Assembly (NCBI RefSeq): GCF_006364435.1
Contig: NZ_CP040977.1
Location: 1-64,000 of the forward strand
DNA from: Candidatus Methylopumilus universalis
GTDB taxonomy: Bacteria; Pseudomonadota; Gammaproteobacteria; Burkholderiales; Methylophilaceae
Direction: 5' to 3'
DNA length: 64,000 bases
In this document: in pieces, positions 1 through 64,000 of the stretch
Layout: each line of letters begins with the position of its first letter
Numbering within the stretch: the first letter of the stretch is position 1
Program-made: the position numbers and the translations under genes
Notes under the pieces: model-generated
What the model saw: only the letters and a program-made list of their open reading frames with translations
Told to the model about the DNA's origin: nothing
Database searches by the model: none

Positions 1-1392
1 ATGGAAAATTTTTGGACTCACTGTCTCGAACGCTTTAAAAAAGAGCTCTCCGCTCAGCAATTTAATACCTGGATTAAGCCACTTAGGTTCGAACACGACC
101 AAGATAAAATTAAAATATTAGCCCCCAATAAGTTTGTGCAACAGTGGGTAAAAGATCGCTTTGCACAAAAAATTGAATTACTAGCTAAAGAACTGCTACC
201 CCAGGTCACTAAAGTAGAATTCGCTATACGCGCTATTAAAGAATCTATATTGCCTAAAAAAGAGGCAGTTTTATCAAAAGCTTTAGCCATATCTCCCCAA
301 AACAATGTAGCCGATGCACCCCCTCATGAAACAACCAAAAAAAGTGCGGGTGGCACGCTCAAAGAAGTCAAAGCATCTGGTCTGAATCCTCAATTTACAT
401 TTGAAAGCTTTGTGACAGGCAAAGCCAATCAATTAGCTTGCGCTGCAGCAATGCAAGTAGCTGAAAATCCAGGCAAAGCATATAACCCGCTTTTTATATA
501 TGGCGGCGTGGGCTTAGGTAAGACGCACTTAATTCAAGCGATTGGTAATCATTTAAAACATATCCAGCCTGACGCAAAAATTAAATATCTTCACGCCGAG
601 CGCTACGTATCCGATGTAGTTAAAGCTTATGAAAATAAAGCTTTCGATGCTTTCAAAAAAAATTATCATTCATTAGATTTGCTATTGATTGATGATATTC
701 AGTTTTTTTCGAAAAAAAATCGCACGCAAGAAGAATTCTTTTATGCATTCAATGCACTGATTGAAAATAAAAAACAAATTATTATTACATGCGACAGCTA
801 TCCAAAAGAAATTGAAGGTGTCGATGAGCGCTTGAGAACCCGATTTAGCTGGGGACTTACAGTGGCAATTGAACCGCCTGAACTTGAAATGCGCGTTGCC
901 ATTCTGCTAAAAAAAGCAGAAGAAAATAAAATGAAAATTTCTGAAGAGGTTGCATTCTTTATTGCAAAACAAATTCGCTCTAACGTGCGGGAATTAGAAG
1001 GCGCATTAAATAGAATATTAGCGATGTCTAATTTTACAAAGTCAGCGATTGATATTCATTTAGCCAAAGATGCATTGAAAGATTTAATTGCAGTACGCGG
1101 ACGTCAAGTGAGTGTTGAGAACATCCAAAAAACAGTGGCCGAGTATTTTAAAATTAAAATATCTGACATGTTAAGTAAAAAACGTTCGCGCAATTATTCA
1201 AAACCAAGACAGCTTGCTATGGCATTAACAAGAGAGCTAACTAATTTAAGCTTTCCAGAAATTGGTGAGGCTTATGGGGGTCGACACCACACAACCGTTA
1301 TGCATGCATGTGAGGAAATTGAGCAATTACGCTTAAGCAATCAATCGATTGCACAAGACTTAGGAATACTTAAACAAGTACTCAAGGGCTAA
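1..1392 (+). CDS. dnaA: Chromosomal replication initiator DnaA
   Basis: This is the initiator ATPase that binds DnaA boxes and opens oriC. The 463-residue protein has an N-terminal oligomerisation/helicase-loading domain (about 1-90), a variable linker, and an AAA+ domain with Walker A GGVGLGKTH at 168-176 and Walker B ending in D231-D232. The C-terminal DNA-binding domain carries the DnaA signature GRHHTTVMHA at about 427-436. Length and domain order are normal for the family. The ATG at base 1 shows that the sequence was opened at dnaA, so its promoter lies outside the window. It is followed by the probable origin and then dnaN. Identification is secure. Confidence 0.98.
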   Translation: MENFWTHCLERFKKELSAQQFNTWIKPLRFEHDQDKIKILAPNKFVQQWVKDRFAQKIELLAKELLPQVTKVEFAIRAIKESILPKKEAVLSKALAISPQNNVADAPPHETTKKSAGGTLKEVKASGLNPQFTFESFVTGKANQLACAAAMQVAENPGKAYNPLFIYGGVGLGKTHLIQAIGNHLKHIQPDAKIKYLHAERYVSDVVKAYENKAFDAFKKNYHSLDLLLIDDIQFFSKKNRTQEEFFYAFNALIENKKQIIITCDSYPKEIEGVDERLRTRFSWGLTVAIEPPELEMRVAILLKKAEENKMKISEEVAFFIAKQIRSNVRELEGALNRILAMSNFTKSAIDIHLAKDALKDLIAVRGRQVSVENIQKTVAEYFKIKISDMLSKKRSRNYSKPRQLAMALTRELTNLSFPEIGEAYGGRHHTTVMHACEEIEQLRLSNQSIAQDLGILKQVLKG

Positions 1393-1621
1393 TTAAACCC
1401 TGTGGAATGGCTGTGGACGAGTTGTGGGTAAGTCGTATTTTTAAAAAATATGTGTTTTTTATCCACAATTCATCCACAGGTAATTACAATAGAAATGCAT
1501 AGTTATTCACAAGATAACCATATGTTTATATTAAGGTTTATAAGGTTATCCATAGAAAACCTCACTATTATTACTATTATTAGATTTATATATTAAAAAA
1601 CATTAAATAAAGAAGAACGAT
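1393..1621. other. Probable replication origin (oriC) between dnaA and dnaN
   Basis: The 229-base spacer holds several sites resembling the DnaA box TTATCCACA. An exact match is at 1459-1467; near matches are TCATCCACA at 1470-1478, TTATTCACA at 1503-1511 and TTATCCATA at 1546-1554. Inverted-strand near matches are TGTGGGTAA at 1423-1431 and the poorer TGTGGACGA at 1412-1420. After the last box come a short CCTC element, a run of DnaA-trio triplets and a nearly pure A+T stretch (1583-1612) suited to unwinding. Position beside dnaA supports the call. GC skew inversion was not computed. Confidence 0.8.
1565..1582 (-). promoter_or_regulatory. DnaA-trio run (candidate origin unwinding element)
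   Basis: Six consecutive triplets read CTA TTA TTA CTA TTA TTA on the plus strand, so the complementary strand reads 3'-GAT AAT AAT GAT AAT AAT-5'. This matches the DnaA-trio pattern 3'-(G/A)AT-5' described for bacterial origins. The run starts ten bases after the DnaA box at 1546-1554, with CCTC between them, and is followed by an A+T-rich stretch. The triplets are seen directly; the function is inferred from the known architecture. Confidence 0.6.
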
Positions 1622-2722
1622 ATGAATATAAAAATTAATCGAGATGCATTACTTAAACCTCTCGCTAATGTTGCAAGTATTGTGGAACGTAAACACGCAC
1701 TTCCAATTCTTTCGAATATTTTAATTCAAGGTAAGGATGGTCAGGTGCAACTCACCGCTACTGATTTGGAGATGCAGGTATCTTTAAGTTTTAAAGCGGA
1801 CTTAAAAGAAGAGATTGCTACTACCATATCTGCAAGAAAATTTTTTGACATCACAAGATCATTACCTGATGACTGTGTAATTGATATTGCAATTAAAGAT
1901 AGCCGTGTTGCAGTTAAGGCTAATAAGAGTCGTTTTGCTATTCAAACATTACCCGCAAAAGATTATCCAGTAATGACAAAAGCCTCAAGTGAAGCTGTGG
2001 TAATTACAATTTCTCAAATTCAACTCAAACGTTTATTAAAGCAAGTTGAGTTTGCAATGGCACAACAAGATATTCGATATTATTTAAATGGTTTGTTATT
2101 TGAAGTGAACGGCAATCAACTTAATATTGTAGGCACTGATGGCCATCGTTTAAGTTTTACATCAATTCATTTAGATCAAAACTACAATAAAACAGAAGTG
2201 ATTCTTCCTAGAAAAACAGTGATTGAATTAATTAAACTTCTTAACGAAACAGAAGAGTTGGTGTCAGTCGAGCTTTACAAGGGTCAAGTTAGTTTTAATT
2301 TTAATGACATACAGCTTATTTCAAAAGTTATTGATGGTAAATTCCCAGATTACACTCGTGTTATTCCTGAGGGGCACAACAACCAATTCACAATTGATCG
2401 ATCACAGTTTTTAACCTCATTGCAGCGCGCATCAATTTTATCAAACGAAAAATATCGCGGCATTCGCATGATGATTGCAGATAATAATTTGAAGTTAATT
2501 AGCACAAATACAGAACAAGAAGAAGCTGAAGAGGAATTAGAAATCCAATACCAACAAGATCCTATTGATATTGGTTTTAATGTGACATACTTAATTGATG
2601 TGCTCACAAACATTCAAGAAGACAAAGTAACTCTAGCATTCTTGGATACGAATAGTAGTTGCCTATTTACAATACCGAACAATAATGACTATAAATATGT
2701 AGTCATGCCAATGCGCATTTAA
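1622..2722 (+). CDS. dnaN: DNA polymerase III beta subunit (sliding clamp)
   Basis: This is the ring-shaped processivity clamp that tethers DNA polymerase III to DNA. The 366-residue product has the usual three-repeat clamp length and typical features: an N-terminal segment with LPILSNILI, a central GTDGHRLS motif, and the C-terminal end VVMPMRI that forms part of the protein-binding pocket. A purine-rich AAAGAAGAA lies just before the ATG. It sits downstream of the origin and 25 bases before gyrB, the common dnaA-dnaN-gyrB order (here without recF). Nothing unusual was seen. Confidence 0.97.
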   Translation: MNIKINRDALLKPLANVASIVERKHALPILSNILIQGKDGQVQLTATDLEMQVSLSFKADLKEEIATTISARKFFDITRSLPDDCVIDIAIKDSRVAVKANKSRFAIQTLPAKDYPVMTKASSEAVVITISQIQLKRLLKQVEFAMAQQDIRYYLNGLLFEVNGNQLNIVGTDGHRLSFTSIHLDQNYNKTEVILPRKTVIELIKLLNETEELVSVELYKGQVSFNFNDIQLISKVIDGKFPDYTRVIPEGHNNQFTIDRSQFLTSLQRASILSNEKYRGIRMMIADNNLKLISTNTEQEEAEEELEIQYQQDPIDIGFNVTYLIDVLTNIQEDKVTLAFLDTNSSCLFTIPNNNDYKYVVMPMRI

Positions 2723-2732
2723 TTAAATTTAA

Positions 2733-5165
<2,433 letters not shown>

Positions 5166-5178
5166 TTTTGGTTAATTT

Positions 5179-6078
5179 ATGACGCTAAGTGAATTAAGAT
5201 TTGTGGTGGCTTTGGCTAAAGAGAAAAATTTTAGACGTGCCGCAAACAAATGTTTTGTGAGTCAGCCAGCATTAAGCTTAGCAATTAAAAAATTAGAAGA
5301 AGAGCTTAATGTTTCCTTGTTTGAGAGAAGTCGCACCGAAGTTACTATCACTGAAATTGGCGAAAAGATTGTTGAGCAAGCCAATATTATTTTAGAGCAA
5401 GTTGAAAAGATAAAATCATTCGCCAAATCTGGCGGCGACCCTCTAGATGGATTAATTAAAGCTGGAATGATTCATTCGGTCGGCCCTTACTTGTTGCCGC
5501 AAATTATTCCTATCTTAAGAAAAATCGCGCCAAAAATGCCCCTTGAGGTCGAAGAAAATATTACCGCGAGTCTGGAGCTACAATTAAAAAATGGACAAAT
5601 TGACGCAGCGATTGTGGCGTTGCCGTTTAACATTCCAGGTATACATGTTTTGCCGCTTTATAAAGAAGAGTTTGTCGTCGCTGTTCCGAACAATCATCCT
5701 TGGGCATCACGTAAAAATATTCACCCAAAAGAATTAAGCGACGAAAAAGTATTGCTTTTAAATAGTGGGCATTGCTTTAGTTTACAAGTGGTTGAGTCAT
5801 GCCCAGATTTATCGAAAAAAGGAGAGGTGCTACAAGGTAATTCACTTGAAACAATTCGTAATATGGTGGCATCGAATTTGGGGATTACAGTGTTGCCGAA
5901 AAGTGCAACATCAGATCGCTACCAAAATCATTTAATAAAAGTCATTCCTTTTATTAAGCCTGTTCCTTCACGAACAATTGCCATTGCCTATCGAAAAAGT
6001 TTTGTGCGAATGAACGCTGTAGAAAAAATCTCAGAAGCAATACGATTGATTAAAACAGATACGATTGAAATTATATAA
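5179..6078 (+). CDS. oxyR: LysR-family hydrogen peroxide sensor OxyR
   Basis: This is a LysR-type transcription activator expected to switch on peroxide-defence genes. The winged helix-turn-helix occupies about residues 1-60 (ALSLAIKKLEEEL). The regulatory domain contains GHCF followed eight residues later by a second cysteine. Counting from the ATG, these are Cys199 and Cys208, the same numbering as the disulfide-forming pair of E. coli OxyR, which separates it from other LysR regulators. The 299-residue length is normal. It starts 13 bases after gyrB, so it may be partly co-transcribed with it. A strong hairpin follows the stop codon. Confidence 0.9.
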   Translation: MTLSELRFVVALAKEKNFRRAANKCFVSQPALSLAIKKLEEELNVSLFERSRTEVTITEIGEKIVEQANIILEQVEKIKSFAKSGGDPLDGLIKAGMIHSVGPYLLPQIIPILRKIAPKMPLEVEENITASLELQLKNGQIDAAIVALPFNIPGIHVLPLYKEEFVVAVPNNHPWASRKNIHPKELSDEKVLLLNSGHCFSLQVVESCPDLSKKGEVLQGNSLETIRNMVASNLGITVLPKSATSDRYQNHLIKVIPFIKPVPSRTIAIAYRKSFVRMNAVEKISEAIRLIKTDTIEII

Positions 6079-6106
6079 GAAGCGTTATTTATAGGTAACG
6101 CTTCTT
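6077..6106. terminator. Bidirectional hairpin terminator between oxyR and the DUF2892 gene
   Basis: A perfect 11-base inverted repeat (AAGAAGCGTTA at 6077-6087 and TAACGCTTCTT at 6096-6106) flanks an 8-base loop. It starts within the oxyR stop codon and lies between convergent genes, so it can end transcription from both sides, although the U-tract is short. Confidence 0.7.
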
Positions 6107-6121
6107 AATATGGATAAGCGA

Positions 6122-6439
6122 TTAACGAGCCGCGCGTCTTCTTTTTGGAGCCGCTTTACGTTTAGCTGGTTTTTTTGCAGCAACTTTACGAGCTGGTTTA
6201 CGTCTAGCAGCTGGTTTTTTTGCAGCAGGTGATCTTGCAGGAGCTTTCTTAGAACCAAGACCTAAAACAGATTTGAGTGGGCATGAAGCTAAAACACCAG
6301 TGCCTAATAAGAAAACACCAACGACTTCATCAACAATACCATATTCAAAAACAGAGTAACCACCAATTGCTTGACCTAATACAGCAGCGCCAACAGCAAT
6401 ACGAACTACTCTTTCTAAACCTTTAACATTCGTCTTCAT
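6122..6439 (-). CDS. DUF2892-type membrane protein with basic histone-like tail
   Basis: Residues 1-62 resemble the DUF2892/YgaP-type inner-membrane domain: an N-terminal KTNVKGLERVVRIAVG block, two hydrophobic segments (about 13-25 and 35-52) and the family's CPLKSVLGL motif. Residues 63-105 are a low-complexity tail of Ala, Lys, Arg and Pro with repeated AAKKPA-like units, as in histone-H1-like or AlgP-type proteins. The reading frame runs through both parts with no sign of a frameshift. The tail could bind nucleic acid or other polyanions near the membrane. The gene has its own upstream space and a hairpin downstream. Function is unknown. Confidence 0.75.
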   Translation of the reverse strand: MKTNVKGLERVVRIAVGAAVLGQAIGGYSVFEYGIVDEVVGVFLLGTGVLASCPLKSVLGLGSKKAPARSPAAKKPAARRKPARKVAAKKPAKRKAAPKRRRAAR

Positions 6440-6491
6440 TTACTATCCTTTTTTATTAAGAGGAGTTTGCATCATAAACGAATTAAAAAAT

Positions 6492-7391
6492 TTAGGAAAT
6501 ACTTTTTTTAGTGCCTGACAGCAAAATCCAGCCTTCGCGCTCAATAGGTTTGTTTAAATTAAACCATGTGCTATATATTTGAGTCAGCATCTCGACTTGT
6601 TCTTTCAATATACCAGATAACGCAATTTTTCCTTCTGGCCTGCAAGCCTTTGCTATGATGGGTGCCAGGACGGATAGCGCGCTTGATAAAATATTTGCAA
6701 CCACTATATCAGCTTCAAAAGTTAGTGACGACTCTGAATTGTAAAATTGAATATCGACATGATTTTCTTGTGCATTATGTTTGCTTGCAATAATGGCTTG
6801 AGGATCAATATCAACACCTATTACTTCTTTTGCACCACATTTTTTTGCTGCAATAGACAAAATACCTGAACCACATCCGTAATCTAAAACACGATCATTA
6901 ATATTCACTTCATTAATAAGCCACTCTAAGCATAAGTGTGTTGTAGGGTGACTTCCTGTACCAAATGCTAATCCAGGATCTAAGGTAATATTGATGGCAT
7001 CAGGATTGGGTGAAGTATGCCAACTTGGTACGATCCAAAGCTTATCAAAAACACTGATGGGTTCAAATTGTGATTGAGTCAAAGCAACCCAATTTTGTTC
7101 TTCGACAGATTCAACTGTGAAATCAATATTAGATAAACCGGTAATAGTTTTCAGTTCATTGATGATAGTGTCGATAGATACATCGGCATTAAAAAGAGAT
7201 TCAACCGTATTGTGTTGCCATATTGTGTTGCTTGGAATGTTAGGCTCACCAAAAAGTGCTTCTTCATTTTCACTATTAAGATAAGAGTCTTCGATAGAAC
7301 ATGAAAGAGCGCCGAGTTCAATTAAAGCATCACTCATGCTATGTGCATATGCTGCACTTGCTCGGATTTTAAGATTAATCCAAGCGGCCAT
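6492..7391 (-). CDS. prmA: Ribosomal protein L11 methyltransferase
   Basis: This S-adenosylmethionine-dependent enzyme trimethylates ribosomal protein L11. The 299-residue product has the PrmA N-terminal domain beginning AAWINLKIRA, then a Rossmann methyltransferase domain with the SAM-binding motif VLDYGCGSGIL and the catalytic-loop motif VVANIL. The length matches the family. The gene starts directly after the accC stop codon with no intervening base, so translation is probably coupled. It is the last gene of the aroQ-accB-accC-prmA operon, an arrangement known in several proteobacteria. Confidence 0.95.
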   Translation of the reverse strand: MAAWINLKIRASAAYAHSMSDALIELGALSCSIEDSYLNSENEEALFGEPNIPSNTIWQHNTVESLFNADVSIDTIINELKTITGLSNIDFTVESVEEQNWVALTQSQFEPISVFDKLWIVPSWHTSPNPDAINITLDPGLAFGTGSHPTTHLCLEWLINEVNINDRVLDYGCGSGILSIAAKKCGAKEVIGVDIDPQAIIASKHNAQENHVDIQFYNSESSLTFEADIVVANILSSALSVLAPIIAKACRPEGKIALSGILKEQVEMLTQIYSTWFNLNKPIEREGWILLSGTKKSIS

Positions 7392-8741
7392 TTATTTTTT
7401 TTGTATGCCGAGTTTTTTTTCTAAGTAATGAATGCTGACGCCGCCATTATTAAATGCAAGATCAGCCATGAGGTCTTTGTGTAAAGGAATATTTGTTTTA
7501 ATGCCTTCGACGACCATTTCAGATAAAGCAACACGCATTCTCGCAATTGCTTGATCGCGCGTATCAGCATAGGTAATTAATTTACCGATCATAGAGTCAT
7601 AATTGGAAGGGACTGTGTAGCCCCCGTAGGTATGAGTATCTACTCGCACGCCAGGGCCTCCAGGCATATGAAATGTAGTAACTTTTCCTGGAGATGGGAC
7701 AAAGCTATAAGGATCTTCGGCATTAATTCGACATTCAATTGCATGGCCTTTAAAGACAATGTCTTTTTGTTTAAACGGTAATTTTTCACCGGCAGCAATC
7801 TTGATTTGTTGTTGAACAATATCAATGCCTGTTATGAATTCAGTGACAGGGTGTTCAACTTGTAATCGTGTATTCATTTCAATGAAATAAAATTCATTAT
7901 TTTCATATAAGAACTCAAAAGTACCAGCACCACGATAGTTAATTTTTCGGCATGCTTCCGCACAGCGCTCACCAATTTTTTCACGAATTTTTTGTGATAA
8001 ACCAGGCGCAGGGGCTTCTTCAATAATTTTTTGGTGGCGACGCTGAAGTGAGCAATCACGCTCACCAAGATATACAGCATTACCGTGCTCATCAGAAAGA
8101 ACTTGAAATTCAATATGACGCGGCTTTTCTAAAAATTTTTCCATATACACAACAGGGTTGCCAAAAGCAGCTTGTGCTTCCTGTTTCGTCATATTCACTG
8201 AAGCAATTAAAGCAGCCTCCGTATGAACTACGCGCATGCCCCTGCCACCACCACCACCAGCAGCTTTAATAATGATGGGGTAACCAATTTTTTTAGCAAT
8301 GGTGATTATTTCTTTGGGTTCATCAGGAAGTGCACCTTCAGATCCAGGAACACAAGGCACGCCTGCTTCTTTCATGGCATTTTTTGCGCTGACTTTGTCG
8401 CCCATGAGACGAATCGTTTCTGGACGAGGACCAATAAATACAAAACCACTTTGTTGAACCCGCTCAGCAAAATCTGCATTCTCAGACAAGAAGCCATAGC
8501 CAGGATGGATGGCTTCTGCATCTGTTACTTCTGCAGCGCTAATGACAGCCGGGATATTTAAATAACTTTGCGCAGAGGGTGCTGGACCAATACATACTGA
8601 TTCATCAGACAATTTGACGTATTTTGCATCTCGGTCTGCTTCGGAGTGGACGGTCACTGTTTTAATGCCAAGCTCGCGACATGCGCGCAATACTCTCAGT
8701 GCTATTTCGCCGCGATTAGCGATCAGTATTTTTTCAAACAT
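7392..8741 (-). CDS. accC: Acetyl-CoA carboxylase, biotin carboxylase subunit
   Basis: This subunit carboxylates the biotin on AccB with bicarbonate and ATP, the first step of fatty acid synthesis. The 449-residue protein contains the biotin carboxylase N-domain ([11 protein letters not shown]), the ATP-grasp glycine-rich loop GGGGGRGMR at about 162-170, and the catalytic segment [16 protein letters not shown]. Its length matches stand-alone bacterial AccC. It lies 8 bases after accB in the same direction and is followed immediately by prmA. Confidence 0.97.
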
Positions 8742-8749
8742 AAAATAAG

Positions 8750-9217
8750 TTAGCCGATAATAAAGAGAGTTTCGCCGTATTCGACGGGCTGGCCATTTTC
8801 AACCAAAATCTTTTTAATCGTGCCAGTAGCATCAGCCTCAATTTCATTAAGTAATTTCATAGCCTCAATGATACAAAGAGTGTCACCTTTAGTAACTTTA
8901 GATCCTACATCGACAAAAACTTTCGCATCAGGCGAAGGCGAGCGATAGAATGTTCCCACCATAGGCGAATTTACTGCATGACCATCTATTTTTTCTGCAA
9001 CAGGTTTAGTTTCTGAAGTGGCTCCTTCTGATGGAGCAGCCATTTGAGGCTGATGGCTCATTTGTTGAGGCGCTTGTATATAGTGTGTCATCGGTGTTGC
9101 TTGGTTCATAAGTTGCCGGCTGATTTTTACCTTTTCCTCACCCTCGGTGAGTTCAAGTTCGGCGATACCAGACTCTTCTACTAAATCGATTAATTTTTTA
9201 AGTTTGCGTAAATCCAT
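8750..9217 (-). CDS. accB: Biotin carboxyl carrier protein of acetyl-CoA carboxylase
   Basis: This carries biotin between the biotin carboxylase and carboxyltransferase sites. The 155-residue protein has the N-terminal [17 protein letters not shown] region, a Gln/Pro/Ala-rich flexible linker (about 40-75), and a C-terminal biotinyl domain with the attachment motif EAMKL, so the biotinylated lysine is Lys121. A GAGGTCAT ribosome binding site precedes the ATG on the minus strand. It is 20 bases after aroQ and 8 bases before accC. Confidence 0.96.
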
Positions 9218-9237
9218 AATGACCTCTTTTTAAAACT

Positions 9238-9675
9238 TTAAGCGTTAATTGCAAAATTAAGGGCTGCTATATAACCATCTGCACCTAGGCCGCTAATAAC
9301 TGCGACTGCGATATCAGAAAAATAGGAGTGATGCCTAAAAGGCTCCCTTGCATATACATTAGATAAATGAACTTCAATAAATGGTACTTTGACAGCAGAG
9401 AGTGCGTCACGCATTGCAACGGATGTGTGGGTATAAGCTGCCGGATTAATAATTAGAAAATCAACTTTGTCATTGTGAAGCGACTGTATTTTGTTTACCA
9501 AGTCTCCTTCGCTATTGCTTTGCATCGTTTCAAGCTTAATGGACTTCGCTGATGCTATGGTTTTTAACGCTTGATCGATGTCTTCTAAGGTCTGTTTGCC
9601 GTAGTGTTGTGGCTCACGCTCACCTAGGAGATTTAGGTTGGGCCCATGCAAAACTAAGATTGATTTTGTTGCCAT
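9238..9675 (-). CDS. aroQ: Type II 3-dehydroquinate dehydratase
   Basis: This converts 3-dehydroquinate to 3-dehydroshikimate in the shikimate pathway. The 145-residue protein begins with the family signature [16 protein letters not shown], followed by Tyr25 in the lid that acts in catalysis. It also has NPAAYTHTS and the [16 protein letters not shown] substrate-binding block. The length is typical for the small dodecameric enzyme. It is the first gene of the aroQ-accB-accC-prmA operon, an order common in beta- and gammaproteobacteria. Confidence 0.95.
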
Positions 9676-9760
9676 GTGTCGCGTTTTTCTTGAATCTATG
9701 GAAGTTAATTTTGCCGAAAATAACGTTTTTTGTCTACAAATTAGACGAAATTAAGGAAAA

Positions 9761-10309
9761 TTAAAGGTTTTTTGAGGGTTGCAATAAAGGCTTGGTTATG
9801 GCATCCAATTGGTCTTTGTGTACGCGACCGAGAATTGTTTTTTGGATGTTACCTTCTGAATTGATGATTACAGTATAAGGCAAAATACCCTCCTTGTTCC
9901 CTAAATTTTTACTCAAAATCACCCCTTTATCTTCATCTACAAATATAGGATAAGTTACTTTGGTCTTTTTAAGATAGGATTGCACGGCTTTTTCCTCATC
10001 AATCGCGATGCCAACCACCACAAGGTTTTTAGACTTATTTTCAGTATAGAAATTAGATAATTCAGGCATTTCTTCGCGACAAGGCTCACACCAGGTTGCC
10101 CAAAAATTGAGCACAATGGTTTTATGTTGAAATTGTTTGAGGTTTTGAGGCTTGCCATCAGGATCATTTATGACCGATGCAAATAATGGGGCAGATGAGG
10201 AGCTGATTTTTTCTGCAGGTTTTAAAAAAATGCGAGAAAAAGAAAAACCTAAAAAAATAATAGCAACCACATAGATGGTTATATGTAGTTTAGTTTTATT
10301 GATTTTCAT
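9761..10309 (-). CDS. TlpA/ResA-type membrane-anchored thioredoxin
   Basis: A 182-residue thioredoxin-fold protein with one N-terminal membrane anchor (about 8-26) that places the catalytic domain in the periplasm. The active site is WATWCEPC, with Cys74 and Cys77, followed by REEMPEL as in TlpA/ResA proteins. It is expected to reduce periplasmic disulfides, for example in apocytochrome c or copper chaperones. Its start overlaps the end of dsbD by 14 bases, which suggests that DsbD is its electron donor. The exact substrate cannot be read from sequence. Confidence 0.88.
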   Translation of the reverse strand: MKINKTKLHITIYVVAIIFLGFSFSRIFLKPAEKISSSSAPLFASVINDPDGKPQNLKQFQHKTIVLNFWATWCEPCREEMPELSNFYTENKSKNLVVVGIAIDEEKAVQSYLKKTKVTYPIFVDEDKGVILSKNLGNKEGILPYTVIINSEGNIQKTILGRVHKDQLDAITKPLLQPSKNL

Positions 10310-12089
10310 GTTGGAGCGTTTTAAGGTGATCTAGCATTTGGGATGCATTCTTGAAGCCTACAATTCTAAAAGTTCGTAATTCGTTATGCTGCTTATCAAA
10401 AAATAATATGGCTGGCGGGCCGTAAAGATTGAAATGTTTTAATAGGGCTTTATGTTGAGTAGTATTTTGAGTGACGTCAACTTGAAGCAAGCTATATTCA
10501 TTAAGATATTCTTTGACCTTTGAGTTATTGAAAGTAAGTTTTTCGTATTCTTTACAAGATACGCACCAATCCGCATAAAAATCTAGCATGATCATTTTGT
10601 TATCGCGCTGATTTAGTTCGCGAGATAAATCATCAAGACTTTGAATTTGCTTAAAGGGTAAAACAGAAACGTGATTAGGTTTCGTGGTAATAGAAATGTT
10701 CTCATCATCAGATATATTCATTTTTTGAAGTGTTAGTCCAAAAAGTAAAATCGAAGCAATAAGTGTTACAAAGGCCAGTAGATGAACCCAAGACATCGAT
10801 TTATATTTGAAGCGACGAACTGCAAAAAATAAATAAATTGAGAGTGCGAGCAATAAAGCGCTGTAAGCAATTTGATCGGTATTTTCAGGGAAAAGCGGGC
10901 TCATGATAAATAGGCCCATGGCAATTAATATAAAGCCAATCAGCTCTTTAATAATAATCATCCAATGACCACGCTTAGGCAGCCATTGATCGGAAAAAAT
11001 ACCAATGAGAAGAAGCGGTATGCTCATGCCAATAGAAAGTGTAAATAAAGCTATGCCGCCTAAGACAAAATCTCTTGATTGATTGATATAGATAATTGCT
11101 CCTGCCAGAGGAGGTGCAATGCAGGGGCTCAATACAAGCGATGAGATCATTCCGATAATAAATACATTAAGATACCTACCTCCTTCTACGCGAAGGATAG
11201 ATGTCGCAATAAAATTTTCAATGAAGTGAGGTAATTTGAGAGCATATAAATCAAACATAGAAAGTGCTAAAAGAATAAAAACAACACCGAGAACAATCAT
11301 GAGCAAAGGACTTTGAATACTTGACGTAATTAAATTGCCTGACAATCCCGCAAAAATACCTATCAAGGTATAAGTAAAAGAAACGCCACCCACATAACTG
11401 AAAGATAGAAAAAAATCTTTTAAGCGCGTTTGATGAGAGGGACGCTTATGTGAAGCAAAAATAATACTTGATAAAATAGGAATCATGGGAAGAACACAAG
11501 GCGTTAAAGAAAGCAAAAGCCCCGCAATAAAAAACCCTAACAAGATAAGACCAATATGTTGTGACTGCAATAAAAATTGCATCGTATCAACTTCAGAATT
11601 AGAGCTGGTCGCGTTTAAGGTTTTAGTTTGAATGCTATCGAACTTAAATTCTTTTGAAATAGGAGCGTAACAAAGACCTTTTTGGCTGCATCCTTGATAA
11701 GTGAGGCTTATTTTTTTTGGTGGATGAGTTGGATCGAATGGAATAGAAGCATTTAAGGTGCTATGGTAAATTTCTGTTTTTCCGAAATGAGGGTCTGTTT
11801 TAATTTCTGCAGTTGGCAAAAGGATTTGATTTTGAGGAACATGATCAAATTCAACTTTTAATTTGTTGCGATAAAGATAATAGTCTTTCGCAATAAAGAA
11901 TGCTGCCTCGATGGATTGAGAATTTTTTTTGATTGTTAATTGAAAAGCTTCGTCAGGCTGTAGGAAAGCATTTTTATCTTTTAAGAATAAAGATTCGTCA
12001 GCATTTGCGATGTTGATGAGTAAGCCGATAAAAAATAAACTAAACAAAATTGTTATTTTTTTTGATAAAGAAAAAATACGGCTAAACAT
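10296..12089 (-). CDS. dsbD: Thiol:disulfide interchange protein DsbD
   Basis: This moves electrons from cytoplasmic thioredoxin across the inner membrane to periplasmic thiol proteins. The 597-residue protein has a signal peptide (about 1-30), an N-terminal immunoglobulin-like domain whose cysteines lie in GCSQKGLCYAP, a central eight-helix domain with the paired cysteine motifs TPCVLPM and LSPCIAPPL, and a C-terminal thioredoxin domain with WCVSC near residue 509. All three redox pairs are present. The downstream TlpA-like gene overlaps its end and is probably its client. Confidence 0.95.
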   Translation of the reverse strand: MFSRIFSLSKKITILFSLFFIGLLINIANADESLFLKDKNAFLQPDEAFQLTIKKNSQSIEAAFFIAKDYYLYRNKLKVEFDHVPQNQILLPTAEIKTDPHFGKTEIYHSTLNASIPFDPTHPPKKISLTYQGCSQKGLCYAPISKEFKFDSIQTKTLNATSSNSEVDTMQFLLQSQHIGLILLGFFIAGLLLSLTPCVLPMIPILSSIIFASHKRPSHQTRLKDFFLSFSYVGGVSFTYTLIGIFAGLSGNLITSSIQSPLLMIVLGVVFILLALSMFDLYALKLPHFIENFIATSILRVEGGRYLNVFIIGMISSLVLSPCIAPPLAGAIIYINQSRDFVLGGIALFTLSIGMSIPLLLIGIFSDQWLPKRGHWMIIIKELIGFILIAMGLFIMSPLFPENTDQIAYSALLLALSIYLFFAVRRFKYKSMSWVHLLAFVTLIASILLFGLTLQKMNISDDENISITTKPNHVSVLPFKQIQSLDDLSRELNQRDNKMIMLDFYADWCVSCKEYEKLTFNNSKVKEYLNEYSLLQVDVTQNTTQHKALLKHFNLYGPPAILFFDKQHNELRTFRIVGFKNASQMLDHLKTLQHENQ

Positions 12090-12233
12090 GAATAATGACC
12101 TTTAATTAATTAAGAAGTAGTAGGTTGGAGTTAAATCATCACAAAATCGTTCCTTAAGTATGATTCAATCAAGCTCTTAAGCACAACGATCATTTATTAC
12201 ATATAATTCTAACTAAATTAATAGAATAACCTA

Positions 12234-12629
12234 ATGCGATTACTTTTTACTATTCTTTTATTATCCTTCCCAGTCATTGAGATATGGGGCATTTTTAAAC
12301 TAAGCGCTCTTTATGGGTGGTGGTTTTTTCTTTATATGATTTTAGTTACTTACCTTGGTTGGCGATTAATCAAAGAGGAAAAACAGTTAGTTTTTGCAAA
12401 GCTAATGGGTGCTATGACTCAAGGTGGCAATCCAATTAAAGCCATGATTGGTAGTGCACGTAATTTATTTGCAGGTATCTTATTTATTATCCCTGGCGTA
12501 ATTACAGATTCCTTAGCGGTCATATTGTTGCTTATTCCTATTAAAAATAACTCTTCTCAAAATGTTCATCCATCAGAAGATGATGTGATCGAAGGTGAGT
12601 ATCGTCGTGATGATGAGCTTTTAAAATAA
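12234..12629 (+). CDS. FxsA family membrane protein
   Basis: A 131-residue protein of the FxsA family, named for suppression of F-plasmid exclusion of phage T7 in E. coli. The sequence opens with MRLLFTILLLSFPVIEIW, has two closely spaced N-terminal membrane helices, the conserved GWRLIKEE segment, and another hydrophobic stretch (about 78-103, with PGVITDSLAVILLLIP). The C-terminus is acidic. A TATAAT hexamer at 12202-12207 may be its -10 element. The stop codon overlaps the ATG of the next gene (TAATG). Physiological role is unknown. Confidence 0.88.
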   Translation: MRLLFTILLLSFPVIEIWGIFKLSALYGWWFFLYMILVTYLGWRLIKEEKQLVFAKLMGAMTQGGNPIKAMIGSARNLFAGILFIIPGVITDSLAVILLLIPIKNNSSQNVHPSEDDVIEGEYRRDDELLK

Positions 12630-13651
12630 TGAGTTACTCCATCAAACTGTTACCAAGTGGCCACGTTTTTCAGGCTAAAGGAAGTCAAACCATTGTAGAG
12701 GCTGCTATAGATGCAGGTGTTCATCTGCCTTATGGTTGTCGAAATGGTGCGTGTGGCGCATGCAAAGGTAAGGTGGTTGAAGGAAAGGTGCATTTAGAAG
12801 ATTATCAGTCATCCGTGATTTCAGAAGAAGAAATTAAAAATGGTATGACATTGTTTTGCAGGGCTATGGCCATAGAAGATTTAACTATTGAAATTAAAGA
12901 GCTGGCCATTGTTAATAATATAAGACCTAAAATCTTTCCAGTTCGTGTTGAAGCTTTAGAAAAGTTGACGCATGACGTCATGCTAATGAAACTCAAGCTT
13001 CCAAGCACAGACAAACTGCAATTTGTAGCTGGACAATATTTAGAGTTTTTACTTAAAGATGGAAAGAGGAGAGCATTTTCAATTGCCAGCCCTTCTCATG
13101 AGTCTTCCTTGCTTGAGATACATCTCAGACTCATCCCAGGGGGAGAGTTTACAGAATATGTATTTCAAGAAATGAAAGAAAAATCTATTTTGCGCGTGGA
13201 AGGACCTTTCGGTAATTTTTTCTTGCGTGAAGACTCTATGAAAACTATTATTTTTGTAGCTGGTGGAACGGGCTTTGCACCGATTAAGGGCATGATCGAA
13301 GAGTCCATTCAAAAAGGCATGAAGCGGCCCATTAAGCTTTATCGGGGCGCGCGAGCATTGGAAGATTTATATATGAATACGTTATGCAAAGAATGGGCAA
13401 ACGAATTTTCGCATATTGAATATATCCCTGTTCTTTCTGAGTCTCCTGAGGAAGATTTCTGGCATGGGCGAAATGGATTAGTGCATGAAGCCGTATTAAA
13501 AGATTTTGTAAATTTAAATGACTATCAATTGTACTGCTGTGGTGCTCCTCAGATGGTAGAAGTGGCACATGAGGCATTTATTAAAGCAGGGCTGCCGGAG
13601 GATGAGTTTTATTCAGATGCTTTTACGTTTGCAGCACCCGTAAAAAAATAA
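12629..13651 (+). CDS. 2Fe-2S ferredoxin-fused FAD/NAD(P)H oxidoreductase
   Basis: A 340-residue electron-transfer reductase with an N-terminal plant-type 2Fe-2S domain (Cys37, Cys42, Cys45 and Cys77), an FAD-binding domain with RAFSIAS, and an NAD(P)-binding domain with GGTGFAPIKGMIEE. This order matches the AscD/CDP-6-deoxyglucoseen reductase group and oxygenase reductases. In betaproteobacteria, such genes are often annotated as a CDP-6-deoxy-delta-3,4-glucoseen reductase without biochemical proof. No partner oxygenase lies nearby. Translation is coupled to fxsA by overlapping stop and start codons. Confidence 0.87.
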   Translation: MSYSIKLLPSGHVFQAKGSQTIVEAAIDAGVHLPYGCRNGACGACKGKVVEGKVHLEDYQSSVISEEEIKNGMTLFCRAMAIEDLTIEIKELAIVNNIRPKIFPVRVEALEKLTHDVMLMKLKLPSTDKLQFVAGQYLEFLLKDGKRRAFSIASPSHESSLLEIHLRLIPGGEFTEYVFQEMKEKSILRVEGPFGNFFLREDSMKTIIFVAGGTGFAPIKGMIEESIQKGMKRPIKLYRGARALEDLYMNTLCKEWANEFSHIEYIPVLSESPEEDFWHGRNGLVHEAVLKDFVNLNDYQLYCCGAPQMVEVAHEAFIKAGLPEDEFYSDAFTFAAPVKK

Positions 13652-13661
13652 ACAGGCATAA

Positions 13662-13686
13662 AAAAAGGCGCTAAAAGCGCCTTTTT
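13662..13686. terminator. Bidirectional rho-independent terminator
   Basis: An 11-base stem (13662-13672 with 13676-13686) built around GGCGCT/AGCGCC has a 3-base AAA loop. It is flanked by an A-run on the left and a T-run on the right. It serves the reductase gene on the plus strand and the 35-residue peptide gene on the minus strand. Confidence 0.85.
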
Positions 13687-13706
13687 CTTTGATACAGAGA
13701 AGCAAA

Positions 13707-13814
13707 TTACTTAGCAGCTTTAGCATCAGCAGTTGGTTTAGCAGCTTTAGCAGCAAATGCGTTTAATGAAAGTGCGAATAAACCTGCAACTAATGAAGCA
13801 AATAACTTAGACAT
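13707..13814 (-). CDS. Small predicted exported Ala/Lys-rich peptide (35 aa)
   Basis: This short open frame encodes 35 residues. It starts MSKLFASLVAGLFALSLNAF, a compact signal-peptide-like segment with one Lys, a hydrophobic core and an Ala-x-Ala region, and ends in a basic Ala/Lys-rich tail (residues 21-35, including KAAKPTADAKAAK). A clear AAGGAAA ribosome binding site lies about 5 bases before the ATG, and a strong terminator begins about 20 bases after the stop. These signals together argue for real expression. If the leader is cleaved after about residue 21, the mature peptide would be only some 14 residues and strongly basic. No family is recognised. Confidence 0.7.
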   Translation of the reverse strand: MSKLFASLVAGLFALSLNAFAAKAAKPTADAKAAK

Positions 13815-13847
13815 GTAATTTCCTTAAATATAAAATGAAATAAAATA

Positions 13848-13875
13848 TGTATCAAACTGTAATAATACTGATACA
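13848..13875. repeat. Inverted repeat upstream of the small peptide gene
   Basis: TGTATCA (13848-13854) and TGATACA (13869-13875) form a perfect 7-base inverted repeat with a 14-base spacer, 34 bases upstream of the minus-strand peptide start. It could be an operator or a 5'-leader hairpin; which one cannot be decided here. The rest of the spacer to 14016 holds nothing recognisable. Confidence 0.4.
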
Positions 13876-14016
13876 CATCAACCGTGTATAAATCACGATT
13901 TGCGCGAATTATACATGAGCCATAATTTTTATCTACAAAAAAACGACTGAATGTTAAGGACTTAATTTTTCGGGAAAAGTTCCTCGAAGCCTAAAGAGCT
14001 TAAGAATAAAGCAGTG

Positions 14017-14424
14017 CTAATTAAAACGACTTTTCAAAACAGCATTATAAAACTCAATCATAGATTGCTTCACAGACTCCCTAGCTAAATTAATAGTATC
14101 AAAAAATTGTTCGAGGTGTCCTAAAAGCGAAGCATAAACTTCGTGATCAAAGTAAGAGTTTACGAGAAAACCAATTCCAAAAAAAATTAAAGTAATAAAA
14201 GATTGGATTATTAAATGACGAGGTAATTCTTTAATGAAAGGATTATTTCTTTTACCTATTTTCTTAAATTTAAAATTTTTAAAATGAAAAAGGTAATAAC
14301 TTAAAATTTGAAATGTAGTGATTGGTAAAAGCCAAGTGTAATTAAGGTCACTTAAGCCCATTCCAAAGGACAAAATCATACTTACGAGCCATCCAAGCTT
14401 TCCAATAAGTTTCATATGCGGCAT
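14017..14424 (-). CDS. Hypothetical membrane protein (135 aa)
   Basis: No family is recognised. The 135-residue product has probable membrane segments at about 8-23, 29-45 and 71-88, a basic cytoplasmic-type loop between them (KNFKFKKIGKRNN), and a soluble amphipathic C-terminal region of about 45 residues. A second in-frame ATG three codons after the first (MPHMK) could also be the start; neither has a strong ribosome binding site. It lies 82 bases after hemD on the same strand, so it could be transcribed with hemC-hemD. Codon use looks like that of its neighbours. Confidence 0.55.
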   Translation of the reverse strand: MPHMKLIGKLGWLVSMILSFGMGLSDLNYTWLLPITTFQILSYYLFHFKNFKFKKIGKRNNPFIKELPRHLIIQSFITLIFFGIGFLVNSYFDHEVYASLLGHLEQFFDTINLARESVKQSMIEFYNAVLKSRFN

Positions 14425-14506
14425 ATTGAATTAAAGACTCGCCAATTTAACATCTGAGTTATATCGCACAATCCAAAATGCGCAGATGTAATCGAAGGAT
14501 TTGAAA

Positions 14507-15280
14507 CTAGTGATCGATTGTCTCTAAAAGCTTTTTCATCATAGATTGATCAGAAGGCTCATCCGACGAAAAAGTCATAAAAGATTCTCTCTCAAGAACA
14601 TTCACCATTCTCGGATGATTTACGATAAAAAGAACGTCCTTTAAAAAACTCATATCTTTTAAGCGATTTAAACGAACGAACTCTTTACATGCCTCAGAGC
14701 TTGTAATAAGAATTGCTGAAATATGAATTTTTTCAGAGAAAGCTTTAAGTAAATCTAAATTAGTTTGCGGAAATGTGCGGGTATAACATTCTGCGTATGT
14801 AACTTCAGCACCTCGCGCTCTTAATATTTCAGCTAAAGTTTCGCGGCCGCCCTCACCCCTAAAGATTACAATTTTTTTATTCTTAATATCATTCATTTCT
14901 TTGGTGGCAAGCAAACCTTCGCTATCGAAGTTCTCATCTGGTATGAGAACATGATTTACATCAAATAATTTCAGTGCTTTTTGAGTGGAGGGACCAATTG
15001 CTGCAAACTTTGTTGATTCGGGCAATGAATGAAAGGCATGTTTGACAGCTGGCATTCCAAATTGCACTGCGTTAGAGCTAATAAAAATAGCCCAATCATA
15101 TTCATTTAATTTTAAAACGATATTTTGAAAAGTTTCGTTTTGACTTTTTGATTTGATTTCAAGCAAGGGAAACTCGATAGGATGTCCTTGATGTTCATTG
15201 ACTAAGGCTTTGATCTCACCTGTTTGATGAGAAGGCCGTGTAATCACAATACCAGTTTGATGGAGTTCTTTTTTACTCAT
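14507..15280 (-). CDS. hemD: Uroporphyrinogen-III synthase
   Basis: This closes and inverts ring D of hydroxymethylbilane to form uroporphyrinogen III. HemD proteins diverge strongly in sequence, but this 257-residue protein has the two-domain pattern with an N-terminal GIVITRPSHQTGEI segment, the central AIFISSNAVQFGM and AIGPSTQKAL motifs, and the later ILITSSEACKEF motif. Its start codon overlaps the hemC stop by four bases (ATGA), the classic hemC-hemD coupling. The gene order alone makes the call strong. Confidence 0.92.
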   Translation of the reverse strand: MSKKELHQTGIVITRPSHQTGEIKALVNEHQGHPIEFPLLEIKSKSQNETFQNIVLKLNEYDWAIFISSNAVQFGMPAVKHAFHSLPESTKFAAIGPSTQKALKLFDVNHVLIPDENFDSEGLLATKEMNDIKNKKIVIFRGEGGRETLAEILRARGAEVTYAECYTRTFPQTNLDLLKAFSEKIHISAILITSSEACKEFVRLNRLKDMSFLKDVLFIVNHPRMVNVLERESFMTFSSDEPSDQSMMKKLLETIDH

Positions 15281-16206
15281 ATTACAAGACTCGCTAATAT
15301 TTTATCGGCGCCTTGATCAAGCAGTTGCTTAGCAAGTTTTTCACCAAGCTTTTCAGCATCTGCAATAGAGCCTTCAATTTTATCTTTAATCATTTCTTTT
15401 CCATCTATAGAAGCTACAAAACCTTGAAGCTTAAGAATTTTATTTTCAATAATTGCATGCGCACCCAGAGGCACATTGCAACTGCCACCCAAAGTTCTGC
15501 TCATAGCCCTTTCGGCTAAAACGCAATAAGCCGACTCTTGGTGATGAAGTGGTTTTAATAGCTCAATAAGGTCGGAACGCACTTTTAATATTTCGATAGC
15601 AAGTGCGCCTTGCCCAACAGCAGGAATTGAATTTTCAGGAGACATATACTGTCGAATACGGTTTTTTAATTTAAGATGAATAAGCCCTGCTGCTGCCAAT
15701 ATAATGCCTTGATATTGTTTTTTATCGAGCTTTCTTAAGCGTGTTTGGAGATTGCCTCTTAATGGCTCAATCATAAGCTCAGGGAATCGACGTTGTAATT
15801 GACTTTGTCGGCGAAGACTTGAAGTGCCTACAATACTTCCCGGCGGCAACATTTCGAGTGCACCAAAATCATTAGAAATAAATGCATCTCGTGCATCTTC
15901 TCTTTTACCAATAGCTGCAATCATAAATTCATCGCTTAAATGCATAGGCAAGTCTTTAAGTGAATGCACTGCAATATCAGCTTCTTTATTTTGAAGAGCC
16001 ACTTCTAATTCTTTAATAAAGAGGCCCTTGCCACCAATTTTGGAGAGAGATTTATTAAGTGTTTTATCGCCTTGAGTTGTCATGCCAAGAATAGTGACTT
16101 CTAATCTTGGATATAAAGATACAAGTTCCGATTTGATATATTCGGCTTGCCACATTGCAAGGTCACTTTCGCGCGTCGCGATGGTTATGTGTGTAGGCTG
16201 GGTCAT
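15277..16206 (-). CDS. hemC: Porphobilinogen deaminase (hydroxymethylbilane synthase)
   Basis: This polymerises four porphobilinogen units into hydroxymethylbilane. The 309-residue protein contains the N-terminal TIATRESDLAMWQAEYI, the conserved AVHSLKDLP motif with the catalytic aspartate region, GTSSLRRQSQLQ, and the dipyrromethane cofactor attachment motif GGSCNVPLGAHA with Cys243. It is the first gene of hemC-hemD and is transcribed divergently from argH, with a spacer of 89 bases. Confidence 0.96.
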   Translation of the reverse strand: MTQPTHITIATRESDLAMWQAEYIKSELVSLYPRLEVTILGMTTQGDKTLNKSLSKIGGKGLFIKELEVALQNKEADIAVHSLKDLPMHLSDEFMIAAIGKREDARDAFISNDFGALEMLPPGSIVGTSSLRRQSQLQRRFPELMIEPLRGNLQTRLRKLDKKQYQGIILAAAGLIHLKLKNRIRQYMSPENSIPAVGQGALAIEILKVRSDLIELLKPLHHQESAYCVLAERAMSRTLGGSCNVPLGAHAIIENKILKLQGFVASIDGKEMIKDKIEGSIADAEKLGEKLAKQLLDQGADKILASLVI

Positions 16207-16295
16207 AGTTGAATTTAAAACGAATGTCCTATTTTATCATAAGCTAGGCCATTGAAAATTTAGAAAATCATAAGCTTTAGCATATACTTTCAACT

Positions 16296-17690
16296 ATGGC
16301 TAAAAAAGATATAAAAAAAGCGAATTGGTCAGGCAGATTTAATGAGCCTGTGACTGAACTCGTCAAAAGATTTACAGCTTCTATAGGTTTTGATCAAAAA
16401 CTAGGTCTTTATGATATTGAAGGTTCAGTGGCACATGCTGAAATGCTAGCTGCACAGAAAATCATCACACAAAAAGACTTAAAAGCGATTCAAAGCGGAT
16501 TACAAAGTATTCAAAAAGAAATTTTAGCTGGTACCTTTAAGTGGTCTTTAGATTTAGAAGACGTACATTTGAATATTGAGAAAAGGTTGACTGATAAAAT
16601 TGGCGAAGCAGGTAAGAAATTACATACAGGCAGATCGAGAAATGACCAGGTCGCAACTGATTTGAGATTATGGCTAAGAGAAACCATAGATCAAACGATT
16701 CAAAAAATTAAAACACTTCAGTTATCCGTCGTTCAGTTAGCAGATAAGCACCAAAAAACAATTATGCCCGGATTCACTCATCTGCAAGTCGCGCAGCCTG
16801 TGACTTTTGGTCATCATTTAATGGCTTATTATGAGATGCTGCAAAGAGATCTGACAAGATTTGAAGATGCTAGAAAAAGAATGAATCAATTACCTTTGGG
16901 TGCGGCAGCACTTGCCGGGACAAGTTATCCCATCGATAGAAATAGGGTTGCTAAAAAACTGAAATTTGACGGCGTCTGTGAGAATTCACTAGATGCAGTT
17001 TCAGATAGAGATTTTGCAATTGAATTTACTTTTGCAGCATCTTTACTTATGACTCATTTATCAAGATTTTCAGAAGAACTCATCATGTGGTCGAGCCCCA
17101 TGTTTGGATTCGTTGAAATCGCTGATGGATTTTGTACCGGATCATCCATCATGCCGCAGAAAAAAAATCCAGATGTACCTGAATTGGTGAGAGGAAAAAC
17201 AGGCAGAGTCACCGGCCATTTAATGAGCCTTCTCATGCTTATGAAAGCGCAGCCACTTGCTTACAATAAAGACAATCAAGAAGACAAAGAGCCCCTTTTT
17301 GATACTGCAAATACTATTTTAGATGTGCTGACTATCTATGCAGACATGCTGAAAAGTATTTCGGTCAATGAAAAAAATATGAAGGAAGCTGCTTTAAAAG
17401 GTTACGCGACTGCAACAGATTTAGCAGACTATCTTGTGATTAAAGGAGTGGCATTTAGAGATGCGCATGAAATTGTTGCAAAAGCCGTAAGCACAGCTAT
17501 TAAAAAGAAATGTGATTTATCAGATCTGAAGATAGATGAATTGAAAAAATTTAGTAAAATGATTTCAAGTGATGTATATAGTCATCTAACGCTTGAAGGT
17601 TCAATTAAATCTAGAAATCACACTGGCGGCACGTCTTTTGAGCAAGTCAAAAAATCGATTGAAAAAGCAAAAAAAAGATTAAAACAATAA
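16296..17690 (+). CDS. argH: Argininosuccinate lyase
   Basis: This catalyses the last step of arginine synthesis, splitting argininosuccinate into arginine and fumarate. The 464-residue protein opens with WSGRFNEPV and carries [21 protein letters not shown]-like [11 protein letters not shown], and the fumarase-superfamily signature [11 protein letters not shown] at about 281-290 with the catalytic serine. There is no visible Shine-Dalgarno sequence before the ATG. A TATACT hexamer ends only 7 bases upstream, so the message may be leaderless. The stop codon lies six bases from the convergent NodT gene. Confidence 0.95.
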
Positions 17691-17697
17691 TTGTTTT
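17681..17697. terminator. Weak hairpin spanning the argH stop codon
   Basis: AAAACAA (17681-17687) and TTGTTTT (17691-17697) flank the argH TAA. This A/T-only 7-base stem lies between convergent genes and could be a weak bidirectional terminator, but the low G+C content makes the call uncertain. Confidence 0.3.
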
Positions 17698-19096
17698 AGT
17701 TATTTGCTTGCTTTACAGGCCAGCCCCCACCTAAAGATTTAAACAATTCAACGCTCGCAATTAATCTTAATTGTCTTTTTTGAATATATGAAATCGACGC
17801 ATCATTGAAAACACGCTGCGCGTCTAGATATTCCAAGTAACTTGAATAGCCAGCTTTGTAACGATTCGAAGCAATATCCATAGCTTTTTTCGCCGCATCT
17901 TGTGTGAGTTTTAAATCATTTTCTTGTTCGGTATATTCTTTTAAAGATACAAGTGCATTATTTACCTCTTTAAAAGCATTTTGTATAGAAGACTCATAAT
18001 AGCTAAGCGCTTGTTTTTGTTTGGCTGTTGCTTGACTCACTCTTGCTTGAGCTCTTCCTGAGTCAAAAATTGGAAGTGTCAAGCCTAAGCCTATCCCCCA
18101 AATGTCTGAACCAGTTTTATTAATATTTTTTAATTCAGCACTCTCTCTTCCAAAATTTGCCGTAAGGATAATATTTGGAAAAAGCGCTGCTCTAGCCACA
18201 CCAATATTTGCATTAGCTGCAATCATTATTTGTTCAGCTTCTTTTATGTCTGGCCTTGATTCCAAAAGCGATGAGGGCATATTAGCTGGCGGTATTGGAG
18301 GTGTGACTAAAGCATCTATTCTATTTTCAGGAATATTTAAATTCATATCGCCTGACAAAAGAACAAGCTGATTAGAAACGACTTCACGTTGACGAATAAG
18401 ATCACTTAGCTGAGCTGATAGATTATTAAAAGCCGCTTCAGCTTGATGAAGATCGAGTGCAGATATAAGTCCGCTCTCTAAACGCTTTTTAGTGAGCTCT
18501 AAATTTTCTTTACGATATCCAACATTATCTTTTAAAGCCAATATTTGTGAATCGATGCTTCGCAATAACAAGTAATTGCTTGCAAGAGTACTTTGTAAAC
18601 TTAATACCACAGTGTCTTTTGAATATTGAGATGAAATATATTCAGCACGAGCTGATTCTTTCGCTCGACGTAATCTTCCCCAAAAATCTAGCTCAAATGA
18701 TGTGCCGAGTTGAATATTGAAATTTTTACGGAAGGGTTTTACAAAATTTGAGGGCACAATACCAGTTTCAGTGGCTTTAGTTCGATTTCCCTGAGACGTT
18801 AAATCTACCGAGGGTATCAGAGCCGCTCCTATTTGTTTTAGGTATGCATCAGCTTCTTCCAGGCGTGCAATCGCTGCGTTAACATCTACATTTTTGTCTA
18901 ATGCTTTGTCCATTAGCTCATCAAGTGCTGGGTCCTGATAAAGCTTCCACCAATTATTTAAATCCGCAACTAAATTGTCTTTATTGATTTCATGGTGATA
19001 AGCGTTGGGCAGATTTATTTCTGGACGTTTGTAGTCAGGCCCAACTAGAGTGCAACTTGCAACCAAAATTAGCGATACTAAAAATATGATTTTCAT
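17696..19096 (-). CDS. NodT-family outer membrane efflux lipoprotein
   Basis: This is the outer-membrane channel of a tripartite RND pump. The 466-residue protein has a lipoprotein signal peptide with a lipobox ending at Cys15 (ILVASC), followed by the NodT/OprM hallmark VGPDYKRPE, then two TolC-type repeat halves (around 45-250 and 270-455) containing TLASNYLLLRS and the RPDIKEAEQ motif. It is the last gene of the adaptor-pump-channel operon, three bases after the pump gene. Confidence 0.94.
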   Translation of the reverse strand: MKIIFLVSLILVASCTLVGPDYKRPEINLPNAYHHEINKDNLVADLNNWWKLYQDPALDELMDKALDKNVDVNAAIARLEEADAYLKQIGAALIPSVDLTSQGNRTKATETGIVPSNFVKPFRKNFNIQLGTSFELDFWGRLRRAKESARAEYISSQYSKDTVVLSLQSTLASNYLLLRSIDSQILALKDNVGYRKENLELTKKRLESGLISALDLHQAEAAFNNLSAQLSDLIRQREVVSNQLVLLSGDMNLNIPENRIDALVTPPIPPANMPSSLLESRPDIKEAEQIMIAANANIGVARAALFPNIILTANFGRESAELKNINKTGSDIWGIGLGLTLPIFDSGRAQARVSQATAKQKQALSYYESSIQNAFKEVNNALVSLKEYTEQENDLKLTQDAAKKAMDIASNRYKAGYSSYLEYLDAQRVFNDASISYIQKRQLRLIASVELFKSLGGGWPVKQANN

Positions 19097-19099
19097 ATT

Positions 19100-22000
19100 T
19101 TATTTTTTAAACTCTTCAGCAATTTTGATATAAGTGCCAATACGATCTTTTTGATGTTTACTTAACCATACAAAAAATAGTGGAATAAAAATAGTTGCAA
19201 TAAAGGTTGCTAATATCATGCCGCCAAAAACACCAGTCCCCATAGATTGACGCGCCGCTGCACCCGCACCCGTTGCAAAAACAAGAGGCACAATACCAAA
19301 AACGAAAGCCATCGATGTCATCACAATAGGTCTAAAACGGAGGCGCGCAGCTTCAACCGCAGCCTCCATGAGGGGCATACCCTCTTCCATTTTTTGACTC
19401 GCAAATTCAACAATTAAGATTGCATTTTTAGCAGCGAGACCAATTAAGGTGATTAAGCCAATCTGAAAATAAATATCATTTGGCATACCGCGCACCAGAA
19501 TAGCAATGAGCGCGCCAGTCATTGCAAATGGCACAGCCATAATTACTGCGAGAGGAAGTGCCCATGTTTCAAACTGTGCGGCTAAAATCAGAAACACCAT
19601 AATAATGGCGAAGCCAAACGCGAAGAGCGCCGCAGAACCTGCGCGCTTTTCTTGGTAGGCTTGTCCTGTCCAAGCCATTTGATAGCCCTCAGGTAAACTT
19701 TCCTTTGCAATTTTTTCAACAAGCTTAATGGTGTCGCCCGAACTAACACCAGGGGCTCCTCCTGCTAAGACTTTTGCCGAGAGAAGTCCGTTAAAACGTT
19801 CGAGTTGTTCAGCACCTACAATACTATTGACTATGCTAATCGCTGAGAGGGGAATCATAGCGCCTGCATTTGATCGCACATACACTTTACCGAGATCATC
19901 TGGACTCATTCGATAAGGCGCTTCCGCTTGAAGCTGAACACGATAAGTTCTACCCGATTTATTAAAGTCATTAACATACAGTGAGCCCATAGTGCTTTGC
20001 AGCGTGTCATAAATACTCGAAATAGGGATGCCTAAGCTCATCGCTTTAGCTTCATCTACTTCAATAAAAAGTTGCGGTACAGTAGGCCTAAAAAAGGAAT
20101 TAATGCCTATAAGACGTGGTTCTTTTTTAAGTGCTTCAATGAACAAATTCACTGCAGCAAATAAACGTAATGGGTCAGTGTCGCTTCTACTTTGGACATA
20201 AGTTTCCATACTACCTGAGCTGCCTAATCCACGAATTGAAGGAGGGTTAAATGCAATAGCAAGGCCATCGGGTTGCATCATACCAATACCAAAAAGTTTT
20301 TTTACAATATCACCTGCGGAGCTTTTTCGTTCCGCCCAATCTTTTAATCTTACAAACATCGTAGCTGCATTTGATTTGTTGCCGCCTCCGATCAAATCAT
20401 ATCCATTTACAGCAAACTGAAAAGTAGTTGCAGGATCCTTGGCAATTGCAGAACGAACATCTTCCGTTGTTTTAGAGGTGCGACTAATTGTAGCGCCATC
20501 CGGCAACATCACAGCTGTAATAACGTATCCTTGATCTTCGGAAGGTATAAAGCTCGTAGGCGTAAATTTAAAAAGGAATATAGAGGCAATCACAATCCCA
20601 ACAAAAACAATGCCCCCAATAAAGCGGTGATGCAATGTGCTATTAACGACCTTAATATAAAAGTTGGTTAAGCGAGTAAATCCTCCATTAAAGCGATCAA
20701 AAAATTTTGAACGAATAGAGTTCGGATTTAAGATAATGGCACAGAGTGCCGGCGTCAGCGTGAGGGCCACAACACCAGATATCACAACAGCAATAGCAAC
20801 TGTCACAGCAAATTGGCGATAGAGTTCTCCTGCGATACCACCCATAAATGCCACAGGCACAAATACAGCGCATAACACTAATACAATGGCAACGACTGCA
20901 GCAGAGACTTGTTCCATGGATTTAATAGCAGCTTTAATCGGAGAAAGTTTTTCTTCCGCCATTAAGCGTTCAATATTTTCTAAAACGACAATGGCATCAT
21001 CGACCACAATACCTATAGACAAGACCATCGCGAAGAGTGTCAGCGTATTGATTGAGAAACCAAAAAGATATAGCCCTGCAAAAGTACCTATTAAAGATAT
21101 AGGTACAGCGATAATAGGAATTAAAGTTGCACGCCAGTTTTGTAAAAATAGAAACACGACAATCACTACAAGAAGCATTGCTTCACCAAGCGTTTTAAAG
21201 ACTTCTTTCATGGAAGCTTTTACAAAATTACTTGTGTCATAAGGAATTTCGAAATCCATTCCTTTAGGAAAGCGTCCTTTAAGTTCAGCCATTTTTTCTT
21301 TAATGCCCTTTGCTGTATCAAGAGCATTAGCGCCTGTCTGAAGGAAAATAGGAATACCTACGCCTGGTTTACCATTTAATGTTGTATTGATGTCGTAGGT
21401 TTGTGAACCCAATTCGACCCTTGCAATATCTTTAAGATAAAGAATACCGTTTGGCCCACCAGCTCTAACGATAATATTTCCAAATTCATTAGGATCAAGC
21501 AAGCGGCCTTTTGCATTGACTGTATATACTAGTTGTTGCTCATTTACAGAAGGTTCCTGACCAATTTTACCTGCCGCATATTGTGCATTTTGGCTTTGAA
21601 TTGCAGCTGCGATGTCAGAAGTGGTGACATGTAGTTGCGCCATACGATCTGGTTTTAGCCAGATCCGCATAGAGTAATCGCGAGCACCAAAAATATTAGC
21701 ATCACCAACACCTTTGACGCGTTTGATTTCATCTAATACATTTAGCGTTGCATAGTTACTTAAATAAAGCGGATCAAATTGTTTGTCTTTTGATGTGAGC
21801 ATCACCACCAAAAGAATGTCATTTGATTTTTTTTGCACAATCACACCTGTGCGCCTTACCATTTCTGGTAATCGAGGAGAGGCGATGTTGACACGATTAC
21901 TTACATTAAATGTAGCCTGATCAATGTTAGTGCCAATTTCAAAAGTAGCAGTAATGTTAAGTGTGCCGCTAGAGTCCGTGCTTGAATTAAAATAAAGAAG

Positions 22001-22222
22001 ACCTTCAACGCCACTTAGCTGCTCTTCAATGGGGCCTGCAACTGTTTTCGAGAGTGTTTCGGCACTTGCACCTGGATAGTTCGCAGTGATAATGACTGTA
22101 GGTGGTGCAATTTGTGGATATTGTGCAATGGATAATTTAAGTGCAGCTGCAATACCAGCTAGAACAATAATGATTGAGATTACCGCAGCAAAAATTGGCC
22201 GCGTAATAAAAAATTTACTCAT
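19100..22222 (-). CDS. RND multidrug efflux pump, inner membrane transporter (HAE1/AcrB type)
   Basis: This proton-driven pump exports hydrophobic and amphiphilic compounds. The 1040-residue protein has 12 membrane helices in two repeats with large periplasmic loops, an N-terminal FFITRPIFAAVISI segment, and the proton-relay pair Asp408-Asp409 in GIVVDDAIVVLEN on helix 4, as in AcrB. The length fits HAE1 pumps rather than heavy-metal (CusA) pumps. Its start overlaps the adaptor stop by one base. No local regulator gene is present next to the operon. Confidence 0.95.
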   Translation of the reverse strand: MSKFFITRPIFAAVISIIIVLAGIAAALKLSIAQYPQIAPPTVIITANYPGASAETLSKTVAGPIEEQLSGVEGLLYFNSSTDSSGTLNITATFEIGTNIDQATFNVSNRVNIASPRLPEMVRRTGVIVQKKSNDILLVVMLTSKDKQFDPLYLSNYATLNVLDEIKRVKGVGDANIFGARDYSMRIWLKPDRMAQLHVTTSDIAAAIQSQNAQYAAGKIGQEPSVNEQQLVYTVNAKGRLLDPNEFGNIIVRAGGPNGILYLKDIARVELGSQTYDINTTLNGKPGVGIPIFLQTGANALDTAKGIKEKMAELKGRFPKGMDFEIPYDTSNFVKASMKEVFKTLGEAMLLVVIVVFLFLQNWRATLIPIIAVPISLIGTFAGLYLFGFSINTLTLFAMVLSIGIVVDDAIVVLENIERLMAEEKLSPIKAAIKSMEQVSAAVVAIVLVLCAVFVPVAFMGGIAGELYRQFAVTVAIAVVISGVVALTLTPALCAIILNPNSIRSKFFDRFNGGFTRLTNFYIKVVNSTLHHRFIGGIVFVGIVIASIFLFKFTPTSFIPSEDQGYVITAVMLPDGATISRTSKTTEDVRSAIAKDPATTFQFAVNGYDLIGGGNKSNAATMFVRLKDWAERKSSAGDIVKKLFGIGMMQPDGLAIAFNPPSIRGLGSSGSMETYVQSRSDTDPLRLFAAVNLFIEALKKEPRLIGINSFFRPTVPQLFIEVDEAKAMSLGIPISSIYDTLQSTMGSLYVNDFNKSGRTYRVQLQAEAPYRMSPDDLGKVYVRSNAGAMIPLSAISIVNSIVGAEQLERFNGLLSAKVLAGGAPGVSSGDTIKLVEKIAKESLPEGYQMAWTGQAYQEKRAGSAALFAFGFAIIMVFLILAAQFETWALPLAVIMAVPFAMTGALIAILVRGMPNDIYFQIGLITLIGLAAKNAILIVEFASQKMEEGMPLMEAAVEAARLRFRPIVMTSMAFVFGIVPLVFATGAGAAARQSMGTGVFGGMILATFIATIFIPLFFVWLSKHQKDRIGTYIKIAEEFKK

Positions 22223-23358
22223 TATTTTTTGAAGCTAGGCATGTTAGTCACAGGCATGCCAGGACGTACTTTGATAAGATTGTCGATAATGACTTTATCG
22301 CCCGCTTGAAGACCGTTTAGAATAACCCAATCTCTACCTTTCCATTGGCCAGTAACAACAGGACGGGGTGTCGCTTGACTTTTTTCATTGACCACAAATA
22401 CAAACTTACCTTGATCAGAATTAAGAACCGCTAACTGAGGCAGTAAAAATACACCATCTTTTTTGCCTATATTTACACGGACGCGCACAAATTGACCAGG
22501 TAAAATTTGACGCTCGTTATTTTCAAATGTTGCTCGGAGCTCTTGAGTGCCAAGCGATGGATTAATTTCGCTTGCGGCAAAGTTTATTTTGCCTTTTTTC
22601 GGGTATTCATTTCCATCAGAAAGGATCATTGAAACTTCCTGAATATTTTTTTCATTTAATGCACCACCCAATTGTTTAAGTTCATTATCCGAAAAACTAA
22701 AACGTACCCAAATTGGATTTACTTGCGCTAATGTCGTAAGCAGACTTGTATTCGCAGAAATGAGGGCGCCTTCAGAAAATTGAAAGCGACCAGAAATACC
22801 ATCGACAGGCGCGGTGACATTAGTATAAGAAAGATTGAGTTCCGCCTGTCTTAAATTTGCTCGGCTTTGAGCGAGAGCAGCGATACTAATCGATTCGTCT
22901 GATGTTGCATTATCAAATTCACGCTGACTAATCGACCGAGATTCAATCAAACCCTCTAAACGTTTTTTCTCTCTCTTAGCTTGTTCGGCTCGTTCAAGGC
23001 TCTGATTATATTGAGCACGCGCTTGATTTAAGGCTATTTTATATGGCTCGGGATCAATATTGAATAAAGTTTGACCCGCTTTAACCGCAGAGCCTTCATT
23101 GTATTTACGTTTTAATAAAATACCGCCAACACGAGGTCTAATTTCAACTTCTTTAGCGCCCTCTGTTTGGCCCACAGCTTCGGCTGAAATAGGGACGCTC
23201 GAAGGTGCCATTTCTAGCATCGTTACAGGCAATACAAAATTAGGTGGCATACCACTTTGCTCAGGGGGCTTCTGGCAGCCAACCAAGATAAGCAGTATAA
23301 GAAGGGGAGGTAAAATAGATCTTAATGGCGCGAGATGGCTTAACAACTGAAACCCCAA
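22222..23358 (-). CDS. RND efflux periplasmic adaptor lipoprotein
   Basis: This is the membrane fusion protein of the tripartite pump. The 378-residue protein has a lipoprotein signal with LVGC lipobox (Cys28), a biotinyl-lipoyl-like domain (VEIRPRVGGIL with partner LSYTNVTAPVDGISGR), an alpha-helical hairpin rich in Gln, Glu and Arg between them, and a beta-barrel domain ending in QFVRVRV. It is the first gene of the operon. The start used places a charged, Leu-rich leader before the lipobox; a later start is possible. Confidence 0.93.
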   Translation of the reverse strand: MGFQLLSHLAPLRSILPPLLILLILVGCQKPPEQSGMPPNFVLPVTMLEMAPSSVPISAEAVGQTEGAKEVEIRPRVGGILLKRKYNEGSAVKAGQTLFNIDPEPYKIALNQARAQYNQSLERAEQAKREKKRLEGLIESRSISQREFDNATSDESISIAALAQSRANLRQAELNLSYTNVTAPVDGISGRFQFSEGALISANTSLLTTLAQVNPIWVRFSFSDNELKQLGGALNEKNIQEVSMILSDGNEYPKKGKINFAASEINPSLGTQELRATFENNERQILPGQFVRVRVNIGKKDGVFLLPQLAVLNSDQGKFVFVVNEKSQATPRPVVTGQWKGRDWVILNGLQAGDKVIIDNLIKVRPGMPVTNMPSFKK

Positions 23359-23468
23359 CTTTAAAAATATGGATAAAGGAAATGTATCTTAAATCTGACT
23401 ATATTTTACTCTGAAACGTGGGCGCAGGGGATTAAGCCAAAGTTTTTTTAAAGCTTTAAATATTAAAT

Positions 23469-23780
23469 CTAGTTCTTAAATTTTGTAGATAAATAAATGA
23501 GGTAAGAGCCAATGATGATATCAAGTAAAATCCATACTATTATTGGAAAGTGAAATGGAAGGAAAGGATTGTCTATAATTAACACGCTAATTAAAAAAGC
23601 GATATGGGGTGTATTAAGCTTTACCCATTTGTTAAGCAGAATAAATCCGACGCCAATAAAAACTATAACTCTAAAATAATCATAAAAACTTTCAGGCAAT
23701 GGAAAGGCTGCAACAAAATAGAGTAAGGCAATAGCCCTTTCCATAAATATTATTTTTTTTACATTACTTAACATAATCAA
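23469..23780 (-). CDS. Small four-helix membrane protein
   Basis: The 103-residue product is almost wholly hydrophobic, with four likely membrane segments (about 14-27, 34-46, 58-69 and 78-97) and a conserved-looking NPFLPFHFPI loop. It may belong to the small DUF6804-like membrane family, but this is not certain. Its start overlaps the end of the STAS gene by 17 bases, implying coupled translation; a second ATG (Met13) at 23742-23744 would avoid the overlap. Because it is translationally tied to a signalling protein, a role in the same system is possible. Confidence 0.6.
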   Translation of the reverse strand: MIMLSNVKKIIFMERAIALLYFVAAFPLPESFYDYFRVIVFIGVGFILLNKWVKLNTPHIAFLISVLIIDNPFLPFHFPIIVWILLDIIIGSYLIYLSTKFKN

Positions 23781-24102
23781 TAGCAGCTTCTAATGTATCA
23801 AAACTTGGGATAATTTTATCTAACCCAGAAATAGTAATAACCATATTCACATCAGACTGAGTTCCAAATAATGCAAACTTACCTTTGCGGGCGTTAATTG
23901 CTTTAACGTTAGATATTAAGAGCCTTATACCGATTGAAGATATATAAGGTACCTTTGACATATCCGCGATAATGGACTCTCTTGGAGATGCTGTCATACC
24001 AGAAAATTTCGTTTCTATTTGCCCAACACCTTCAATATCAAGTCGTCCCGATAATGTTATTTTTGTAATCGAGCCATTGATTTGTTCTTCACTAATTTCC
24101 AT
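23764..24102 (-). CDS. STAS-domain anti-sigma factor antagonist
   Basis: This 112-residue single-domain STAS protein resembles RsbV/SpoIIAA. It begins with a beta strand and ITLSGRLDIEGV, then has IIADMSKVPYISSIGIRLLI, in which Ser55/Ser56 occupy the position of the serine phosphorylated by partner-switching kinases. In such systems the unphosphorylated form binds the kinase. The cognate kinase candidate is the divergent HATPase gene 235 bases away, and the phosphatase candidate is the REC-PP2C gene at 29.7 kb. No sigma factor gene is adjacent, so the output is unknown. Confidence 0.9.
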   Translation of the reverse strand: MEISEEQINGSITKITLSGRLDIEGVGQIETKFSGMTASPRESIIADMSKVPYISSIGIRLLISNVKAINARKGKFALFGTQSDVNMVITISGLDKIIPSFDTLEAAIDYVK

Positions 24103-24173
24103 ATAATCACCTTTTAAGTTGTAAAGTTTTGTTATGTATTAATTTTAAAAGTCATAATTTTCAATGCATTAAA

Positions 24174-24190
24174 TTAGGCTAATAGCCTAA
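24174..24190. repeat. Perfect palindromic hairpin in the STAS/HATPase divergent spacer
   Basis: TTAGGCT (24174-24180) and AGCCTAA (24184-24190) are separated by AAT. The element is 72 bases upstream of the STAS start on the minus strand and about 150 bases before the HATPase start, so it may be an operator serving one or both promoters. The spacer (24103-24336) is otherwise A+T-rich, with a TATAAT at 24305-24310 as possible -10 for the plus-strand gene. Confidence 0.4.
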
Positions 24191-24336
24191 TAAATCAAAG
24201 ATAGCTTAAACAAGAAAATAACACAATTTATCTGTAAATTCGATGTTATATTTGCATCATTAACTAAAGAATAATAAGAAAAATAAGCTTTATTGTCATA
24301 AATTTATAATACTTTCTAAATTAGTATGAGCTTAAT

Positions 24337-24750
24337 ATGAAAGCACTAAAGATTAATTTAACTAAGAATATTTCCGACCTCACTATGTTAGTTACTAAGC
24401 TCGAGAAATTTTTTGAAGAAAATAATATTTCTAGTATTTCAATGCCAATGACTTTAATTTTAGAAGAGCTTTATACAAATACTATTACACACGGAGCTTC
24501 CGATGGGCGTGATATTTTCATAGAAGTCAATTTAGGTATTGATAAAAATGAATTAGTTATGACTTATAAAGATAATGGAATACCATTTAATGTGCTTGAG
24601 CTTCCAGGCCCAGATTTGACTGCATCAATAGAAAACAGAGAGGTTGGGGGTCTTGGCGTTCATTATGTAAAAACTCTTACGGATTCTGTTGAATATGAGT
24701 ACTTAGAAAAGCAAAATGTATTAAAAATGAAGAAAAAATTAAGTAACTAG
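24337..24750 (+). CDS. RsbW-like HATPase (anti-sigma factor / serine kinase type)
   Basis: This 137-residue single-domain GHKL ATPase resembles RsbW/SpoIIAB and other stand-alone serine kinases. The N-box is EELYTN (43-48), the G1 box is KDNGIPFN (78-85), and G2 is GGLGVHYVK (104-112), all intact, so ATP binding is expected. It is likely to phosphorylate the neighbouring STAS protein and hold or release a third partner. Its last 12 bases overlap the convergent end of the Na/Pi transporter gene. The same fold reappears, degenerate, at the C-terminus of the ABC ATPase at 32.4-33.5 kb. Confidence 0.88.
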   Translation: MKALKINLTKNISDLTMLVTKLEKFFEENNISSISMPMTLILEELYTNTITHGASDGRDIFIEVNLGIDKNELVMTYKDNGIPFNVLELPGPDLTASIENREVGGLGVHYVKTLTDSVEYEYLEKQNVLKMKKKLSN

Positions 24751-26316
24751 TCTTGTGGCATGAATTCTTCGAATAAGCCAAATAATTCTCTCAAAAATAC
24801 TCGTAGAAACAAAGAGCATCTGTCTTTCTTCTAAGTTTATTGATTGATCGTTTAGTAAAGAGTCTCTAATTTTTTCCATAAGATCACTGCGGTCTGAAGT
24901 TAAACTGACTAATAATTCATCATCATTATCCTTCGTAATCAGAGAGTCATTAAGTAAAGTTAAGATGAGATGAAGGCTTTCTACCATTGAGCTCGCAAGC
25001 CCTTTTTGAAAATTATGTGTGGCCTCAATATTTTGTTCAAAACTATAGAGCCCATTAACAAGAGAAATCATATCCTCGTTTCTGCTTTGAATTGAAAATA
25101 AGCTCTCAGTATTATTATCATTCTTATTTAAAGAGGTAGTCTCTGAGATAAATAATTTTGTTTTATTTAATAAGTCTAAAGTTAACTCATGCCTTGTATT
25201 TAATTGAATAGTAACAACTCTCTCATGCTCAACTCTAACTGGCTCAAGATAATCGACTAGGCTCTCAATAAGTCTATTTTGTTCTTTCGAGACCAATATT
25301 AAAGCTGTTTCAGTATTGTCAGAAGATTCAGGATAAATAAAATGTAGCTTAAATAAATTCTCTTCCTCGGATTCGGGGCTAAGGTAATTAAGTAACAAAA
25401 TAATCTTATTTTGAAATAAAGCTACAACAAGTCCGCCGGATAATTGTAAAGCTAGGTAGACGAGAGACAACATGAAAGATGCGTTGATTGTTAAATGGAT
25501 AGTATTAAAAAATCCAAAGAGTTTCGAGGGCTCTAACCAGGTCAGTGGATATAGGACTAAGCTACCTAAAAGTTTTGAAAGAAAGCAATAAATAGCGATT
25601 TGTTTTTTTTTGCCCTCCAGGTGAGAAGCAAAAAATAAGACACTTAACCCAGAACCAATATTAGCGCCGAAAACTAAAATCATAGCTTCATTAAAATGTA
25701 TGATGCCTGCCATATTTAATGCAACTGCAAGAATGGCAACACTTGAAGATGATTGCACTATCAATGCAGAAAAAATTCCAATCAGTAAACCTATCAAGCT
25801 TGACTCAGCGGAAAATATAAAAAACTCTCTGGCCCAGGTCGATGTGTTTAAAACATGTCCTGTTTCTTTAATGAGCCCTAGCCCAAATAAAAGTAAGCCA
25901 AACGCAAGAAATACAGCTGCAATTTGTTTAGCTTTAATATCTTTAGTGAGATTAAGTAGATGCATCAATCCAACTATCCCAAGCGAAAAGAAACTAGCAG
26001 TTTTTATATCGATAGATACTAAAAAGACTAGCAATGCTGTTCCTGACCCTGACCAGGCAACCATTGCTAAAGCTCGATTGATAGTTAAAGCTCCAGAATT
26101 CAAAAGCCCTAAACATAAAAAAGTTGCTGCGCTAGTGCTCTGAGTGATGACACCTAAAAAAGATCCAGTCAAAGCACTTGAGAATGGCCCGCGAGTAAAA
26201 TTGATTAATATCGAACGCAACTTACCAGAAAAAATAGGTTGCATACTGGCAGAAAGGTAATGTAACCCAGTAAAAAAAAATCCAAGTCCAGCCAAGAATG
26301 AAATAATTTGCATCAT
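24739..26316 (-). CDS. Na/Pi-cotransporter family protein with PhoU-like tail
   Basis: The 525-residue protein has the two inverted repeats of the PF02690 Na/phosphate symporter family, each with the Gln-Ser-rich motif (QSTSAAT and VQSSSSVAILAVALN), spread over about nine to ten membrane segments in residues 1-300. The C-terminal 200 residues are soluble, helical and PhoU-like. Bacterial homologues take part in phosphate export or uptake. The preceding gene on the same strand, a membrane sensor-like protein, ends 8 bases before its start, suggesting a two-gene operon. The 3' end overlaps the HATPase gene. Confidence 0.88.
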   Translation of the reverse strand: MMQIISFLAGLGFFFTGLHYLSASMQPIFSGKLRSILINFTRGPFSSALTGSFLGVITQSTSAATFLCLGLLNSGALTINRALAMVAWSGSGTALLVFLVSIDIKTASFFSLGIVGLMHLLNLTKDIKAKQIAAVFLAFGLLLFGLGLIKETGHVLNTSTWAREFFIFSAESSLIGLLIGIFSALIVQSSSSVAILAVALNMAGIIHFNEAMILVFGANIGSGLSVLFFASHLEGKKKQIAIYCFLSKLLGSLVLYPLTWLEPSKLFGFFNTIHLTINASFMLSLVYLALQLSGGLVVALFQNKIILLLNYLSPESEEENLFKLHFIYPESSDNTETALILVSKEQNRLIESLVDYLEPVRVEHERVVTIQLNTRHELTLDLLNKTKLFISETTSLNKNDNNTESLFSIQSRNEDMISLVNGLYSFEQNIEATHNFQKGLASSMVESLHLILTLLNDSLITKDNDDELLVSLTSDRSDLMEKIRDSLLNDQSINLEERQMLFVSTSIFERIIWLIRRIHATRLVT

Positions 26317-26324
26317 ACTAAACG

Positions 26325-27011
26325 TTATTCAGAAGAAACTCTAAGGGCTTTAAATAAGTTGATAAATGATAAAAATAAAGCAAATAAGATAACTAAGATT
26401 AGAAATTGTCTTAATTGATGATAGCGAATTTCGAAATCATTTTTGACTTTTAATTGCAATGCGAAATATGTCTCATTAATTTCTTGATTGATAATAAATA
26501 ATTTATTTTCAATATTTTTAGTGAGACCCATAGTTTTTTTATCTAATAAAATTCCTTCTGTTAATGAAAGAGAGCTATATTCACTCAAGAGATCTCTATA
26601 TTGATTGATTATAATTAAGGAGTCTATTTTTAGATTAGTGATGTTCTTTAGAGCCAAGATCGCGGTTTTATCGTTTTCTATGTTTTCTAAATTTTCTTGA
26701 AATGCTGAAACTTTTTTCTCAAACAAACTCTTATATTTAATTTTTGTTTCTTTGTCACGGGCACGAGTAATAATATTTTTCCATTCCTGATCTGCAGATT
26801 TTAAATTAAGCTGTGCAAGTGATAGTTGCTCAGAAATATTTTTTAGTGCCTCTACTTTTAATAAATTTTGATTGTATTCTCGTTCCATCTTCCATATAGC
26901 AAAAAGTGAAGCGATGCCCATCACGGCTATTAAAAATACAATTGTGATGGTAGATGAAATTAGTTTTTGTCTAAATAGCGATTTATTATTTAATTGACCC
27001 AATTCAAGCAC
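26325..27011 (-). CDS. Membrane helical-bundle sensor-like protein without output domain
   Basis: The 228-residue product has one membrane helix near the N-terminus (about 19-38), a long helical region (40-200) and a second membrane helix (about 203-220), ending a few residues later. The topology and the segment SADQEWKNIITRARDKE, with a downstream LFEKKVSAFQENL, resemble the periplasmic four-helix-bundle sensor of chemoreceptors and histidine kinases. No HAMP, kinase or methyl-accepting domain follows. It is divergent from the cytoplasmic hybrid kinase gene and could act as its detached sensory part, or as a partner of the transporter downstream. Confidence 0.6.
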   Translation of the reverse strand: MLELGQLNNKSLFRQKLISSTITIVFLIAVMGIASLFAIWKMEREYNQNLLKVEALKNISEQLSLAQLNLKSADQEWKNIITRARDKETKIKYKSLFEKKVSAFQENLENIENDKTAILALKNITNLKIDSLIIINQYRDLLSEYSSLSLTEGILLDKKTMGLTKNIENKLFIINQEINETYFALQLKVKNDFEIRYHQLRQFLILVILFALFLSFINLFKALRVSSE

Positions 27012-27079
27012 CTTAATTGTATGTTTAGTTTATCGATTAAAAAACCAAGCCCTTAGAGACTTATAGTAATATTAAATTA

Positions 27080-27103
27080 ATGTGACAATATTGATTGTTA
27101 CAT
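27080..27103. promoter_or_regulatory. Near-perfect palindrome in a divergent promoter region (candidate operator)
   Basis: ATGTGACAAT (27080-27089) and ATTGTTACAT (27094-27103) form 10-base arms with one mismatch around a 4-base centre. It lies 28 bases before the hybrid kinase ATG and 69 bases before the divergent sensor gene. The spacing does not fit the CRP or FNR consensus. It is a good candidate binding site for a dimeric regulator controlling both transcripts. Confidence 0.45.
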
Positions 27104-27130
27104 TTATATGACATAAATTTAGAGAAAATT

Positions 27131-29749
27131 ATGGCGAGTATCGAACAAGCACAAAAACTTATCTTAGAGCTTTTAAAGGATTTTGAAGAAGACACTTTAG
27201 AAATTTTAAGACATAGCCCCGTCGCCGTGAGGATCATGAGGGTATCTGATCGCCATATCACTTTTGCCAACCCTCGATATATGGAAATGTTTAAAGTCAA
27301 AGAAAAGGATCTTCAAACTTTAACACCTCTTCAGGTATATCAACATAAAGATGATTTTGAGGCGCTCAGTATCCGTATAAACGCCCAAGAAAATATTGTA
27401 GATGAGGTGTTAGCAATGAAAACCCTGACTGGGGATTTATTGCAAGTTATGGGGTCATTTCATCATATGAAATATCTTGATCAAGAGGTTGTTGTTGCAT
27501 GGTTTTACGATGTGACAGCGGCCCATCAGGCAAAACAACTTGCCGAAGATGCGGCAAAAATGAAAAGTGAATTTTTAGCCAACATGAGCCATGAAATTAG
27601 AACTCCTATGAACGGAGTTATAGGAATGGCTCATTTAGCCCTAAAGACAGACTTAAATCCAAGGCAACGAGATTATGTGCTTAAGATTCAGCAGGCAGGC
27701 AAACATCTTTTAGGCATTATTAATGATATTTTAGATTTTTCTAAGATTGAAGCAGGCAAGTTAACTATAGAAGAAGTAAGTTTTGATATTGATGAAATGA
27801 TGTCAAATATATCGAGCATGATTAGCCAAAAATGCTCAGAAAAAAATTTAGAACTTATTTTTAAATTGCCTGGTGATCTTCCTCACAAACTCATTGGCGA
27901 CCCTTTAAGGCTTTCCCAAATTCTTATTAACTATGGAAATAATGCAATTAAATTCACAGAAAAAGGTGAAGTAATAATTTCGGCAGACATTCTTGAACAA
28001 GATGACGAAACTATTTTTCTAAAATTTAATGTTTCTGATACAGGCATTGGATTAACGCCAGAACAAAAAGGGAAATTATTTCAGTCATTTCAGCAAGCTG
28101 ATACTTCGACCTCGCGTAAATTTGGTGGCACCGGTTTAGGGCTTGCCATATCAAAACAGTTAGCCAATCTGATGGGGGGTGACGTAGGTGTTGATAGTGA
28201 ATTTGGCAGAGGTAGTACATTTTGGTTTACGGCTAAATTTAAACTCGATAAAACCATAACAAAGAGAGTTTTATTTAAAGAGGATTTAAGTAGTAAATCT
28301 GTTTTAGTGATTGACGATAATGAGTCTGCAAGATTAATCATTGAAGATATGTTAATTGCAATGTCACTTAAGGTGGTTGCATCAGAATCAGCAGAAAAAG
28401 GCTTGCAAGCAATTATTGACGCGGATAAACAAGGGTCACCTTTTGATATGATTTTTGTTGACTGGCATATGCCAGCAGGAATGAACGGTATCGAATTTGT
28501 GAAAGCATTAAAAAAATTGATTATTAGCAAAAAACCACCGTGTGTTCTTGTAACGGGTTATGCAAAAGATGACGTAATAAATGATGCAACAATTGAAGGC
28601 ATAGAGCATGTGATCGCCAAACCAATTAATGCTTCTTTACTATTTGAAACTATCTTAAGTATTTTCAATTTAGAAGCCCCAGAACATAACGCACAAAAAA
28701 CTCATAGCAACCATACAAAAATAGATCTCAATAGCCTTAAGGGCGCAAGAATACTCCTTGCAGAAGATAATTTACTCAATCAACAGATTGCAACTGAGAT
28801 ATTAGAAGATGAAGGATTTGTTGTAGAAATAGCAAACAATGGGCAAGAGGCTGTCAATATGGCAAATAAATCTCAATACGATATTGTGTTAATGGATATG
28901 CAAATGCCTATTATGGACGGACTTGAAGCAACGAAAACAATCCGCCAAAAATTTTCTAATAATGCTTTACCTATTTTAGCAATGACAGCTAACGCATCTG
29001 ATGCAGACAGATATAAGTGTTTAGAAGCGGGGATGAATGCTCATATTACAAAGCCTATTGATCCAAATTTATTGTTTGCTGGACTAGCTAAATGGATTAA
29101 GGGAAAAAATTCAAATCTAATAAATGATGAAAAGACCGTAATCAGCGCAAAAGAAGAAATACAGGTTCCAGAAATTAATGGGGTAGATTCTCGTTTAGGA
29201 CTTCAGGTTGCGGCAGGGAAAGTTTCTCTCTATATAAAAATGTTAAAAACATTTTCTGCTGATCAAATAAATGCAGTGAGTGATATTAAAAGGGCTCTAG
29301 ATATAAGTGATTATTTAACAGCTCAAAGAGTAGCTCATACTCTCAAAGGAACATGTGGCAGCATAGGCGCAACTGAAATACAAAAAATAGCAGGTGAAGT
29401 TGAAGGTCAATGTCTGGACAAAATACCACTTGAGAAAATTATTAAAAATCTTGACCTAATTCAGCCTAAATTAATAAGCATTATTGATAGCATTAAAAAA
29501 ACTTTGCCCGAGGATAAAAAATTAACTTCAATAACAATCTTTGACGATAGCCAAATTAAACTATTAATTAATAAATTATCAGAATTATTAGCAAACGACG
29601 ATACTGAGGCAAATGATTTGCTTGAAAAGTCACAAGACGTTTTTATCCAATATTTTGGCAAAGAAATGTTTAGTAAAATTTCTGATGCATTACGAAATTT
29701 TGATTTCGAATCAGCATTAAATTTAGCAAATGAAAAGTTAGTTAAATAA
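27131..29749 (+). CDS. Cytoplasmic hybrid sensor histidine kinase (PAS-HisKA-HATPase-REC-REC-Hpt)
   Basis: From this ATG the protein has 872 residues. The order is a PAS-like domain (about 25-135), HisKA with phospho-acceptor motif [12 protein letters not shown], HATPase with N-box [11 protein letters not shown] and G-boxes DTGIGL and [10 protein letters not shown], a receiver (VLVIDDNES, phospho-Asp in FVDWHMP), a second receiver ([21 protein letters not shown]), and a C-terminal Hpt with [10 protein letters not shown]. No membrane segment is present, so the sensor is cytoplasmic. A TTG at 27095 would add 12 residues, but GAGAAAATT before the ATG favours 27131. It overlaps the REC-PP2C gene (TAATG). 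Confidence 0.93.
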
Positions 29750-30906
29750 TGATTACAAAATCAACTATATTGGTGGTAGATGATACACCGGCTAATCTTC
29801 AATTAATGAGTGGGCTCCTCCAGGATGACTACAAAGTAAAAGCAGCAACAAGCGGCGAAAAAGCTTTAAAAATTGCTTTTACAGATCCGCAGCCAGATCT
29901 TATTTTATTGGATATCATGATGCCAGAAATGGATGGTTATGAAGTTTGTAAGCGGCTTAAGGCAGATGAAAAAACTAATCAAATACCTATTATATTTCTA
30001 ACCGCTAAGGCGGAAACACAGGATGAAGCATTAGGTCTTTCATTAGGGGCTGTCGATTACATTACAAAACCTGTAAGCCCTCCAATTGCTATAGCTAGAA
30101 TAAAAACGCATATTGAACTTTATCGCCAAAAAAGAGAATTAATTGAAAGTCAGCGATTACTTGCAGAAGAAATTAATGAGGCAGCTATCTATATTAGGAG
30201 TTTATTGCCATTACCATTAGAAGGAAAAGTGAAAACTTCTTGGCAACATATCCCGTGTTCATCTCTTGGAGGTGATGCTCTTGGATATCACTGGATTGAT
30301 GAAGAGCACTTAGGTATATACTTAGTGGATGTTTGTGGTCATGGCGTAGGAGCCGCAATCTTATGCATATCCGCTATCAATGCGATTCGTTCACAATCTC
30401 TCACAGATACAAATTTTAAGAGCCCAGCTTCTGTTTTAAAGGGCTTAAATGAAGCCTTTCCCATGGAAGATCAGAATAATAAATATTTTACTATCTGGTA
30501 TGGCGTCTATCATAAGAAAAATCATGAATTAATTTTTTCAAGTGCTGGTCATCCTCATGCAATTTTATTTACGGGAAGTGATTTAAATAATAAAACACTT
30601 AAAACTTTAACTTCTGGAGGATTGGCAATTGGTATGATGGGAGATATCATTTTTAATGAAACTATTGTGCCATTAAATAATTTCAATAAGCTTTATGTGT
30701 TTAGTGATGGAGTTTACGAAATTACACAAAAAGATGGCAAAGAAATGAACTTAGATGACTATACCCAGCTTATGAAAGAGTATTTTAGTGATTTGGAATT
30801 GCTTGAATCAGAAAAAGTTTTAGAAAAAATTAAAAGCTTAAAAAATGAAATCGGACCATTTGATGATGATTTCTCCCTTGTTGAATTAATTATTAACGCT
30901 ACTTAA
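29749..30906 (+). CDS. Response regulator with PP2C/SpoIIE phosphatase output (RsbU-like)
   Basis: The 385-residue protein joins a receiver (1-125, VDDTPANLQ with phospho-Asp in LLDIMMPEMDG and the LTAKAE switch motif) to a PP2C-type serine phosphatase (about 150-385) with the metal-binding GGDALGY and DVCGHGVGAA motifs and a late DGVYE. Such proteins dephosphorylate STAS antagonists. The upstream hybrid kinase, overlapping by one base, is the obvious phosphodonor through its Hpt domain, and the STAS protein at 23.8-24.1 kb is the probable substrate. This makes it the bridge between phosphorelay and partner switching. Confidence 0.92.
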   Translation: MITKSTILVVDDTPANLQLMSGLLQDDYKVKAATSGEKALKIAFTDPQPDLILLDIMMPEMDGYEVCKRLKADEKTNQIPIIFLTAKAETQDEALGLSLGAVDYITKPVSPPIAIARIKTHIELYRQKRELIESQRLLAEEINEAAIYIRSLLPLPLEGKVKTSWQHIPCSSLGGDALGYHWIDEEHLGIYLVDVCGHGVGAAILCISAINAIRSQSLTDTNFKSPASVLKGLNEAFPMEDQNNKYFTIWYGVYHKKNHELIFSSAGHPHAILFTGSDLNNKTLKTLTSGGLAIGMMGDIIFNETIVPLNNFNKLYVFSDGVYEITQKDGKEMNLDDYTQLMKEYFSDLELLESEKVLEKIKSLKNEIGPFDDDFSLVELIINAT

Positions 30907-30909
30907 AAT

Positions 30910-32427
30910 ATGATAAAAATATTTTTACTTATTTTTTATCTCCTTCTTTCTTTACAAGCTAACGCGAATGAAGAAATGCAGCCTATTGCTAATCTCGAAG
31001 ATCTTAAAAATAAAAAAATTGGAGTCATGCTGGGATCAACGCATGATGCATTTGCTCACAAACAATATCCTGAAGCTGATATTCTGCAGTACAAAAGTCC
31101 TGCTGATGTTCTGCTAGGAGTGAAATCAGGAAAAGTTGATGTGGGTATATACAATAGTGTTTCACTCACAGAAATATTAAAACTAAATCCTGACTTAGGT
31201 GTAATAGATAAGCCTTTTGAATTTAGCCCTGTAGGTTTTGGTTTTAATAAAAAAAATGTCGAGTTACATGCGCAATTTAATACTTTCTTTCAAACTATAA
31301 AAGATAGCGGTGTCTATGCAGACATGATTGAAAGGTGGACTAAAAAAGGCATTACTGATATGCCTAAAATAGATACTCCAAATAAAAATGGTTTATTGGT
31401 GGCAGGCCATATAAGTGACGGTGGACTCCCATTTGTTACCTTACGCAATAATGAAAATATTGGTTTGAACATTGAGCTTGCCAAAAGATTTGCTGCATAC
31501 CTAGGTAAAGATATTCGATTTGACGATATGGAGTTTGGCGGGCTTATTCCTTCTCTCAATACAGGTAAAATTGATTTTATTGCTGTTACTTTGATGTTTA
31601 CAGAGGAGCGAAAACAAAAAATTAATTTTGGAGAACCTTATTATGAAATTGGAATGAGTGCTTTTGCGCTCAAAAAAAATATAGCTGCCTTTAAGCAGGA
31701 AAAAAAGAATGATTCAAACGCGCCAACATTTCTAGAGGGGCTAGCAAATAACTTTCAAAGTAATTTAATTCAAGAAAAGCGTTATTTACTTCTTTGGGAT
31801 GGATTAAAAACCACAATCATTATTTCAATTTTAGCAACAATTTTTGGTACTTTTTTGGGAGGTATAGTTTGCTTCTTAAGGATGTCAAAAAATAAATTCC
31901 TCAATATTCCTGCGAAGATATATATCAGTATTTTAAGAGGCACCCCAGTTCTTGTAATATTGATGATTATCTTTTATGTGGTGTTTGCATCAGTAAATAT
32001 TAATCCTATTATTGTTGCAACCATTGCATTTGGAATGAATTGTGGTGCTTATGCTGCTGAAATCTTTAGAAGTGGTATTGAAGGAATAGAAAAAGGCCAA
32101 ACGGAAGCAGGCATTGCTATGGGGTTTAATAAAATAAAAACCTTCATTTATATTATCCTTCCCCAAACCATTAGAAGAATTCTTCCAATTTATAAAGGTG
32201 AAATTATCACATTAGTCAAAATGACTTCAATTGTTGGTTATATTGCGGTCCAAGACTTAACTAAAGCGAGTGATATTATAAGAAGTCGAACATTTGATGC
32301 ATTTTTCCCATTAATTTTGATTGCAATTTTGTATTTCCTAATCTCATTAATTCTCATCCAATCTTTAGATTATCTTGAAAAAATTACAGATCCAAAATAT
32401 AAACGTAAAGTTAAAACGAAATCATGA
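30910..32427 (+). CDS. Polar amino acid ABC transporter: substrate-binding domain fused to permease
   Basis: The 505-residue protein has a signal peptide (1-19), a binding region (about 27-256) and a HisM/GlnP-type permease (about 297-490) with the EAA loop motif [12 protein letters not shown]. In the binding region, the lobe-2-like half comes first (27-148: [20 protein letters not shown], ending in ERWTKKG) and the lobe-1-like half second (160-256: [45 protein letters not shown]). Ordinary family members have the opposite order, so this looks circularly permuted. It starts three bases after the phosphatase gene and overlaps the ATPase gene (ATGA). Confidence 0.88.
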
Positions 32428-33512
32428 TTAAAGTTGAAAATCTTTCTAAAAAATACGGCGATCTAGTTGTATTAAAAAATATTTCTACAGAAATAAAAAA
32501 AGGCGAGGTTGTCTCAATTATTGGACCATCTGGCACCGGCAAAAGTACCTTTCTTAGGTGTCTTAACCTTCTTGATGAACCGAGTGGAGGAAGTATTTTT
32601 ATTGATGGCGAAAATATTCTAGATAAAAAGGTTGATGTATCCAAAATACGTCAAAAAATGAATATGGTATTTCAGTCATTTAACTTATTTTCTCATCTGT
32701 CTGTTATAGAAAATCTTACTTTAGGACCCATTAAGCTTAAGGGGATATCTAAAGAAGCAGCAGAAAATAAATCAATGGATCTATTAAGACTCGTTGGACT
32801 CGCTGAAAAAGCAGAAAGCTATCCAGACGAGCTTTCCGGGGGACAAAAGCAGCGTGTTGCCATTGCTCGATGTCTTGCAATGGAGCCAGAAATTATTTTA
32901 TTTGATGAGCCAACTTCAGCCCTTGATCCAACAATGGTAAGCGAAGTGCTATCAGTAATTCGTCGTTTAGCTAAAGAGGGTATGACAATGGCTATTGTCA
33001 CACATGAGATGGCATTCGCGAGGGATGTTTCTAATCGAGTTTTTTATATGGATCAGGGCCTAATATACGAAGAAGGTTCACCAAAGCAAATTTTCGATGC
33101 GCCAAAAAAAGAAAGAACCAAAGTATTTATTAATCGTATTAGAAACCTTGTATCTAAAATAAAAACACAAGATTTTGATTTTTATGCGCTTAACGGAGAA
33201 ATCGAAGGTTTTTGTGAAAAGCAATTAATTTCAAAATTAATGCGAACTAATTTACTTCGAGTAGTTGAAGAACTGCTTATTCTATACAAACCTTACTTAA
33301 GCAAAATTGAATTAGAACTGGAAATTGCTCATTCTGAGAAAACCAATCAACTTTCATTAATTTGCCAAACCAAAGGTAAGAAATTTAATCCATTAGACAA
33401 TAAAGATTTAGAAGATGATATTGGAATAAAAATTATTCGCAAATTTACTGAGGTTGTTGAGTTTAAATGGGCAGACAATCAAAATAGACTAGAGCTATTA
33501 TTTATAAACTAA
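32424..33512 (+). CDS. Polar amino acid ABC transporter ATPase with C-terminal HATPase-like domain
   Basis: Residues 1-240 are a standard HisP/GlnQ-type ATPase: Walker A GPSGTGKS (34-41), Q-loop, signature LSGGQ (137-141), Walker B ILFDEP (158-163) and H-loop His194. Family members normally end near residue 245, but this one has 362 residues. The extra 245-362 segment aligns by eye with the RsbW-like protein at 24.3 kb: VVEELLILY against [20 protein letters not shown] against MTYKDNGIPFN, and [17 protein letters not shown] against GGLGVHYVKTLTDSVEY. The N-box Asn, G1 Asp and glycines are lost, suggesting a non-catalytic binding domain. Confidence 0.9.
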
Positions 33513-33549
33513 AGCAATAGATCGATTATTGATTAATAGAAAGTAAATC

Positions 33550-34338
33550 ATGAGCAAGCATTTTAAGTTGTTAATTTTTTTTATGTTTGCATTATTTTTA
33601 TCCTTGATAGTAGCAGGGTGCAGCGATAAAGAAAAAGTTGTTATTACCAATATTAAGCAATTAAATGATAAAGAATTTGGAATTCCCACAGGCACAGTCG
33701 CTGATAAGCTTGTGCTGTCAGTATTTCCAAATACAAAATTTCAATATTATAATTCGGTCCTTGATGCAGCTATTGCTGTAAAACAAGGAAAAGTTGATGC
33801 TGCAGCCTATGATGAACCAATATTAAGAAATATAGCAGCAAAAAATCCTGGTTTAATTGTACTTTCCGAAATGATCACCAAGGATGATTACGGATTTGCA
33901 GTTCGTTTAGAAGATAGCGATTTAAAAAATACGATTGATGGAGTTATTAAAGATCTAAAAATAAATGGTGATTATGAGCAGATGCTTAAGCGCTGGTTGC
34001 CAAAAGAAGGGCAGCCCAAAGCAATGCCCCAAATAGAAACAGGCAATAATGGTACATTGAGGTTTGGCACTTCATCAGTTACCGAACCTTTTTCATTTGT
34101 TGATGAATCTCAGAAAGTGGTAGGCATTGATATAGAAATTGCATCACTGGTAGCTAAAAAACTTAATAAAAAATTAGAAATAGTTAATATGGAATTTGGC
34201 TCATTGATTCCAGCATTAGCCTCAAAGAAAGTAGATATGATTGGCGCATGCATTACTATTACTGAAGAACGATCTAAAAAAGTGTTATTTTCCAGCCCAT
34301 ATTACACGGGTGGAATTGCTGCAATTGTAAATAAATAA
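33550..34338 (+). CDS. Polar amino acid-binding lipoprotein with lobe order reversed
   Basis: The 262-residue protein has a lipoprotein signal with lipobox VAGC (Cys24). The mature part reads as a lobe-2-like half first (35-152: IKQLNDKEFGIPTGT, GKVDAAAYDEP, DYGFAVR, MLKRWL), a short linker, then a lobe-1-like half (168-262: LRFGTSSVTEPFSFVD, VGIDIEIASLVAKKL, FGSLIPALASKKVDM, TEERSKKVLFSSPYYTGG). Standard SBP_bac_3 proteins have these halves in the opposite order. It closely parallels the domain fused to the permease upstream. It is the last gene of the five-gene operon starting with the hybrid kinase, 37 bases after the ATPase. Confidence 0.87.
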   Translation: MSKHFKLLIFFMFALFLSLIVAGCSDKEKVVITNIKQLNDKEFGIPTGTVADKLVLSVFPNTKFQYYNSVLDAAIAVKQGKVDAAAYDEPILRNIAAKNPGLIVLSEMITKDDYGFAVRLEDSDLKNTIDGVIKDLKINGDYEQMLKRWLPKEGQPKAMPQIETGNNGTLRFGTSSVTEPFSFVDESQKVVGIDIEIASLVAKKLNKKLEIVNMEFGSLIPALASKKVDMIGACITITEERSKKVLFSSPYYTGGIAAIVNK

Positions 34339-34346
34339 TTATTTAT

Positions 34347-35051
34347 TTAAGATAATAGATGAGCTAAGCCAAAAGCCGCCGAAGAAGCAATGCCACCAAT
34401 CAAAAGGGTTTGCATCGCTGAGCGCCCTTGATTCACCCCTGTAAACCTACCTTTAATCCAACCAAAAAGTACCAGTGCAATACTCGTTGCAATAACTGAC
34501 ATTTTTAGTGCGGACATGATGTCAGATATAAAGAAATAAGGCATCAAGGGAATGAGCCCACCTACAATATAAGAGGTTGCAATAGTGGACGCACTGATCA
34601 TGGCTCTTTTTGGGTCAGGCTTTTCTAAATTTAATTCAAATTTCATCATGAATTTTAGCCAGCGTTCACGATTAGAAGTGATGGACTTAACGACTGTTTT
34701 AAGCGCGCTCCCTTTGAGCCCATATTCTGAAAGTATTTCTTCAACTTCTGAAATTTCACGCTCACGTAAATGTTTAATTTCATAGGCTTCACGTTTTAAT
34801 TCAGAATCATAATGTTCAATATCAGTTTTACCAGCAAGATATCCGCCTAAACCCATTGCAATAGACCCCGCCGCAACTTCGGCTAAGCCTGCTGTTACAA
34901 TAATTGTTGAAGAATCAACAGCTGCAGATAAGCCTGCAGCAAGAGCAAATGGAACAGTAAGGCCATCCGCCATACCAATCACAATATCTCGAACTACTGC
35001 TGTTGAGGTGAAGTGTGTTTCAGAGTGATGCGAATGATGGTCGTTTGACAT
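34347..35051 (-). CDS. VIT1/CCC1-family iron/manganese transporter
   Basis: The 234-residue membrane protein matches the VIT1/CCC1 family: an N-terminal His-rich stretch (HHSHHSETH), the first-helix motif DIVIGMADGLTVPFALAAGL, AAGSIAMGLGGYLAGKTD, then a soluble helical insertion rich in Glu and Lys (about 75-130) and three more membrane helices. Family members move ferrous iron or manganese, usually out of the cytosol. It is transcribed convergently with the ABC transporter operon, only 8 bases from its end, with no clear terminator between. It is probably single-gene. Confidence 0.9.
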   Translation of the reverse strand: MSNDHHSHHSETHFTSTAVVRDIVIGMADGLTVPFALAAGLSAAVDSSTIIVTAGLAEVAAGSIAMGLGGYLAGKTDIEHYDSELKREAYEIKHLREREISEVEEILSEYGLKGSALKTVVKSITSNRERWLKFMMKFELNLEKPDPKRAMISASTIATSYIVGGLIPLMPYFFISDIMSALKMSVIATSIALVLFGWIKGRFTGVNQGRSAMQTLLIGGIASSAAFGLAHLLS

Positions 35052-35135
35052 GAATATCTCTTTAAATTTTATGTTAATGACAGTTAAAAATACTATATAT
35101 TAGATTTTGTAATTTAAATATATAAGGATTAAAAA

Positions 35136-35384
35136 ATGAAACAATGTACCTACAATGTATTAGCTTTATTAGTGTTTGCTTTGTCTTTTTCTTATGTCCC
35201 CACAGCCGCGTTTCAATATCATTGCGTCTATGATGGCGTGACAACTTTTAATGTGCCTATTTTTATATTCCAACAAGTTTTTTTAGCCACAATTCTTTTC
35301 ATCATTGGTCGTTTTGGTTTTAGAGATGGCAAAATGGTCTGCTGGATGTCGTGTAGCCAAAAAAATAAGAAAAAGAAAAAATAG
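35136..35384 (+). CDS. Small two-helix membrane protein with poly-Lys end (82 aa)
   Basis: No family is recognised. The 82-residue product has an N-terminal hydrophobic segment (about 7-27, possibly a signal anchor), a second one (about 42-59), and four cysteines (Cys4, Cys30, Cys69, Cys73), ending in a run of lysines. A purine-rich TAAGGATTAAAAA precedes the ATG, which supports translation. It is divergent from the VIT transporter, 84 bases away, and its stop codon directly abuts the stop of the convergent 46-residue gene. Confidence 0.6.
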   Translation: MKQCTYNVLALLVFALSFSYVPTAAFQYHCVYDGVTTFNVPIFIFQQVFLATILFIIGRFGFRDGKMVCWMSCSQKNKKKKK

Positions 35385-35525
35385 TTAATCAAGTTTAGCT
35401 TTATGTTTTGACTGCCTTTTAAACTTTGTTTTATCTTTTTCCACTTTAGGTTTAAAAGGCAAGTCAGCACGGAAAAGAGCGTAATGTGTCTGAGAGCGCA
35501 GCTTAAGTTTACGGATTTGCTTCAT
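35385..35525 (-). CDS. Small basic protein (46 aa), possibly ArfA-like ribosome rescue factor
   Basis: This short frame encodes 46 residues with about 16 Lys/Arg. It starts six bases after the marC stop codon, so it is probably translated from the same message. The middle segment LPFKPKVEKDKTKFKRQSKHK can be lined up with the conserved ArfA core PLFRQRVEKNKKGKGSY plus RKGKH, allowing a three-residue gap. ArfA recruits RF2 to ribosomes stalled without a stop codon. The match is by eye and short, so the functional name is tentative; that the frame is a real gene is more likely. Confidence 0.5.
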   Translation of the reverse strand: MKQIRKLKLRSQTHYALFRADLPFKPKVEKDKTKFKRQSKHKAKLD

Positions 35526-35531
35526 AAAGCA

Positions 35532-36146
35532 TTACGCAATAATATCTAATACGCCCCGCGTAATAAACTCAATTGCCATAGAACCTAAAAGTAAACCCAT
35601 GATACGGGTAACTATTTTTGTACCTACAGCACCAATCACTCTAGAAATACTTTCAGCAAAACTTAAGGTAAGCCAAATTGTTAGAGATACGAAAATACAT
35701 GGGAGCACTAGAAAAGATAGATTTACAAAATTAGGGGCTTGGTGAGCAGCAATAATCATATTGCTAATCGCCCCGGGCCCTGCTAAGAGAGGAATGCTAA
35801 GTGGGACAAAAGCAATTAATTCTTTTTCTGACTTACTATTTTGTGTAGATTCCATAATTTGATTTCGTCCTAACATCATGTATATGGCCATGATCAGAAG
35901 AAGAATACCGCCGCAAATCTGAAAACTTGGCATAGAAATGCCAAAGATATTTAAGATTTTATCTCCGAGAAAAAGTGAAACTACAAGAATGATAAAGACA
36001 GTTAAAGCTGTCATCTTGGCTACATTTTTTTTATTAATGTTTTTATGTTGACCCGTTAAACTCAAGTAAATCGGCAAGCAACCTGGGGGGTCAACAATTG
36101 CTATCATAGCGATTGTCGTTTTTATTATAAAAGTCCACTCAATCAT
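35532..36146 (-). CDS. MarC family integral membrane protein
   Basis: The 204-residue protein has six membrane helices and MarC-family motifs: an N-terminal IAMIAIVDPPGCLPIYLSLT, the central FQICGGILLLIMAIYMM, and PLSIPLLAGPGAIS. Despite the name, members have no proven role in multiple antibiotic resistance and are sometimes called UPF0056 transporters. A 46-residue basic protein gene follows after six bases. The preceding radical SAM gene on the same strand ends 68 bases upstream. Confidence 0.9.
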   Translation of the reverse strand: MIEWTFIIKTTIAMIAIVDPPGCLPIYLSLTGQHKNINKKNVAKMTALTVFIILVVSLFLGDKILNIFGISMPSFQICGGILLLIMAIYMMLGRNQIMESTQNSKSEKELIAFVPLSIPLLAGPGAISNMIIAAHQAPNFVNLSFLVLPCIFVSLTIWLTLSFAESISRVIGAVGTKIVTRIMGLLLGSMAIEFITRGVLDIIA

Positions 36147-36214
36147 GATTTATTCCTTATTTAAAATGTCATAACGTCTAAGTATGGTTGCAGCAATAAG
36201 CACGCAAATAACTC

Positions 36215-37066
36215 TTAAAAGCTAACCGTGGTTTCAATCTGTAAATAACGTAATTTTTTTGCAATACCTTCAAGAACTTCCTTGCTGATGCGTCCCAAGC
36301 GCTTTGCTTGAGGTTGCAACGAAGGTCTAGCAAGCCCATAAATATGTACACCTTGGATATCACTTTTGATTTCGCTCATTAATTGCACATAAGCATCAAT
36401 ATCTTTTTCGCTTGGATTCTTATCATCAATGCTGAAAATACAGGTTTGAACAAAAGTTGGACAGGCAGTTGCACAGTTTTTAAGTCGTTCCAAGATTTGA
36501 TGGCGCTTTAGATTGACTTGATTAATTATTTGAATACTTTCTTCTGTGACAGCATCAACCTTAAACCAAACTTCACCATTTATTTCTTTTAACATCTCCA
36601 CGCTTTTAATCACAGGGGATTGATGCATTAAACTTCCGTTAGTTATAAGACGTAATTTAATTTTATGGAGTAAGTTAAATTCTTCGAGTACCTTTTTAAC
36701 AATTAAAATAATTTGTGGAAATTCTTCGGCACTTGTAGGTTCTCCATTACCTGAAAAAGCAATGTCTTTTAGATGACGATCTTCAATGGCTACATTTTTT
36801 TCCATATAATCACCATGAATGATTTCATGAAGAAAAAAACGTAGTTCATCTTCAAGCACATCGAGCTCAATAGGGGGAGGTGAGCCACGGGTAAGATTTG
36901 GAATTTCACAATAAATGCATTGCCAATTACAAGCATTATTTACATTTAAGTTGACACCAATTGATAATCCGCCGGCACGTCTTGAAATAACAGAATAAAT
37001 ATATTTAAGACCACTTAATTCCCGGCTGTGATCATGAATACTAAGATACTGCTTAGATACGCTCAT
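36215..37066 (-). CDS. Radical SAM protein (Wyb-like/MoaA-like) of unknown substrate
   Basis: The 283-residue protein has the radical SAM iron-sulfur motif CNWQCIYC (CxxxCxxC) at about residues 46-53, followed by SAM-binding residues around FSGNGEPTSAEEFP, in which GNGEP matches the GGEP-type motif. Homologues resemble archaeal Wyb/TYW1-like and related radical SAM enzymes; the substrate is not known for the bacterial group. It starts two bases after the DUF442 phosphatase-like gene, so the two are likely co-translated. An FeS-dependent RNA or protein modification is plausible but not shown. Confidence 0.8.
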   Translation of the reverse strand: MSVSKQYLSIHDHSRELSGLKYIYSVISRRAGGLSIGVNLNVNNACNWQCIYCEIPNLTRGSPPPIELDVLEDELRFFLHEIIHGDYMEKNVAIEDRHLKDIAFSGNGEPTSAEEFPQIILIVKKVLEEFNLLHKIKLRLITNGSLMHQSPVIKSVEMLKEINGEVWFKVDAVTEESIQIINQVNLKRHQILERLKNCATACPTFVQTCIFSIDDKNPSEKDIDAYVQLMSEIKSDIQGVHIYGLARPSLQPQAKRLGRISKEVLEGIAKKLRYLQIETTVSF

Positions 37067-37068
37067 AT

Positions 37069-37488
37069 TTATTTAAGGGAGTTGAGGCGGTCTATTAACG
37101 CAGACAAGTCATAGCCAGCAATCTGAGCTTTGCTTAAAATTTCATCAATAGGTAATATTTTTGCATGTGACAAAGCCCAAAGCGTTGAGCACCGAGTACC
37201 TGTTCGGCAATAAGCAAAGACAGGTTTTTGAGCTACTTCAAAGTTACAACTAAATTGCGCAATATCGCCATCGGAAATTTGCCCGCCAATTACAGGCTGA
37301 TGGATGGCTTTGATGCCTAAATTTTGAGCCTCTTTTTCAATAGTTGAAAAAGCTAGTTGTCCTTCGGATTCTTGATCAGGGCGATTACAAAAAATAGTTT
37401 TGTAGCCTTGTGCTTGAATTTCTTTTAAGTCTTCAATCGTGATTTGATCAGAGACGGTAAGTTCGTTATTTATTTTTGCAAATTTCAT
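37069..37488 (-). CDS. DUF442/TIGR01244 phosphatase-like sulfurtransferase-family protein
   Basis: The 139-residue protein matches the family also found fused to a beta-lactamase-like domain in Blh/BigR-type sulfide oxidation proteins. It opens with the typical ELTVSDQITIEDLKEIQAQG and IFCNRPDQE, and has the active-site loop YCRTGTRCSTLWAL with a nucleophilic Cys. The fold is a protein tyrosine phosphatase type, and persulfide handling has been suggested for relatives. It lies between hemW (9 bases) and a radical SAM gene (2 bases) on the minus strand. Confidence 0.82.
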   Translation of the reverse strand: MKFAKINNELTVSDQITIEDLKEIQAQGYKTIFCNRPDQESEGQLAFSTIEKEAQNLGIKAIHQPVIGGQISDGDIAQFSCNFEVAQKPVFAYCRTGTRCSTLWALSHAKILPIDEILSKAQIAGYDLSALIDRLNSLK

Positions 37489-37497
37489 AATTTCATT

Positions 37498-38667
37498 CTA
37501 CTTTAAAAAAATACTCAATAGGTCATTTAAGAATCGCTGACCTAGAAGTGTTGGCTTAATCATTTCATGATCCTTGATAATCAGTTTTTTATCTATCGCA
37601 GTTTTGAGTTCTTTATTAATAGATGAAATATTTAAACCTGTTTTTTCTTCGAAACTTTGAATGCTAAATCCATCAATAAGACGTAAATGATTCATCATAA
37701 ATTCAAAAACTAAATCATTTTCATGAATAATCGTTTCTGATTCAATCATATTTTGCATTTTTATATGTTCCATATATTGTTTCGGATTTTTATATCGACT
37801 CTCGCGAATCATCTTGTCATGAAAAGTTAGCTTGCTATGAGCACCCGCTCCTATACCTAGATAATCACCAAACTGCCAATAATTAAGATTATGTTGGCAT
37901 TGTGATTTAGGTTTTGCAAAAGCAGATGTTTCATAATGCTCATAACCATGCTGGCTTAAAATATCTTCAATAGTTTCCTGCATTACTGCACTTTCATCAT
38001 CGAGCGGTAATTTGGGGGGATGTTTAAAAAAGAATGTATTAGGCTCAATCGTTAAATGATAAAAAGATAAGTGCTGTGTATTAAAAGAAGTCGCAGTTTT
38101 GGCATCGTCTATCGCTTCATCTAATGTTTGCTGAGGTAATGCATACATTAAATCTAAATTCACTTCATCAAAATGACGCATTGCAATTTCAATACCTTTT
38201 TTGGCTTCACTGCTATCGTGGATACGACCTAATGCTTTCAGATGGGTATTATTAAATGATTGAATGCCTAAAGATACTCTTGTGACGCCAGCATCTTTAT
38301 ATCCTTCAAAATGATTGGTATCTATAGTTCCTGGATTGGCTTCAAGTGTAATTTCGGCATCATACAAAATAGGCGTCAGTGCACGAACCTGACTTAAAAT
38401 TTTCTGAATAGCTTTCCCACTAAACAAACTTGGGGTGCCACCTCCAAAAAAAATGGAGTGAATTTTTCTTCCCCAAATCATAGGTAATGAAAACTCAAGA
38501 TCCTTAATAAGCGCATCCACATACATGGATTCTAAATCAGTAAAATTTTGAGCTTCTTTATGTTCGTGCGAATTAAAATCACAATAGGGACATTTTTTGA
38601 CACACCAAGGGATGTGAATGTAAAGCGAGAGTGGGGGTGGCATGGCGAGTCTTGATGTTTGACTCAT
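37498..38667 (-). CDS. hemW: Radical SAM heme chaperone HemW
   Basis: The 389-residue protein is homologous to coproporphyrinogen oxidase HemN, but the start SLYIHIPWCVKKCPYCDFNSHE, with a CxxxCxxC iron-sulfur motif and no extra N-terminal cysteine region, matches HemW, which inserts heme into respiratory enzymes. FFGGGTPSLF and the LGIQSFN motif are also present. In betaproteobacteria it is commonly found after rph and rdgB, as here. A conserved small protein gene lies between rdgB and hemW. Confidence 0.92.
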   Translation of the reverse strand: MSQTSRLAMPPPLSLYIHIPWCVKKCPYCDFNSHEHKEAQNFTDLESMYVDALIKDLEFSLPMIWGRKIHSIFFGGGTPSLFSGKAIQKILSQVRALTPILYDAEITLEANPGTIDTNHFEGYKDAGVTRVSLGIQSFNNTHLKALGRIHDSSEAKKGIEIAMRHFDEVNLDLMYALPQQTLDEAIDDAKTATSFNTQHLSFYHLTIEPNTFFFKHPPKLPLDDESAVMQETIEDILSQHGYEHYETSAFAKPKSQCQHNLNYWQFGDYLGIGAGAHSKLTFHDKMIRESRYKNPKQYMEHIKMQNMIESETIIHENDLVFEFMMNHLRLIDGFSIQSFEEKTGLNISSINKELKTAIDKKLIIKDHEMIKPTLLGQRFLNDLLSIFLK

Positions 38668-38674
38668 AGAAGAC

Positions 38675-38902
38675 TTATTTATTTTTTAAGTATGGATTAA
38701 TAAGATCATCAACCATTTGATGAAGCGCTTCTTTCATTTGCTTTTCAGAGACTTCCATTAAAAGACCATCTTCAATAGCGTCTTGAGAAAGCTGCTTTAA
38801 TTCATCAAAGTTTTCTTTCATGACTTTAATTTTTTCTGTACATGACACGACGGATTTATCGTCACGAATCCAAGTAGGCCATTTATTTTTTAATTTATCC
38901 AT
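38675..38902 (-). CDS. Conserved small hypothetical protein (75 aa)
   Basis: The 75-residue soluble protein has no known domain. It contains PTWIRDDKSVVSCTEKIKVM, which looks like a conserved core, followed by a helical acidic/hydrophobic C-terminal half. It has no membrane segment. The start overlaps the end of rdgB by 8 bases, and the stop is 7 bases before hemW, so it is embedded in the rph-rdgB-hemW operon and almost surely translated. The location suggests a housekeeping role, but none is known. Confidence 0.72.
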   Translation of the reverse strand: MDKLKNKWPTWIRDDKSVVSCTEKIKVMKENFDELKQLSQDAIEDGLLMEVSEKQMKEALHQMVDDLINPYLKNK

Positions 38903-39491
38903 AAATCTGATTCAGTTTTAATTTAAGTTTATGTAACGCTTGTCCGCGATGACTAATTCGATTTTTGACGTCTGATGGTAATTCTGCCACAGCTTTTTCA
39001 GTCATATGATCTAAAAATAAGGGGTCATAACCAAACCCACCAGAGCCTCTGGGGGATTTTAAAATCTCCCCATGCCATGTTCCTTCAACAACAATAGGTT
39101 CAGGATCAAATTCATGTTTTACAAAGACAATGACACAAGTGTAATGTGCTTTTCGATTCGATTCGTTTTCTAAACTTTTTAAAAGTTTTTCATTATTTTT
39201 TTGATCTGATGAAGGTTCACCTGCGAATCGGGCCGATAAGACACCAGGTTTGCCGTCCAAGACATCCACGCAAATACCTGAATCATCTGCAATGGCAGGT
39301 AATTTAGACAAGCGACTTGCATGTCTTGCTTTAACAAGTGCATTCTCAAGGAATGTATAAAAAGGCTCTTCAGCGGCATCAATTTTAAAATGTGATTGAG
39401 GAAGTATCTCAACGTTCATATCTTCTAAGATCGATTGAATTTCGATGAGTTTTTTGGCATTGCTTGTTGCAATGACGATTTGATTCTTCAT
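38895..39491 (-). CDS. rdgB: XTP/dITP diphosphatase
   Basis: This hydrolyses non-canonical purine nucleotides such as dITP and XTP to keep them out of DNA. The 198-residue protein has the Ham1 family pattern: IVIATSNAKKLIEI at the start, ADDSGICVDVLDGKPGVLSARFAG in the middle, and GSGGFGYDPLF with VKNRISHRGQAL near the end. The length is normal. It follows rph by four bases and overlaps the downstream 75-residue gene. Confidence 0.95.
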   Translation of the reverse strand: MKNQIVIATSNAKKLIEIQSILEDMNVEILPQSHFKIDAAEEPFYTFLENALVKARHASRLSKLPAIADDSGICVDVLDGKPGVLSARFAGEPSSDQKNNEKLLKSLENESNRKAHYTCVIVFVKHEFDPEPIVVEGTWHGEILKSPRGSGGFGYDPLFLDHMTEKAVAELPSDVKNRISHRGQALHKLKLKLNQIYG

Positions 39492-39495
39492 GAAA

Positions 39496-40209
39496 TTACT
39501 TTAAAACATTTTTTTGTAATTGAATGAGCTCTTTAATGCCCTGTGCAGCAAGGTCAGACATCTGGTCCATCATTTCACGCGAAAAAGGTGTTCCTTCTGC
39601 AGTACCTTGAATTTCCACAAAACCTCCTGAGCCCGTCATGACAATATTCATGTCTGTGTCACAACTTGAATCTTCACTGTAATCTAAATCTAATAGTGGG
39701 TTTCCTTCGTGGAGCCCTACAGAGATGGCTGCCACAGAATCAATGAGCGGCGATTCTGAAATGAGTTTTTTATCCATCAGATGTTTAATAGCGTCATGCA
39801 CCGCGACATAAGCCCCTGTAATGCTAGCCGTGCGTGTGCCACCATCGGCTTGAATGACATCGCAATCAATTTGAATGGTGCGTTCGCCCAGTTTTTTTAA
39901 ATCAATAATCGCACGCAAGCTACGCCCAATAAGACGTTGTATTTCTTGCGTCCGACCAGATTGTTTTCCGCGCGCCGCCTCTCTATCCATTCTCGATCCT
40001 GTCGATCTTGGGAGCATGCCATATTCAGCCGTAATCCAACCTTGACTTTGACCCTTTAAAAAAGAAGGTACTTTTTCATCAATACTTGCAGTGCACAGCA
40101 CATGCGTGTCACCGAATTTAATCAAGACGGAGCCTTCTGCATGTTTTGTGTAATGCCTAATAATTTCAACCGGTCTTAATTGGTTGTGAGCGCGTTGATT
40201 TAATCTCAT
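39496..40209 (-). CDS. rph: Ribonuclease PH
   Basis: This phosphorolytic 3'-exoribonuclease trims tRNA precursors. The 237-residue protein begins [11 protein letters not shown] and has the typical [37 protein letters not shown] block, [24 protein letters not shown], and a C-terminal [17 protein letters not shown]. It is complete, unlike the frameshifted copy in E. coli K-12. It is the first gene of the minus-strand operon leading to hemW and is divergent from yicC. Confidence 0.96.
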
Positions 40210-40342
40210 AGTCTTCTTCCTCGATAGAAGCAGTCATTATAAGCTAGCTTTAATTGATTGATATCTTGTCATTTAAAGGTTTTAGTCGCAAATGCAACTA
40301 TAGATTGATAAAATGACATTTAAACATCGAATTGGATACCTT

Positions 40343-41209
40343 ATGGCTTTAAGTATGACCGGTTTTTCCTTCAAAGAAGCAGATACTCAGCAAGGTATCT
40401 TGCTCCTTGAATTTCGGTCTTTAAATAATCGATATCTAGAACTCCAGGTTAAATTGGATGAGTCTTTAAGATCTTTCGAACCTATGATTCGAGATCTGAT
40501 ATCTGCCGAAATTAAAAGAGGTAAAGTAGATTGCAGAATCTATTTCAAATCTAAAACACATGCACTTGATGTTAAAAATGTAGATCCAGCGAAGTTAAAA
40601 CAACTCGCTAGCTCAGTCGATGAAATTGCAAAACATTTCTCCCATGTACAACCGATTAATGCCCTCGACATCTTAAAAACGAGTGAAATCATGCACGACC
40701 AATCCGTGGACATGAATATGCTCGAACAAGATCTTAAAAAAAATCTCAAAGAAGCCTTATTAGAAATTCAATTATCTAAAGCGCGTGAAGGTGAAAAATT
40801 ACAAAAGATTTTATTGGATAAATTAAAAGATATTGAGGTACTCGTAGGCGAAGCTAAAAAAATCCTACCCATTTTAATCAAAGATTATCAAACTAAGATT
40901 GAAGATAAATTTAAGCAAGCTTTGATCGCGATCGATGATGATCGATTGAAGCAAGAGTTTCTTATCTTTATTCAAAAGATGGATATTGATGAAGAGCTTA
41001 ATAGAATTACATCCCATATTGATGAAGTTAGACGTTTACTTAAAACTGATGGGGCCATTGGTAAAAAACTAGACTTTATGATGCAAGAACTAAATCGTGA
41101 GGCGAATACTTTAGGTTCGAAATCCATTTCACCTAAAACGTCACAAATATCAGTGGATTTAAAAGTTTTGATTGAGCAAATGCGCGAACAAATTCAGAAT
41201 ATTGAATAA
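40343..41209 (+). CDS. yicC: YicC family endoribonuclease/adaptor
   Basis: The 288-residue protein matches the YicC family: the start MALSMTGFSFKE, LLEFRSLNNRYLELQVKL, and the C-terminal REANTLGSKS block with QMREQIQN. YicC proteins were recently linked to ribonuclease activity on small RNAs. An upstream in-frame ATG at 40313 would add ten residues, but the family begins at the SMTGF motif and a GGATACC element sits just before 40343, so the later start is chosen. It precedes gmk-rpoZ-spoT, its usual neighbours. Confidence 0.92.
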   Translation: MALSMTGFSFKEADTQQGILLLEFRSLNNRYLELQVKLDESLRSFEPMIRDLISAEIKRGKVDCRIYFKSKTHALDVKNVDPAKLKQLASSVDEIAKHFSHVQPINALDILKTSEIMHDQSVDMNMLEQDLKKNLKEALLEIQLSKAREGEKLQKILLDKLKDIEVLVGEAKKILPILIKDYQTKIEDKFKQALIAIDDDRLKQEFLIFIQKMDIDEELNRITSHIDEVRRLLKTDGAIGKKLDFMMQELNREANTLGSKSISPKTSQISVDLKVLIEQMREQIQNIE

Positions 41210-41228
41210 TAACGACTAAAGAATATCT

Positions 41229-41840
41229 ATGAGCCAAGCCCATTTATTTATTATTGCAGCAGCTTCCGGTGCCGGTAAGACGACACTTGTAAAAGCCCTG
41301 TTAAATAAAGACAGAGATCTTCAAGCTTCTGTGTCTCACACAACCCGTAAACCCCGGCCAGGTGAAGTTGATGGTGTGGATTATCATTTTGTTGATGAAG
41401 TAACCTTTATAGATTTGAAGAAGAAAGGTGAATTTTTAGAATCTGCCGAATGCCATGGTGGTATGTATGGCACAAGTAAAAAATCAGTACAGTCCATTCT
41501 CGATCAAAAAAAAGATGTGATTCTAGAAATCGATTGGCAAGGCGCCCAGGCTCTCAAAGCCCAATTTAAGGAGGCTGTATCAATCTTTGTATTGCCACCT
41601 TCTGTTGAAACGCTTGCAGAAAGATTAAATAACCGCGGACATGATAGTGAAGAAACGATTGCAATGAGACTTGCTGCCGCGCGAGAAGAGATGAGCCATG
41701 TAGATGAGTTCGATTATGTTACAATCAACGATGACTTTGAAGTAGCGCTCCACGATCTTATGGCTATTATTCGATCCACTCGATTAATGTGTCATATTCA
41801 GCTTACACGACATAGCCACTTAATTAAAAACTTGACTTGA
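41229..41840 (+). CDS. gmk: Guanylate kinase
   Basis: This phosphorylates GMP to GDP with ATP. The 203-residue protein has the P-loop [10 protein letters not shown] at about 11-20, the GMP-binding [20 protein letters not shown] segment, and the [11 protein letters not shown] motif. The length is normal. It sits 19 bases after yicC and 16 bases before rpoZ, the conserved yicC/gmk/rpoZ/spoT order that places guanine nucleotide supply next to ppGpp metabolism. Confidence 0.97.
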
Positions 41841-41856
41841 AATTTGGAGAAATAAC

Positions 41857-42072
41857 ATGGCACGAATTACAGTAGATGATTGTTTAGAGATGATTCCTAA
41901 TCGCTTTAAACTTACTTTAGCTGCCGCTTACCGCGCAAGACAATTAGCTAACGGTGCTGAAGCTTTAGTAAGCACGCATGGCTTAAGAGATAAGCCTACG
42001 GTATTAGCATTAAGAGAAATCGCAGCAGGTAAAGTTGGCCTTGATATCTTAAATAGAAAAACAACATACTAA
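41857..42072 (+). CDS. rpoZ: RNA polymerase omega subunit
   Basis: This small subunit helps assemble RNA polymerase and forms part of a ppGpp site. The 71-residue protein begins [19 protein letters not shown] and contains the conserved [13 protein letters not shown] core and [25 protein letters not shown] ribosome binding site precedes the ATG. It is 16 bases after gmk and 43 bases before spoT. Confidence 0.97.
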
Positions 42073-42115
42073 ATTTCTTAAATAGGGCTTAAAGCCCCCT
42101 CAAGAGAAAAAGACC

Positions 42116-44317
42116 ATGGCTAGTACCGCTCATTTTAATAAAGCGGATGCTCAAAAAACACCGCCACTTCCGTTACTGCCTGTCGATAACGAAGCGTCGG
42201 AACTCACAATCCTCCTTAAGACTTATTTAAAAACGAAAGATATCCAGAAGATATGGGATGCCTATCGATTTAGTGAAGAAGCACATCACGGCCAATCCAG
42301 AAGAAGTGGTGAGCCGTACATTGTGCACCCTGTTGCTGTCGCATGTACTTTAGCTAAGCTTCATCTTGATGCCCCTACAATTCTTGCAGCCCTTCTTCAT
42401 GATGTTGTTGAAGATACAACCATTACCAATAAAGAAATTGAAAAAAAATTTGGTAAACAAGTCTCTGTATTAGTCGACGGTTTATCTAAGCTCGACAAAA
42501 TTGAATTTCAAGATGCGACAGAAGCGCAAGCCGAAAATTTTAGAAAAATGTTACTGGCAATGTCAAATGACGTTCGTGTTATTTTAGTAAAGTTAGCTGA
42601 TCGTCTTCATAATATGCAAACGTTAGATGTTTTAAGACCTGAAAAACAAAAACGTATCGCGCAAGAAACTCATGATATTTATGCACCTATTGCAAATCGA
42701 TTAGGTTTAAATGCCATTTATCAAGAGCTTGAAGATTTAAGTTTTAAACACCTCTACCCCATGCGCTATCGTGCGATTCAAAAAGCTATGAAAGCTTCTC
42801 GAGGCAATCGTCGCGAAGTCGTTGAGAAAATTACGGCAGCTATCCAACAAAAATTAACTGAGATGAAAATGGATGCAGAAGTCTCAGGGCGAGAAAAAAA
42901 TACTTATAGTATTTATAAAAAGATGAGCGAAAAAAGCATGTCTTTTGCACAAATCAACGACATCTATGCCTTTAGGATTATTGTGAAAGAAGCGAATGAT
43001 GCTTATTCTGCATTAGGCGCATTACATAGCTTATATAAACCTCTTCCAGGGAAATTCAAAGATTACATTGCCATTCCAAAAGCTAATGGCTATCAATCTC
43101 TTCATACAAGTTTATTTGGACCTTTCGGCACCCCTATTGAAGTGCAAATTCGTAGTGAAAAAATGCACAAACTTGCAGAAGCAGGCGTCGCAGCGCATTG
43201 GCTTTATAAAACGAAAGACGCACACCTTACTGAACTTCAACAGCAAACGCATCAGTGGTTAAAACGTCTTTTAGAGATTCAATCAGATAGCGCTGATTCA
43301 CTGGAATTCTTAGAGCATTTAAAAGTTGATCTTTTCCCTGACGAAGTTTATGTGTTCACCCCTAAAGGAAAAATTCTAGCATTGCCAAAAGGTTCAACAG
43401 CAGTTGACTTTGCATACGCGGTGCATAGTGATGTAGGTAATTGTTGCGTGGCTGCAAAATACAATCAAGAACTTGTCCCTCTTCGTGCCGAAGTCCATAA
43501 CGGCGATCACATAGAAATTATTACAGCCCCTCTAGCTAAACCTAATCCTGCATGGCTTAATTTTGTGATTACAGGAAAAGCAAGATCACACATTAGACAA
43601 TATTTAAAATCGATTGAATCAGAAGAGTCTTCGAGACTTGGCGAAGGTATGCTTAATCAAGCACTCAAGGCCCTTCATATCAGCCCGTCATCGATCAAAG
43701 AATCTCATTGGAAAAAATTAATCAGTGATTATGGCGTTAAAACCAAAGAAGAGATTTTGGCTGAAATTGGTTTAGGAAAGCGTATGAACGTTATGGTGGC
43801 TCATCAATTGATTAGTTTTATGGATGGGGTGAGCCATGTTAAAGGCAAACATAAGCAATTGGACGTCATCACCATTAAAGGTTCTGAGAGTATGGCGATT
43901 CAATTGGCAATATGTTGTCATCCAATTCCAGGCGATCCTATTTTAGGATTTATTAACAAAGACAAAGGGCTTGTTGTTCACACCCATGATTGCTTAGCGA
44001 TTCGTAAATTCAAACTTGATCCTGATAAATGGCTTGATGTTGAATGGGATCCAAATCCAGATCGATTATTTAAAGTCAATTTACAAATTATGGTATTAAA
44101 TGAGCGCGGCATGCTCGCTAAAATTTCATCCGTGATTGCAGAATCAGATTCAAATATCGATAATGTGAATGTTGAAGAATCCGATGGTGGACACTTTGTA
44201 AATGTTAACTTTATTGTGCAGGTTCACAACCGTATTCATTTGGCAGATCTCATGCGAAACTTAAGAAAGATTAGTGATATTTCTAGAATTAGCCGCGTCA
44301 AGATGAAAACCTTTTAA
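42116..44317 (+). CDS. spoT: Bifunctional (p)ppGpp synthetase/hydrolase
   Basis: This makes and degrades the alarmone (p)ppGpp. The 733-residue protein has an intact HD hydrolase domain (His71, His95-Asp96 in LLHDVVEDT), a synthetase domain with EKNTYSIYKKM, FKDYIAIPKANGYQSLHT and EVQIRSEKMH, a TGS domain (VYVFTPKGKILALPKGSTAVDFAYAVH) and a C-terminal ACT domain. Intact catalytic residues in HD mark it as SpoT/Rel rather than a synthetase-only RelA. It follows rpoZ in the standard order. Confidence 0.95.
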   Translation: MASTAHFNKADAQKTPPLPLLPVDNEASELTILLKTYLKTKDIQKIWDAYRFSEEAHHGQSRRSGEPYIVHPVAVACTLAKLHLDAPTILAALLHDVVEDTTITNKEIEKKFGKQVSVLVDGLSKLDKIEFQDATEAQAENFRKMLLAMSNDVRVILVKLADRLHNMQTLDVLRPEKQKRIAQETHDIYAPIANRLGLNAIYQELEDLSFKHLYPMRYRAIQKAMKASRGNRREVVEKITAAIQQKLTEMKMDAEVSGREKNTYSIYKKMSEKSMSFAQINDIYAFRIIVKEANDAYSALGALHSLYKPLPGKFKDYIAIPKANGYQSLHTSLFGPFGTPIEVQIRSEKMHKLAEAGVAAHWLYKTKDAHLTELQQQTHQWLKRLLEIQSDSADSLEFLEHLKVDLFPDEVYVFTPKGKILALPKGSTAVDFAYAVHSDVGNCCVAAKYNQELVPLRAEVHNGDHIEIITAPLAKPNPAWLNFVITGKARSHIRQYLKSIESEESSRLGEGMLNQALKALHISPSSIKESHWKKLISDYGVKTKEEILAEIGLGKRMNVMVAHQLISFMDGVSHVKGKHKQLDVITIKGSESMAIQLAICCHPIPGDPILGFINKDKGLVVHTHDCLAIRKFKLDPDKWLDVEWDPNPDRLFKVNLQIMVLNERGMLAKISSVIAESDSNIDNVNVEESDGGHFVNVNFIVQVHNRIHLADLMRNLRKISDISRISRVKMKTF

Positions 44318-44347
44318 GCAACTTATTAAAAAAGAAAGACTTAAGAA

Positions 44348-44725
44348 ATGACAAAAGAAATTATTCAAACTACAAATGCCCCAGAGGCGATTGGTACATA
44401 TTCTCAAGCTGTCAAAACAGGCAATACTATCTACTTATCAGGGCAAATTGCACTCGATCCCCAGTCTATGAAGTTAGTTGAGGGCATTGAGGCACAAATT
44501 CATCAGGTGTTTAAGAATTTAAAATCAGTCGTTGAAGCTTCTGGTGCTCAATTAAGTGACATCGTTAAAATAAATATATATTTAACAGATTTGTCGCATT
44601 TTGCTTTGGTCAATACCATCATGGGCGAATATTTTACGAAACCCTACCCAGCAAGAGCTGCGGTAGGTGTTGCATCGCTTCCTAGAAATGCACTTATTGA
44701 AGCTGATGGTGTTGTTGTTATTTAA
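44348..44725 (+). CDS. ridA: RidA family enamine/imine deaminase
   Basis: This hydrolyses reactive enamine/imine intermediates such as 2-aminoacrylate released by PLP enzymes. The 125-residue protein has the family pattern [47 protein letters not shown], and the C-terminal [24 protein letters not shown] with the substrate-binding Arg. It often accompanies spoT and recG in proteobacteria, as it does here. Confidence 0.95.
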
Positions 44726-44812
44726 ATTATTTCTATTTAAGAGTATTTCAATCTGACTTCTCTAGCCGAGCTTAAGCTTTTTACCCCTTCAGTATTAAAT
44801 AAGCTCAAAAAA

Positions 44813-46816
44813 TTGGGCGTTGAAGATGTATTTAGTTTAGCTATGTATCTTCCAATTCGTTATATCGATGAAACTATCGTGACACCTATTCGTAATATTC
44901 AAATGGGTGAGCTATCTCAAATAGAAGCAGAAGTCATCAGAGCTGAAATTGTTTATAAGCCCAAAAAAATGCTTCTCGTACAAGTTAAAGATGCATCTGG
45001 AAGTTTGCAGCTTAGATTTTTACATTTTTATCCAAGCCAAATGAAAATGTTTGAAGCGGGTAATCGCATTCGTATTTTAGGAGAGGCTCGACATAATTTA
45101 TTTGCATTCGAGATGATTCATCCACAATGTAAATTAATCAGAGACAGCGATGTCTTGCCTCAGTCATTAACGCCTATTTATTCATTAGTTGCAGGTGTGG
45201 GACAAAAAACAGTCAAAGATGCGATTGATAAGTTGTTTCATCACTTTGATTTAAAAACTTATTTAAAAGATTTATTTTTACCATTTATTTATGAGAAATT
45301 ACACTTACCAAATCTTTATGAAAGTGTAGAAAGTATTCATCACCCAAAAGATTTTAAAGAAGTTGCCAGCCATGAGACTTTTACAAGTAAACCTTATCAA
45401 AGAATTATCTTTGATGAATTTTTAGCGCAACAATTATCTTTGAGATCTAATTATCTAATAAGGCGAGCACTTTCAGCTATGCCATTCAAAGCCAAAAATA
45501 AACTCACAAATATTTTTGTGGATAAGCTTGAATTTGAGTTAACCGGGGCACAAAAAAAAGTCATTCAAGAAATTAAAAATGATCTTGATAAAAATTATCC
45601 AATGCAAAGACTATTACAAGGTGATGTAGGCAGTGGTAAAACAGTAGTAGCGACTATCGCAGCTTTACAAGTGATCGAAAATGGAAGTCAGGTGGCTTTT
45701 ATGGCGCCTACTGAAATTTTAGCGGAACAACATTATCGAAAACTGAGCAAATGGTTAACCCCTTTAAACATAAAAGTTGCATGGCTAACAGGCAGCCAGT
45801 CCAAAAAAGACCGAGAGGTTTCTTTAAGTTTGACGCAATCCGGAGAAGCAAATATTGTAGTGGGTACACATGCACTTTTTCAAGACCATGTCATTTTTAA
45901 AAAGTTAGGCCTAAGTATTATTGATGAACAACATCGATTTGGTGTTGAACAAAGATTAGCGTTACGAAAAAAAGGTCAATTAGATAAAGTAATTGAACCT
46001 CATCAATTGATGATGAGTGCTACACCCATTCCAAGAACACTTTCTATGAGTTATTTTGCAGATCTTGATGTGTCTATTATTGATGAATTGCCTAAAGGCC
46101 GTGAAGCGATTGTGACAAAACTTTTTTCAGAAGATCGACGCGATGAAATTTTAAAAAGAGTGCATGAGGTGTGTCATACAGGTGCTCAAGTATACTGGGT
46201 ATGCCCTTTGATTGAAGAAAGTGAAGTATTGCAACTTCAAACCGCAGAAGAAACATATTTAAATATGCAGTCTCATTTTCAAGATTTGAAAGTGGGCCTG
46301 GTCCACGGGCGAATGAAGTCATCAGAAAAACAAAAAGTCATGTCTGATTTTGTGAAGGGTGATATTCAATTATTAGTTGCGACTACAGTGATTGAAGTAG
46401 GTGTTGATGTACCTAATGCGACATTAATGGTGATTGAAAATGCAGAGCGTATGGGTCTTTCACAATTACATCAGCTTCGAGGTCGCGTGGGGCGTGGCTC
46501 ACTAAAAAGTACATGTATATTATTATTTCAAAAAAAATTATCAGAGCTTGCACGACAAAGACTCAAAGTTATTTTTGAAAATACGGATGGATTTATCATT
46601 GCCCAAGAAGACTTAAATATAAGAGGGCCTGGAGAGTTTTTAGGGGTGCGTCAAAGTGGCGTACCTATGTTACGTATTGCTAATCTCAATCGCGATTTTA
46701 AATTATTAGAAGAAGCCAAGGCGATTGCTGACCAGTTATTGGAAGATAATCCGGAAGCTTCTCATCTTCATTTAAAACGCTGGCTGAGTCACGCAAATGA
46801 AAGAGTAAAGGTATAA
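44813..46816 (+). CDS. recG: ATP-dependent DNA helicase RecG
   Basis: This branched-DNA helicase remodels stalled forks. The protein has the wedge domain, Walker A QGDVGSGKT, Walker B motif IIDEQHRFG, motif III MSATPIPRT, and the helicase C-terminal QLRGRVGRG. The listed start is a TTG with no Shine-Dalgarno, giving 667 residues. The open frame continues upstream, encoding SLAELKLFTPSVLNKLKKLG, which resembles the missing RecG N-terminus. The only plausible earlier initiator is a CTG at 44753, giving 687 residues. Start position is therefore uncertain; the family call is not. Confidence 0.93.
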   Translation: MGVEDVFSLAMYLPIRYIDETIVTPIRNIQMGELSQIEAEVIRAEIVYKPKKMLLVQVKDASGSLQLRFLHFYPSQMKMFEAGNRIRILGEARHNLFAFEMIHPQCKLIRDSDVLPQSLTPIYSLVAGVGQKTVKDAIDKLFHHFDLKTYLKDLFLPFIYEKLHLPNLYESVESIHHPKDFKEVASHETFTSKPYQRIIFDEFLAQQLSLRSNYLIRRALSAMPFKAKNKLTNIFVDKLEFELTGAQKKVIQEIKNDLDKNYPMQRLLQGDVGSGKTVVATIAALQVIENGSQVAFMAPTEILAEQHYRKLSKWLTPLNIKVAWLTGSQSKKDREVSLSLTQSGEANIVVGTHALFQDHVIFKKLGLSIIDEQHRFGVEQRLALRKKGQLDKVIEPHQLMMSATPIPRTLSMSYFADLDVSIIDELPKGREAIVTKLFSEDRRDEILKRVHEVCHTGAQVYWVCPLIEESEVLQLQTAEETYLNMQSHFQDLKVGLVHGRMKSSEKQKVMSDFVKGDIQLLVATTVIEVGVDVPNATLMVIENAERMGLSQLHQLRGRVGRGSLKSTCILLFQKKLSELARQRLKVIFENTDGFIIAQEDLNIRGPGEFLGVRQSGVPMLRIANLNRDFKLLEEAKAIADQLLEDNPEASHLHLKRWLSHANERVKV

Positions 46817-46818
46817 AA

Positions 46819-47301
46819 ATGGTTTGGTTAAAATCACCTACAGCTGAAGGTAGCGAATTTTCATGGTTGACAGAAGAAGGTTCTTTAACAGAACGATTAC
46901 AAAAAGAATTTAATGATGTCAAAGTTGATGTCGTTTATGAAGGCGCAGCTTTAGAAAAAACAACAGATTATATTCGTGAAGTATTAATCAAAAGTCATGG
47001 TGAACCTATGATTTTTGCAAGAACACAATTAAAAGTAAGTCATCTCGGTGATGCCTGGATATGTTTAAAAACACTTGGCCAACAATCACTTGCTAATATT
47101 TTATTCAAAGACTCTGATATTTCTAGACTTTCACTTTTATATCGAATCTGTGAGCCAGGAGATATTTTATATACATATATAAAATCGCTTGGATATGTTG
47201 ATAAAGAGATTTTATGGGTGCGCCAAGCAGAATGGGAAAGGCACGGAAAGAGTATTTTTCTAACCGAAGTATTTTTACCAAATCTTTTCAATCAACTATG
47301 A
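46819..47301 (+). CDS. ubiC: Chorismate lyase
   Basis: This removes pyruvate from chorismate to yield 4-hydroxybenzoate, the first step of ubiquinone synthesis. The 160-residue protein is divergent but has UbiC features: an early SWLTEEGSLTERL, a central REVLIKSHGEPMIFARTQL, and the C-terminal WVRQAEWERHGKSIFLTEVFLP. It starts two bases after recG. The next step enzyme, UbiA, follows after an intervening TonB-like gene, which supports the assignment. Confidence 0.9.
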   Translation: MVWLKSPTAEGSEFSWLTEEGSLTERLQKEFNDVKVDVVYEGAALEKTTDYIREVLIKSHGEPMIFARTQLKVSHLGDAWICLKTLGQQSLANILFKDSDISRLSLLYRICEPGDILYTYIKSLGYVDKEILWVRQAEWERHGKSIFLTEVFLPNLFNQL

Positions 47302-47303
47302 AG

Positions 47304-47334
47304 TTGATGTGAGTCTAATGATTTAAGTTATAAT
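47304..47334 (+). promoter_or_regulatory. Candidate promoter for the TonB-like gene
   Basis: A TTGATG hexamer (47304-47309) and TATAAT (47329-47334) are separated by 19 bases, 38 bases before the GTG start of the TonB-like gene. The spacing is slightly long for a sigma-70 promoter, so the call is moderate. Confidence 0.45.
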
Positions 47335-47372
47335 TTTTCTTTAAATTTTTTCAAAGTATTTTTCCAAAAATC

Positions 47373-48014
47373 GTGAGCTTGTCTAGAAAACTCCCTTTTT
47401 ATTTTGATTTGCCCAAAGCTATTGCGATTTCAATGGCGATTCATATCATTTTAATGATAGGTTTGCCTGAACTTAATAAACCACTATTAATACCTCAAGA
47501 AATGAGCGTGACAATTTCAAGTTCACCTATCCAACAACCAATCGAAAAAATTGAAACACCTCAGCCCGTTAAAAAAGTTGAGCCTATTCAGAAAAAAATT
47601 ACACCGATCATCGATAAAAATGCAATATCAGTTGCGGAACCAACACCGAAAGAAGTGGCTCCAGCTCCACCAGCAGAAACTGTTTCAAAAATACCTAATA
47701 TTGTGCCTCAAGAGCAATTAACTCAGTATTTAGAAAGTTATAGTAGCCTTCTTGCAAATGCGATAGCAAAATATAAGCAATACCCTAAAATCGCTCAAAT
47801 GCGCGGCTGGCAAGGGACCGTCATTGCAGACCTTGAGATTGATAGCAAAGGCACTGTGATTAGTATTAAGATTAAAAAAAGTAGTACATATGAAGTTTTA
47901 GATAATGAAGCACTCGAGATGATTAGAAAGGCTTCCCCATTTCCAGCGCCACCCGAAAGTCTCCGGGGCAAAAATTTTAACGTGCTTGTCCCTATTTCAT
48001 TCAAACTCGAATAG
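47373..48014 (+). CDS. TonB-like energy transduction protein
   Basis: The 213-residue protein has a short cytoplasmic N-terminus, one membrane helix (about 14-31, with SMAIHIILMIGLP), a Pro/Glu/Lys-rich periplasmic spacer (about 50-105), and a C-terminal TonB domain (about 125-213) with GWQGTVIADLEIDSKG and EALEMIRKASPFPAPP. TonB couples the proton gradient to outer-membrane receptors. No exbB or exbD lies beside it, so those must be elsewhere. The start is a GTG; no strong ribosome binding site is visible. It splits the ubiC-ubiA pair. Confidence 0.88.
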   Translation: MSLSRKLPFYFDLPKAIAISMAIHIILMIGLPELNKPLLIPQEMSVTISSSPIQQPIEKIETPQPVKKVEPIQKKITPIIDKNAISVAEPTPKEVAPAPPAETVSKIPNIVPQEQLTQYLESYSSLLANAIAKYKQYPKIAQMRGWQGTVIADLEIDSKGTVISIKIKKSSTYEVLDNEALEMIRKASPFPAPPESLRGKNFNVLVPISFKLE

Positions 48015-48031
48015 TCGGATTAAATTTAGAG

Positions 48032-48880
48032 ATGCATCTTTATATTCGTCTTATGCGTCTTGATAAACCCATTGGTATTTTTTTATTGCTATGGCCAACT
48101 TTATGGGGGCTTTTCATTGCTGCAGATGGACATCCAAGTATTCAACACCTCATTATTTTTATTTTAGGCACAGTATTTATGCGTTCAGCTGGCTGTGTCG
48201 CCAATGATATTCTGGATCGTAGATTTGATTCTTCAGTTACACGAACAAAGTTACGCCCACTCGCTAATCAATCAATCCCAGTTAAAAATGCATTTTTTTT
48301 ATTGATCACTTTGTTATTAGGTGCGTTCATATGCGTTTTATTTTTAAATGAAAATGCATTTTACTTTTCATTAGTCGCTCTATTTTTGGCGCTTACTTAT
48401 CCATTAACAAAAAGATTTTTTGTGATGCCACAAGCCTATTTGGGTTTAAGTTTTGGTATGGGCATTCCTATGGCTTTTGTTGCAAATAATATTTCCTTAT
48501 CTTTGACAGCATGGTTGCTATTTTTAGCCAATGTATTTTGGGCGATTGCTTACGACACGCTTTATGCAGTGACGGATAAAAATGACGATTTAAAAATTGG
48601 CATTCGTTCTTCAGCTATTTGGTTTGGGAATTATTTGAAAGAAGCCATCATGTTCTGTTATACCTGTATGATGGGATGCTTGATTTGGGTGGGACAGTTA
48701 GAAAATTTTGGCTGGCCTTTTTATGGGTTTTTGATGGTGAGCCTCATTTTTATTGGGCTTCTTTATCGCCAAATCCTGACGCTTAATCCAAAAGCCTGTT
48801 TTGATGCATTTTTAAGCAATAACTATCTAGGTGCGTTTGTCTTTTTAGGGATATTTTTTCACTATCTTCATGTGAACTAA
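48032..48880 (+). CDS. ubiA: 4-hydroxybenzoate polyprenyltransferase
   Basis: This membrane enzyme attaches the polyprenyl chain to 4-hydroxybenzoate in ubiquinone synthesis. The 282-residue protein has about eight membrane helices and both Asp-rich motifs: NDILDRRFD (with following TRTKLRPLAN) and YDTLYAVTDKNDD. The opening RLMRLDKPIGIFLLLWPTLWGL is typical of UbiA. It acts after UbiC, encoded just upstream. Confidence 0.95.
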   Translation: MHLYIRLMRLDKPIGIFLLLWPTLWGLFIAADGHPSIQHLIIFILGTVFMRSAGCVANDILDRRFDSSVTRTKLRPLANQSIPVKNAFFLLITLLLGAFICVLFLNENAFYFSLVALFLALTYPLTKRFFVMPQAYLGLSFGMGIPMAFVANNISLSLTAWLLFLANVFWAIAYDTLYAVTDKNDDLKIGIRSSAIWFGNYLKEAIMFCYTCMMGCLIWVGQLENFGWPFYGFLMVSLIFIGLLYRQILTLNPKACFDAFLSNNYLGAFVFLGIFFHYLHVN

Positions 48881-48893
48881 ATCATTAATAAAA

Positions 48894-48923
48894 TTGACAA
48901 AACAGGCACTTTTGGCATAGAAT
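48894..48923 (+). promoter_or_regulatory. Sigma-70 promoter for rplM-rpsI
   Basis: TTGACA (48894-48899) and TAGAAT (48918-48923) are separated by 18 bases, 43 bases upstream of the rplM start. The -35 matches the consensus fully and the -10 in five of six positions, as expected for a strongly expressed ribosomal protein operon. Confidence 0.75.
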
Positions 48924-48966
48924 TCACCTCTTTTTTTAAATTTATAGCGCAAAAGTTGGTATTGAA

Positions 48967-49395
48967 ATGAAGACATTTTCAGCAAAATCCCATGAAGTAA
49001 AACACGATTGGTTCGTTGTAGACGGAACTGACGCAGTATTGGGTAGATTAGCAAGTGCGATTGCACATCGATTACGTGGCAAACATAAAGCCATTTATAC
49101 GCCGCACGTAGATACGGGTGATTACATTGTTGTGATCAACGCGGAAAAGATTAAAGTAACGGGTAATAAAGGTGACGGAAAACTTTACCATCGCCATTCA
49201 GGTTATCCAGGCGGCATTTCAACAACGAACTTCTCTAAGATGCAAGACCGTTTTCCAGGCCGCGCTTTAGAAAAGGCAGTGAAAGGAATGTTACCAAAAG
49301 GACCTTTGGGTTATGCCATGATTAAAAAGATGAAAGTCTATACAGGCCCAACCCATGATCATGTGGCACAACAACCACAACCATTAAGCATATAG
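48967..49395 (+). CDS. rplM: 50S ribosomal protein L13
   Basis: A primary rRNA-binding protein of the large subunit. The 142-residue sequence begins [11 protein letters not shown] and includes [16 protein letters not shown], the [24 protein letters not shown] block and the HRHSGYPGG motif, all typical of bacterial L13. It has its own promoter and lies 13 bases before rpsI, the universal L13-S9 operon. Confidence 0.98.
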
Positions 49396-49408
49396 TTAAG
49401 GAAACACT

Positions 49409-49801
49409 ATGATAGGTAAATACAATTACGGAACAGGTCGCAGAAAGAGCTCAGTAGCTCGCGTGTTCATGAAGCCAGGTAAAGGCGTAATCACTGTGAA
49501 CGACAAACCTGCGGATGAATATTTTTCACGTTATACCTCCCGTATGATTTTTCGCCAACCACTCGACTTAACCAACACGTTAAGCACATTTGATATCAAT
49601 GTGAACGTTATTGGTGGCGGTGAATCTGGTCAAGCAGGTGCCGTGCGTCATGGCATTACACGTGCGTTGATTGACTATGATACAAATTTAAAAAGTACGC
49701 TTTCGCAAGCTGGCTTTGTAACACGTGATGCACGCGAAGTTGAGCGTAAAAAAGTGGGTCTTCGAAAAGCTCGTAGACGTAAACAATTCTCGAAACGTTA
49801 A
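49409..49801 (+). CDS. rpsI: 30S ribosomal protein S9
   Basis: A small-subunit protein whose C-terminal tail contacts P-site tRNA. The 130-residue sequence begins with [17 protein letters not shown] and ends in the conserved [17 protein letters not shown] tail, complete to the final Lys-Arg. An AAGGAAA ribosome binding site precedes the ATG. A terminator follows. Confidence 0.98.
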
Positions 49802-49822
49802 TTGTTTCAAGTTCCAAAGAGC

Positions 49823-49850
49823 AAAAAGGCCGCTTTCAAGCGGCTTTTTT
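49823..49850 (+). terminator. Rho-independent terminator of rplM-rpsI
   Basis: A GCCGCT/AGCGGC stem (49829-49834 with 49839-49844) has a TTCA loop and is followed by six T residues; an A-run lies on the 5' side. It starts about 25 bases after the rpsI stop. Confidence 0.85.
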
Positions 49851-49927
49851 GTTATATAGAGTTAAATAAATTTTGTTAGTATGGTTTTTAAGGATTAAAA
49901 CTTCTTTTAAATTAAAGGTGCCAAGTG

Positions 49928-50971
49928 ATGAGTAATAAGTCCAAGATTAAAGTAGGCGTGGTCGGTGCAACTGGTTATACCGGCGTTGAGCTATTAAGAA
50001 TTCTAGTCAAACATCCTCATGTGACAATTCAGGCTGTGACGTCCAGAGCAGAGGCTGGTTTATCGATTGCGACCTTATTTCCAAGCTTGAGAGGTCTCAT
50101 TGATCTTAAATTTGAAGATCCGAAGGCAGCTAATTTAACGAATTGTGACCTCGTTTTTTTTGCAACGCCTAATGGTATTGCCATGCAAGAAGTACCAGCA
50201 CTTCTTAAAGCTGGGGTAAAAGTGATCGATTTGGCAGCTGATTTTAGGCTAAAAGACGCTAACGTCTGGGAAAAGTGGTATAAAATGCCGCATTCATGTA
50301 GCGATCTACTTAAAGAAGCTGTTTACGGCCTACCGGAGATGAATAGAGAAAAGATTAAAAAGGCATCACTTGTGGCTAATCCTGGCTGTTATCCCACAGC
50401 CATTCAATTGGGATTTATCCCATTAATTGAATCAGGCGTGATTGATCTTGATGATTTAATTGCAGATGCGAAATCAGGCGTATCTGGAGCTGGCAGAAAA
50501 GCTGAAGTCCATGCATTGATGGCGGAAGCTTCTGATAACTTTAAGGCATACGGAGTAGAGGGGCATAGACATTTACCCGAAATCACGCAAGGACTCAGCA
50601 GTGTTGCGAATCAAGCAGTGCATTTAACTTTTGTACCTCATTTAACGCCTATGATTAGAGGTATTCACGCGACACTTTATGCAACGCTTACTAAAAAAAC
50701 AGATATACAAGCACTTTTTGAATCAAGATATAAAAACGAGTCTTTTGTAGACGTTATGCCAAAAGGGTCTCATCCAGAAACAAGATCTGTAAGAGGCTCA
50801 AATCAATGTCGCATTAGTATCCATCAGCCGCAAGGAAGCCATAAGGTTGTGATTTTATCTGTCATTGATAATCTCGTGAAAGGCGCGGCAGGACAGGCTG
50901 TTCAGAACATGAATCTAATGTTTGATTTTCCAGAGATTTCTGGACTTGATCTTGTGCCCTTGATGCCATAA
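49928..50971 (+). CDS. argC: N-acetyl-gamma-glutamyl-phosphate reductase
   Basis: This NADPH-dependent enzyme catalyses the third step of arginine synthesis. The 347-residue protein has the Rossmann start [19 protein letters not shown] and the active-site motif [10 protein letters not shown] with the catalytic cysteine. A GTG one codon earlier (49925) could also initiate, but AAAGGTG upstream suits the ATG well. It is separated from rpsI by a terminator, so it has its own promoter. argH is encoded elsewhere in the window, at 16.3 kb. Confidence 0.95.
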
Positions 50972-50983
50972 AGTGTTGTTTCT

Positions 50984-51349
50984 ATGAGAAAAGTTAAGCG
51001 AACCTATACCAAATATTTTGGTGTCACCCGCCGAAGAATGCGTATTAAAACAGGCGCTTCTTGGCACACCTATTTGATGATTGCAGCATTCTCATTTATA
51101 GGTGGCGCAGGATTTACTTATTGGGAATTAAATGGCGGTTCAGTGATTGGCTTTATTTCAAAAATTGAAGCATTAGAAGCTGAGAATCAGTCCATACAAG
51201 GCCAGTTGTTACAACAAAAAATTGAGATCCAGCTCAAATCGATTTCAGGCGATAAAGTTTCAGGCGATATTTCTAAGCTTCAAGAAGAAAACAATAAGCT
51301 AAAAGAAGACATTCTTTTTTACGAAAAAATTGTAGGCAAGAAACGATAA
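50984..51349 (+). CDS. Membrane-anchored coiled-coil protein (DUF6776-like N-terminus)
   Basis: The 121-residue protein has a basic N-terminus (KRTYTKYFGVTRRRMRIKT), one membrane helix (about 30-48) and a periplasmic coiled coil (about 58-118, with IEALEAENQSI and KLQEENNKLKEDILFYEK). It resembles the front half of longer betaproteobacterial membrane proteins grouped as DUF6776 but stops after the coiled coil, so it may be a shortened version. It is 12 bases after argC and 10 bases before a bactofilin gene. A morphogenesis role with bactofilin is a guess from context. Confidence 0.65.
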   Translation: MRKVKRTYTKYFGVTRRRMRIKTGASWHTYLMIAAFSFIGGAGFTYWELNGGSVIGFISKIEALEAENQSIQGQLLQQKIEIQLKSISGDKVSGDISKLQEENNKLKEDILFYEKIVGKKR

Positions 51350-51359
51350 AGGAAATTTC

Positions 51360-51743
51360 ATGTTTTTTAATAAAAAAAATAAAGCGCGTACGATTGATAC
51401 ACTTATTGATAAAGACATTTCGGTACGCGGCAATGTGACGTATTCAGGTGGTATTCGTGTGGATGGTTCAATTCAAGGCAACCTCACTGAACTTCCAGGC
51501 ACAGCAGGTACTCTTATTATGGGTAATAAAAGCCGCATTAAGGGAAATATTTCTGCACATACGGCAATTATTGGCGGAGACGTGAACGGTAATATTATAT
51601 GTGCTGAATATTTAGAGCTTCATGCTAATGCTAGAATTATGGGTGATATCGAATATAAGGTGATAGAAATTCACGCAGGTGCTAAAGTGTATGGACGGCT
51701 TAAAGAGGTAGCTAAAGATTATCAGTCACAAAAAAAGAAATAA
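51360..51743 (+). CDS. Bactofilin family cytoskeletal protein
   Basis: The 127-residue protein has the beta-helical bactofilin domain (about 16-115), seen in the repeating pattern ISVRGNVTYSGGIRVDGSIQGNL, IKGNISAHTAIIGGDVNGNI and ARIMGDIEYKVIEIHAGAKVYGRL. Bactofilins polymerise without nucleotide into filaments that position cell-envelope enzymes. A very good AAAGGAAA ribosome binding site precedes the ATG. The neighbours are a membrane coiled-coil protein upstream and erpA downstream. Confidence 0.92.
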   Translation: MFFNKKNKARTIDTLIDKDISVRGNVTYSGGIRVDGSIQGNLTELPGTAGTLIMGNKSRIKGNISAHTAIIGGDVNGNIICAEYLELHANARIMGDIEYKVIEIHAGAKVYGRLKEVAKDYQSQKKK

Positions 51744-51758
51744 TGAGGAGTCAATATT

Positions 51759-52124
51759 ATGAATCAAATCGTTGAATCAAAAGAAATGGAAATGCCAACC
51801 CCACTTATTTTTACAGATAATGCTGTAAAAAAGGTGAAGGCATTGATTGAAGAAGAGGGCCAGCCAGAGCTGAAGCTTCGCGTATTTGTAAGCGGTGGCG
51901 GATGTTCAGGATTTCAATATGGATTTACATTTGAAGAAACTACAAATGAAGATGATACGCAAGTCACAAAAGATTCAGTGACTTTGCTCATTGATCCTAT
52001 GAGTTTGCAATATTTAATGGGTGCTGAAATCGACTATCAAGACAGTGTTCAAGGTTCACAATTCGTTATTAAGAATCCAAACGCACAAACAACATGCGGT
52101 TGCGGTTCTTCCTTCTCAGCTTAA
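51759..52124 (+). CDS. erpA: A-type iron-sulfur cluster insertion protein ErpA
   Basis: This carrier delivers iron-sulfur clusters to apoproteins. The 121-residue protein has the A-type family signature with three conserved cysteines, in [11 protein letters not shown] and in the C-terminal [10 protein letters not shown]. The family-typical [12 protein letters not shown] and VIDP-like [11 protein letters not shown] segments are present. In betaproteobacteria erpA often lies near argC and bactofilin genes, as here. A GAGGAG ribosome binding site precedes the ATG. The stop is two bases from the convergent gltA stop. Confidence 0.93.
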
Positions 52125-52126
52125 AA

Positions 52127-53413
52127 CTACTTACTTTTAGGAACGTCGCGCCGAGCTTTACCTGTGTAAACTTGGCGTGGTCTGCCAATTTTATTGCCAG
52201 GCTGCCCTAACATTTCATTCCATTGAGCTACCCAGCCTGCTGTTCTTGCAAGCGCAAATACGGCAGTAAACATCGAATTAGGAATACCCATAGCCCGCAT
52301 CACAATGCCAGAATAAAAATCCACATTCGGATAAAGCTTTTTCTCAATGAAGTATTCATCCTCAAGTGCAATTTGTTCTAACTTCATTGCAAGCTTGAAA
52401 ATAGGATCATCTTTTAAACCAAGTTCATTTAGCACTTCATGGCAGGTTTTGCGCATGATTTCTGCACGAGGATCTTTGTTGCGATAAATGCGATGGCCAA
52501 ACCCCATCATACGGAATGAGTCATCTTTATCTTTTGCACGCTTGATGAATGCACCAATACGACTTTCATCCTCAATTTCTTCGAGCATTTTCAAAGTAGC
52601 TTCATTTGCGCCGCCGTGCGCTGGACCCCAAAGAGATGCAATACCTGCAGCGATACATGCGAAAGGATTAGCGCCTGAAGAGCCCGCGAGTCTCACTGTG
52701 GAAGTTGATGCATTTTGTTCATGGTCTGCATGAAGAATTAAAATGCGCTCAAACGCTTTAGCAAGTACTGGGTTAATTTTGTATTCTTCACATGGCGTTG
52801 CAAACATCATATGCATAAAATTCTCTGCATAACTTAAATGATTTTGCGGGTAGGTAAATGGTTGTCCTGAACGATATTTGAAACTCCATGCTGCTATCGT
52901 AGGAACCTTTGCTAATAATTGGTGCGCCGCAATTAAACGATGCTTGGCGTCTGAGACATCCATACTATCATTATAGAATGCAGACATAGAGCCTACGACA
53001 CCGACCATGACTGCCATAGGATGCGCATCACGTCTAAACCCACGAAAAATATTATTGAGTTGATCGTGGAGCATTGTATGGCGTGTAATGGTGGTCGAAA
53101 ATGTTTCTTTTTCTTGGGGCTTTGGCAATTCGCCGTGCATCAAGAGATAAGCCACATCTAAAAAATCATAATGTTCTGCAAGTTGTTCAATAGGATAACC
53201 ACGATAAAGAAGAAGACCTTTTTCGCCATCAATAAAAGTGATTTCAGAGCTACACGAAGCCGTCGACATAAAACCAGGGTCATAACTAAATACTTGATGA
53301 GTCCCTAATTGGCGAATATCAATCGCATCGTTACCCATAGTACTTTTTACCAAAGGCAATTCTATGGATGTTGATTCTTGATCGAAGTTTAATGTGACTT
53401 TAGTTGATTTCAT
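52127..53413 (-). CDS. gltA: Citrate synthase (type II)
   Basis: This condenses oxaloacetate and acetyl-CoA to citrate. The 428-residue protein is of the Gram-negative hexameric type, with the N-terminal KVTLNFDQ domain, [30 protein letters not shown] containing a catalytic His, [10 protein letters not shown] with a second His, and [15 protein letters not shown] with the catalytic aspartate nearby. It is convergent with erpA. The rest of the TCA cycle is not in this window. A TATAAT-like element on the minus strand at 53442-53447 may serve its promoter. Confidence 0.96.
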
Positions 53414-53478
53414 TTTTGAAAATAAAATTAATTATTAATGAATTATAACTTCTCAGAACACTTTTGCTAGCGCTATCT

Positions 53479-54576
53479 TTATATGGGATAAAGCGCACCT
53501 AAAATGCGCAAGCCTTTAGCGCCAGTAACTTGAGGTAAGTTACCTGGTTTTGAAAACAGTGTTTGTTTCGCAAGCCATGCAAATGCCGCGGCCTCTACAT
53601 GTTGTGTCGACAGGCCAAGAGCATCCGTGAGTTGAATTTTTACTTGAGGCATTAATGACTTTAATCGCTCAACTAAGAAACTATTTAAAGCACCACCACC
53701 ACAGAGATAAATTTCTGAGATATTTGCGTGATGTGTTTTTATGGCGTTTGAAATACTCAATGCGGTTAGTTCTAATAGCGTTCTTTGGATATCTTGAATG
53801 GAGTAAGATTTTTGTAAGTGTTTATTGAGCCAAGCTTCATTAAAGTGATCACGACCTGTGCTTTTAGGCGCAGTTTTTTCAAAATAAGTGTCATTAAAAA
53901 ATGCATCAAGGAGCATTTGAATAAGCTGACCTTCCCTTGCCCAAGAACCATCTTCATCAAATGCTTTAAGAAGATGCTTTTGACTCCAGTGATCTAATAA
54001 AATATTGCCAGGTCCACTATCAAAGCCTGATGTGGAAGTTTCGGGATTTAATATGGTGATATTGGCAATCCCACCGATATTCACAATCGCGCGATGAATC
54101 GTTGGGTGCGAAAAAATTTCTTTATGAAATGCGGGCACTAAGGGAGCGCCTTGTCCCCCTGCTGCAATATCTCGGCTTCGAAAATCCGCAATCACATTGA
54201 TATGGCAAAGCTCAGCTAAGAGCGCAGGATTTCCAATTTGTAAGGTGAAGCCTTTTTGTGGCTGATGGCGAATGGTTTGTCCATGAAACCCAATCGCTTT
54301 GATATCTTTGGATGAAGTACCTGTTTTTTTAAGCAAAGCTTCAATAGCTTGATAGGCTTTTTGGCTCACTATATTGCCTGCAATGAGGCTATCTTCCAGC
54401 TCATTGGTATATGGTAAATGAAGCCCTAGAAGGCTTTTTTTCAATGTATCTTCGTAGGCGACATAACTATGACCCATCATTTTGATGTCTTGAGGTGAGT
54501 CACCAAAACTAACAAGCACAGCATCCATCCCATCAAGGCTGGTGCCAGACATAAGACCTATAAATAATTCATTCAT
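53479..54576 (-). CDS. anmK: Anhydro-N-acetylmuramic acid kinase
   Basis: This phosphorylates and opens 1,6-anhydro-MurNAc in cell-wall recycling. From this ATG the protein has 365 residues and starts at the family's LFIGLMSGTSLDGMDAVLVSF. It also has IGFHGQTIRHQP, IVNIGGIANITIL, GFDSGPGN and CGGGALNSFLVERL. The open frame extends 43 codons further upstream, but those residues do not match the family and run into the divergent tyrS region, so the internal ATG is preferred. No clear ribosome binding site is seen at either ATG. Confidence 0.93.
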   Translation of the reverse strand: MNELFIGLMSGTSLDGMDAVLVSFGDSPQDIKMMGHSYVAYEDTLKKSLLGLHLPYTNELEDSLIAGNIVSQKAYQAIEALLKKTGTSSKDIKAIGFHGQTIRHQPQKGFTLQIGNPALLAELCHINVIADFRSRDIAAGGQGAPLVPAFHKEIFSHPTIHRAIVNIGGIANITILNPETSTSGFDSGPGNILLDHWSQKHLLKAFDEDGSWAREGQLIQMLLDAFFNDTYFEKTAPKSTGRDHFNEAWLNKHLQKSYSIQDIQRTLLELTALSISNAIKTHHANISEIYLCGGGALNSFLVERLKSLMPQVKIQLTDALGLSTQHVEAAAFAWLAKQTLFSKPGNLPQVTGAKGLRILGALYPI

Positions 54577-54684
54577 GTGTAGGATTGTAAATGGTTTATT
54601 TCCGCTATTTTCCATATTGGTAAAATAATTTAGGCTAAAATGATGGCAATCATTAAACTTCAATAAAACCATTCGGAAATATTT

Positions 54685-55884
54685 GTGGCTACTGAAATCA
54701 ATCAAGCGTTAGCACTCATTAAACGAGGCGCCGAAGAAATTCTTCTAGAAGAAGAGCTTCTCGAAAAACTTAAAAAAGGTCAGCCTTTAAGAGTCAAGGC
54801 GGGCTTTGATCCTACAGCCCCTGACCTTCATTTAGGCCATACCGTTTTATTAAATAAACTCAGACAATTTCAGGACTTAGGCCATCACGTTTTATTTTTA
54901 ATTGGTGACTTCACGGGCATGATTGGTGACCCGACAGGCAAAAGTGCAACACGCCCTCCTTTGTCTCAAGATGAAGTGAAAAAAAATGCTGAGAGCTATG
55001 CTGAGCAAGTTTTTAAAATATTAAAGCGCGATCAAACCGAGGTCGTTTTTAATTCAAAGTGGCTGACTGATTTAGGTGCAGCCGGCATGCTCAAATTAGC
55101 TGCAAGTCATACCGTTGCTCGTATGTTAGAGCGTGATGATTTTAGTAAACGATATAAAAACAATCAACCTATTGCTATCCATGAGTTTCTTTACCCTCTT
55201 CTTCAGGGTTATGACTCTGTCGCATTGAAAGCAGACGTAGAGTTAGGCGGTACTGATCAAAAATTTAATTTATTAATGGGGCGGGAGTTACAAAAGCAAT
55301 CAGGTCAATCGCCTCAGTGTGTGATTACCATGCCCCTTCTCGAAGGCTTGGATGGCGTTCAAAAAATGTCTAAATCGCTGGGTAATTACATCGGAATTAA
55401 TGAAGCGCCTGAAATAATTTTCGCAAAAATTATGTCCATTTCAGATGAATTAATGTGGCGATATATTGAGCTACTTTCTTTTACATCAATGGATGAGATT
55501 GCTGAATGGAAAGCGAATGTCAAAGCAGGCCAAAATCCTCGCGATATTAAAGTCACTTTTGCTCAAGAAATTGTAGCGCGCTTTCATTCAAAAGAGGCGG
55601 CTATTGAGGCCCTAGAAAATTTCCAGACACGCTCTAAAGGAGGCATTCCAGACAATGTCCCTGAGGTAAATATTACGATTCAAGCAGATACGATTGGCAT
55701 TTTGCAGCTTCTTAAAGAGGCCTCGCTTGTGGCGAGTACATCAGAAGCCATGCGCCTCATCGAGGGCGGCGGGATCAAAATTGACGGAGAGCGTCTTGAA
55801 GATGGTAAAAAAATGATTTCTAAAAATAGTGAATTTGTGGCCCAGGTGGGCAAGCGAAAATTCGCGAAGATTAAAGTTCTTTAA
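54685..55884 (+). CDS. tyrS: Tyrosyl-tRNA synthetase
   Basis: This charges tRNA-Tyr with tyrosine. The 399-residue protein is of the TyrZ-like/TyrRS type common in proteobacteria. The class I HIGH motif appears as HLGH (49-52), the KMSKS motif is exact (about 226-230), and a C-terminal S4-type RNA-binding domain (about 335-399, with [18 protein letters not shown]) is present. The start is a GTG, divergent from anmK. A hairpin follows about 80 bases after the stop. Confidence 0.95.
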
Positions 55885-55940
55885 TGTGATGGATCATATT
55901 GATTTTGAATGAAGTTTTGATTTCAATTATCTGAATTTAT

Positions 55941-55949
55941 TGATATAAT
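55941..55949 (+). promoter_or_regulatory. Extended -10 promoter candidate for the rimP operon
   Basis: TGATATAAT contains a consensus TATAAT (55944-55949) preceded by the TG of an extended -10 element. No good -35 is found at the right spacing, which is usual for extended -10 promoters. Transcription would begin close to 55956, just before a terminator-like hairpin. Confidence 0.5.
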
Positions 55950-55966
55950 TCGGCATGAAAATATTG

Positions 55967-55988
55967 ATGGGCTTTAAGCCCATTTTTT
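55967..55988 (+). terminator. Hairpin and T-run in the rimP leader (tyrS terminator or attenuator)
   Basis: ATGGGCT (55967-55973) and AGCCCAT (55977-55983) form a 7-base stem with a TTA loop, followed by six T residues. It can act as the tyrS terminator. Because a promoter candidate lies upstream of it and rimP starts 42 bases downstream, it may instead be an attenuator, like the RimP-leader element described for gammaproteobacteria. Confidence 0.65.
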
Positions 55989-56030
55989 GTTTCTGCAACT
56001 TGGGGAATTTTAGGAAATCAGCCTTGTAAG

Positions 56031-56471
56031 ATGGAAAAGCTTGAAACATTAATTGAAAAAACCGTTCAGCAGCTCGGCTATGAATTGGTAGATTTGGAGA
56101 TTTCAAATCGAGGAAAGCTTTTGCGTGTTTATATTGATAAGCCTGATTCAGTGACGATTGATGATTGCACTTTAGTGAGCAACCATTTAGGTCACGTTCT
56201 TACCGTAGAGCAGGATTTAGATTACGACCGACTAGAGGTGTCATCCCCTGGTATGGATCGCGTGTTAAAGAAATTAGCTGATTTTGAACGCTTTAAAGGT
56301 GAGCGAGCTTCTGTGAAGCTAAGAATGCCTTTAGATGCGCGTAAAAATTTTTTAGGCACGATTGATGGAACAGAAAAAGATACTGTTCTTTTATTGTGCG
56401 AGGGTGAGCTCTATCGCTTCGCTTTATCCAATATTGATAAAGCTCGATTGAGCCCAGAATTTAAACGTTAG
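56031..56471 (+). CDS. rimP: Ribosome maturation factor RimP
   Basis: This assists assembly of the 30S ribosomal subunit. The 146-residue protein begins EKLETLIEKTVQQLGYELVDLEI, has LRVYIDKPDSVTIDDC and the core motif LEVSSPGMDRVL, followed by the C-terminal SH3-like domain. It is the first gene of a rimP-nusA-infB-rbfA-truB operon, 22 bases before nusA. Confidence 0.95.
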   Translation: MEKLETLIEKTVQQLGYELVDLEISNRGKLLRVYIDKPDSVTIDDCTLVSNHLGHVLTVEQDLDYDRLEVSSPGMDRVLKKLADFERFKGERASVKLRMPLDARKNFLGTIDGTEKDTVLLLCEGELYRFALSNIDKARLSPEFKR

Positions 56472-56493
56472 AAAATGAGTTGCGGAGATTGAA

Positions 56494-57960
56494 ATGAGTC
56501 GCGAGATTTTATTGTTAGTAGATGCTTTAGCCCATGAAAAAAATGTGAACAAAGATGTGGTCTTTGAGGCACTTGAATCAGCCTTGGCTTCAGCTACAAA
56601 GAAAAAAAATACAGAAGATATTGATGTGCGCGTAGAAATCGATCGTGACACAGGCGAATATAAATCTTTTAGACGTTGGACGTTTTTAAATGATGAGCTC
56701 ATTGAAAATGAAGATGCTCAAATTTCTCTTTTAGATCCTCGCGCTGAAGGCAAAGCTGAAAACGATACGATCGAAGTTCCTCTCGAATCGATTGAGTTTG
56801 GACGAATCGGTGCACAAGCTGCAAAACAAGTCATCTTGCAAAAAGTACGCGAAGCGGAAAGAGAACAAATTTTAGAAGATTTCTTAGGTCGCAATGAAAA
56901 ATTAGTGACTGGTGTGATCAAACGCATGGATCGAGGTAATGGCATCATTGAAGTGGGTCGTATTGAAGCGGTACTTCCTCGCGATCAAATGATTCCTAAA
57001 GAAAATTTACGTATCGGCGACCGTGTGAGAGCTTATCTGACAAGCGTTGAAAGAAGTCATCGCGGGCCACAGCTTATTTTATCTAGAACAGCACCTGAAT
57101 TTCTTGTGCGTTTATTTGAACTTGAAGTGCCAGAAATTGAAGAGGGATTATTAGAAATCAAATCTGCATCTCGTGATCCAGGATTGCGTTCAAAAATTGC
57201 TGTGAAAGCAAACGATCAAAGAATTGATCCAGTAGGCACTTGTGTGGGCATGCGAGGATCAAGAGTTCAAGCAGTGACAGGCGAACTTGCAGGAGAGCGA
57301 GTAGACATTGTTTTATGGTCCATGGAGCCAGCACAGTTTGTCATCAATGCGATGGCGCCGGCTGAAGTCTCAAGTATTGTGGTTGATGAAGAAAAGCATA
57401 GTATGGATGTTGTGGTGAATGAAGAAAATTTAGCGCAAGCGATTGGGCGAAATGGACAAAACGTTCGTCTTGCGTCTGAGCTTACAGGTTGGAATATCAA
57501 TATTCTGACAGAAGAAGAATCTTCTAAGAAAAATGAAGAAGAATATGCAAGTACGAGCCAATTATTTATGGCGAAACTTGATGTGGATGAAGATGTGGCT
57601 GACATTCTTGTACAAGAAGGATTTAGCACGCTAGAAGAAATTGCTTATGTGCCATTACAAGAGATGGTGGAGATTGAAGCATTCGATGAAGACACAGTGA
57701 ATGAACTTCGTTCGCGCGCGCGAGCGGCGCTTCTCACTGAAGCGATTGCTAAAGAAGAAAAAGTTGAAGAAGCGGCAGAAGACCTTCTCACGATGGAAGG
57801 CATGGATGACGCTACGGCTAACCTTCTGGCTTCAAAAGGTATTTCGAAAATGGAAGATCTTGCAGATCTTGCTGTAGATGAATTGGTTGAAATGACTTCA
57901 ATGGATGAAGAGCGTGCGAAACAGTTAATTATGACTGCTAGAGCGCCTTGGTTTGTTTAA
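56494..57960 (+). CDS. nusA: Transcription termination/antitermination factor NusA
   Basis: This binds RNA polymerase and modulates pausing, termination and antitermination. The 488-residue protein has an N-terminal RNA polymerase-binding domain (1-130), an S1 domain (about 135-200, [19 protein letters not shown]), two KH domains ([14 protein letters not shown] and [15 protein letters not shown]), and two C-terminal acidic repeats (about 360-415 and 430-485), the long proteobacterial form. It lies between rimP and infB. Confidence 0.97.
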
Positions 57961-57999
57961 AGGTACATTCACCCTACGATGAATATTATGAGGTACTAA

Positions 58000-60501
58000 A
58001 TGGGACAATCAACTGTCACTAAATTTGCTGAAGAATTAGGTTTGCCTGTTGATTTATTAATCGAACAGCTTAAAAGTGCTGGCGTCAATAAATCAGTAGC
58101 AGAAGACTCATTAAGCGAAATAGATAAATCAGCGCTTCTCGAATATCTTCGTAAAGAGCATGGCCAAACTCAAGTGCCAAAAAATAAAATCACTTTAACG
58201 CACAAACAAAATAAAGAGATTAAAAAAACGGATAGCACAGGACGTGCTCGCACCATTCAAGTTGAAGTTCGCAAAAAACGTGTTCTCGTCAGACGAGAAG
58301 ATGGACAACCTGTCGATACACCAACTATTGTGGAATCTGCACCCGTTGAGACAGTCGCTAAAGCTCCAACAAGAACACACGTGCTTGGTGAGGAACAGTT
58401 ATCAATTAGAGAAGATGAAGCTAAGCGACATGCAGCACTTGCAGCAGCTCAAGCCGATGATATTAGAAAAAAACAAGAAGCAGTTGCGAAAGCGAATGAA
58501 GCCCCGGCAGCTAAATTAAGTGAAGGCACACTTCATCGCCCCGCTTCTAAAGCAGGGGTTAAAGTTGAGACCAAAGAAAAGCAAGTGGATAAGAGTGAAA
58601 AAGATTGGTCCGATCGTGAATTTAAAAAACGTACGCTTAAAGGCCGTGGTGACTCCAGCGCTTCCTCAGGATGGCGCTCACCTAAATCAAAATCAAAATC
58701 TCGCGAAGAGAATGAAGAATCAACTTTTGTAGCGCCTACTGAACCGATTATTCGAGACATTCATGTGCCGGAAACGATTTCGGTTGCTGACTTAGCACAT
58801 AAGATGTCAGTGAAAGCCACTGAAGTCATTAAAGTACTTATGAATATGGGCATGATGGTGACCATTAATCAAATTTTAGATCAAGACACTGGAATGATTG
58901 TAGTAGGTGAAATGGGACACACTCCCGTTGCAGCCTTAGATAACGATCCTGACGCGCTGATCGAGCAAGATTCAAATATAGAAGCTATATTCGAAACACG
59001 TCCGCCAGTGGTCACTGTCATGGGTCACGTGGATCACGGTAAAACATCATTGCTTGATTATATTAGAACGACACGTGTGGCTTCTGGTGAAGCAGGCGGC
59101 ATTACACAACATATAGGTGCGTACCATGTAGAAACACCCCGCGGTATGGTGACCTTTTTAGATACACCAGGCCATGAGGCTTTCACTGCAATGCGGGCTC
59201 GCGGCGCTAAGGCTACCGACATTGTGATTCTAGTGGTAGCAGCAGATGACGGCGTGATGCCACAAACCATTGAAGCAATTCATCATGCAAAAGCAGGTAA
59301 TGTGCCTCTAGTGGTTGCAATCAATAAAATTGATAAACCTGAAGCTGCGCCTGAGCGCGTAAAAATGGAACTTGTAGCGCAAGAAGTGGTGCCCGAAGAT
59401 TTTGGTGGTGACACTATGTTTGTGGAAGTTTCAGCAAAATCAGGACAAGGTATCGATAAACTTCTTGAATCAGTGCTTCTTCAAGCTGAAGTGCTTGAAT
59501 TAAAAGCACCTAAAAATACGCCTGCCAAAGGTATTGTCATTGAAGGCCGTTTAGATAAAGGTCGAGGTCCTGTAGCAACGATTCTTATTCAGTCAGGTAC
59601 ATTAAAACGTGGCGATACATTGTTAGCGGGATCAGCTTTTGGCCGTATTCGTGCGATGCTTGATGAGACGGGTAAAGAAATTAAAGAAGCTGGACCTTCT
59701 ATCCCTGTTGAAGTATTAGGTTTAGCAGATGTGCCGAATGCAGGTGAAGAAGTCGTTGTGCTAAATGATGAACGCAAAGCCCGTGAAATTGCTCTATTCC
59801 GTCAAGGTAAATTTAGAGATGTGAAGTTAGCAAAACAACAAGCTGCAAAACTTGCAAATATATTTGATCAAATGGCTGAGGGTAATGTAAAAGTTTTACC
59901 GCTCATTATTAAATCTGATGTTCAAGGTTCTTACGAAGCGTTATCTACATCATTACAAAAATTATCTACTGACGAAGTTAAAGTAAATGTCATTCACATG
60001 GGTGTGGGTGCAGTGACTGAATCTGACGTGAACTTAGCGAGTGCATCGAAAGCCATTCTCATTGCATTTAATGTAAGAGCGGAAGCAGGTGCCCGTAAAT
60101 TAATAGATTCACTTGAAGTCGATGTGCACTATTACAGTATTATTTACGAAGCTGTCGATCAAGTGAAAGCGGCCCTTGGCGGATTGTTATCACCGGAGCA
60201 AAAAGAAAGCGTCATCGGCATGGTTGAAATTCGTGAAGTATTTAAAATTTCTAAACTGGGCTCTATTGCCGGTTGTTATGTTCAAGATGGTGTGATTCGA
60301 AGAAGCTCAATGGTGCGTGTCTTAAGAGATAATGTCGTGATTCATTCGGGCGAACTTGATTCATTAAAACGCTTCAAAGACGATGTCAAAGAAGTTAAAA
60401 ATAATTTTGAGTGCGGACTCTCTATTAAAAACTTTAATGAAATTGAAGTGGGCGATATGCTCGAAGTATTTGAAGTTGTTGAGATCGCGCGTAAACTTTA
60501 A
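58000..60501 (+). CDS. infB: Translation initiation factor IF-2
   Basis: This GTPase places initiator tRNA on the ribosome. The 833-residue protein has an N-terminal IF2 helical domain ([22 protein letters not shown]), a long charged Lys/Glu/Ala-rich linker (about 60-240), and the GTPase core with G1 GHVDHGKTS (near 342), G3 DTPGHEAF and G4 NKID, followed by beta-barrel and C-terminal tRNA-binding domains. The start has a modest AGGTACTAA upstream. It is three bases before rbfA. Confidence 0.97.
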
Positions 60502-60503
60502 TC

Positions 60504-60851
60504 ATGGTGAATCGCTCTTATGCGAGAAGTGATCGCATTTCAGAACAAATCAAGCGCGAACTCGCAGAGCTTATTCAGTCAGAATTAAAAGATCCTGCAG
60601 TGGGAATGTTGACTATTACTGAAGTGCAAGTTACCCCTGATTTACTCCACGCTAAAATATATTTTACTTCCCCTACTAATGATCCTTTAATCATGCAAGG
60701 CCTCGATCGCTCGACAGGTTATTTACGTGCGCAATTATCAAAACGGATGGCAACACGCGGCATTCCACAACTTCATTTTGTGTATGATACGTCGATTGAT
60801 GAGGGGATGAAGATTTCACAGCTCATCAAAGACGCACTGCCTCCTCAGTAA
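60504..60851 (+). CDS. rbfA: Ribosome-binding factor A
   Basis: This cold-shock assembly factor helps 16S rRNA 5'-end maturation. The 115-residue protein has the KH-like RbfA fold with RISEQIKRELAELIQSELKDP, MLTITEVQVTPDLLHAKIYFT and the C-terminal IPQLHFVYDTSIDEGMKISQLI, in full agreement with the family. It starts two bases after infB and ends nine bases before truB. Confidence 0.96.
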   Translation: MVNRSYARSDRISEQIKRELAELIQSELKDPAVGMLTITEVQVTPDLLHAKIYFTSPTNDPLIMQGLDRSTGYLRAQLSKRMATRGIPQLHFVYDTSIDEGMKISQLIKDALPPQ

Positions 60852-60860
60852 TTTATTTCC

Positions 60861-61763
60861 ATGCAAAAGAAGTCCACGAAGCGCGAGATTGATGGCGTTT
60901 TTTTACTTAATAAGCCACTTGGATTTTCATCCAATCAAGCCTTAAAAAAAATTCAATGGTTATTGAACGCAAAAAAAGCAGGACACACAGGCACGCTTGA
61001 TCCTATGGCCTCAGGGCTGCTCCCTATTTGCATAGGTGAGGCCACAAAATTTTCACATCGCCTTCTTAATGCTAATAAAACTTATATCGCAACAGTTCAA
61101 TTAGGTGTTACAACTACGACAGGCGACCAAGAAGGAGAAGTGATTTCAAAAAAAGAAGCTGTCTTCAATGAAGCTCAATTAAAAGAAACACTGCAAAAAT
61201 TTATAGGTGATATTACACAAATACCCCCGATGTATTCTGCATTGAAATTCGAAGGCAGACCTCTCTACGAGTATGCAAGGCAAGGTATTGAAATTGAGCG
61301 CAAATCTCGACAAATTACCATTTATGACATCGGGCTTATGGAATTTCAAGGCAGCGTCATGACGATTGAGGTTTCTTGCAGCAAGGGCACTTACATTCGA
61401 ACTTTGGCAGAAGATATAGGGCACGCACTTGGATGTGGTGCCCATTTAAAAGGTTTGGAACGCACCCAAACGGCCAATTTTCAATTGACAGAGGCTCTGA
61501 CGATTGAAGCACTTGAAGCTATGGACTCGATATCTCGAGAAAAAGTACTTTTGCCCATAGACGCTCTATTAGAAGGCCTACCATCGATTGAACTAACTTC
61601 AGCTGAAACAGAATTGATTAAAAAAGGGCAAAGCATTGATTTTATAAGTAAAAATGAAGAAGAGTTACGTTTATACAGCGTTTCAGGCCAGTTTTTAGGA
61701 GTGGGCCAGCCCGACCTTCAAGGACGTCTTTTCCCTAAGCGCTTAATCGCAAATATATTATAA
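60861..61763 (+). CDS. truB: tRNA pseudouridine(55) synthase
   Basis: This makes pseudouridine 55 in the T-loop of tRNAs. The 300-residue protein has GVFLLNKPLGFSSNQALKKI, the catalytic motif HTGTLDPMASGLLPI with the nucleophilic aspartate, PPMYSALKFEGRPLYEYARQG, and the C-terminal domain with LFPKRLI. The operon order rbfA-truB-rpsO is standard. Confidence 0.96.
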   Translation: MQKKSTKREIDGVFLLNKPLGFSSNQALKKIQWLLNAKKAGHTGTLDPMASGLLPICIGEATKFSHRLLNANKTYIATVQLGVTTTTGDQEGEVISKKEAVFNEAQLKETLQKFIGDITQIPPMYSALKFEGRPLYEYARQGIEIERKSRQITIYDIGLMEFQGSVMTIEVSCSKGTYIRTLAEDIGHALGCGAHLKGLERTQTANFQLTEALTIEALEAMDSISREKVLLPIDALLEGLPSIELTSAETELIKKGQSIDFISKNEEELRLYSVSGQFLGVGQPDLQGRLFPKRLIANIL

Positions 61764-61771
61764 AAAACATA

Positions 61772-61800
61772 TTGTTAAATCAAAAGAATACAATTAAAAT
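61772..61800 (+). promoter_or_regulatory. Candidate promoter for rpsO
   Basis: TTGTTA (61772-61777) and TAAAAT (61795-61800) are separated by 17 bases, 30 bases upstream of the rpsO start, which has a strong GAGGAGAGAAG ribosome binding site. Confidence 0.5.
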
Positions 61801-61830
61801 ACGCGGTTCTGAATGAGGAGAGAAGATTAA

Positions 61831-62100
61831 ATGGCATCAACAGCAGCAGAAAGAGCCAAAGTTGTAAGTGAATATCAACAGGCAAAGAACGATACAGGAT
61901 CCCCAGAAGTGCAAGTTGCACTTATCACAAGTCGTATTGGTTATTTAACAGACCATTTCAAAACCAATGCAAAAGACCATCACTCACGTCGTGGACTTTT
62001 AGCGCTTGTAAGTCAACGTAGAAAATTATTAGATTACCTTAAAGGTAAGAGTTTAGGCCGTTATCAATCATTGATTGAACGCCTTGGTTTACGTAAATAA
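61831..62100 (+). CDS. rpsO: 30S ribosomal protein S15
   Basis: An early-assembling 16S rRNA-binding protein. The 89-residue sequence has the family's [37 protein letters not shown] core in short matching blocks and ends in GLRK. A very strong GAGGAGAGAAG ribosome binding site precedes the ATG. It is followed by a hairpin terminator and then pnp, the conserved rpsO-pnp pair. Confidence 0.98.
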
Positions 62101-62155
62101 TTTTTTAACTATTTAAATTAATTAGTTTAAGAGATTTATTGATTCGTAAGTTTTG

Positions 62156-62201
62156 AAGCCGATTGCAATCCTTCTTTAAAGGAAGATGCGTCGGCTTTTT
62201 T
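62156..62201 (+). terminator. Terminator-like hairpin between rpsO and pnp
   Basis: AAGCCGA (62156-62162) pairs with TCGGCTT (62191-62197), with a second inner hairpin around TCCTT and AAGGA, followed by a T-run. It probably ends part of the rpsO transcripts. In E. coli the same gap carries a partial terminator and an RNase III-processed pnp leader. Confidence 0.7.
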
Positions 62202-62276
62202 ATTGGATGTTAAATGTTAGTTAATGTATTCGTTATTAAGAAGTGAATAGCGGATGAAAAAAGAAAAGGGTAAATT

Positions 62277-64000
62277 ATGTTTAAAGCAATTAAGAAAAGT
62301 ATTCAATTTGGTGCACACACCTTAACACTGGAAACAGGTGAAATAGCAAGACAAGCTGATGGCGCAGTATTAGTAAGTTATGGCGATACAGCGGTATTAG
62401 TGACAGTTGTAGGAAGACACGATGTAAAAGAAGGCCAAGATTTTTTTCCACTTACAGTTGATTATCAAGAAAAAACATATGCTGCAGGTAAAATTCCTGG
62501 CGGTTTTTTCAAACGAGAAGCACGCCCAAGCGAAAAAGAGACACTAACCTCACGTCTAATTGATCGTCCATTACGTCCTTTATTTCCAGAAAGTTTTTAC
62601 AACGAAATTCAAATCGTAGCGATGGTAGTGTCATCTGACAGTGAAATTGATTCTGATATTCCAGCAATTATTGGTGCTTCAGCTGCATTAGCTATTTCCG
62701 GCATTCCTTTCTATGGACCTATTGGTGCTGCGCGCGTCGGATATATTAACGAAGAGTATGTGACGAATCCAACAGCATCACAATTAAAAGAAAGTGAGCT
62801 CGATCTTGTGGTTGCGGCAACAGATTCGGCTGTATTGATGGTGGAATCAGAAGCAAAGGAATTACCTGAAAGCGTAATGTTAGGCGCTGTGCTTCATGGT
62901 CATAAAGAAATGCAAGCTGTGATTAAAATGATTAATGAACTAGCTAAAGAAGTTGGCAAAGAGCCATGGGATTGGGTTGCTCCTGAGCCTGATAAAGCTC
63001 TCATTAAAAAGATTCATGATTTAGCGGCAAAGGATGTGCATGCTGCATTTCAAATTAAATCAAAAGGCGAACGCTCAGCTAAGTTAGATGAAATTAAAAA
63101 TAAAGTATTCGCAAAGCTTATTACTGAAGATACAGATACTGCTGAAACTAATAAAATTAAAAATGAATTTTTTAATTTAGAAGCAAAAACAGTGCGCACA
63201 CAAATTTTAGATGGAGAGCCACGCATTGATGGACGCGATACTCGCACAGTCAGACCGATTGCAATTAGATCAAGCGTTCTTCCAAGAACTCATGGTTCAG
63301 CACTTTTCACGCGTGGTGAAACACAAGCGCTTGTAGTTGCTACATTAGGTACAGGTCGCGATGAGCAAACTATTGATGCACTTCAAGGTGAGTATTCAGA
63401 TCGCTTCATGCTTCATTACAATATGCCTCCTTACGCAACGGGCGAAACAGGACGTGTAGGCACACCTAAGCGTCGTGAAATTGGTCATGGTCGATTAGCT
63501 AAGCGTGCATTGATTGCAGTACTGCCTTCTAAAGAAGATTTTAGTTATACGATGCGTGTCGTTTCTGAAATTACAGAATCAAATGGATCAAGCTCTATGG
63601 CATCTGTATGTGGCGGTTGTTTAGCATTGATGGATGCAGGTGTCCCAATCAAAGCCCACGTAGCAGGCATTGCGATGGGTCTTATCAAAGAAGGTAATCG
63701 TGTTGCTGTTCTTACAGATATCTTAGGTGACGAAGATCACTTGGGTGATATGGACTTTAAAGTAGCGGGTACTGAAGACGGTATTACAGCTCTTCAAATG
63801 GATATTAAAATTACAGGTATCACAACTGAAATTATGCAAGTTGCATTAAGCCAAGCAAAAGAAGGACGTGAGCATATTTTGGCGATCATGAAAAAAGAAA
63901 TGAAAGGCAGCCGTCAAGAGCTATCTACATTTGCACCAAGAATTATTACTGTGAAAATTCATCCAGATAAAATTCGTGAAGTGATCGGTAAAGGTGGATC
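62277..64000 (+). CDS. pnp: Polyribonucleotide nucleotidyltransferase (partial, cut by window end)
   Basis: This phosphorolytic 3'-exoribonuclease degrades mRNA and is a degradosome component. The frame is open from the ATG to the last base, giving about 574 residues of some 700. It shows the first RNase PH-like domain ([36 protein letters not shown] in shorter blocks), the helical linker, the second catalytic domain ([36 protein letters not shown]), and the beginning of the KH domain ([10 protein letters not shown]) at the edge. The S1 domain lies beyond the window. AAAAGGGTAAATT serves as ribosome binding site. Confidence 0.97.

Follow-up and report, generated by a model that had tools for sequence, protein, structure and literature searches.

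Results

The window, a stretch of 64,000 nucleotides at the start of contig NZ_CP040977.1 of Candidatus Methylopumilus universalis, contains an accessory island (positions 23370 to 34345, delimited by genome comparison) that holds all the transporter, lipoprotein and signaling genes described here. The island is about 11 kb long and has a G+C content of 0.329, against 0.379 and 0.384 in its flanks. It encodes a STAS-domain protein of the anti-sigma-factor-antagonist type (23764 to 24102, minus strand), a free RsbW-like kinase with a HATPase_c_2 domain (24337 to 24750, plus strand), a Na+/Pi-cotransporter family protein (24739 to 26316, minus strand) and a protein of 228 aa that matches nothing in Pfam or NCBIfam (26325 to 27011, minus strand), a recurrent neighbor in Methylophilaceae that also adjoins a Na/Pi-cotransporter-family gene and RsbW in loci L032, L046, L065 and L068. 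On the plus strand follow a hybrid histidine kinase (27095 to 29749), in which Pfam recognizes HisKA, HATPase, two receiver and Hpt domains and a PAS domain below the cut-off, a response regulator fused to a SpoIIE-type phosphatase (29749 to 30906, by Pfam), a permease (30910 to 32427), an ABC ATPase (32424 to 33512) and a free lipoprotein of 262 aa (33550 to 34338). Kinase and regulator genes overlap by 1 base, 3 bases separate the regulator from the permease, permease and ATPase overlap by 4, and a gap of 37 lies between the ATPase and the lipoprotein. The 27 promoter-like and 3 terminator-like sites found in 26900 to 34450 do not exceed those in shuffled sequence and are silent on a separate promoter for the lipoprotein, and Rfam returned nothing for 23000 to 35200 at gathering scores.

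The lipoprotein starts with a signal peptide (33550 to 33621, plus strand) whose lipobox, VAG-C24 as read from the sequence, ends at Cys24 and is followed by Ser at position +2. Pfam SBP_bac_3 (PF00497) matches the whole protein with 114 bits (cut-off 26.4), placing it in family 3 of the solute-binding proteins, and at E 0.01 the only Pfam families found on it were SBP_bac_3 and Lig_chan-Glu_bd. Profile positions 1 to 92 fall on residues 170 to 262, at the C-terminal end, and 33778 to 34002 scored alone matches profile positions 54 to 131 with just 19.5 bits, so that Pfam by itself shows lobe 1 cleanly and lobe 2 weakly. The order of the lobes is borne out by a phmmer comparison with PDB sequences, in which residues 165 to 262 correspond to positions 7 to 104 of the 6svf chain and residues 38 to 150 to positions 116 to 227. 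Separate lobe models gave the same result: the copies from the window and the genus read lobe 2, a gap of 17 or 18 aa and lobe 1, and the canonical controls, ORFs of relatives, read lobe 1 then lobe 2, -4 to +5 aa apart, in 20 of 20 cases (29 ORFs had both lobes; the 9 permuted ones, several of them duplicates, are the window and genus copies and were excluded as controls). The initial annotation had read the lobes in reversed order in both the lipoprotein and the domain fused to the permease and had held that a collinear match to ordinary SBP_bac_3 proteins would speak against it; we looked for such a match and found the stretches swapped instead, without the lobe 1-before-lobe 2 arrangement of PF00497. 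It had also ended lobe 1 at SSPYYTGG, and here only the order holds, as lobe 1 continues to the last residue.

On the plus strand, the lipoprotein thus comprises lobe 2 together with the C-terminal part of an ordinary binding protein (aa 32 to 150, 33643 to 33999), a linker from the old C-terminus to the old N-terminus (aa 151 to 167, 34000 to 34050) and lobe 1, the first part of an ordinary binding protein (aa 168 to 262, 34051 to 34335), and the C-terminal helical part has moved together with lobe 2. A profile built from 48 permuted domains matched 298 PDB sequences at E 1e-10. Four of the five matches examined in full are single proteins with two swapped stretches that nearly abut (in 4zv1, profile 139 to 236 corresponds to chain 6 to 104 and profile 3 to 124 to chain 106 to 231); the fifth is the GlnP tandem. 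That the swapped stretches nearly abut places the cut in the first hinge strand, and the linker of about 17 aa unites the old ends. The lipoprotein is a circularly permuted family-3 solute-binding protein of the polar-amino-acid type.

AlphaFold2, run with 48 aligned sequences, predicted a confident single domain (pLDDT 94.0, pTM 0.87), and this model, together with the binding proteins among its PDB structural matches, points to a bilobed type II fold. Foldseek returned full-length matches at a TM of about 0.4 to 0.5, values expected when a sequential aligner meets a permuted chain and that say nothing for or against the fold. The top full-length VIA match among the matches listed was OpuAC 2b4m (Z 11.3, rmsd 4.1, 199 aligned, 10% identity), with matches within 1 Z, half-domain matches included, counted as tied.

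Simulations of GlnP SBD2, in the accessible part of PMC7679957, have Arg333 holding the ligand carboxylate and Gly326 and Ser328 its amino group, and the D417F variant is described in the accessible part of PMC8025302 as not binding ligand. By alignment, Arg333, Gly326, Ser328 and Asp417 correspond to R241, C234, T236 and D88 of the lipoprotein, numbers that were mapped by hand from the SGMSITDAR motif. The lipoprotein therefore has the Arg and Asp that would be predicted to hold an amino acid, with Asp88 at 33811 to 33813 and Arg241, the counterpart of the residue that forms the salt bridge with the alpha-carboxylate, at 34270 to 34272 (both plus strand). Arg241 is kept in 48 of 48 permuted domains. 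These domains fall into five classes, A (20 rows, including the window lipoprotein), B (6), C (10, including the window's fused domain), D (7) and E (5), and the residue at the Asp88 position is Asp in 20/20, 0/6, 2/10, 6/7 and 2/5 of them, respectively. At the T236 position, class A has Thr or Ser in all 20 rows and class C has Met in 9 of 10; the window's fused domain carries Asn and Met at the two places. As judged from these alignments, the lipoprotein keeps the predicted amino-acid pocket, and the fused domain has lost part of the pocket residues.

The permease consists of this N-terminal class C permuted domain and a BPD_transp_1 domain, and it matches TIGR01726, the HEQRo-type permease domain, with 78.8 bits (cut-off 42.2). 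In the 1.30-Mb genome, family matches above the cut-off occur only in the lipoprotein and the fused permease, and one weaker match lies at 1116798 (23.4 bits, cut-off 26.4). The two binding domains align collinearly with each other (33% identity over 236 columns, E 4e-34), which agrees with the initial annotation. The best match of the ATPase is the GlnQ model, with 308 bits, under the equivalog cut-off of 379, and its Walker A, signature and Walker B motifs are intact by reading.

The permuted order was present in all 51 domain matches from the window and 21 named loci, every one collinear with the permuted model; 48 cover more than 200 of 230 positions, and the remaining 3, which run into contig ends, were left out of the 48-row alignment. 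A scan of named prokaryote contigs placed the domains in Chlorobiota, Ignavibacteriota, Bacteroidota, one Desulfobacteraceae MAG and Methylophilaceae, with contig labels reading Chlorobiaceae, Ignavibacteria, Bacteroidetes, Desulfobacteraceae, Methylophilaceae, Chitinophagaceae and Burkholderiaceae. The whole of L030, from a Chitinophagaceae-labeled MAG, shares 94 to 97% protein identity with the window operon, and the lipoprotein of L046, from a Burkholderiaceae MAG, is 77% identical to that of the window; both are probably mis-binned Methylophilaceae contigs rather than signs of recent transfer. In eight genomes reached through the loci, 22 of 25 permuted-profile matches at E 1e-20 were full-length, and the remaining three, all in the genome of L036, covered lobe 1 only, as ordinary proteins would give. 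The phylum of the L039 genome had matches at E 1e-30 in 20 of 198 genomes (59 matches, each over at least 227 of 238 positions); in that of the L036 genome, the starting genome was the only one of 198 with a permuted-profile match. Such a spread, along with a 93%-identical copy in G006, another complete genome of this genus, confirms the earlier view that the permutation is no sequence error and is stably inherited.

The same annotation had also proposed a duplicated family. Classes A and C each extend over several phyla, and many loci carry both, which makes the window's pair old paralogues that traveled together. A recent duplication inside the operon was considered and rejected, as the copies belong to different old clades. 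A quick tree was built from 48 permuted domains and 20 canonical ones, with canonical order restored beforehand; a single branch (SH-aLRT 92, below the starred level) separates all the permuted domains from the canonical ones, which is consistent with a single origin of the permutation without proving it. The GlnP tandem chain 6h30 is collinear with permuted profile positions 2 to 232 across lobe 2 of SBD1, the linker and lobe 1 of SBD2, and this suggests that the permutation may have come from a GlnP-like tandem that lost its outer lobes.

Permeases of the family carry zero (L038, L041, L042 and L050), one, two or three fused permuted domains. Three in a row are found in L034, L039, L044, L047 and L049; in L039, canonical profiles match across unit borders and the lobe pairing is ambiguous. 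Twelve of the 21 named loci have class A immediately before the permease, and the four permeases without a fused domain each stand beside a class A protein. The Chlorobi genomes of L042 and L050 have one permuted domain each, of class A, and that of L041 has three; in L047 and L049, class A is the first domain fused to the permease. The ATPase gene of L049 is split over two overlapping frames (9985 to 10990), a frameshift or a sequencing error in the MAG.

The window ATPase carries an extra C-terminal domain (CTD; aa 237 to 362, 33132 to 33509, plus strand). Its profile found nothing among PDB sequences up to E 5, so a fold search was needed: the predicted structure (pLDDT 92.4) ranked SpoIIAB, RsbW and UsfX first in Foldseek, with 1tid at E 3.4e-5 and TMq 0.73, which assigns it to their fold. 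HATPase_c_2 matches 10 of 16 members (best 4e-5) without reaching E 0.1 on the window's own domain alone, and hhalign of the CTD against the island's own RsbW gave E 8e-6 and a probability of 84. Read in the alignment to that RsbW, the N-box Asn, the DxG Asp and the glycine-rich lid are absent from all 16 rows, and invariant residues are present among the 16 copies. On the strength of the model and these comparisons, we describe the CTD as a predicted non-catalytic RsbW/SpoIIAB-like domain. It occurs across phyla, in all 15 loci whose ATPase could be read. Among 187 genomes of the window's family, it was found below E 1e-49 in 7 and as weaker matches in 5 more, 4 of these in frames of 149 to 160 aa; among 398 genomes from the window's phylum, the only match at E 1e-8 was the window's own.

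STAS, RsbW or SpoIIE neighbors occur in 6 of the 21 named loci (L030, L032, L033, L037, L043 and L046): STAS and RsbW directly follow the ATPase in L043, and STAS and SpoIIE directly precede the lipoprotein in L033 and L037. In the remaining 15, some of which are truncated, no such gene turned up in single-sequence queries or in a Pfam scan that covered some of the neighbors. In L067 (1452 to 4721), a hybrid kinase with an SBP_bac_3 sensor domain directly follows the ATPase, and the sensor matches the whole profile in one stretch, the ordinary order.

The island is absent from the same-species genome G128 and from G010, G004, G012, G011 and G005, and G006 carries it over the part read, from window position 24443 on (G014 and the partial contigs of G001, G007 and G013 were set aside, and the flanking gene had no match in G002 and G003). 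G009 lacks 23648 to 33515, with the permease, ATPase and signaling genes, yet its lipoprotein is intact and 92% identical; in its assembly, 93% complete, neither a second permuted domain nor an ATPase CTD was found. G008 has only a scar with the 3′ end of the lipoprotein gene, so that the two genomes show different partial deletions, sparing all or part of this gene. Pairwise omega for the lipoprotein was 0.15 to 0.21 among copies with the transporter and 0.18 to 0.26 for pairs involving G009, ranges close enough that constraint on the G009 copy is not clearly relaxed (pairs with L032, with a saturated dS of 2.4 to 2.7 or none computable, were set aside).

Discussion

We consider it probable that the lipoprotein is a permuted amino-acid-binding protein that feeds the permease-ATPase as its second binding protein, with a coupling to signaling as the weaker part of the proposal. 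The lipoprotein would work as an ordinary Venus-flytrap that binds a free amino acid between its lobes, with Arg241 for the alpha-carboxylate and Asp88 as the counterpart of GlnP Asp417, and would pass it to the permease-ATPase encoded just upstream, beside the fused class C domain with its altered pocket. Judged by gene arrangement, delivery to the adjacent transporter is the most likely role, since most loci place class A upstream of the permease, no other permuted domain was found in the genomes that contain L042 and L050, and the L047 and L049 permeases have it as a fused domain. The permutation would have arisen once, from a GlnP-like tandem minus its outer lobes, and it would bring the hinge close to the lipid anchor and, where the domain is fused, to the connection with the membrane domain. 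In E. coli, Ser at position +2 of the lipobox favors the outer membrane; by that rule the lipoprotein would sit away from the permease, which counts against delivery.

The link between the island and signaling that can be read from the sequences is the CTD of the ATPase, not the lipoprotein. We propose a coupling because this predicted non-catalytic domain could dock the island's STAS protein; the RsbW-like kinase and the SpoIIE phosphatase, the latter under the hybrid kinase, would determine how far that protein is phosphorylated. Control of the ABC ATPase MlaF by the STAS protein MlaB offers a parallel. Taken further, the whole system might be a transporter-receptor, with permuted binding domains (free, or fused in up to three copies) and a pseudo-RsbW ATPase, in which partner switching either reads occupancy or gates the importer; we regard this extension as tentative and would sooner bet against it.

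The initial annotation had left open whether one copy acts as a signaling receptor or as a second substrate entry. The second is better supported, by class A proteins that stand beside permeases lacking a binding domain, are the only permuted domain in two genomes or are fused to the permease in two loci. A lipoprotein that serves mainly as a ligand receptor for signaling, independent of transport, with uptake left to the fused class C domain, keeps some room and seems unlikely to us. Its retention in G009 without the transporter, under constraint that is not clearly relaxed, would allow a transporter-independent role and counts against simple delivery, although this orphan gene could reflect a recent deletion or an assembly fault. 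The island is also rich in signaling genes, and in L065 and L066, from other Methylophilaceae, the lipoprotein gene has STAS/RsbW genes nearby and is separated from the ATPase gene by 3 to 6 kb. However, Pfam finds in the window kinase only a weak PAS besides kinase, receiver and Hpt domains, and the Chlorobi loci, where class A accompanies a permease with no domain of its own, are hard to square with a receptor, as are the two fusions.

Delivery could also be the whole story, with the CTD a mere structural remnant and the signaling genes chance neighbors in a mobile island. Islands do gather unrelated genes, most named loci have no STAS, RsbW or SpoIIE gene within reach, and the loss of the N-box Asn and DxG Asp from every CTD would fit a remnant; but a remnant would hardly be expected in all readable ATPases across phyla with invariant residues, nor STAS and partner genes directly next to the ATPase (L043) or the lipoprotein (L033 and L037), and we find this account doubtful, somewhat less so than a pure receptor. 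Very improbable, in our judgment, is that there is no true permutation and that two halves left over from a tandem make up the lipoprotein, which would then be either non-functional or swapping lobes with neighboring domains. The register is indeed ambiguous in multi-domain permeases such as that of L039, where canonical profiles cross units. Against this stand free single-unit lipoproteins conserved across phyla with omega well below 1, intact pocket residues and a confident monomer model.

The closest known system, GlnPQ of Lactococcus lactis, shares the binding-protein, permease and ATPase families, has binding domains fused to the membrane domain, and has pocket Arg and Asp residues that align with those of the lipoprotein, whereas the GlnP domains run from lobe 1 to lobe 2. 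The NCBI model of GlnQ (240 positions) covers only residues 1 to 239 of the 362-aa window ATPase, indicating that GlnQ has no such C-terminal domain. Ordinary SBP_bac_3 proteins (GlnH, HisJ and ArgBP of Thermotoga) are homologous in sequence over both lobes; in the lipoprotein, by contrast, the lobes are swapped, the termini lie in hinge strand 1 and a linker bridges the old termini. The CTD has the fold of the SpoIIAB and RsbW anti-sigma kinases, but is fused to an ABC ATPase and lacks their N-box Asn, DxG Asp and glycine-rich lid.

Circular permutation has precedents among binding proteins. The accessible part of PMC4990184 describes TpMglB-2 (Tp0684) of Treponema pallidum as a "Type Ic" permuted, membrane-tethered, bilobed lipoprotein that still binds ligand, and that of PMC2395249 describes circular-permutation relations among glycine betaine-binding proteins such as OpuAC (2B4L); no permutation wording was found in the OpuA paper PMC2861598. 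The window lipoprotein resembles TpMglB-2 in being membrane-tethered, circularly permuted and bilobed, but TpMglB-2 belongs to the Type I sugar-binding proteins, a sequence family that does not include the lipoprotein, and it keeps the strand order of its C-lobe, whereas the lipoprotein has moved a whole lobe and is cut in the hinge. OpuAC likewise has a permuted topology, with a different ligand, and the sequence homology of the lipoprotein is to family 3. In the open-access literature, which mostly excludes subscription papers, we found no report of a permuted family-3 binding protein or of an RsbW-like domain on an ABC ATPase.

The family would represent a circular permutation that occurs in nature and is inherited widely, within a much-studied group of amino-acid-binding proteins whose ordinary relatives allow direct comparison. 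As free, fused and multi-copy forms exist within one family, it is a test bed for why tethered binding proteins permute, a link between tethering and permutation that the accessible part of PMC4990184 raises as a possibility for TpMglB-2. If the ATPase domain does dock a STAS protein, nutrient import in these bacteria would be tied to partner switching.
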